Below are positions 1 through 34,142 of a stretch of DNA of 34,142 nt, in pieces. The position numbers and the translations under genes are program-made. How positions within the stretch are numbered: the stretch's first letter is position 1; every line of letters begins with the position of its first letter. This DNA is from a virus: the IMG/VR virus record IMGVR_UViG_3300031885_000069, positions 1 through 34,142 of that record. One strand, 5' to 3'. Under the pieces are notes generated by a model. It was not told the DNA's origin. It searched no databases and worked only from the letters and a program-made list of their open reading frames with translations.

Positions 1-194
1 TCCCATTGTTTGGCAGACACATAAGTTTCCCACACGGCACCCGCCAAGCCTGGATCATTAGAAACTTTGAGATGCGTTGCGTTTTGTGCACTTAATATAA
101 GATCGACCAAATGCTGATTTGTCTTGGCAGCATTGTTATTGATCATTATAGCCAATAGATGTCCAGGTGCTGGTACGATCAAGGGAACTACCAT
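1..194 (-). CDS. Partial structural-region gene, unknown function (runs off left edge)
   Basis: An open frame begins with ATG at 194 and stays open to the window edge, giving about 64 residues that start MVVPLIVPAPGHLLAIMINN. I do not recognise the family. A GGAG motif lies 11 bases upstream, inside the end of the preceding gene. The start is only 3 bases after the preceding TAA and lies in the same reading frame, so the two frames are separated by a single ochre codon. The position at the end of the tail operon suggests another fibre or adhesin component, but that is inference from context only. Confidence 0.6.
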   Translation of the reverse strand, partial: MVVPLIVPAPGHLLAIMINNNAAKTNQHLVDLILSAQNATHLKVSNDPGLAGAVWETYVSAKQW

Positions 195-197
195 GAT

Positions 198-3100
198 TTA
201 GAGATCTCCAAATGTCTTGTGATTCATCAGTTCGCCATCCAAGAATAATTTCACCATTGGTGGTTGCCCATCATTAGTATGTAGCTTCCATGTACATGTA
301 ATCAAGTGTTCAGCTTCCTCAAATTTCGAGAAGCCACTTATGTAGCTAAACAAATAATAACCTGCCTGATCTACTGGATCAAATGTTATTGTATTTGTAA
401 CCTCGTCCCACTGGAGAGCTCGAATGTTCTGGATTCCACCATATCCATAACCATATCCATCTGACCTGACTCTATTCTGATTTACCTCTTGGAACTTTTC
501 AAATTCTAGAAACAATCTATAAGACTCAAGAAGTGTCCTCCACCTCACCTTTCCTGCTCGCACAAGTGGATCCACTGTTCCGAGCCACTGGTCGATCAGA
601 GTTATCTCGTAGGCGGTAAAGTCATTTATGTTGAATACCGAGTACCAAGTACTTACCATATCTGGTCTCGCTTTTTGTATTGCAGTTATTAAAGAATTGG
701 TGATAGGTATAAAACTCTGTACAATCATCGGGTTATGTTGGAAATCAATGCCTGTATCACCTGGTAAGTACACCAACTGTCCAAGAGGATCACCTACCGC
801 AAAATCTGACCCTGCAGATACCCTAAATACGTCAGTACGAATCGGTAGTGCCTCACCAGTTAGTGGATCAATATATGCACTAGCATACTCGAACCCCAAC
901 GCTGGAAATCTAGTTGCGAAATCACCTATTACATAGCCACCAGCAACCCCATCCTCACTATTCCCTCCAATACCGATATCGGCAAGTGCATTTCTTCTTT
1001 CAAGTACGTAAACATCCCGATCTTCATCTGTGATAACCGTTTGTGGGATATCTAAGAACAGATGGACATCATGGCCACGCTGGACTAGTTCCAACAACAC
1101 ATTGTCAAACTGTGCGCATCCTCTAATAAATGATAGCTCGGTCTGAATTGTTAGTTTCGCGCCATGTTTTTTGTATATATCTACCAGTGTGCGCAACTTG
1201 TTTGCAAGTCCACGTTGTGTTGCTTCAATTGCAAACAATGGGTCATCTGGAATCTGAATGAGTGTCGTAATATTTAGACCCAATCCACTGGGGCCACTAA
1301 ATATTGGTGTGATTATAAATTCAGTACGATTGGCCTCAAAAATGTCTGACTGGTTGTTAGCATTGAAATCTACAATTGTATAAGCAGGTGAGTAGGGCAA
1401 TTTAGCTGTGCTTCGTCCCTTCTTCAAGAAAATAATTTCATTACGGGGAATCCAGGTCACATCTGTTGTAACACGGTATAGATTAGAATCTGCATCATGT
1501 ACCTCAAACACCAGTGAATTTCTTTTGTTCTTATACAGTGTAATTCGATTTGTAAACTCATCAGTACCCATCATATCTAGCAGCTGATGGGTTCGCCCAT
1601 CATCACCATCCCATAGGGTACCAAGTAAAAAACTGAAGCTACCCTCTTCAACACGGAGATCATTCAAGGCGCTATATGCAACCCACGCATTGTTCTTGGC
1701 CTCTAACTCCAGCCCATTGTTGAATCTGCTCGGAACAAACTCGATTGAAGATGTACCATCTGAAAGTGGTGGTGACACAACAGGAGGCAACGGTACCAAG
1801 AAATCGCTATCTGTGCCGTTTGTTAGTTTGAACCCATCATTCAGCGCATCAACAACATTGGGAGTTAACCCTGTTAGTGTCCGCACCGCTCTTTCTATAG
1901 AAAGTGCAGTTGGACCTAATCTAAATGCTTCTAGTAAAGCCTCAATTGCCTGACGTAGTCTTTCTGTTTCAAAACCGGTAACTGGATATTCTACAGTATA
2001 ATTTCCTGCGCTTATAATTGGAACAAAATGCAACATATTGCCACTAGGATCGAATCCTGTGATTGTACTGAGAGGCTCTTTATCTGGATCACCAGTCTTG
2101 AATATGAGTGCACTTGTTGGATTGTTGGGAGTAAACGATAATTGTACGCTGTTTTGTTTGGTGACCATATCAAATTGCTCAGCCCGTATTACAGTTCCTG
2201 TTGTGAGTCCCAACAATGAGGCATAATTATTGATCAACGCGCGTTTACGGGCACCATAATCGTATGTCACAAAATAACTAGTACCAGGGTCAATTAACTG
2301 ATCACGAGATGTGTAATCAATAGTGTATGTATCATTTCCTGGCAGTGGATCAAATTGTATGCGTTTATTTAGAAGATCAACATCTACAATGTTAATATTC
2401 TGTATACTGTTATTGTCCCGTTTTCGATACATGCGTACATTCACATCAGCAGGGAACTTCGTCAGTGTAAGAAAACGAAGATCTTCAACCAGCTTTCTGA
2501 CCTCTTGTACAGGTGCATCATGAAATGAGGGACTCCAATCAAGCGAATTGGTCCCATAATCGTAATCCACCACTACTACATCCTGTGCCACATTCACCTG
2601 ATCAACAACAAACTCCTCTTCATCAATATAAATGATGCTGACTACCTGTAATGTTGTGATGTTACCTGTTTCCACACGAGTCAAACGGTGAAAGGTTGTA
2701 TCTACGTTATAATCAACGCCCTCTTTGTAAACTACCGTGCCCGCTCGATTGGTAACAATAATAGTTGGATATACTAACTTGTCAATTTCCTGTTGCTTCT
2801 CTATGAACGGGCGCAACTTGACTAGTGGAGCGTTGCCGTCTGGGCTGAATGAAGTAACCTCGGAAATGTAGTTTTCAGTAAACACTAGGCGATGTTCTGT
2901 ATCAAGAATACTACTACCTTCGTATAGAAATTCTTCACTGGTACGAAACGTCTTTAATAGTCGATAAAACACGCTATTTTTCTTGATTAAATTCATTCCA
3001 GCTGTTGTAAAGGTGATTGTAAGCGTCAATGCTTGATCATCAATTATAACTGAATAGTCAGTACCTTGAGTTAGGGTCTGTTTGGCCCTTCTCAAAATCG

Positions 3101-3785
3101 TGCTCCCTGTGATTATCTTGATGTTCGATATGTCAGGAGTAATTTCAAAGGTGTACGTGGTTTGAAGGATGTCTACATTGCCTTGTACCAGATACTTATA
3201 ATCAGTCTGAGCTACAACACTTGTCGCAGAACTGATGGGATGCTCTTTTGCTGGCGTCAACTCTACTGGTAATGTGAGACCCACCGTATCGTGGAACTGA
3301 CCATTTGAAAGTAGTCGATCTCGCAGTATAGCCTTCTGGTTTGTCAGATCGACCGTTCGTGGAGCCTGTATCCCATTTATTAGTATAGTGGTATTCAAGA
3401 ACGATGTGACCGTGTATTCTTCACCCGTCGTTTTATTGAAGGCACGAAACACATCACCTATTGGACCATGAGCAACTGACAGTTGTAAAACATTACTGAC
3501 GGTGGCAACTTCTCCAAATACTTCAATGTGAGCATCAAGAGTCAGTTCCTTTTTGAAATCCACTTGACGACTATAGGTTATATCAAAATGCAGATCCTCT
3601 GTTCCAGCTCCAGGAAGGATACCAGCTATCCCAGTTAACAAAATGTTTACTATTCCATTTTGGTAATCTATAGTATAGTCCCGATCACGAATCAGTGCAT
3701 CAAACTGCCCACCTGGAACTGTGATAACCTCTGACCCGTAAACCAGATTATCGTGCTGTAGTTTTATTGGATATGAGTTGGTCAT
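198..3785 (-). CDS. Large multidomain tail fibre/adhesin-like protein with LamG-like and deacetylase-like domains
   Basis: This is a 1195-aa protein. The ATG at 3785 is chosen over an upstream in-frame TTG at 3800 because it leaves a 2-base gap after the previous stop and is a better start codon. (Residue numbers count from the TTG; subtract 5 for the ATG.) Residues 1-600 are beta-rich and contain recurring 'DY.VD' beta-sandwich-like units. Residues about 610-655 are helical. Residues 685-790 resemble the first half of a LamG/concanavalin domain. Residues about 840-1050 resemble a NodB/polysaccharide-deacetylase-type barrel: the sequence runs 'KKHGAKLTIQT', 'LVQRGHDVHLF', 'ALADIGI', 'FRVSAG', 'YLPGD'. 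The usual HxH metal motif appears replaced by FxD. A GYGYGYGG stretch follows near 1115. The C-terminus (about 1165-1200) carries a LamG-like 'TWKL...KLFLDGEL' segment. A role in binding or processing host surface glycans is inferred. Its place after the baseplate genes fits a distal tail protein. Confidence 0.7.
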   Translation of the reverse strand: MTNSYPIKLQHDNLVYGSEVITVPGGQFDALIRDRDYTIDYQNGIVNILLTGIAGILPGAGTEDLHFDITYSRQVDFKKELTLDAHIEVFGEVATVSNVLQLSVAHGPIGDVFRAFNKTTGEEYTVTSFLNTTILINGIQAPRTVDLTNQKAILRDRLLSNGQFHDTVGLTLPVELTPAKEHPISSATSVVAQTDYKYLVQGNVDILQTTYTFEITPDISNIKIITGSTILRRAKQTLTQGTDYSVIIDDQALTLTITFTTAGMNLIKKNSVFYRLLKTFRTSEEFLYEGSSILDTEHRLVFTENYISEVTSFSPDGNAPLVKLRPFIEKQQEIDKLVYPTIIVTNRAGTVVYKEGVDYNVDTTFHRLTRVETGNITTLQVVSIIYIDEEEFVVDQVNVAQDVVVVDYDYGTNSLDWSPSFHDAPVQEVRKLVEDLRFLTLTKFPADVNVRMYRKRDNNSIQNINIVDVDLLNKRIQFDPLPGNDTYTIDYTSRDQLIDPGTSYFVTYDYGARKRALINNYASLLGLTTGTVIRAEQFDMVTKQNSVQLSFTPNNPTSALIFKTGDPDKEPLSTITGFDPSGNMLHFVPIISAGNYTVEYPVTGFETERLRQAIEALLEAFRLGPTALSIERAVRTLTGLTPNVVDALNDGFKLTNGTDSDFLVPLPPVVSPPLSDGTSSIEFVPSRFNNGLELEAKNNAWVAYSALNDLRVEEGSFSFLLGTLWDGDDGRTHQLLDMMGTDEFTNRITLYKNKRNSLVFEVHDADSNLYRVTTDVTWIPRNEIIFLKKGRSTAKLPYSPAYTIVDFNANNQSDIFEANRTEFIITPIFSGPSGLGLNITTLIQIPDDPLFAIEATQRGLANKLRTLVDIYKKHGAKLTIQTELSFIRGCAQFDNVLLELVQRGHDVHLFLDIPQTVITDEDRDVYVLERRNALADIGIGGNSEDGVAGGYVIGDFATRFPALGFEYASAYIDPLTGEALPIRTDVFRVSAGSDFAVGDPLGQLVYLPGDTGIDFQHNPMIVQSFIPITNSLITAIQKARPDMVSTWYSVFNINDFTAYEITLIDQWLGTVDPLVRAGKVRWRTLLESYRLFLEFEKFQEVNQNRVRSDGYGYGYGGIQNIRALQWDEVTNTITFDPVDQAGYYLFSYISGFSKFEEAEHLITCTWKLHTNDGQPPMVKLFLDGELMNHKTFGDL

Positions 3786-3787
3786 TC

Positions 3788-4273
3788 TTATATTCCACAA
3801 ATAATAGTATAGGTACCACTTATTCCTACTGTTATAAAGATTTTATTTACGCCATCGTGCGTAATCAAGGTATCAAAGGCATTTGTCACATCTACCCCCT
3901 GATTTACACCAATTTGTCTAATCACCGATACCTGCGGAAATGCACCTAAATCATGTATAAAGGGTACCGCAGACCCCACTGTCATTGGGATGTTGGTAAA
4001 TCGAGCATGTAGTGCTGCGATGGCTACTGAACGAGCGATTGCCTCATTCTGCACTTCGCTACGGATTTCTGTAATTTGTGTGTCGAGTACACCATCAACC
4101 AACCCTCGAATCACCTGTATTTCTTCCTCTAGTCCCAGAACGGCATTTTCAACCTTGATCCAGTTGTTATTGGTTGATAAATCCCAATCTGGAGCACCCT
4201 TCGGCAACAGCCTTAACTGTAAATATGGAGTAATGACTACGGTCGTCACATTCTCCGGTAAAGGATTCATCAT
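3788..4273 (-). CDS. Small tail-fibre-like structural protein
   Basis: This is a 161-aa protein starting at the first of two adjacent ATG codons, with GGAG about 8 bases upstream inside the end of the preceding gene. The N-terminus has a 'W.LSTNNNW.KVENAVLGLEEEI' pattern reminiscent of fibre N-termini that precede a helical stalk. The middle (about residues 45-95) is helical with heptad-like spacing. The last 65 residues are beta-rich, with 'VPFIHDLGAFPQVSVI', a pattern common in small C-terminal beta domains of phage fibres. It is 2 bases downstream of the 203-aa gene and 2 bases upstream of the giant fibre gene. It is probably a short fibre or a connector between baseplate and fibre. The fold assignment is from pattern recognition only. 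Confidence 0.6.
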   Translation of the reverse strand: MMNPLPENVTTVVITPYLQLRLLPKGAPDWDLSTNNNWIKVENAVLGLEEEIQVIRGLVDGVLDTQITEIRSEVQNEAIARSVAIAALHARFTNIPMTVGSAVPFIHDLGAFPQVSVIRQIGVNQGVDVTNAFDTLITHDGVNKIFITVGISGTYTIICGI

Positions 4274-4275
4274 TG

Positions 4276-4887
4276 TTATTCTCCAAAACCATAGTTACCA
4301 AAACCACCCTCACCAAAACCGATCAAGAATACTTCGGCAGGGACCACCAGGTCTTCCGTTTCACTTTTCACATTTCCTGTATCTACATACTGAAAAGTAT
4401 ACAATCCAGGCTTAGCCACACCCGCAACTTGAATTGAGTTGGTTGCCTCATCAAAATTTAATACTTGGGATACCATGATGCGATCGGAATCCTGACTGTT
4501 GAAAATTTGTATTGTTCGAAAATTTACAGGAACATAATTCATTATGATCGTAGTTGTGTTCTTTTCAATCCTATGCAACTCTTGCCGAACAAAAGTGGTA
4601 GGCGTGAACCCCACTCGCCCTATATTAAACACTCCCTCCTGGGAAAGATGGTCGAAGGCTGTTACACCTCTGGACACAACTTCATCCAAGATAACTGCCG
4701 ATAGCACATTATCGTTTCGCAATGCGGAAATCTCACGATCCGTCAAACTCAAGATGGTAGCAAGCGCACTGTACAGCTTTTCTAAATTGGTGCCTGGTTC
4801 CTTGTTATAGAAATCAGAGAGTGTATCCTTCAAGGCCTGCAAAAAGGCCTGCTTGTCATTCGAGCCAGCTGCATTCGGAAGAACCAT
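4276..4887 (-). CDS. Baseplate-to-fibre connector-like protein, 203 aa
   Basis: The start ATG is 4 bases after AAGGAG and 8 bases after the stop of the gpJ-like gene. Residues 1-75 are helical ('FLQALKDTLSDFYNKEPGTN', 'LSLTDREISALRND'). Residues about 90-180 are beta-rich and contain 'FDEATNSIQV' followed by 'GLYTFQYVDTG'. A closely similar unit occurs twice in the giant fibre protein. The C-terminus is rich in Gly and Phe ('GFGEGGFGNYGFGE'). The position immediately after gpJ is where P2-like phages encode gpI, but I see no clear gpI signature. A wedge or fibre-anchoring role is inferred from gene order and the shared module. Confidence 0.6.
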   Translation of the reverse strand: MVLPNAAGSNDKQAFLQALKDTLSDFYNKEPGTNLEKLYSALATILSLTDREISALRNDNVLSAVILDEVVSRGVTAFDHLSQEGVFNIGRVGFTPTTFVRQELHRIEKNTTTIIMNYVPVNFRTIQIFNSQDSDRIMVSQVLNFDEATNSIQVAGVAKPGLYTFQYVDTGNVKSETEDLVVPAEVFLIGFGEGGFGNYGFGE

Positions 4888-4895
4888 ATAACTCC

Positions 4896-7800
4896 TTACA
4901 CACTATTTGTTGTCAAAACCTGTGTTGGGTTACTAGCCAAAGCAATTGTCAAGAGTGGATTACCTGAGGCCAACACACCATATTCTCTTGCGGTCAAAAC
5001 AATATCAATTACCTGGTTTGCTGGTGTCCGACTCAATACGTTTAGTTTTACACTCTGCACTCCAGTCACATTTGTCATCACTGCCTCAATGTCAGTAATC
5101 AAAATTGTACCACCGAAACTGGCACGACTTGTCAAGAAAGTACTCAACTCACTAGTGATGTCGATAACTATTGACGAACCATTGAACCCAGTGTCTATAA
5201 ATACATTGGCCTCAATTCTAATCGGAACTGTTACGGCAGCACGCACCAATACATCAGAAGTGAGTACCTTTTGATTATCAACAGGCTGTGCTACACTTCG
5301 CACTGCATTATTGTAGGTGTAAGATACTGTGATTAGCTCACCATCAAGAGGAGCAGCAAATGTGTAATCTACTAAATATTGAGCACCTGGTGCAGGTTGA
5401 TCTAGTGCCACAATACTGATTGTTTCAGTAGCAAGCTCTGCCTCCACTTTGTCAATTACAACTTGTGTTGTCACATTATTTACTGCATAGAAGCGGCTTG
5501 CCGTTACTTGTGTACCATTTTCGATAAACACTACCTCTTCACTATCGTCAAGATCCACAAATATCAAATCCGCCAACACCTCATCATTAGGATCAGGTGC
5601 AGATCGTTCTTGAATTACATTACCCTGAATCTTAATCTGAGTATCTCCTGCCGAGATAGCATCCGCTTCACCCATCACAAACTCGGCACTTTCCAAAAAG
5701 TCATCTACAGCCTTGCGCAGAATTACACTCAAAGCATCGTCAGTACCTACAGTAGTAAACGTGCTATTTCTGATACCCAGACCCTCGTTCTCACTATCCT
5801 CAATCAAAACTAGTGTTTTGTTGCTCTTTGTGTCATATCCTAGACTCAAAACATTATAGAGAACCTTATCTCGAGCAGGCGTCAAAAATAGCGAGAAATC
5901 TTCCAGCTTGGGAAAGAGAGGTGTTCGGTCAGCTGCAAATCCAGCATCATTTGTTGCCACGACAACCTCTATCTCAATTATGGAACCGCGTGGAAATATG
6001 TCAGTTCCAAATGACAAATCAAATGGTGAAGATGCATAAAAATCACCCATAAGTTGATCTGGCAAATCTGCCAAACTATTAGCCACCCTGAACCGCATTT
6101 TCACTTCCCCACTACCTCCAGTGGTACGCCAAACCAACTTGGTAAAATCAACCACTCGTTGTTCGTCAAATTGATATATTATCGATGTTGTCAATGGGAA
6201 GGGTGAAATGGCTGTACCTAGCGTTGTTGGCTTAAAATACAAGACATCGTAGATGCCCGCATTAGCGCCTGTTACTGGATTATTGAGCATCAGAGCCCTT
6301 GTGGTCGAATTAAAGCTAGCTGCTACTAGTCTTCTGTCTGGATTACTTGCCATCTGAATTATAACATCGGTGGGCAGACCAGTTGTGATTATTGGCAAAA
6401 AGTCGAGAATGATTGTCGATGTGCCTGCCGTTAGGGCAACTTCCTGTATGACTGGTGCACGACCTAAAAATACCAACCGAGGCTCTGTAGGATTGTAGGG
6501 GGTCACATACTTGACATAATTTTTACTTGCTGGACTATTGTCAGGAATTTCAAAATTATCAAACTCCGGCTGCCCGTAGAGTGGGTTATCAGAATAATTG
6601 GTTGTTTCTGGACCACCCACTGTGGCTGTTACCTCATGATCAGGATTGATAAAATTGTTCACTGCATTACCAAATTGCTCTACAATCAGTTTACGAGTTT
6701 CTGACAGTACCCAGAACGTATCAGTCAAATCCTGCTTGTACTGGAATCGATAGTAGAATGTCGAACTCCTGTCTACAGAGAACGACACGCGGAATGTGTT
6801 CTCTGCGATCTTCAACATTGTAACTGGTTCACGATTTGCCAAAGGTATACCACTACTCGAGACTTCTCTGATTTGGCAAAAGCCTCCTGGAACACCCGTA
6901 ACTGTGAAAATAACCTTGATATGCTGAATTAATATTCTGGTACCTGATTCATGTGCAGCAGAAACAGTAGCATTGTATCCACGAGTTACTGAAATCCGAT
7001 CGTTCAGCACATTTTGCACCTGCATAAACTCATCATCTATCTTGATGATGGCATTGACCTTGTAAAGAGTAGGTGTGATCACAACCAAAATTGTATCTGT
7101 AGCACTTGTGTCTTGTTTTAAGGTGTCTACTTCGGCAATTTCATTTTGTTCTGTATTCGTAATTGGCAAGCTCCACAAATCACTTGTCGATAAGTTTACT
7201 ACCGACTTGGCATCCTGTAGAACCGGGGATATGGCATATCCCGTAATCAAATCATTGGTAGCAAAGACGTAAGATTCTTCGACTGTGATACCATAGAACT
7301 GATTATTGTGGATTGTGTTGTTACGGAGGGCAACGACCGACAATTTGTTGATATCAAATGCACTATTACCATTGTCGTTGACTATGCTATTGTTGATAGA
7401 TCCGTTATCATATACAGCAAAAAAGTCTACAGTAATCACATTTGGATTGCCCGCTCTCAACGTAAGGAAATTTAAAGTCCGTTGGGTATTATAAAATGAA
7501 AGTAGGAATCCACCTCTTACCCTGTCGTACTCAATACCAAAGTCGGCATCAAAACCCGGGAATATTGGCGTGTTATCCACATAAACTTCATAATCTACAC
7601 CGTAGTTGAAGTTTACCACATACTTTGAGCCAAATCCACTACGACCGAGAGCGTCAGGTGTAACAAGTTCTTCAAAACCTGCCTTTTCAAATGGAGGCAT
7701 ATGGCCATCAGCAGTGGCAAATAAATCAGTAAAGCTCAAAGACAATGTCCGGTCCGAAACTTCTGGTCCGTAGCCATAACCATAACCATTTGTATCAAAG

Positions 7801-10800
7801 CGAAGTTCAACATAGCTTCTTCCCGTTGGAGTGAAGTCATTACCCAACAAACGGAAATTAGAATCGGTAAATCCTCGCATTGGAAAATAACTCGACGTTG
7901 CAGTATAGGATCCATCTAGACACTTCTTTATAATACAACGATCCAAAAATGGGTCAGAAGTGTTATTTTGAACACCGATACGGGCATACTTGATTACACA
8001 GTTCACCAGGTAGCTTGTTCCAAATGGATTTCCCACTGCATTTGTGTGACTGGTTGGATCAAAAATAATGCCCTCCCAATCGCCTGGTTTTGCAGTGGCA
8101 GCTGTGCTAGTAAATACAATCGGCGTATTCTCTGTAACATCCGGCGATACTTGTAATGTTCCTCTAACCCGAAGTGAAAGCCTTTTGGTTACCTCGACGA
8201 AATACTCCACTATGTAGTTAGTCTCAATTGCCAAACTGCCAACTAGAAATACATTTCGATCCTGATCATACGAGATATCAGTAAATATTGCATCGGGATT
8301 TGTTGATTGGAAAAAGCTAAAATCATCTGTTGCTGTACCCGTAGTCCGTGGTTTGCTTGTCAGTGGTATTCCATATTGCCCCCTACCACCAATAAGATTT
8401 GTCTTGGAAAGGAAGCTTGTTGTATTATCTCCATTATCTCGTCTGTAGCCAAGGAATGTACCCATCGTTACTATGGCTGCCACCAGGCCATTCCCTGTTG
8501 GAGTGCCCACAAAGTCTATTGGCACCGGTCTATCATTGATATAATAGTCATACGACGTAGGCAGACTTGCCAAATCCCGTTGTGCAACCACCTTTCTAAT
8601 CACATCACGATCGTAGTAAATTGTTATCGTCTCTGTTCCTGTCGTATTCAGAATAATGAAGAACGGCGCAGTACTATTGAGTGGTCGCTCAAAGACGTAG
8701 GCATTCTCAATAATGTTGGTTGCATTAGCAATATCATCAGACCCAATTGTATTGATCAGTATTGTCGACTCTTGAGTGGTTTGTACATTATTTAAAGACG
8801 CAGAATCTCTGAATTGTATTACGGTATTTGGTGAAATCACTACTAACACACCAGGTTCGATTATGACATCATCAGCTATCTCCACAATCCCCGATAAGAT
8901 ACCACTTGTTGAGATACTACCTGAAAGAATCGTAGGTGGTGATGTTACATCGTCTTCCTGACGCTTCACAGTAATTTGATCATTGCTAAAATCGGTAATA
9001 ATTGCATCGTAAGTAGGCGCAGGATTACCAAGTATATTATTTTCAAAATCGTTCGTAGTCGTCCAGTGTCTCATCAACGACTTACGACTAAGTAGAATTT
9101 TGTCTCCAACATCTACATGTCTTGTGTTGAGAGTACCATCAAGTAAAAACTCACTATCCCCCAAGGCCTCTACCACACGTACTGTTGGATCAAAAATATT
9201 GGTATTCAGTGCCATGTTTTCCAAGCTGTAGACAAATCCTTTTGTAAGATTTCTCACCGCCACCACCCGGCCAAGACGAGACTTGGAAGCTGTAGCACTT
9301 TGTGGTATTAGTGCACTAAACCAAAAATCAGTTCCAAACAGGGTATTTGGCTTAAAGGTAACAACTTGATCTGTGGCAATGCGAGCCTTATCGCCATGGA
9401 CTACCATATTATACTGGGCACGTGCTGTAAGTTGGTTAGCCTGCAACCCAAGATACGTCGGCATCAAAGGTTGAATTTGGAGATCAAGTGAGCTTTGCAG
9501 TGTTGTAACATCCAGTAATGTTAGACCCTTACTTTGCGGTCTTTCAAAGGGATCGCGAGCCCATTTTACAGTATCGCCTTGCAGGAAGTATTCGATATTC
9601 TGAAGATGAGATTCTCTCCAAGTGTAAGATATTTGAATAATATCACCAGCTTGAGGTATAAATCTACCTATCAACTGGATCTTTCCCAAGTTTGCATCTA
9701 GCAATTGGAAATCATAGTCAAATCCTAATCGAGAATGTCTAACCTGTGTAATCGTGACTACTGGCTGATGCTTTGTAAATATAGTGAATATGCCCTGACT
9801 CGTGCCCTGACTAGTAATGACGATGCTTTCCTTCGTTAAAATGACATCCTCATTCACCGCTAATAATTGTGCTACATTAGAATGAGCAAGTGTATCAGAA
9901 CCGTTAAACTCACTTCCTCTGGAGATTCCTTCTTGATTTACTGTTGCAACATTGGTCAACCAGAAAATACTATCCAATCCAAGAGCGCTATTTCCCCTAC
10001 CACTCGGTGCCACCTTTTCAATTAAAGAATATCTATTACTGATTGGACTAAGATAAGTAGCAACCTTAGTCTCACCTGTCGTATTGTCCCGAACTATCAT
10101 TATAGGTGAATCACCTATCTCTTGTTCCATATCACTGAGAAGTACGTAATTACCCGTTAGAATTACATTCCCCTCACTATCAGTAATTGGTTGTCCCTTT
10201 TTGAAATTTGCACCACTAACTGACCCAGTTAGATCTAAGATTTCCTCTATGGGTTGCTTAGCAAATATATTAGTGTCAGAAACTGTATCATAACCTAGTA
10301 CTAGATCATTTTGTGTTGTTACAGGTGTGCCATCGCTGTGGTCAACAAAACTGAGGGTTTCCGTGTTAGTGATAGGTAGGTCTCCTTTTATGTAGAGGTC
10401 TACCGAACGACCAGTGCCTGCCTTTATAAGATTGCCTTGAGCATCAAATTCTGATCCATCTCGAGTCATGAGAGGATCACCAGGACGAATTACAACAGCA
10501 TCAGTTACAGCAGGATTTGATAAGGCAATGGAAGTTAATCCTTCTACAGTACCCGAACTCGATCCACTAAGAACAAGTGTAATCCTACGACGCAGTGAAG
10601 CATCAGATTCACCATCTACTCCACCTACTGTTGGACTGAGATTGATTACAGTACTGATCCCAGGGATGTTTCCTCGGATAATGGCGTAGGGTCCCACGTT
10701 TCCTGTGCTACCAGAAAATAACGCTTGAATAGGTACTGTGGCTACATATTGTGCATTAGTAATTCCAGCAAGTTTGAGACTGTTATTTAATCTTACCGCT

Positions 10801-11219
10801 TCAGCCGCATAAAAATCTTTATCTATCGGTCGAAACACATGAGTACCCATTATTGCAAATTCGACCGTATTGATTTTTTCATTCGTGGCAACAGTGGTGC
10901 CATCGTTAACCGTAATACTAACACTTGCGACAGAAGAAGTGAACACAAGAATCAGTTCACCCACTGCTGCCCGTCCGGAATCACGGGTTAAGCCAAAATT
11001 GGAGGCTAATCTATCTAGGTCTGATCCTGTTGCCTCCGCTATTGTCTGGGCCTGGTTAATTGTATCTAGTGCATCATACAATTGAGATATCTGACCCGCA
11101 GGTGGATTGATGAGCACCTCTCTTAACACACTACCTGGTAGAGTATTAGCATTGGGCAAAACTGCTTGTATCTCTTGTATCAAATCACTCACGATGAGCT
11201 CTAGTGGACGTCCAACCAT
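4896..11219 (-). CDS. Giant gpJ-like baseplate wedge protein with beta-helix insertion
   Basis: This is a 2107-aa protein; the P2 gpJ class is usually 300-500 aa. Residues about 1-290 carry Baseplate_J features: the helical start 'LPGSVLREVLINPPAGQ', a segment 'ATGSDLDRLASNFGLTR', and the family hallmark 'GGVDGESDASLRRRI' at about 199-213. The last ~120 residues ('IEANVFIDTGF', 'GGTILITDIEAVMTNVTGVQ') match the usual gpJ C-terminal domain. The huge middle is beta-rich. Around 765-810 and 1010-1100 it contains right-handed parallel beta-helix signatures ('VIIEPGVLVVISPNTVIQF', 'NTPIVFTS', 'GDWEGIIF', 'CVIKYARIGV'), interrupted by about 220 residues. A GYGYGYG motif lies near 1145 and an 'IDDEFMQV...VTRGYNAT' unit near 1390-1420. 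The SD is GGAGAG. The gene follows the gp25-like gene, the classical gp25-gpJ order. The inserted domains are probably surface-exposed and may bind host glycans. Confidence 0.88.
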   Translation of the reverse strand: MVGRPLELIVSDLIQEIQAVLPNANTLPGSVLREVLINPPAGQISQLYDALDTINQAQTIAEATGSDLDRLASNFGLTRDSGRAAVGELILVFTSSVASVSITVNDGTTVATNEKINTVEFAIMGTHVFRPIDKDFYAAEAVRLNNSLKLAGITNAQYVATVPIQALFSGSTGNVGPYAIIRGNIPGISTVINLSPTVGGVDGESDASLRRRITLVLSGSSSGTVEGLTSIALSNPAVTDAVVIRPGDPLMTRDGSEFDAQGNLIKAGTGRSVDLYIKGDLPITNTETLSFVDHSDGTPVTTQNDLVLGYDTVSDTNIFAKQPIEEILDLTGSVSGANFKKGQPITDSEGNVILTGNYVLLSDMEQEIGDSPIMIVRDNTTGETKVATYLSPISNRYSLIEKVAPSGRGNSALGLDSIFWLTNVATVNQEGISRGSEFNGSDTLAHSNVAQLLAVNEDVILTKESIVITSQGTSQGIFTIFTKHQPVVTITQVRHSRLGFDYDFQLLDANLGKIQLIGRFIPQAGDIIQISYTWRESHLQNIEYFLQGDTVKWARDPFERPQSKGLTLLDVTTLQSSLDLQIQPLMPTYLGLQANQLTARAQYNMVVHGDKARIATDQVVTFKPNTLFGTDFWFSALIPQSATASKSRLGRVVAVRNLTKGFVYSLENMALNTNIFDPTVRVVEALGDSEFLLDGTLNTRHVDVGDKILLSRKSLMRHWTTTNDFENNILGNPAPTYDAIITDFSNDQITVKRQEDDVTSPPTILSGSISTSGILSGIVEIADDVIIEPGVLVVISPNTVIQFRDSASLNNVQTTQESTILINTIGSDDIANATNIIENAYVFERPLNSTAPFFIILNTTGTETITIYYDRDVIRKVVAQRDLASLPTSYDYYINDRPVPIDFVGTPTGNGLVAAIVTMGTFLGYRRDNGDNTTSFLSKTNLIGGRGQYGIPLTSKPRTTGTATDDFSFFQSTNPDAIFTDISYDQDRNVFLVGSLAIETNYIVEYFVEVTKRLSLRVRGTLQVSPDVTENTPIVFTSTAATAKPGDWEGIIFDPTSHTNAVGNPFGTSYLVNCVIKYARIGVQNNTSDPFLDRCIIKKCLDGSYTATSSYFPMRGFTDSNFRLLGNDFTPTGRSYVELRFDTNGYGYGYGPEVSDRTLSLSFTDLFATADGHMPPFEKAGFEELVTPDALGRSGFGSKYVVNFNYGVDYEVYVDNTPIFPGFDADFGIEYDRVRGGFLLSFYNTQRTLNFLTLRAGNPNVITVDFFAVYDNGSINNSIVNDNGNSAFDINKLSVVALRNNTIHNNQFYGITVEESYVFATNDLITGYAISPVLQDAKSVVNLSTSDLWSLPITNTEQNEIAEVDTLKQDTSATDTILVVITPTLYKVNAIIKIDDEFMQVQNVLNDRISVTRGYNATVSAAHESGTRILIQHIKVIFTVTGVPGGFCQIREVSSSGIPLANREPVTMLKIAENTFRVSFSVDRSSTFYYRFQYKQDLTDTFWVLSETRKLIVEQFGNAVNNFINPDHEVTATVGGPETTNYSDNPLYGQPEFDNFEIPDNSPASKNYVKYVTPYNPTEPRLVFLGRAPVIQEVALTAGTSTIILDFLPIITTGLPTDVIIQMASNPDRRLVAASFNSTTRALMLNNPVTGANAGIYDVLYFKPTTLGTAISPFPLTTSIIYQFDEQRVVDFTKLVWRTTGGSGEVKMRFRVANSLADLPDQLMGDFYASSPFDLSFGTDIFPRGSIIEIEVVVATNDAGFAADRTPLFPKLEDFSLFLTPARDKVLYNVLSLGYDTKSNKTLVLIEDSENEGLGIRNSTFTTVGTDDALSVILRKAVDDFLESAEFVMGEADAISAGDTQIKIQGNVIQERSAPDPNDEVLADLIFVDLDDSEEVVFIENGTQVTASRFYAVNNVTTQVVIDKVEAELATETISIVALDQPAPGAQYLVDYTFAAPLDGELITVSYTYNNAVRSVAQPVDNQKVLTSDVLVRAAVTVPIRIEANVFIDTGFNGSSIVIDITSELSTFLTSRASFGGTILITDIEAVMTNVTGVQSVKLNVLSRTPANQVIDIVLTAREYGVLASGNPLLTIALASNPTQVLTTNSV

Positions 11220-11231
11220 TATAAACTCTCC

Positions 11232-11663
11232 TTAGAATCGCACAACCAATGCTATTGTTAACGGGGTCAAATCCCTCGAGATAGCATTTACTGCAATGTT
11301 AAACTGCCTGGGTTCTTGAGGATCCTGTTCCACAATTGGCGTCTCAAAATCAACTAACGTCTCTGCATCAGTTAGAAATTGAACTGCCGACTGAGCATTT
11401 TGTTGACTAATCAATTGTTCCAATGCCTGTGTGATTGTTATCTTAGTTTGATTCACCAAATCGGTCGCTGAGACGATGCCTGTTCCAATCTGATTAACTG
11501 TAAGTGTAGAACCATACCCTGGATTAACAGGATTAGTTCCAATTGGTGTGTTTAATAATTTTATGATATCTTGAGCTAACTTATCAGAATCTGTGATAAT
11601 CGTAAGATCACCATTCTGACCTAGATCAACATCACCACTAATTGCTTTGATATCAAAAGACAT
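11232..11663 (-). CDS. gp25/gpW-like baseplate wedge protein
   Basis: This is a 143-aa protein, the usual size for the GPW/gp25 family, whose T4 member nucleates sheath polymerisation from the baseplate wedge. The visible family signature is 'GDLTIITDSDKLAQDIIKLL' followed by 'TPIGTNPVNPGYGS' (residues about 19-53), the typical region where the start of the ring meets the helical core. The C-terminus is beta-rich. The start ATG lies 2 bases after the stop of the 384-aa gene, and the giant gpJ-like gene follows 12 bases downstream. That pairing (gp25 then gp6/gpJ) is conserved in contractile tails and supports the call. Confidence 0.88.
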   Translation of the reverse strand: MSFDIKAISGDVDLGQNGDLTIITDSDKLAQDIIKLLNTPIGTNPVNPGYGSTLTVNQIGTGIVSATDLVNQTKITITQALEQLISQQNAQSAVQFLTDAETLVDFETPIVEQDPQEPRQFNIAVNAISRDLTPLTIALVVRF

Positions 11664-11665
11664 AA

Positions 11666-12820
11666 TTATGTACCTTGTTTAGGTTGTAGTATGTTTTTAC
11701 AAGCTTTAACAATGTCGTCACTTGCCGTCCAATAGTCGTTATTGATTAGGCCCCACACCTCATTACAAGAGGCATTGGGGTCAGCTGGCAAACCTGTACC
11801 GTCGTTGGATGCGTAGGTACAAATGGCCCCAAAAGCTGTATTTTCTGTCGGCATATTGGGCACTAAAGCAGTAATCTGCCTTCCGTGTGAAAAAAACTTG
11901 CAATTCTTACATTTATACTCTAGTTTAGAGGTCAAATAAAATATGGCCCGCAGTAGAGTTAAAAGCGACAAAGACTCTCCCGTATCTAATACAGTTCCAT
12001 CGATAATAAGTGCCGATTGTTTCTGGAGTTTTGTCAATTCTACACCCAGTGTTCTTCTGTCAGCAGCAAGTCTTCGATTGGTAGCCTCAAGTCCTGCCAG
12101 AGGAAGCTTGATGGTGCTTATCAGGGCACCACCCAACGGTCCAAGACTAGATTGTGGGATGCTAGAAATCAACATACTTACCTGCTCAATAATCAAATTA
12201 TATAAACTCAACTGCAACGTGAGTTTCCCAGAACTTCGATTTATCTTGGACGTCTCTATTTCCTGTAATCCCTCATTGACTTTGCGTGCTACCTCTGCTA
12301 TATTTACAGTTTCAATGTGGATTCCTTTAGCACCTGGATGAGAAACGTGTAATTCTATAGTTTCAATAGGTGAGGCACCAACTAAATTAGCGTCAAAAGG
12401 ATCAAGTGGTATGTTCCCAATCAAGCGCTGAATTCTTCTATATTGTTGCCTTCTTTGTAAACGCCCCCACCTACTTACAAACGATATCAAGTTTTCGATA
12501 TAGGCTGCAACTAGTTCCCGTGTAAATATCTTATTATCGTCCTGACTCTTGAAAAAACCATCTACCACTGTTTGCCCAGCTTGGCCCGTTGTCACTCTGG
12601 GGTCTTGGGTGTCACTTATATTATCTTGCACTTGTTGCTGGGTATGCCCAGACGAATCACCAGCCTGATTTTGGATTTGACTTACATCAATGTTGGGAGT
12701 GAGACCGACCAATCGTATAAATGCATCTGTGTAAGTTTCATTCATAAACTTATTTATTTTGAGTATTTCTATGATACTCAGTGTTAAATCGGCAAATTTC
12801 TGTCCATCAAGTGTCGCCAT
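11666..12820 (-). CDS. Unassigned baseplate-region protein with C-terminal cysteine cluster
   Basis: This is a 384-aa protein of unknown family. Most of it is helical. There is an Arg-rich segment ('RWGRLQRRQQYRRIQRLIG') near residues 117-135 and long amphipathic helices after residue 180. The last 80 residues carry five cysteines at about 304, 307, 334, 352 and 374, in the pattern C-x2-C-x26-C-x17-C-x21-C. This looks like a metal or iron-sulfur site rather than random cysteines, since the other tail proteins here are Cys-poor. Its start overlaps the previous stop as TAATG, implying translational coupling to the duplicated 413-aa protein. It lies between that gene and gp25, so a baseplate role is likely. 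No specific function can be given. Confidence 0.6.
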   Translation of the reverse strand: MATLDGQKFADLTLSIIEILKINKFMNETYTDAFIRLVGLTPNIDVSQIQNQAGDSSGHTQQQVQDNISDTQDPRVTTGQAGQTVVDGFFKSQDDNKIFTRELVAAYIENLISFVSRWGRLQRRQQYRRIQRLIGNIPLDPFDANLVGASPIETIELHVSHPGAKGIHIETVNIAEVARKVNEGLQEIETSKINRSSGKLTLQLSLYNLIIEQVSMLISSIPQSSLGPLGGALISTIKLPLAGLEATNRRLAADRRTLGVELTKLQKQSALIIDGTVLDTGESLSLLTLLRAIFYLTSKLEYKCKNCKFFSHGRQITALVPNMPTENTAFGAICTYASNDGTGLPADPNASCNEVWGLINNDYWTASDDIVKACKNILQPKQGT

Positions 12821-14061
12821 TATGGTTTACCAAAAGCCTTTCCTGCACTACCTATTTGCTTTACGTTGATATTAATCCCTGAAAACACAGTGCCGATCAC
12901 TTTGAACTGCCCTTGTAATCCGAGTGGATTTGCAGCTCCAAATACTAATTCCATCCCTGCAAATGCCCCCATTTGTCCAGCAGCGCGTGGACTATTTGGA
13001 TCTGTTGCATCTGTTAGGGCCCGGCTGCATGCATTGATGAATTGTATGTTGTTGGTCACAGTACCATCCAATCCAATTGTGTGCACAAACATCCCAGTTT
13101 GACCTATTGCAGTTACTAAATCCTGTACATCAGTTGCAAGCTGCTGAAGTCGCTGATTCAAGTAATTTACAGCTTGTGTAAGCTGACGAACACCGTTGGC
13201 TAATCCGTGCGCTTGCTGTAGTAGAGATGCACCTCCACCAACCAATGCACGCTCCGCATCCACTATTGCCTTAGCGGGGCCCTCTTTTGTTGGATCCAAG
13301 GCAGGGATAAGATCTGAAAGTCGTAGCGCAAACCATTTATTGAAAAGTCTTGTCTCGAATCCATCGAACTTCACATCTTTTGCATTGGTTACAAATTGAT
13401 CTACTAAACCTGAAAATGGCTTTGCAGACACCAAGTCTACATTTTGAAGGTTAGAAAATGTGGTATCCAAGCCCGTGAGCGAACTCTCAATCGGTATTAG
13501 AAAACTACTATTGAATACGTCCGCTGTCTTCTTTCCCTGCTTCACAATGGTTTCCACAGCACCCTTAAATACAGGAAATATCGTAGCTAGCCTTTGAACT
13601 GCTGCTACCATTTCCTTGACATTAGGAGCACTGATTAAAATCATCACTCCACCTACTACTGCGAGACCTTCTCCTTTGAACATAGGCCGATTCTTATCAG
13701 TTGTGTCTGCAAACGTTCTTGCTATCTCTCCTGCAATTGCACTAGGCGATGTAGCACTAAAAATTGGATTCAAACCTAAAGTATGCATGAACACACCCGT
13801 GTTCACTGCATTACCAATCAAATCTTCTATTTGATTTTGTAGTTCGGCAATCTGGTCACCTAGTTGACCTACTGTGTTGAGTGTATTGGCCACAGCATCT
13901 GTGAGATTTGTTACCTTATTAAGATTTTGAGTAATACTAGATGAAATTTTGTCTATTTCACAATTCAACCTGTTAGCAGCTGACCCCTCTTTGTTGGGAT
14001 CGAGTGCAGGTATCAGTTTACCCAGTGTAATACTCTGCCAATTAGCTCCTGTCACGGTCAT
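12820..14061 (-). CDS. Unassigned baseplate-region protein with internal duplication
   Basis: This is a 413-aa protein of unknown family built from two related halves of about 165 residues (roughly 6-170 and 236-400). Each half has 'LIPALDPxKEG' near its start, a heptad-like helical segment ending in 'DL', then 'TGxFxHTxGL'. Each ends with a Gly/Ala-rich stretch ('DTTDKNRPMFKGEGLAVVGG' in the first, 'DATDPNSPRAAGQMGAFAGM' in the second). The start overlaps the previous gene as ATGA and the end overlaps the next as TAATG, so the 448-413-384 trio is translationally coupled. The duplication may let the protein bridge two symmetry-related sites, but that is speculation. Confidence 0.65.
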   Translation of the reverse strand: MTVTGANWQSITLGKLIPALDPNKEGSAANRLNCEIDKISSSITQNLNKVTNLTDAVANTLNTVGQLGDQIAELQNQIEDLIGNAVNTGVFMHTLGLNPIFSATSPSAIAGEIARTFADTTDKNRPMFKGEGLAVVGGVMILISAPNVKEMVAAVQRLATIFPVFKGAVETIVKQGKKTADVFNSSFLIPIESSLTGLDTTFSNLQNVDLVSAKPFSGLVDQFVTNAKDVKFDGFETRLFNKWFALRLSDLIPALDPTKEGPAKAIVDAERALVGGGASLLQQAHGLANGVRQLTQAVNYLNQRLQQLATDVQDLVTAIGQTGMFVHTIGLDGTVTNNIQFINACSRALTDATDPNSPRAAGQMGAFAGMELVFGAANPLGLQGQFKVIGTVFSGININVKQIGSAGKAFGKP

Positions 14062-15404
14062 TTGCTAGTTCCTTTCTTGATATTCTCCGCTTCCAGATAC
14101 TTATCAGGTAGAAGGAAGGCTATTACATTAATCTTTTCCCATGCTGGAAGCACCAACTGAAGAAATCGAGTGATCTCACCCATTTCTTGTATATTAATCT
14201 CCTTATCGCAGGCCTGACTTATTTCGTCTACTGCTCCAAGTAAGTCTACTCGTTTTTGGGCAAGGACTTCAAACGGTGCAAGCTCATCACATTTTAAGGT
14301 ATATCTAATATCTTGTATGGCTAATTCCAAAGCCTTGTAGAAATTATAAAATCCCGTAAGCGGCCCAAATTCAACCTTATCCCTCAACTCTTTGGGTTCT
14401 GAACTTGTGAAATATTTAGTATTAACAAACCCTCTCTCTTTCGAAGATGCTGGAACACCTGTTGTAATTATATACATCAATAAGGTGCCTGCAGGACGCT
14501 TGCCGGATTTATTCAATGGATTGTTCTTTAGGTTATATATTGCCTGGCCTGCATTTTCAAGATAGTCTCTCATCTCGCTAATCTTACTAGCCAGATCACG
14601 CCTCTTCTGTTGGCACGGGTCAGTTTCTTCTTTTGACAAGGCTGTTTGCTTTAATTGTTCAGTTTGTACTGTTTGTTGAGTGGTAGTTGATGGTTTGATT
14701 GTTGATGTCGGCGTACTGGCATTTGCAGGGGGTGGGATTGCCAAATTCGAAGGTGGTGTTGGTACAGATGCATTTACTGCTTTTGCAGGTGGTGGAACAT
14801 TTACAGACAAAGGTGCTGTGGGTAGCTGCCCAACAGAAGGCTTAGCTAAGCCAGCTGCAGCAGGTGGAGCTGCTGCAAATGCAGATGCAACCTTACCAGC
14901 GAGCCATGTTGGCGTTTGTGTTACAGCTGACTTGGCCTCATTTACATAATTTTGTGCATTCTTTACCGCTGCTGCAGCCTCTGCCACCTTAGCATCGTTT
15001 CCTGCTCTTGTTTGTCCTGCTGTCTGACTAGCGTCTGTTTGAGCACTTTTAAGATCACCTTGTGCTGAATCCAAGGTCGCGCTGGATTGGGCACCAGGAC
15101 CTTGTGTTATCGCTGTTGCTGCCTTACTTTGTGCCGAACTTGCCGCACTAGTAGCACCAGCTGATGCACTGCTGATACTGCTTGCTGCACCAGCTTGCGT
15201 GGCACCCGACGCTCCGACACCATTGGAAAATAGCGAAGATTGTGCTGCACCCACAGCTAAGGCACCGACAACTGCGACACCAGCGACAGCTGCACCTGCA
15301 GCCTTAGCTGCATCACCACCGCCTTTTTTGCAAGCCATAGAATCATTGTTCTTGTTGTTAGCAAGTAGCGATTCACCTTTTCCTAATGAAGAAAAATCGG
15401 ACAT
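14058..15404 (-). CDS. Unassigned protein: Ala/Ser- and Pro-rich N-terminus, globular C-terminus
   Basis: This is a 448-aa protein of unknown family. A short N-terminus with 'MACKKGGG' precedes a hydrophobic Ala/Val-rich stretch (about 30-58) that could be a membrane segment. Residues about 60-165 are an Ala/Ser/Gln-rich low-complexity region. Residues about 170-250 are Pro/Ala/Thr-rich, linker-like ('PPPAKAVNASVPTPPSNLAI'). From about 260 a globular, mostly helical domain follows with several cysteines and conserved-looking 'ELRDKVEFGPLTGFYNFYKA'. It starts 1 base after the previous stop. The long flexible linker between a possible membrane-active segment and a folded domain is unusual for a baseplate protein. 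Confidence 0.6.
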   Translation of the reverse strand: MSDFSSLGKGESLLANNKNNDSMACKKGGGDAAKAAGAAVAGVAVVGALAVGAAQSSLFSNGVGASGATQAGAASSISSASAGATSAASSAQSKAATAITQGPGAQSSATLDSAQGDLKSAQTDASQTAGQTRAGNDAKVAEAAAAVKNAQNYVNEAKSAVTQTPTWLAGKVASAFAAAPPAAAGLAKPSVGQLPTAPLSVNVPPPAKAVNASVPTPPSNLAIPPPANASTPTSTIKPSTTTQQTVQTEQLKQTALSKEETDPCQQKRRDLASKISEMRDYLENAGQAIYNLKNNPLNKSGKRPAGTLLMYIITTGVPASSKERGFVNTKYFTSSEPKELRDKVEFGPLTGFYNFYKALELAIQDIRYTLKCDELAPFEVLAQKRVDLLGAVDEISQACDKEINIQEMGEITRFLQLVLPAWEKINVIAFLLPDKYLEAENIKKGTSK

Positions 15405-15405
15405 G

Positions 15406-16014
15406 TTATGGTCTCTTTACTGGTCTACTAACCTTTGTTGCTATGTGTGCATTCTGTAATTGTTGAATACCTATTTCCAAACCCTCTCTTGTATCATCTC
15501 TAATGTCTTGCATGTTTTGCATAAATGTTTGAGTGGCAACACCACCAATTGCCACCACTAGAGCATTAGTATTGTTATTAATAGCATCTAAATCTACCTT
15601 GATGCCATCCAAATCTGTTTTCATACCATCAAAATCTACCTTCATATCGTCTAAGTTTACTCTTGCCAATTGTACATTGTCAACAATAGTACTATTAGTA
15701 CCTAAAACACCAAATGTCACGGTTAGAATATCAATATCAGCCTTGATACCATCAAGATCTTCTCTCATTAGTTGAATACTATCCACAACTGGATCATTAG
15801 TCCCCACCACACCAATTGTAGTAGCGATCTGACCAATATTTGTATTTAAAGTGTCAAGTTTGGTGTCGATGGTTGTTAAAACAGCACTAATATTTCCCAG
15901 GGACACATCGATATCACTCAACGCACTATTTGTAACGTCAAGTGTAGCATTCAAGGCGGTACTTGAGTTATTAATAGCATCAACTATTGCCTGATAATTT
16001 GGATCAACTGGCAT
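15406..16014 (-). CDS. Repeat-rich coiled-coil protein of the baseplate region
   Basis: This is a 202-aa protein of unknown family. Nearly the whole sequence has heptad-like hydrophobic spacing. A longer unit is repeated ('GVVGTNDPVVDSIQL' at about residue 70 and 'GVLGTNSTIVDNVQL' at about 105), each followed by 'DLDGIKADIDI'-like heptads. Near residue 120-140 three consecutive 7-residue units ('MKVDFDG', 'MKTDLDG', 'IKVDLDA') are encoded by near-identical 21-base DNA repeats. The C-terminus is basic ('KVSRPVKRP'). The SD TAGGAG overlaps the stop of the spike gene, 9 bases upstream of the start. An elongated trimeric or hexameric stalk is the likeliest structure. It lies directly after the spike gene. 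Confidence 0.6.
   Translation of the reverse strand: MPVDPNYQAIVDAINNSSTALNATLDVTNSALSDIDVSLGNISAVLTTIDTKLDTLNTNIGQIATTIGVVGTNDPVVDSIQLMREDLDGIKADIDILTVTFGVLGTNSTIVDNVQLARVNLDDMKVDFDGMKTDLDGIKVDLDAINNNTNALVVAIGGVATQTFMQNMQDIRDDTREGLEIGIQQLQNAHIATKVSRPVKRP
15590..15652 (-). repeat. Three 21-base in-frame tandem repeats
   Basis: On the plus strand three imperfect 21-base units, each starting AAATCT, lie end to end at 15590-15610, 15611-15631 and 15632-15652, with a more degenerate fourth to 15673. Each encodes one 7-residue heptad of the 202-aa coiled-coil protein, so the repeat can change length without breaking the frame. Confidence 0.7.
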
Positions 16015-16023
16015 TTTTTACTC

Positions 16024-18441
16024 CTAAATTGATGTCGAGAATGACGACCCCGAAATAATTTGTCCAATTCCAGCGCCTACCTGTACCAAGTCTCCAATGC
16101 GAGCAATTTGGAATGCTGAAGCTCCTGGAGCACCTTGCACTGCAAATTGACCTGTAACACCCAAACTTCCAAGTATACTAACTCCACCGGGTGCATTAAC
16201 ATTGACTTTGTTTGTCAAAACATCGATTTTACCTTGTGTTATCACAATTGAGTCATCACTATATTTGCTTGCTGCAGTAATTGACGGGGCACTCAAATTG
16301 ATAAATCCCTCAGCCGTCAAATCGATATTTTGTGCAGCGTGCATCTGTATGTTCGCAAGACTTTCAAATGACATATCCTGCTGTGATCTTACGTGACACT
16401 GACCCTCGGTCTCGACCATTATATTTCCAGTGGCACGTAGATGTACCACCCCTTGTGCATCAATATGTAATGCATAACCTGATTGCTGCATCGGTCCTTG
16501 GATCTGAATATCTATACCACCAGTTGTGGCAAGCTGCACACTTTGTCCATCGACATCCTTACCAAACGTGAATCCATTGCCGCCAATAGTACTTATTATT
16601 ATCGACTGTTGTGTATCTTCGTCACTTCCAACTAACAATTCAATATTGCCGGCAAATTTACCTGTAAAACTCCTATCTTTACGAGTAGATGCTTTTGCAG
16701 CTAGAGTAATTGGGAAATTCCAGAAATTTCTTATATTGGCTGGTGTAACATCTCTGTCTGCTAGTCCATTATCTCCTTCTCTTCCTACCGACATCGCAAT
16801 ACTACCATCGGCCTGCATTATAATGCTCTGGTTAACATTATTATCTGCGCCAATCCATGCTTCTAGATTGCCCTCGAGATCCAGTGTTAGACTCCTGTCT
16901 TTACGACCATAGTTGGGATATTCATTACGGTTCAAAAAGAAATCAGTTGTAAGTCGCGGAAGTCCAAAATCACCGGTTGCCTTCTGCTTGCCAACAGAGA
17001 TGGTTGCATCTCCATCCATATTCATCAGTAGGCTACGACCCTCTCTAAACGGCTCCAATGGATTACCCTTTGGGTCGTGCAAAGCTGTTGCAGCTGGAAT
17101 GTTAATCTTCGTAAGACCCTCTTTGTCTACGGCTACTTCCCACAAACTCCCTGGGAAGGAATTTTGCAGAGCCTGTTCAATCTTACTATCATCTCCTGAG
17201 CGAAATGCAATAGCGAGATTTGTTTCAGATCTACCGAAATTGTCAACACCCTTCGTGTGCAACAAGTTTCTGTACAAAATAGCGGTAGGGCTTTGTTCAT
17301 ACGTATTCACCACCCACTCCGCCTTAACATTGTGTCCCGGAGCAGCGATACCAGCTGGCTTAACGGCTGTCGATTCCTTTAGAGTATTCTGTCTGTTAAA
17401 ATGATGATCCCAACCAACGGCAAACTGATTTGTGTAAGTTGTCCATGCTCTGCCGTGTCCTCTGCTGTTACCATTATCGTCAGGTTTCCCAAAATAGTAG
17501 TCAAATCTAACCTGTCTTCCAACATCATTTACAACTGTACCAAATGTGATGTCGGCTAGTACATTTGGATCGATATGTCCTTGATGCCGAGCTTGGTCAT
17601 TTATAATTGGTGGATCTACTCCTGGGTTACCGTCGCCAAACTCTAATATTTCCGTGTGCCACTCAGTCAGTGCAGGATTTAGCATGTCGCTTATATTTCC
17701 GCCACTACCTCGGCCATGTTCAATTGAATCTGGGAAGAAAGTATCTGCTAGACCCGGTATCATTGTATCATCAACCGAAGAATTAACACCCTTTCCTCCA
17801 GTGGCACTAACATCTGGGTATCTAGGGTCAACACCTATTGTTTCTGTGAACGTGTCAAAATCAAGTCCTGATTCTGCTTGGCCACCAAAGAGAATGTCCA
17901 GATTTCGATCACTAATGCTTCTTATGTCTCTTTGTACCACTCCTGCGATTGAGATTCCCACATCACTAATCGTCTCACGTTGTGAACTTTGTTGATATAT
18001 CAAATCTGCAGCTTTGTTAATTTCTATAATGTTAGCATCAGGCGTCTCCAGAATGACATCACCAACATTATTCAGAGTGATCGCTGAATTAGGCTTGCTT
18101 TGTATTATTACTTCGCCCGATTGAACCTTTCTGTATGGCGATTCGTCAGGAGATACATCATCAAATTTATTAACATCATCACGGAAAAAGTGAGGCTGTG
18201 GCAAATATGCCAATAGACGAATGTCGCCACCTGTCTCCTCACCGATTAAAACTAATGATCCTGCCTCTACACCAGCTAAAATACCCCAACCACGACCAAC
18301 ATAGGGCTGCGCTAGATGTATGTTTTGTCGAGCACCACCAAACTTATCATAAAACCGAACCTCACACAGATTGGTGTCATAGTTTATGTTCGTTACTCGT
18401 CCTAAACGTATCTTGTTGAAATCGTGCGGAGCTAAAACCAT
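16024..18441 (-). CDS. Baseplate central spike protein (OB fold plus beta-helix)
   Basis: This is an 805-aa protein; gpV/gp5C-type spikes are usually 200-600 aa. Residues about 10-80 ('LGRVTNINYDTNLCEVRFYD', then 'GWGILAGVEAGSLVLIG') fit the OB fold that sits on the hub in gp5, gpV and VgrG. A long unassigned region (about 90-460) follows. Next is a series of related units near 467, 515 and 587 with 'RSLLMNMDGD', 'RSLTLDLEGN' and 'RSFTGKFAGN'. Residues about 650-770 show the short alternating beta repeats of the intertwined spike helix ('IMVETEGQCHVRSQQD', 'IDLTAEGFINLSAPSIT'). The end, 'ARIGDLVQVGAGIGQIISGS', resembles a minimal PAAR-type tip but has no obvious metal-binding His. I see no lysozyme domain. 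The gene follows the hub gene by 9 bases, as expected for hub and spike partners. Confidence 0.85.
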   Translation of the reverse strand: MVLAPHDFNKIRLGRVTNINYDTNLCEVRFYDKFGGARQNIHLAQPYVGRGWGILAGVEAGSLVLIGEETGGDIRLLAYLPQPHFFRDDVNKFDDVSPDESPYRKVQSGEVIIQSKPNSAITLNNVGDVILETPDANIIEINKAADLIYQQSSQRETISDVGISIAGVVQRDIRSISDRNLDILFGGQAESGLDFDTFTETIGVDPRYPDVSATGGKGVNSSVDDTMIPGLADTFFPDSIEHGRGSGGNISDMLNPALTEWHTEILEFGDGNPGVDPPIINDQARHQGHIDPNVLADITFGTVVNDVGRQVRFDYYFGKPDDNGNSRGHGRAWTTYTNQFAVGWDHHFNRQNTLKESTAVKPAGIAAPGHNVKAEWVVNTYEQSPTAILYRNLLHTKGVDNFGRSETNLAIAFRSGDDSKIEQALQNSFPGSLWEVAVDKEGLTKINIPAATALHDPKGNPLEPFREGRSLLMNMDGDATISVGKQKATGDFGLPRLTTDFFLNRNEYPNYGRKDRSLTLDLEGNLEAWIGADNNVNQSIIMQADGSIAMSVGREGDNGLADRDVTPANIRNFWNFPITLAAKASTRKDRSFTGKFAGNIELLVGSDEDTQQSIIISTIGGNGFTFGKDVDGQSVQLATTGGIDIQIQGPMQQSGYALHIDAQGVVHLRATGNIMVETEGQCHVRSQQDMSFESLANIQMHAAQNIDLTAEGFINLSAPSITAASKYSDDSIVITQGKIDVLTNKVNVNAPGGVSILGSLGVTGQFAVQGAPGASAFQIARIGDLVQVGAGIGQIISGSSFSTSI

Positions 18442-18450
18442 ACATTTACC

Positions 18451-21400
18451 TTATGTTTGCTTATTTGACTTACCTTGCTGTTGTTTCGTAAATTGTTGAC
18501 GGGCAAGCAACTCCTCAACATCATTTTGATAGGTTTCTATCATAATTTTACCCAAAGCATCAAACGGGTGAGGTATTATCTCACCTATGCGACGCCCATA
18601 GGATAAAGCTAAATTTGTAGTATAACTACCACCATATGTCAGACTTTGTGAAACACTCAGTATATAAAAATACATTCCCAAACACTCTACAAATACACAA
18701 TCTCCTACTCGGAACTTGCTATCACCTCTAACAGACGTGGAAGCAGTAAATATGCGACCACGTTCACGACCTAACATTGCTCGGATATAGGTGCGTGCCT
18801 GATCACCAGAATGGAAATATGCCTTTTGCATATTTTCACTTATATATCCATACTGGCGCCAATTGTCATAATCCACACCACCTGCCCAATAATATTCTGC
18901 TGGTGTAATCTGCACCAATTCAGGTGCACCTGTGACCTCCAAGTATGTAAAACGAGGTGGTGCCTCAGTAAGTTCATAGCTAATCATATCATAATCGGCG
19001 ATTCTATGAATTCGACACTCATCAGTAAAGCGCTCTAGACCATCTACAAACGATTTAGCTTGTTGGCGTACACGCTCTCTTGTGCTGTTAGCTTGCGTGA
19101 GAAGAGAGTCTATTTGATGACTTAGTGTAGTGTATAGGTCTACCTTCCTTTTCAATTTTCGTTGATCCGCTATGAAGGATGTGTTGTTGATTTGTGATTG
19201 AATACTTGCAAGTTCTGAGTTGGTCTCCACTATAGTTGTTTGAAGCTTAGAAATCAGTTGTGGATTCTGTGGATCTGCCTCCTCAGCGTTCTTTAATTCC
19301 TCCTCTAGCTTTTGTAATTGAGTGTTTGCACTAACTTTATCGTGACCAAGATGAAACACATTGTCTTCCTCTTTTTGAGATTCAAGGTCTATATTGATAT
19401 CTGTTAGTCCTCTATCCTCAGTAGTGTGAAGAAGCCGAATATTTTTCTGGGCTTCTTGTTCTGCCTGGATACTAGCCGATATGGGTACCCAGGCATTACG
19501 GTCGCAGACTGTAGAGCCGTCTTTAGTCTGTTGTACAGTTCGGTCCACCAATTCTTGGTAAGCACTTGTAATCTCTTCACTTTTCGCATACTGCAGAGAC
19601 TGTGTGGTAGAGTTGGTACTATCTCCAGCAACATCTCCTTGAGTTGGAATGCTCCCCCGTTTTCTTTGAGCAGCTCTGCTTAGCTCTAGCGCATTCACGG
19701 CCGACAATCTCTTAGAACTGAATTCTACCTTAGTTTGATTCAAAAGTGCAACAGCTCTGAGTACTACACGTAAAACCTGACCATATGTCCCACCATAACG
19801 AATTAGTATGGCATTTCTTACATTGCGGTCTGTTTCAGAAATCAAGGGAAAATGTTCTTTGAGGATACGGTTATATGTGGGTGGTTTGAATTGTATATTA
19901 CCGTTTTCATCCGCGTAGAACTCGAAATCGACCTGCTCTGCGGCTCTCCGACAAATAGACAGAGGTGTTTCCCACTCACTTTGCCACAATGCAAAATCCT
20001 GTCCGATTTGAGTTTGATATGCTTGAAGGTCAAAATCAAGCTCATATTGGTCTGAAATAATGAGAAAATTCTTTTTCTCTGCACGTACAATCTTTTCAAG
20101 AGTGGATTGAGGTCCATCTTTAATGTCAGCTTGTACACTAGCCGACTGACTCCTAATATCGTCTAAGTATTCGTGCAACGCTGGCTCGATACGAGCCAAG
20201 CTAGCCAAATTCGTTGATGCTATGGAAGCACTCACATACTCCTGAGAGAACCCAGCTTGGACTAACAAAAGTGATCTCACGAAGGGCATTAGGGCCTCTT
20301 GTGCTATTTTCAGAACAGCTTCTTGTTGTGCCCCTGGTACATTAGAACTAGTTGCCTGAGAAGGTCCGGTTCGCACACCACCATTTTTAGATGACTTTTC
20401 TACAACCTTAGCCTCCTCAATAGCAAGGTTAGCCATCACTTGGAATGCACCAATTTGTGTTCCTTTTAAAAGACTCGTTGTAATTATCGTAGCTACATTT
20501 TCAAAATTACTTTCTGTCCCGAGTTGCGTTCCTACAGCAGTTGATACCTGATTGGGTCCAGCCTGAAAACTATTATTGTTCATGGCTGCATCTGTGACGA
20601 TCTTTGCCAATATATTCAGAATGAATGATGTTCCTTGATCAACAAAAAGGGAAAATTGATTTTTGTTAGTGTAGTGCTGAGCAATATCAATCTGTTTTTT
20701 GAGAACATCCTGGCTTAAAAGTGGCTGGAGTGCTTGTTCTACAACATCTAAGAAACCTTCTGCATTGTGAAAAGTAAGTCCTTCCTTTCTTTCCTGTAGA
20801 CGTAGAAGAAATCGCTGCATCCTGTTGGATATATATGCTATGTAAGCGTTGTTCAAATCTGTCAGCGCCATTCCTTGAGCACTTGTTAACTGATCCTTCC
20901 GTATCTGGAAAACCTTAGGATCAAACTGATCTCCCGCCAAATCAATAAATGGCTCAAAATCCCCAAGACGATCATTTAGCTCGCCGATGCGACGCTTCAA
21001 AAACGCAAAGAACGACGTTCCCTCGCTGCGCTGATCAGTGGTACCATCTGTTCGTTGGAACGTCGTACGTCCTCCAAATGCTGCATTCTTCAAAAACAAT
21101 CCAAAATTATATGGAAAACCTGTTATAATAAAGCTTACTAGATCCGCAGCATCTATCTTGGCAAATGGTAAACTAGTGACAAACGGTGTTACTCCCCCTT
21201 CCTTAGCTTCTTTTTCGCTTAGCACTTTCTTCTTGAGAAGATTGGATTGCACGCCAGCATCGATCGTTATGTTTCTATCCATTCTTGCTCGAACTTCATC
21301 ATTTACAAATGCAAAATCAAGAACTACTATACCATTCTTCCAATTGCCTGCCAGCTCATTTCCTCGCCAAATCGGATCCTGTAGTAAGCCTGCTGGGCCT

Positions 21401-24048
21401 TGGTCTGCTCGCAGGGCAGGCTTTATCATTATACGGGACATGCTTAGAAATACCAAGTTGTCTCGACAGGAAACATGAATCTGATATTTGCCGTCGCTAT
21501 AAGTCTGTTTCACGGTAGAAATGATACCCTGGAAAACCTGTAATCTTTCCTCTTCAATCCCTCCATAACGGGACTCATAGTTGTTTATAATTTGTCTTTG
21601 TTGTTGCGAATCCCTACCTAATCCCTGTGAAAATGGCAACTTATCGAGCGTGCGTGCTCCCGTCATTGTATCCGTGCTTGCAGCATTCTTTTGAACGACT
21701 CTTTTGGTTTCCTCTATTATGGGAAGCTCATTTGTGAGGCGTATAGCATACGTTTTTGCTTGTTCAAACGTCAATTCAGGACCACCTTCCACATAGCTTA
21801 GAAGGTTTGAATTAGGCTTAAATTTTAGTTTTCCCAGATTTGGTGACAAGGGTACAAGGGATGCTAACGCTGCAGGATTCTTTAGGTCCTGCAGTCTGAG
21901 TCTGTCAGGGCTTGTTACAGTGGTTCTGAAAAAATCAAGTAGTCTCTTAAATTCACCCTGCATCAGTTGAATTTTTTCTTCAATAGAACGTATCTGTCTA
22001 CCCATCACAACCGCCGATGGATCTTCCAAGCCAAACCGGTCAGGATCCTGTCGATTTAGTCTAAATATAGTTCTCGTGGGACTTGTCATCCAGATATACA
22101 CTCTATCCAGTACCTGAAGGATGGTCTTGCTGACGTAATATTTAACCAAAGTCTGTCGTATCAAGCTCATATTGTCTTGCTTTTGTGTCGCCTGGCTGCT
22201 TGATGCTATATCTTGATCCACTTGTTGTTGTGTACTTGCAGACAAGCTATTGTTTAAATTGTCTTGTTGTTTTAGAAGCTCAGCCAAATCTGCTTCGAGA
22301 GATGCTTTTTTAGATATCAACTGCTGAACATCCGAGTCATTCATTAATGTTCTGCTGGCTACTAGCTGGGCATTTATAGCACGAATTTGTTGGGTAATAT
22401 CACTGATTTGACCGGCAATCTGTGTGGCCAGTGCTTGTTTGGTATTCAACAACCCTGTAGTATATCCCTTGCGTCGTAACAACATATCTACTATCTGGGG
22501 TGGATAAAAACGACCACGATAGTATACCATTCCATCTAGAGATCTTGAATCCTCCAAGAAAGGGAATTCAGATAGAGCCAAATCAACATCGTCTTGACTT
22601 ATGAAAAGTAGATTTTGTGGATTTTCAATCGTAAAGTTAGCGCTTCCTTCACCTTCGATATTTATAGAGGTGGTAATTTGTGATACGTTTGCCAACTCGA
22701 TAACGCCATTAAATGTCTCTTTGCCAACCTCAACTGCAACAGGTGCATCCAACTGCTGCGCTGCAAGTCTTGTGTTAAGTTTATCAAGTTGACGCCTGGT
22801 GTCAGCATATTCTAGTTGCGTCTGTAGTAGTTGCTCTTGTGCTCCAGCACGACCCGTCCGTGTCTGTTGGATAAGAGTATTAGATTGTTCGGTTAACTGC
22901 ACCAATGTTTGTGACAGTTGAGCTCGCAATTGTCTTGCCTGTGCATTCGAAACATTCTTAACTATGGGCGATTTGTAATAACGAGTATATGCATTGCCAC
23001 TAAACGTGGTGGGAGTGTATAATTGAACTGTGTCCGTATCATACGAATCAAGAGATGAATTCTGTGCCTTAGCAGTTGTTTCCGCTCGGCGCTTTTCCAA
23101 TTCTTGAATACGTTGTTGATTCCCTTGGATGTAATTTTTACGCAACACTACTTCTTGGTCTATTTCTTTTTTATCCGAATTTAAATTTGTAAGTATTTCT
23201 TGTATATTTGGAGGAAGAGGATTCTTACGCCATTCCTCCACCATCAGCTTGTCTATGTTTTGCGAAGCTTGTTCTAAACTTTGGATTTCTTGTTGAAGCT
23301 TGGTATTTTGCTTTTCAAGAGTAAGGATATTCTCATCGAGCTTGGCAATTTCTTTGTCAATACTTTGATACGAGTCCTGTACTGCTTTGATCGCTTGACT
23401 CTGTCTTTTTAACTGAATTGCCTCAACACTTTGATTATAACTAGCTGTCACTTTTGTAAATTTTTCGTGATCAGAAATTAGATCAAGTTTCCTAGTAATG
23501 ATATTAGCCAAAGCGCTGCGTATGTCAATTTGAGTAGTCTTTCCTGGAATTTGCGAAGACGACCCAGTTTGTGCCGCTACTTGTTCAGCAGCACTTATAT
23601 CGCTTTGTAATTGCTCTATTTGCTTCTGTTTGTTCTGCTCGTCAATTGTTAGCTGCTTCTGACGATCTGAAGGTAAATCAAGAGAAAGTCTTTGTCTGAT
23701 CTTAGTTAATTCTGCTTGCGCTACTTCTAAGTCAGATGACAAGACAGACAACTTTACCTTTTTAGACTGACCATCGCTCTTTATTGTAATTTCTGGATCG
23801 CTAATGACATATGTCCAGGTATCATCCAACCACTCTTTTTTTTGTATAAAGACCCATGCTTGAGGAGTATCTGCTGAACGAAACCCACCTTGACCTGGTA
23901 CCACTCTTCGACCAAGTGAAGGGTCGATTTTTTCAAGCTCACCAAATCGGATAGACCGCTCCGCAGGACTGCTTCTATTGAGCAGGGAATCTCCCTGATC
24001 AAAACTAGAATCTATAAACCGATCTTGTTCGCTATTTCTATTGCTCAT
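18451..24048 (-). CDS. Giant baseplate hub protein (gp27/gpD-like) with coiled-coil insertions
   Basis: This is an 1865-aa protein; gpD/gp27 hubs are usually 350-450 aa. Hub-type segments are scattered along it: 'FNGVIELANVSQITTSINIE' and 'ANFTIENP' near 446-477, 'VFQGIISTVKQTYSDGKYQI' near 838-857, 'ETPLSICRRAAEQVDFEFYA' then 'GNIQFKPPTY' near 1350-1390, and a C-terminal beta domain 'FRVGDCVFVECLGMYFYI' near 1770-1820. Between them are long Gln/Glu/Lys-rich coiled coils (about 105-160, 205-325, 365-430, 535-625 and 1580-1680). The pattern matches the late-control-D fold with helical arms inserted between its strands. It lies 6 bases after the 294-aa gene and is directly followed by the spike gene, the canonical order. 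A hub role is strongly supported by context; the function of the arms is unknown. Confidence 0.82.
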   Translation of the reverse strand: MSNRNSEQDRFIDSSFDQGDSLLNRSSPAERSIRFGELEKIDPSLGRRVVPGQGGFRSADTPQAWVFIQKKEWLDDTWTYVISDPEITIKSDGQSKKVKLSVLSSDLEVAQAELTKIRQRLSLDLPSDRQKQLTIDEQNKQKQIEQLQSDISAAEQVAAQTGSSSQIPGKTTQIDIRSALANIITRKLDLISDHEKFTKVTASYNQSVEAIQLKRQSQAIKAVQDSYQSIDKEIAKLDENILTLEKQNTKLQQEIQSLEQASQNIDKLMVEEWRKNPLPPNIQEILTNLNSDKKEIDQEVVLRKNYIQGNQQRIQELEKRRAETTAKAQNSSLDSYDTDTVQLYTPTTFSGNAYTRYYKSPIVKNVSNAQARQLRAQLSQTLVQLTEQSNTLIQQTRTGRAGAQEQLLQTQLEYADTRRQLDKLNTRLAAQQLDAPVAVEVGKETFNGVIELANVSQITTSINIEGEGSANFTIENPQNLLFISQDDVDLALSEFPFLEDSRSLDGMVYYRGRFYPPQIVDMLLRRKGYTTGLLNTKQALATQIAGQISDITQQIRAINAQLVASRTLMNDSDVQQLISKKASLEADLAELLKQQDNLNNSLSASTQQQVDQDIASSSQATQKQDNMSLIRQTLVKYYVSKTILQVLDRVYIWMTSPTRTIFRLNRQDPDRFGLEDPSAVVMGRQIRSIEEKIQLMQGEFKRLLDFFRTTVTSPDRLRLQDLKNPAALASLVPLSPNLGKLKFKPNSNLLSYVEGGPELTFEQAKTYAIRLTNELPIIEETKRVVQKNAASTDTMTGARTLDKLPFSQGLGRDSQQQRQIINNYESRYGGIEEERLQVFQGIISTVKQTYSDGKYQIHVSCRDNLVFLSMSRIMIKPALRADQGPAGLLQDPIWRGNELAGNWKNGIVVLDFAFVNDEVRARMDRNITIDAGVQSNLLKKKVLSEKEAKEGGVTPFVTSLPFAKIDAADLVSFIITGFPYNFGLFLKNAAFGGRTTFQRTDGTTDQRSEGTSFFAFLKRRIGELNDRLGDFEPFIDLAGDQFDPKVFQIRKDQLTSAQGMALTDLNNAYIAYISNRMQRFLLRLQERKEGLTFHNAEGFLDVVEQALQPLLSQDVLKKQIDIAQHYTNKNQFSLFVDQGTSFILNILAKIVTDAAMNNNSFQAGPNQVSTAVGTQLGTESNFENVATIITTSLLKGTQIGAFQVMANLAIEEAKVVEKSSKNGGVRTGPSQATSSNVPGAQQEAVLKIAQEALMPFVRSLLLVQAGFSQEYVSASIASTNLASLARIEPALHEYLDDIRSQSASVQADIKDGPQSTLEKIVRAEKKNFLIISDQYELDFDLQAYQTQIGQDFALWQSEWETPLSICRRAAEQVDFEFYADENGNIQFKPPTYNRILKEHFPLISETDRNVRNAILIRYGGTYGQVLRVVLRAVALLNQTKVEFSSKRLSAVNALELSRAAQRKRGSIPTQGDVAGDSTNSTTQSLQYAKSEEITSAYQELVDRTVQQTKDGSTVCDRNAWVPISASIQAEQEAQKNIRLLHTTEDRGLTDINIDLESQKEEDNVFHLGHDKVSANTQLQKLEEELKNAEEADPQNPQLISKLQTTIVETNSELASIQSQINNTSFIADQRKLKRKVDLYTTLSHQIDSLLTQANSTRERVRQQAKSFVDGLERFTDECRIHRIADYDMISYELTEAPPRFTYLEVTGAPELVQITPAEYYWAGGVDYDNWRQYGYISENMQKAYFHSGDQARTYIRAMLGRERGRIFTASTSVRGDSKFRVGDCVFVECLGMYFYILSVSQSLTYGGSYTTNLALSYGRRIGEIIPHPFDALGKIMIETYQNDVEELLARQQFTKQQQGKSNKQT

Positions 24049-24054
24049 TATAAA

Positions 24055-24939
24055 TTACTCATTGAATCTATTTTCTACCACATCAAGCACCCGAAGGATT
24101 TGGACGGCATACGCTATTGCAGGATTTACATCCTTGTCCTTACGATCAGGTCGAAGTATTGCAACCTCAACTACACCAATCTTTGCACCCTTAGCATTGA
24201 TGATGTTTTGAGAAGCTAAATAAAACGGAGGTGCATTTAGTATGCCCACTTTTCTACCTTCTGCATAGCCTCCACCCGATATGCTCTGATTATGCGTCGG
24301 ATCAAGATTCGGTGTCTCGGTAGTAGACCAAGGATGTCTGTGCCAAGGTAAGAAATTACGGCGTCGCTGACCCAAAAATTCTACAACCATAAAAGTTATG
24401 GTGTAATCAAGAGTTCCAAGTTTATCAACACCTTCTGTGAATGTCATATCTGTAAAATAGCCACGATAACCCTGTCCTTGATACCACATTACTACACTGG
24501 CAGCCAATTGCATCAACGATTGTCGTCGTTTATCTTCTGGATTTTGCTGAACAATTTGGGCAAGAGCTAACTGCTCACTCCTATACACATCTCTCAGAAC
24601 ATTTATTCCTTCAATAGCAGAGCTACCCGTTGTTCCGGTCATCGTGATCGTATCGAGATCCTCACCCCAATACTGAGCAAAGTATCCAGCCTTAGTGCGA
24701 ACTCGATTGATTTCCTTGCGTGAACTAAATTGTATATTTTGAGGATTGAGATACATTTCAATAGTTTGATTACCACCCACATGTGGAACTTCCCACTGTA
24801 TTAGGGAACGCTTAGTCAGAACAGCAAGTGCCGCTTCAGACCTATTCCTGAACACTAGTGCTTGCACAGACTGTACAAAAGTCTGTTCATCGACAGCTGC
24901 TAGTCTTAGCGATAGATCTCCAAATCTCTGTACACCCAT
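24055..24939 (-). CDS. Tube-initiator / hub-adaptor-like baseplate protein
   Basis: This is a 294-aa protein. Residues about 55-110 ('QTIEMYLNPQNIQFSSRKEI', 'KAGYFAQYWGEDLDTITMTG', 'TTGSSAIEGINVLRDVY') form the beta-strand plus loop pattern seen in baseplate proteins encoded between the tape measure and hub genes of many contractile-tail phages, which adapt the hub to the first tube ring. Residues 165-210 are again beta-rich ('GYFTDMTFTEGVDKLGTLDY'). I see no LysM domain. The start ATG is 12 bases after the tape measure stop, with a weak TAGGA overlapping that stop. The exact equivalent (gp53/gp54/gp48-like) cannot be fixed from sequence alone. Confidence 0.7.
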   Translation of the reverse strand: MGVQRFGDLSLRLAAVDEQTFVQSVQALVFRNRSEAALAVLTKRSLIQWEVPHVGGNQTIEMYLNPQNIQFSSRKEINRVRTKAGYFAQYWGEDLDTITMTGTTGSSAIEGINVLRDVYRSEQLALAQIVQQNPEDKRRQSLMQLAASVVMWYQGQGYRGYFTDMTFTEGVDKLGTLDYTITFMVVEFLGQRRRNFLPWHRHPWSTTETPNLDPTHNQSISGGGYAEGRKVGILNAPPFYLASQNIINAKGAKIGVVEVAILRPDRKDKDVNPAIAYAVQILRVLDVVENRFNE

Positions 24940-24953
24940 ATCACACCATTGTC

Positions 24954-27938
24954 CTACACAGCAGAATATCCTTCACCCGTATCACCGTGTGGATAGGAAG
25001 AGAAGGCTGCTGGTCCACCTGCAATCACACCTCCTGCGATGAGAAACCTAACTTGCTTATTTACAAAAAGACCATTCTTTTCCGAAATATCAACAACCAC
25101 TTCTTTCCGAATACTCTCTGTTGGCGCAGCAGCGGTTTTCTTTTTACCTGCTGCATCGTTGGCTTTTCTTTCTTGTATAGCTTGATCAGCCGATGTGTCT
25201 CGCATAGCTTTCTGCGATTGCCGTTCCGTTGTTTGGTCGACCGCTGTATCTCGCATAGCTTTCTTCCACTTCCACTCTGTTATTTCTTGATCTATAGTTT
25301 GCAGTTCTTTTTCCTGAGTCGTCTTAAATGCAGCAACTTCGATTTTTCTAAGTCTTTCGAGAACTTCTTTGTCTTGCTGTCCTACCGCCTTCCATCCCTG
25401 ACCTATAGTAGGCGCTGTCTTTGCTTCATTAAGAGCCGTCTGCCGCATAACATGACCTTTTGCTGCTTCTAGAACAGACTGGTACCTAGTGTCCCGCAAC
25501 CTTTGCTCATCCGAAGAAAGTTTGTCTCCTCTCCTTATCTTTTCGCGCAACTGGTAGGCTTGCTCATTATTTAGACCGATAAACTTTTGTACGGATTTGG
25601 TACTCTCCTGTATGCTTAGTAGGTGCTTATTCATGGTACCAGTAATTTTTTCTTCTGTCTTTCGGCGCTCCAGAGCAGCTGCTTCAATTGATTTTGCAGC
25701 AATGGTAAAAGCTGTACCTACGGTTAGAGCTATCCAACCAACAGGGCCAATGGCAGCAAGCAGAGTACCTATTCCTCCTGCAAACGAGCCAAGTGCCCCT
25801 TTCAATGCTGGACCAAAAGCAGTAACATTCATTGTAAGTAGCCGTAGTACACCACCAGCTGCTTGTCCTTGAGTTGCTACCCCACGAAGAGCTTCACCAG
25901 CTCCTGCTCCTCCTTTTGCACCCCAGGCAGCCCATCCTGTCGCAGCAGTGCTGGCTGCACCACCTGCTACTGCACCTCCTGCTCTAAGTGCACCACCTGC
26001 TGCTGATTCGGCAAGACCAGCACCAGTACCACCAAGTCGAATCAATCTTCCAAGGAAATTCCCAAATGTGGCACCTAAACTTCTTTCTACAGTACCACCA
26101 AGAGCACGACGCAGCATGCCACCAAATGCGTCTCCTATAAATTTGGTTATTCCTACACCTAACAGAACTGTTCCTATTGCTGTTACCCAACTAGTACCGA
26201 TCACCTTACCAATCGCTTTACCAACACCCTCGACTGTGGGGACAACAGTGTTGTCAATCGTATCAGTCAGCCCCTTCATCTTTTTTTGAAATACTTCTGT
26301 ATCGAGACCCTTTCCCGTAGATATTGATGTCATTATGTCGGAAAAATCTTTTCCGAAGCCACCTGCAGCTCCAGCACCTCCAGCTACCCCACGGATAAAA
26401 GCCAGAAGCACTCGACCAACTAACGAACCAATCAGCTCCAGTATCCTTGCTATCTTTTCTTGAGCTGTTAGCGTCGCGGCACGATATTCCGCCTCTCCCT
26501 TCTCCATATCTTTCAGAGTCTTCTTCGTCTCTTCTGCTTTTTTCGAGCTGCCCTGACCAGTTGCGTTCAACTGCTCCATTTCCTTTACCAGATTAAGGTA
26601 AGCTCGGGCGTCGTTCTGAGAAAATCCGAATGTCTGCGCAGCAAACTTTTCTTGTCCTAGTCTAATAGACGCCAGCTGGTCATCTGTTGCTGCTTGTCCT
26701 TCAGAAATGATCTCACCAGTACCGCCCATCAACCGGCCAACCACTTGGCCGATCTGCTGTGCCATCTCGGCTCCACCAGTACCACCAGCTTTTTGGCGGA
26801 ACTGGAACCCAGCAGCTAAACCACCACCCATTCCCATCTGTTGACCAAAGAATGCCATTTGGCCAAAATCCATCTGTGCCATTCCTGCTATTGCCTTACC
26901 CATCACTTCAACAGCAGCACCAGCACCTACTCCAGCCTTTTCTGCAACCTGACCAGCTTTCCCAATCATTTCTGCAGCAGCAGACGAATCTAGACCCAAG
27001 AATTTGAACGAAGACTGCATCGATTGCAATATAGGTAGCAATGTGGCTGTTGATAAACGAGACTTTCCAGCAGCTAAACTCAATGAAGCGAAGGATTTTA
27101 CGGTACCTTCAACATTACCACCTAATGTCTTGACTTGCATCTGCAACTGACTGATAACTTGACCCTGCTCAAGGCCAGTAACTCGTGCAATACCAACCGA
27201 GGCAGATAAGGCACCCCATGTCTTGGCGTTTTTCCCAACCGCATCACTTAGGCTGGAAATCTTTCCTGTTTGTTTATCTATCCCCATTTCTTCCATGGAG
27301 AAGCCAACTTGACCTAAATTACCCGCTAATCTCTGAAGATCCTTAGATGCTATACCAACTCGCTGGCCATATTGTGCAAATCCTTCGCTAATCGCAAGAG
27401 TTGCACTATCTGCTAATTTTAGTCCCTCGGCATATCGACCAGTAGCAGCAGATAGATCAATAATAGATTTATTAACAACTTGGATTCGATCTTGGAACTT
27501 GATCGCTTGACCTACCACAAAGCCAAGGGCCAAGCCAAGATTCTTGGTATGAGGAGTCACAGCACCAAAGTGCTGAATAGCCTTGCCCAGATCCATTTCC
27601 TTGGCAAGGCTTTTTGCAGCCAATGCACCCTGAGTAAGAGCATTAGCCAACTTCTCGTGCTTTTCTTTTAACTTCTCTATCAGAGCAATAAGTGTCTTAT
27701 TCTGAAGGGCCAGTGTTTCTAGATTGCGGCGCTCTTCTTCCGCACCATCTTTTCTTTCCTTCCGCAGCCCTTTAGTTGCCTCAATTAATCTATTTACATC
27801 TGCTAGTTCTGAAGCACTAATATTAGGGTCTGCCTTCATTCGATTGAGTTGTTCCAGAGTTTTACCTAAGGTTTGAGCATTAGTATTAGCGCTTGCTATT
27901 TGAGCACTTATGGCGTTTATATCATCTCTTAGTGCCAC
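24954..27938 (-). CDS. Tail tape measure protein
   Basis: This 994-aa protein, by family knowledge, fills the tube lumen and fixes tail length. At roughly 0.15 nm per residue it would suit a tail near 150 nm (estimate). The start is GTG at 27938 with AGGAG 7 bases upstream. Residues 1-95 are a charged coiled coil. Ala/Gly-rich helices with small-residue motifs fill the middle. Hydrophobic segments able to span a membrane lie near 585-605 ('WVTAIGTVLLGVGITKFIGD') and 720-755 ('GIGTLLAAIGPVGWIALTVG'). The tail end is charged, with a 17-residue repeat ('KAMRDT..DQ'). It directly follows the chaperone pair, the conserved position for this gene. Confidence 0.92.
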   Translation of the reverse strand: MALRDDINAISAQIASANTNAQTLGKTLEQLNRMKADPNISASELADVNRLIEATKGLRKERKDGAEEERRNLETLALQNKTLIALIEKLKEKHEKLANALTQGALAAKSLAKEMDLGKAIQHFGAVTPHTKNLGLALGFVVGQAIKFQDRIQVVNKSIIDLSAATGRYAEGLKLADSATLAISEGFAQYGQRVGIASKDLQRLAGNLGQVGFSMEEMGIDKQTGKISSLSDAVGKNAKTWGALSASVGIARVTGLEQGQVISQLQMQVKTLGGNVEGTVKSFASLSLAAGKSRLSTATLLPILQSMQSSFKFLGLDSSAAAEMIGKAGQVAEKAGVGAGAAVEVMGKAIAGMAQMDFGQMAFFGQQMGMGGGLAAGFQFRQKAGGTGGAEMAQQIGQVVGRLMGGTGEIISEGQAATDDQLASIRLGQEKFAAQTFGFSQNDARAYLNLVKEMEQLNATGQGSSKKAEETKKTLKDMEKGEAEYRAATLTAQEKIARILELIGSLVGRVLLAFIRGVAGGAGAAGGFGKDFSDIMTSISTGKGLDTEVFQKKMKGLTDTIDNTVVPTVEGVGKAIGKVIGTSWVTAIGTVLLGVGITKFIGDAFGGMLRRALGGTVERSLGATFGNFLGRLIRLGGTGAGLAESAAGGALRAGGAVAGGAASTAATGWAAWGAKGGAGAGEALRGVATQGQAAGGVLRLLTMNVTAFGPALKGALGSFAGGIGTLLAAIGPVGWIALTVGTAFTIAAKSIEAAALERRKTEEKITGTMNKHLLSIQESTKSVQKFIGLNNEQAYQLREKIRRGDKLSSDEQRLRDTRYQSVLEAAKGHVMRQTALNEAKTAPTIGQGWKAVGQQDKEVLERLRKIEVAAFKTTQEKELQTIDQEITEWKWKKAMRDTAVDQTTERQSQKAMRDTSADQAIQERKANDAAGKKKTAAAPTESIRKEVVVDISEKNGLFVNKQVRFLIAGGVIAGGPAAFSSYPHGDTGEGYSAV
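25198..25262 (-). repeat. 51-base near-tandem repeat in tape measure gene
   Basis: The 14-base block TCTCGCATAGCTTT occurs at 25198-25211 and 25249-25262, exactly 51 bases apart. It encodes 'KAMRDT' in two consecutive 17-residue units near the C-terminus of the tape measure protein. Confidence 0.6.
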
Positions 27939-27952
27939 ACCACTTCTCCTGT

Positions 27953-28321
27953 TTAGGTGTTAGCTTTCACAATATCTTGTCCAAGTTGTTGTATCGATTT
28001 CTTTTTTAGTTCTGGTGAGATGTCACTTCCAAGCCCTCTACCAAACATTCTTTCCAGTACGCGATTGAAACCTGCATCTGGCATTCCTTTAGAATGGCGA
28101 CGAGCTTCCTGAACTTTCTCGACAGATTCGTTGTCCCAAAACCGTGCAAGATACTCAATCCTATCACGCCACATCTCTTCTTCATCCAGCTTATCCTTGT
28201 GTATGAGATGTGCGTAGGCCAACATTTGAATCAACGACATGGTCTCAAATATTGGATCGTCTAGAGTCTTTCCAAGTGCCTTACATATGTCCCAGCGGAG
28301 CCTCATATGAGGCTCCTGCAT
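27953..28321 (-). CDS. Tail assembly chaperone, downstream (T-like) frame
   Basis: This 122-codon frame is mostly helical and charged ('LRWDICKALGKTLDDPIFET', 'IHKDKLDEEEMWRDRIEYLA'), typical of the second half of the gpG/gpGT-type tail assembly chaperones encoded just upstream of the tape measure gene. Its ATG overlaps the upstream stop (TGATG), but no Shine-Dalgarno lies at a useful distance. It is in the -1 frame relative to the upstream gene with a slippery heptamer immediately before the junction. It is therefore most likely made only as the C-terminal part of a fusion of about 362 aa (239 + 1 + 122). The tape measure start follows 14 bases after its stop. Confidence 0.85.
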   Translation of the reverse strand: MQEPHMRLRWDICKALGKTLDDPIFETMSLIQMLAYAHLIHKDKLDEEEMWRDRIEYLARFWDNESVEKVQEARRHSKGMPDAGFNRVLERMFGRGLGSDISPELKKKSIQQLGQDIVKANT

Positions 28322-28330
28322 CAGTTTTTT
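28297..28330 (-). promoter_or_regulatory. -1 programmed ribosomal frameshift signal
   Basis: On the minus strand the codons CTA AAA AAC TGA end the upstream chaperone frame. The heptamer A AAA AAC (28330-28324) is a canonical X XXY YYZ slippery site. After 7 bases (28323-28317) comes a perfect palindrome (28316-28297) able to form an 8-bp GC-rich stem, GGAGCCTC / GAGGCTCC, with loop ATAT. Slippage by one base enters the downstream frame as CTG ATG CAG, in register with the 122-aa protein. Heptamer, spacing and stem all match known -1 signals of tail chaperone genes. Confidence 0.88.
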
Positions 28331-29040
28331 AGTAATTCACCATCCTCTGCAGCTGATTGGAACACTTTCTCAGAACGCTCTAAAATCTTACCATACTCAT
28401 CGAAAAGCTTCACTGTAAAGGCCAATTGCCATGACTTCAAGACAAAAAGACGTTTCTCAGTTGCTTTAATGGGAGAACCTTCAGGATGCTTGTCGGGACC
28501 TTGATACAGATTCTCAAGTGAAACACCATTTACAAGGCGAATGGCGCGTGCAAGAATCTGGAGCCGCAATTGTCCCAACTTCACCAAGTCATCACCTGAT
28601 ACCAGTGAAATCGCAGCAACAACATCGTCTTGCTCACCCGAAGTGAGAGAAGCCAGCTTAAACTTGAAACCACCAACAATAATATCTTCCTCAATACGAC
28701 CGGCTGTTGTCAATAGACTAAGATCGGACTGAAGTTGTTGTGGCTGCACAACCAGTTGTGGTTGTGGTTGTGGAATCTCAACAGCAGGAACTTCAACTGC
28801 TGGTGTAGATGCGGAAACTGTAACTGCACTTTGAGACTCAAGCTCTTTACGAGTCATTTCATTTAGATCCTTCATTCTTTGGTAGGAAGCAGCGAACTTC
28901 TGCTCTGGTGGGGCTGGACCGCCTGAACGTTGTCCAGCAATAGCATTTCTAGTGGAAGGTCTTTGAGGAGCACCTCCACTCGTTTCATCTGTTTGATCAT
29001 CAATACGGAGTACTTTTCTTTGTGCTTCTTGCCTTTCCAT
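28321..29040 (-). CDS. Tail assembly chaperone, upstream (G-like) frame
   Basis: This is a 239-aa protein. The frame is open from a GTG at 29091, but the ATG at 29040 is preceded by a near-perfect ribosome-binding site (AGGAGGTGATC) about 10 bases upstream that would lie inside the longer reading, so the shorter start is chosen. Residues about 1-115 look disordered and Gln/Pro/Val-rich ('PQPQPQLVVQPQQLQ'). A folded domain follows ('IIVGGFKFKLASLTSGEQDD' onwards), resembling chaperone N-domains that bind the tape measure. The protein ends LLKN-stop directly on the frameshift site. Genes of this type sit between tube and tape measure in tailed phages, as here. Confidence 0.82.
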   Translation of the reverse strand: MERQEAQRKVLRIDDQTDETSGGAPQRPSTRNAIAGQRSGGPAPPEQKFAASYQRMKDLNEMTRKELESQSAVTVSASTPAVEVPAVEIPQPQPQLVVQPQQLQSDLSLLTTAGRIEEDIIVGGFKFKLASLTSGEQDDVVAAISLVSGDDLVKLGQLRLQILARAIRLVNGVSLENLYQGPDKHPEGSPIKATEKRLFVLKSWQLAFTVKLFDEYGKILERSEKVFQSAAEDGELLKN

Positions 29041-29137
29041 GAAACGATCACCTCCTAAAAAATTTAACAGGACTAAATGAGTGGTTAGCACATCTTAGCC
29101 ATCTCACAAGTCCAAACTTTCTTGTTTGTAAATAGAT

Positions 29138-29175
29138 GTGCAGAATATCGGATATAAATATCCGGTATTCTGCAC
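29138..29175 (-). promoter_or_regulatory. Strong imperfect hairpin between tube and chaperone genes
   Basis: A 38-base inverted repeat: outer arms GTGCAGAATA / TATTCTGCAC (10 bp), one mismatch, inner arms CGGATAT / ATATCCG (7 bp) and a 2-base loop that would open wider in RNA. It lies in the 105-base gap after the tube stop. No T-tract follows on the minus strand, so it is not a standard intrinsic terminator. It could stabilise the abundant sheath-tube mRNA, act as an RNA-processing site or attenuate readthrough into the chaperone gene. Because it is nearly symmetric it could also be a protein-binding site in DNA. Confidence 0.6.
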
Positions 29176-29196
29176 GATCCGTCACTTACTAATTAT

Positions 29197-29874
29197 TTAC
29201 GGAGCAACACCTGGAATAGGTGGAGTAATGAACGACTCAGCCAACGTGTTAGCATAAGGCGAATCATTATGGCTACGCTCTGCTGCATCATCACCACCTG
29301 TTGCAATCTGACTGCCGATTGGTTGATCAAACACATGCTCTGCCTCAATCGTTGCAGTCTCTGTGATGATATAGTTATCAGCAGTAAATGGAGTGGAATA
29401 CCTAGCAAGCCAACAATTCACATATCGTGTAGTTAGCATGAAGTTTATTGCCGTGCCAGGTGTTGTGCCGATTTCCCAGTAAGGATTGTAATCCTTGACC
29501 TGGATATCAAAAGGTATACGCTGTGAATGAATATGACGGAAGCCACGCTGGAACGCAGCGGGGAGTCTCTGATAATCAAACACAATACGGGTAACTTCCA
29601 TTGTTACTGTTACGAAACTGGTAGGTGTAATCTCAATCACTGCATCCGTACCAACTTCGCCGATTCTCTGCAGAGGACGTGTCTCTGTTGGAGTCAAGTT
29701 CTGAATTGCACCGATTGTATAGAACCGACCATCGACGCCCTGTGCTTCGATAATGATTTGAGTAGATAGGCCGACTTGGAGTTTCTTGTCATGTAGTGGA
29801 GAATTCACTCCACCACTAGGAGTTACTCCTACCTGGCCCGTCTCTTCTCTACGCCCTAAATTTGTGATAGGCAT
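29197..29874 (-). CDS. Tail tube protein
   Basis: This is a 225-aa protein, within the range for myovirus tube proteins. It is beta-rich throughout, with 'KLQVGLSTQIIIEAQGVDGR' and 'IGAIQNLTPTETRPLQRIGE' near the start. A central helix-like segment 'FDYQRLPAAFQRGF' follows, then further strands ('FDIQVKDYNPYWEIGTTPG', 'TRYVNCWLARYSTPFTADNY'), the layout of the tube beta-barrel. A strong SD (AGGAGG) precedes the ATG. It lies 19 bases after the sheath stop; sheath followed by tube is a near-universal order in contractile tails and makes the call secure. It should be one of the most abundant virion proteins. Confidence 0.88.
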   Translation of the reverse strand: MPITNLGRREETGQVGVTPSGGVNSPLHDKKLQVGLSTQIIIEAQGVDGRFYTIGAIQNLTPTETRPLQRIGEVGTDAVIEITPTSFVTVTMEVTRIVFDYQRLPAAFQRGFRHIHSQRIPFDIQVKDYNPYWEIGTTPGTAINFMLTTRYVNCWLARYSTPFTADNYIITETATIEAEHVFDQPIGSQIATGGDDAAERSHNDSPYANTLAESFITPPIPGVAP

Positions 29875-29893
29875 GTATCAACCTCCTATTAGA

Positions 29894-32404
29894 TTAGAGA
29901 ACTCCAATACTAAACTGAATGAAGATCCAGTTCAATGGGAACACAGGTGCAACATCAAAGCCAACATTAATCTGGCGAGGTTCGATCGGATCGATCTTTG
30001 CCGATATATTTTGATAAGCCGTAATGATGCGCTGTGTAACCAATGACTCAAGAAGACTTCGAGTTACTTTTGCTACATTGTCAACTGTCTGTTCCTCGAT
30101 GACTGTACCAACGAACCGCTCATCCAGAATTGTACGAGCAGACTGAGCAACATAGTCGCGAATACGTACCACTGAAGGTTCTTCCTCAACTGGATTGCCA
30201 CTTTGAACTGTCGTAATACCATAAACGATCCTACCGCCCGAACTCAATGGATCGACAACGGTAAGACCTCCATCACCAAGTAGATTGAGCTGATCAATTG
30301 TATATTTATGATCCTTCTCAATATCAAATCCCACCAGACTCTTCCTGGTAAGAGGTGTTGGAAGATAAGGAATACCTGCAAGAAGACCAGCACCGCATGC
30401 AGCTAAGTATTGGCCATCAATATAAGCTGTCTCACCCGCAATAACCGTACGAATCCTCTCGGGGAAGAAATATACACATCTGAATGACTTACCAAACACT
30501 CTTGCAACACCAATTTGAGGATCCAGAACCTGATCGAATCCATATCCCTTATATGCACCAGCAAACAGCATTCTTTCTCTCCGCTGACGTATTGAAGACA
30601 TGAACTCGCAATGAGCCAAAGCTACAGTTTGCACTGAAGCCACCAAATCAATGTCTGGCTCGTAGTTGGCCACCACATGATCACCATCGACCAGTGCCGT
30701 AACCAAATTGATTCTTGTTGGTTGTGTTGCACCTTGACATATATACTGAAGCGTATAATCAATGCCTCTTACTAAGAGCTGACCATTCTTGAATACCTCT
30801 AACCGAAGAGGACTACCCACTTCGTCACAGGCCAAAGGATAAATATTAATACCAGGTTGATCACCACCACCTGGCGTTTCCTGTAGGAATGTTCCATTGC
30901 CCGTGAGAGGACCCATGGTTACCATGTCAAACTTGTTGACAAGTACTTCACCAATCACATCTCTCTGAGCGAGTGGAACCACGAAGTTGATGTCTTCCTT
31001 CTCTAATGCCTTGAACGCATCACTCCAGAAGATATCTGTGATAAATCGACCAAACACTGGATCCTTTGTTGTACCAGCATGGATTGCACCAATCACAGGA
31101 GCACCATTCAGGCTTGCCATAAAAGCAGCTTGTGAAATCGTATTCTCTGGAGATGGGAAGCCATGCTTTGCGTACAAATCTGTGAGATCAAAGAACAATT
31201 CGAACTCATTCAGGTCGTTTTCAGGTAAGAAAATTGCAATCAACCTGTCCTTCTGTGTAAGTGCATGATCCAGAATAATCTGTCCTGTCTGGTAATCAAC
31301 ATAATAATGCTGACGCTCTGGAGCACCTACAACTGGAACGACATTGTATCGCCGACCAGCTGCTGTATTAAAGAAACCAGAACCATCATCAGTCCCACCG
31401 TAAGCATCGAGACCGAATTTGTCCTCATCGATCAATCCTGCACCATCGATCCCGTAGAGATCGTACGACACACCAAAATTGCCCTTATTGATAAACTCGC
31501 GGAACAGGATATCCTCGAGTGGATAAGCTGTTAGTATTGGCCACAATGTGACATCGCCATCATATGTGATCTCACCAGTTCCGCCAAATGAATTGGTTTC
31601 ATTCTTTCCAATGGTGAAGTAATCAGCCGTAGGACCAAGTACGGGACCAGTACGCTCAATACTGAAGAAGTACAATTTTGACTCTGTTAGCTTAGCTGTC
31701 TGAGCTGGTATTGTCAGATCGAATGTTACATCGACCCAATGAGAACCAGGAGTAGCATATGCAAGAATACTTGCATTAGGAACCAATAGGGTGGCTAGTT
31801 CTGTACCAATACCTGCTGGCTTGTTTGCCCCATCGGCAGGCCAAATCTTCACGAGAAGATCGTCGACTGGAGTGCCAACCTTAGCCAACCATAACTGCAA
31901 CTTAGCAAGACGGCCAGATGTACCAGGACGGAATCCTTGTACAACAACTGAATTGCTAGCTGCTGAACCAATATTCGCGTGGTTTTGAAGCTCGGTAGGT
32001 GGAATTGCAGAATCACCATTGATTCTGTCAATCTGTGTAACTCGACGAATGCCAAACTCGTCAGCCCAAGCAGACCCCTCGGTGGGGTCAGTAATTTCGA
32101 TCATCGGAACATCTGTACCATCATTCTTTGGATTGAGATACAGAGCGACTGATCCGGGAACGACCGGAGCCCGTGTTAGCAAGAAGTGGCGACCATCAGG
32201 TTCAAGGCGAGGATCGAACTGCATTGGAAGGCCATCCTTACCTCCACCCTCTGCAGATTCGACCAGAACCAGCTCTCGCTGGCCTCGACCCATCAACGCT
32301 AAAATAGTCGGTCCCCCCGGCAATGTTACCGATCCCTGCCGACTCCTCACTAACGTGAAGACCCCTGGAATCATGAAACCAACTATGCCTGGAATATTGG
32401 GCAT
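29894..32404 (-). CDS. Tail sheath protein with inserted carbohydrate-binding-like domain
   Basis: This is an 836-aa protein; sheaths are usually 350-700 aa. The N-terminus ('PGVFTLVRSRQG', 'GGPTILALMGRG') and the C-terminal third ('IDGQYLAACGAGLLAGIPYL', 'LTRKSLVGFDIE', 'GITTVQSG', 'VRIRDYVAQSARTILDERFV') carry the conserved sheath core that connects neighbouring subunits. Residues about 148-303 form a beta-sandwich-like insertion ('VVQGFRPGTSGRLAKLQLWL', 'DLLVKIWPADGANKPAGIGT', 'WVDVTFDL') that resembles carbohydrate-binding 'choice-of-anchor' type modules and would sit on the outer surface. Residues about 365-600 add more beta units ('YYVDYQTGQIILDHAL'). The SD is AAGGAGG, 6-7 bases before the ATG. 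The tube gene follows. The sheath itself is secure; the inserted module is inferred from pattern. Confidence 0.9.
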   Translation of the reverse strand: MPNIPGIVGFMIPGVFTLVRSRQGSVTLPGGPTILALMGRGQRELVLVESAEGGGKDGLPMQFDPRLEPDGRHFLLTRAPVVPGSVALYLNPKNDGTDVPMIEITDPTEGSAWADEFGIRRVTQIDRINGDSAIPPTELQNHANIGSAASNSVVVQGFRPGTSGRLAKLQLWLAKVGTPVDDLLVKIWPADGANKPAGIGTELATLLVPNASILAYATPGSHWVDVTFDLTIPAQTAKLTESKLYFFSIERTGPVLGPTADYFTIGKNETNSFGGTGEITYDGDVTLWPILTAYPLEDILFREFINKGNFGVSYDLYGIDGAGLIDEDKFGLDAYGGTDDGSGFFNTAAGRRYNVVPVVGAPERQHYYVDYQTGQIILDHALTQKDRLIAIFLPENDLNEFELFFDLTDLYAKHGFPSPENTISQAAFMASLNGAPVIGAIHAGTTKDPVFGRFITDIFWSDAFKALEKEDINFVVPLAQRDVIGEVLVNKFDMVTMGPLTGNGTFLQETPGGGDQPGINIYPLACDEVGSPLRLEVFKNGQLLVRGIDYTLQYICQGATQPTRINLVTALVDGDHVVANYEPDIDLVASVQTVALAHCEFMSSIRQRRERMLFAGAYKGYGFDQVLDPQIGVARVFGKSFRCVYFFPERIRTVIAGETAYIDGQYLAACGAGLLAGIPYLPTPLTRKSLVGFDIEKDHKYTIDQLNLLGDGGLTVVDPLSSGGRIVYGITTVQSGNPVEEEPSVVRIRDYVAQSARTILDERFVGTVIEEQTVDNVAKVTRSLLESLVTQRIITAYQNISAKIDPIEPRQINVGFDVAPVFPLNWIFIQFSIGVL

Positions 32405-32429
32405 AACAAACCTCCTTATTATGTGTAGT

Positions 32430-32537
32430 TATATCTTTCCAACTTCTGTTATAAACTACATCTTCAACTGTTTGAGTACATACACCGTATCGTCGCGCCA
32501 ATACATGAGTACCATGTGCGCGGCTGTATTGTCTTAC
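32430..32537 (-). pseudogene. Possible helix-turn-helix relic of a homing endonuclease-like gene
   Basis: The 129-base gap between the 464-aa gene and the sheath gene encodes, in one frame, 'VRQYSRAHG' followed by 'LARRYGVCTQTVEDVVYNRS' and WKDI. This resembles the helix-turn-helix at the C-terminus of many phage HNH/GIY-YIG homing endonucleases (pattern LAxxYGVSxxTIxxIxxxxTWKxI). The frame opens after a TAA at about 32550 and has only a weak TTG start at 32501. It has no convincing SD and runs out of frame into the sheath gene to 32238. It could be a remnant left after loss of a mobile endonuclease, or coincidence. Confidence 0.35.
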
Positions 32538-33928
32538 ACCGGTCCCGTCTTATTTATTAGGAACCCATTCTTTAGATAATCATTAATATTTGTTCTTACA
32601 CCTTCTATAACTGCGATCTGGCCAACATCCGTCAGGGTGCTGACAAAATCATCAATCAGCTGATTGAGCCCCGTTGAAGACTGCCGCGCAACTGAATTTA
32701 CATCCAACAGCACCAAAAAGAACTGAAATGCATCTAATCTTTGTAAAGTTGTGGCAGTAAATGGATTAGTCCAAGCATCAATATTTACATTTGGTTCAGT
32801 CTGAATCACATTGCCCTGTTGATCTACCTTCACACTCGACACAGGGAAAAATGCTGTATCATCTGCCTGCACGATATTCCCGTCTGGAAATACTACTGTA
32901 TCATCCTCTGTAATCGTTGTCCCGTCGGTAAACCTGTATCTGAAACCGATTCCAGGTGAACCGCTTTTGAATGCTGACTTCTTGTTGTTTCGAAGTATGT
33001 GGGCTCGCTCCCTATAAAGTGCAGCAGCGTGTACCAACGCCTCTCTTAGTGAAGACCCAGTATTAATCTGTACTTGGGCCTCCTCAATCGTAACGCCACA
33101 ATTCACCGTGAGAATCTGGTGCCAATCATCAGTTAGTACAAACTGACTTAATCCTATATCCCACTCCAGAGCATCTATTAGAACAAGTTGTGGACAAGTG
33201 CGAATCTCGTCTACCCACTCTATCTTGTCACTTGCTCCCCCAGACGATATGGTATCAACACCCATAATTTGGAGGTTGATAGATTCTAGATTTTCGCCAA
33301 CTGGCAATCGATTATTCCAACCTGTTATAACTTCTACCGTAATTGGTTGAGAAAAGATCATCAACTCATCATTACCCTGTACATCAGTCTCTGTTTCACC
33401 ACCAACTGACACAGCTTTTACATGTACCCCGAAATCTACATACAACTCGTCTCTTAGTAAATGTTTGAACAAGATTGCTATTCTTTGCACCAGCTGCTCA
33501 CGGGCCATTGGATCCCAAGCGTGCACAATTAGTGTAACACTAGTATCGTACAAACCTGAGAATTCCTGCCACACTGGCATTAGGGTTCCTGTCTTGGGAT
33601 CTCTCACATAGTTGTATGTAAACTGATTCTGATTGAAAGATACAGGGACCAAATTGCTGCTGTTTATTCTTACCGTGACTGCTGGCAAGAATTCAACTTC
33701 ATAAGAAAATACATCGGTTATAACTATTCCTAAATTTGGATGATCAAAAGCTGGAAGAATGCCATCAGGTCCCTTAATATAAGTATAATCAGGGTCCCGA
33801 GAAAATACATCCCTTAGAACTTCAATAACCGTATCCTTGATATAGCTGATGTGGTCAATAGTCAGGATAGGAACCTTGATAGGTTCGTTCTCGATCCGCT
33901 CCTTGATTAAACGACCTTCTCTAGACAA
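32534..33928 (-). CDS. Neck / tail-terminator-like structural protein
   Basis: This is a 464-aa protein. The start is TTG at 33928, with AGGAG 6 bases upstream; no ATG lies nearby in frame. Residues about 25-215 ('HISYIKDTVIEVLRDVFSRD', 'GIVITDVFSYEVEFLPAVTV', 'DTSVTLIVHAWDPMAREQLV') have the alpha/beta arrangement expected of tail terminator or completion proteins that cap the tube at the neck, and the gene lies immediately upstream of the sheath. Residues 215-464 are extra: beta-rich segments with two similar 'DDT..FP' units near 340-365, then a helical C-terminus. The terminator call rests on position and general pattern; it may instead be another neck protein. Confidence 0.6.
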   Translation of the reverse strand: MSREGRLIKERIENEPIKVPILTIDHISYIKDTVIEVLRDVFSRDPDYTYIKGPDGILPAFDHPNLGIVITDVFSYEVEFLPAVTVRINSSNLVPVSFNQNQFTYNYVRDPKTGTLMPVWQEFSGLYDTSVTLIVHAWDPMAREQLVQRIAILFKHLLRDELYVDFGVHVKAVSVGGETETDVQGNDELMIFSQPITVEVITGWNNRLPVGENLESINLQIMGVDTISSGGASDKIEWVDEIRTCPQLVLIDALEWDIGLSQFVLTDDWHQILTVNCGVTIEEAQVQINTGSSLREALVHAAALYRERAHILRNNKKSAFKSGSPGIGFRYRFTDGTTITEDDTVVFPDGNIVQADDTAFFPVSSVKVDQQGNVIQTEPNVNIDAWTNPFTATTLQRLDAFQFFLVLLDVNSVARQSSTGLNQLIDDFVSTLTDVGQIAVIEGVRTNINDYLKNGFLINKTGPV

Positions 33929-34063
33929 TGACCACTCCTAAACATCAAGTACAAGTTAAGTTCGCAATAATGTACAAGTTAGCTTATCAATATAGGCTTT
34001 TGTAATCGATACATAAATGTGCATTTCACCAAAAAAATCAGTACCTATTTAACTCCAATAAAA
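33929..34063 (-). promoter_or_regulatory. Leader of the tail operon with a 10-base direct repeat
   Basis: This non-coding stretch of about 135 bases separates the upstream terminators from the first tail gene, so a promoter is expected here. I see no convincing consensus -35/-10 pair on the minus strand. The plus-strand sequence GTACAAGTTA occurs at 33949-33958 and 33972-33981, spaced 23 bases start to start (about two helical turns), which would suit an activator or repressor binding pair. The SD AGGAG lies at the 3' end of the leader. Confidence 0.35.
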
Positions 34064-34088
34064 AACCCAAGCTACATGAGCCTGGGTT
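34056..34088 (-). terminator. Rho-independent terminator
   Basis: Read on the minus strand, AACCCAGGCT pairs with AGCTTGGGTT (10 bp with one G-T wobble) around the loop CATGT (34088-34064), followed at once by a T-rich tail (34063 downward). It should end the transcript of a gene lying beyond the right edge. Confidence 0.82.
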
Positions 34089-34092
34089 AATG

Positions 34093-34116
34093 AAAATAGA
34101 AAACCCCCAACGAGGG
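34093..34116 (-). terminator. Second, weaker terminator-like hairpin in tandem
   Basis: On the minus strand CCCTC pairs with GGGGG (one T-G wobble) around the 3-base loop GTT (34116-34104), followed by TTTTCTATTTT. It is encountered just before the stronger hairpin at 34088, so the two form a tandem stop for upstream transcription. Confidence 0.5.
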
Positions 34117-34142
34117 CATTATGTTAGTATGGTCAGCCTGGC

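Follow-up and report, generated by a model that had tools for sequence, protein, structure and literature searches.

In phage lambda, a -1 slip near the end of a tail assembly chaperone gene, 5' of the tape measure gene, yields a short (G) and an extended (G-T) chaperone. Both products bind the tape measure protein, T recruits the tube subunit and the ratio of the two matters (PMC5009743); lambda-like G/G-T -1 frameshifts in other long-tailed phages have been reviewed (PMC5009743). The closest named relative of the locus described here is found in Bacillus phage G (JN638751), where both gp181 and gp182, located beside the tapemeasure gene, carry the annotation tail assembly chaperone; the CDS of gp182 is joined from two pieces and overlaps gp181. 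Among the relatives, phage G was the only cultured one encountered. We analysed IMGVR_UViG_3300031885_000069, a 34-kb virus fragment of 34,142 nucleotides (the window), for which an earlier note had claimed a -1 frameshift signal fusing two tail chaperone frames.

All parts of the frameshift site are located on the minus strand, which had not been given in the earlier note, and the site reads 5' to 3' GAA TTA CTA AAA AAC TGA TGCA GGAGCCTC ATAT GAGGCTCC. The slippery heptamer A_AAA_AAC (28330-28324) is in phase with the upstream chaperone gene and directly abuts the zero-frame stop TGA (28323-28321), as had been claimed. Likewise, the spacer of 7 nt that separates the heptamer from the stem (TGATGCA, 28323-28317) and the perfect, GC-rich 8-bp stem-loop GGAGCCTC-ATAT-GAGGCTCC (28316-28297) were found as described; the latter is a perfect palindrome of 20 nt and, from folding, pair counts and a synonymous null, a putative stimulatory element. 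Behind the heptamer, the -1 frame reads LMQEPHMRLRW... and, as noted before, enters the 122-aa open reading frame that begins with ATG at 28321; counted from the first -1 codon, the T-like extension comprises 123 residues (28324-27953). The predicted G-T fusion would have its junction after residue 239 and a total length of 362 aa.

The hairpin has an energy of -18.1 to -18.5 kcal/mol (-18.5 for a 40-nt stretch), with a z-score of -4.5 against dinucleotide shuffles and -5.9 against synonymous shuffles. The 18 genes of the window contain 46 in-phase heptamers of the type X_XXY_YYZ, and only the A_AAA_AAC site has an 8-bp stem 4-10 nt further downstream; the runners-up have 7-bp stems. A second in-phase heptamer, A_AAA_AAA at 23842 (minus strand), is located near the start of a 1865-aa gene and is followed after 9 nt by a 7-bp stem; as a frameshift site it was set aside, a -1 slip there reaching a stop after 4 codons. 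No match to an Rfam family was obtained. Upstream of the slip site, AGAGGA (28331-28350, minus strand) ends 12 nt 5' of the heptamer in a position that resembles that of internal Shine-Dalgarno stimulators, and its anti-Shine-Dalgarno duplex amounts to -9.5 kcal/mol. A conserved stimulator of this kind 5' of the slip site was not found in the family, which with -4.33 kcal/mol did not go beyond the synonymous null (-3.86 ± 0.33 kcal/mol).

On the minus strand the genes are ordered sheath, probable tube, G, T, tape-measure-like protein, tube-initiator-like protein and baseplate genes; thus, as in the lambda class, two adjacent or overlapping reading frames, the second in the -1 frame, lie between the tube and tape measure genes. 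The 836-aa contractile tail sheath protein (29894-32404) matched the PHROGs tail sheath with E = 3e-20. The 225-aa probable tail tube protein (29197-29874), encoded between sheath and chaperone, gave a weak PHROGs match and is 80% identical to the syntenic protein of a relative, L002. The upstream, gpG-like chaperone of 239 aa (28321-29040) starts with ATG at 29040 behind the Shine-Dalgarno sequence AGGAGGTG, has a predicted fold that matches chaperones and was aligned with 40 relatives (alignment A9). Directly after T follows the gene of a 994-aa tape-measure-like protein with a GTG start (24954-27938), in the place of the phage G tapemeasure gene; the protein, which had no match in Pfam or PHROGs, is the expected client of the chaperones. 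The non-coding leader 5' of the chaperone gene (29041-29196, minus strand) contains a long hairpin, GTGCAGAATACCGGATA..TATCCGATATTCTGCAC, as well as the block GAAAGTTTGGACTTG..GGCTAA..TTAGTC..GTTAAA, which was found conserved in L002. This leader is possibly a terminator plus promoter, or a leader element; its best Rfam match, cow-rumen-4, was below threshold (E = 0.16). Positions 4896-11219 of the minus strand encode a Baseplate_J protein (E = 6e-16) that contains a weak beta-helix match; its 2107 aa are unusually many for a baseplate wedge protein.

The structure of the G protein was predicted with a pLDDT of 82 (core above 95). Its best match in the PDB was the HK97 tail assembly chaperone 2ob9 (probability 0.98, E = 0.036), albeit a modest one, with a TM-score of 0.56 by target length, and on this model the first protein has a chaperone fold. 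Unlike the HK97 protein, with which it shares 11% identity, the window G has an additional N-terminal part of about 100 residues, predicted with low confidence. Among viral structures, the predicted G matched annotated tail assembly chaperones as well as gp181/gp182 of phage G. For T, a helical domain was predicted, with phage G gp182 as the viral structure that matched best; T had no usable match in PHROGs. Gene order, homology to gp181/gp182 and the predicted fold together support the assignment of the upstream protein as a tail assembly chaperone.

Single-protein searches of viral contigs with window T and G gave no match, nor did window T match the phage collection. Searches with sheath and tube revealed one relative, L002 (sheath identity 70%), whose T protein was used as the entry point to the family. 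A profile search then yielded six further loci, phage G was reached by tblastn, and a wider T profile (A7) gave 60 loci on contigs of up to 497 kb. These locus searches used protein only and presupposed neither heptamer nor stem. Together with the window, the 60 loci make up 46 distinct contexts, with two near-duplicates, and the relatives are not mutually independent. Their T proteins are 23-50% identical to window T. The protein search and a DNA-only search (see below) together gave 98 contigs, some of them from giant phages. A scan of bacterial and archaeal genomes gave no relative, so that collection contains no indication of a prophage.

An in-phase slippery heptamer was present in all 46 contexts, 45 times canonical and once near-canonical (G_GGG_GAA). 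In 42 contexts it was A_AAA_AA[ACG] at the identical position (A_AAA_AAA in 21, A_AAA_AAC in 18 and A_AAA_AAG in 3), always 27 nt 5' of the codons for the conserved R[LI]RW; the other four have T_TTA_AAA (3) or G_GGG_GAA (1), one codon upstream. A zero-frame stop follows the heptamer position directly in 38/46 contexts and one codon later in seven, and the spacer is 7 nt in every context with A_AAA_AAN and a GGAGCC-type stem. In L002, for example, A_AAA_AAA TAA is followed, with a 7-nt spacer, by GGAGCCG..CGGCTCC. The members with T_TTA_AAA or G_GGG_GAA (L065, L066 and L068 at about 1480-1510 and L067 at about 660-680) are divergent and still have the stem in place. Since they replace A_AAA_AAN one codon upstream and keep the stem, the slip site has been swapped during evolution, with a spacer of 10 nt. 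The comparison of heptamer and stem in relatives, which had been proposed earlier as a check, therefore found both elements and the 7-nt spacer kept, yet the T proteins are no more than 23-50% identical.

Most relatives have 6-7 consecutive As at the site, which could also be read as a site of transcriptional slippage, at which mRNAs with an extra A would encode the fusion. Six or seven As are short for slippage by a bacterial polymerase, however, and the divergent T_TTA_AAA and G_GGG_GAA sites fit the heptamer rule of ribosomal slippage and not a dependence on homopolymer length. In addition, an RNA stem at a constant distance downstream is the design of ribosomal sites, and we regard slippage during transcription as very unlikely.

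The core of the stem, 6 bp, is complete in 38/46 contexts and has five pairs in another five; at least five of the six pairs are formed in 43/46. When 44 distinct rows were aligned, 95.8% of the cells of the core stem were paired, compared to 25-53% in a control in which the partner was slid by 1-3 columns. Changes on both sides were seen for two core pairs and for five pairs of the extended stem; in L002, the seventh pair is G-C instead of T-A, both codons having changed silently. For the family alignment, RNAalifold gave a thin consensus of -0.67 kcal/mol, perhaps caused by outlier rows that break pairs, and explicit pair counts were used in its place. The stem represents a putative downstream stimulatory RNA structure of the kind that is common, albeit not universal, in the lambda G/G-T class.

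Since the stem overlaps codons of conserved residues (EP...RLR), the hairpin could reflect nothing but these codons, and the heptamer merely an A-rich gene end. When the stem codons were swapped for synonyms according to each locus's own codon usage, however, on average only 154 of 270 pairs were kept (153.7 ± 5.5, with a maximum of 173 in 1000 runs), while 259 were observed, and none of 500 synonymous versions of the window hairpin folded as well. This shows selection on the stem beyond protein constraint. Moreover, a DNA-only pattern (TAAAAAAN TN6 GGRGYC N8 GRCTCC) searched in 2.9 million viral contigs gave 78 matches, and in 78/78 the -1 frame fitted the T profile at E < 1e-3, so the signature is specific to the T gene. 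A chance origin of the signal can, for practical purposes, be dismissed. Silent sites are presumably near saturation among the loci, because their T proteins are only 23-50% identical to window T. In the stem, not only the pairing pattern but almost a single sequence (GGAGCC/GGCTCC) is conserved, and the stem might hence be read by a protein, either by chaperone feedback on the G:G-T ratio or by another phage factor; if true, the tail-chaperone frameshift would be regulated and not run at a fixed rate. We consider this improbable, and the conserved EP...RLR codons would be a simpler cause of the sequence conservation.

The earlier note had also stated that the downstream ATG has no useful ribosome-binding site. 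Indeed, its anti-Shine-Dalgarno duplex was weak (-2.8 kcal/mol, compared to -11.5 kcal/mol for the upstream gene), but scores weaker than -5.5 kcal/mol were obtained for 8 of the 18 window genes, T included, and, therefore, a weak Shine-Dalgarno sequence proves little by itself. Because the T-frame ATG overlaps the upstream stop (TGATG), translational coupling needed a separate test. Stop-start overlaps often couple genes, and ribosomes that stop at the TGA could restart at the overlapping ATG to produce a separate 122-aa T protein with no frameshift; TAATG or a nearby ATG is also seen in a few relatives (e.g. L023, L029 and L062). A conserved start codon at the upstream stop, as expected of a coupled pair, was not found: in 37 of the 46 distinct contexts, the T frame contains no ATG, GTG or TTG from the upstream stop to the conserved RLRW, and where a T-frame ATG exists, its position varies (-18, -15, -6, -3). 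Relatives that lack heptamer and hairpin and make two separate proteins, which the earlier note had named as the refuting case, were thus not what was found, but the opposite. Coupling, furthermore, requires neither heptamer nor stem, yet both are kept, and the window ATG lies 2 nt 5' of a strong stem. Termination-reinitiation as the source of T hence has a very low probability. As in the lambda G/G-T class, the second reading frame of the family probably lacks independent initiation, the window itself having an ATG with a poor ribosome-binding site. Since most contexts have no T-frame start codon, the TGATG of the window is most likely incidental, although some coupled synthesis of a separate T may occur in the window's phage.

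Among named phages, phage G has the site closest to that of the window. The G and T proteins are homologous (G fold match with E = 9e-8; the T protein of L002 is 33% identical to gp182 over 67 residues), the T-like extension of the window corresponding by homology to the -1 part of gp182. The order sheath, further gene(s), G, G-T and tapemeasure is as in the window, and A_AAA_AAC is followed by TAG. In contrast to the GC-rich 8-bp stem of the window, phage G has a weaker CGAC/GTCG-type stem, with an energy of about -6 kcal/mol in phage G and its near relative, and its T extension has 252 residues instead of 123. With lambda, the window shares the -1 slip site near the end of the chaperone gene, 5' of the tape measure gene, and a short and an extended chaperone. 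The lambda heptamer is G_GGA_AAG, whereas the window family mainly uses A_AAA_AAN with a stem at a fixed distance of 7 nt, and the phage of the window is contractile-tailed. No sequence similarity of the window proteins to lambda-type families was found in Pfam and PHROGs. Judged from its sequence, the window site is a new, divergent member of the lambda G/G-T frameshift class and not a new mechanism, and it is unexceptional among known tail-chaperone frameshifts.

The conservation of the signal, the missing T start codon in 37/46 contexts and the identity of the chaperone thus support the claim of a frameshift signal fusing the two frames, and two tail assembly chaperones are very probably produced from one start by a programmed -1 ribosomal frameshift. 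Most ribosomes would read A_AAA_AAC, stop at the adjacent TGA and release the gpG-like protein of 239 aa. A minority would be delayed by the hairpin, which begins 7 nt further on, and slip: the tRNAs in their P- and A-sites would re-pair with the A run shifted back by one base, and translation would continue with CTG ATG CAG... to give the 362-aa G-T fusion. By analogy to lambda, the G part may form a coat on the tape-measure protein and the T part may recruit tube subunits, the ratio of G to G-T being set by the slip site. We infer the occurrence and frequency of slippage as well as the function of either product. In E. coli, A_AAA_AAC and A_AAA_AAA are less shift-prone than A_AAA_AAG (PMC5009743), so that the rate at the window site could be low.

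For proteins that have no significant Pfam or PHROGs matches, these findings allow a confident annotation as chaperone and chaperone fusion, in a group of divergent phages that includes contigs of over 300 kb. Since T is usually without a start codon, gene callers are prone to miss it or to misplace its start, and the DNA signature (heptamer, 7 nt, GGRGYC-8-GRCTCC), which was correct in 78/78 cases, is usable for annotating such genomes. Across this family, one frameshift geometry has stayed constant, with no more than 23-50% identity between the second proteins of the homologues.
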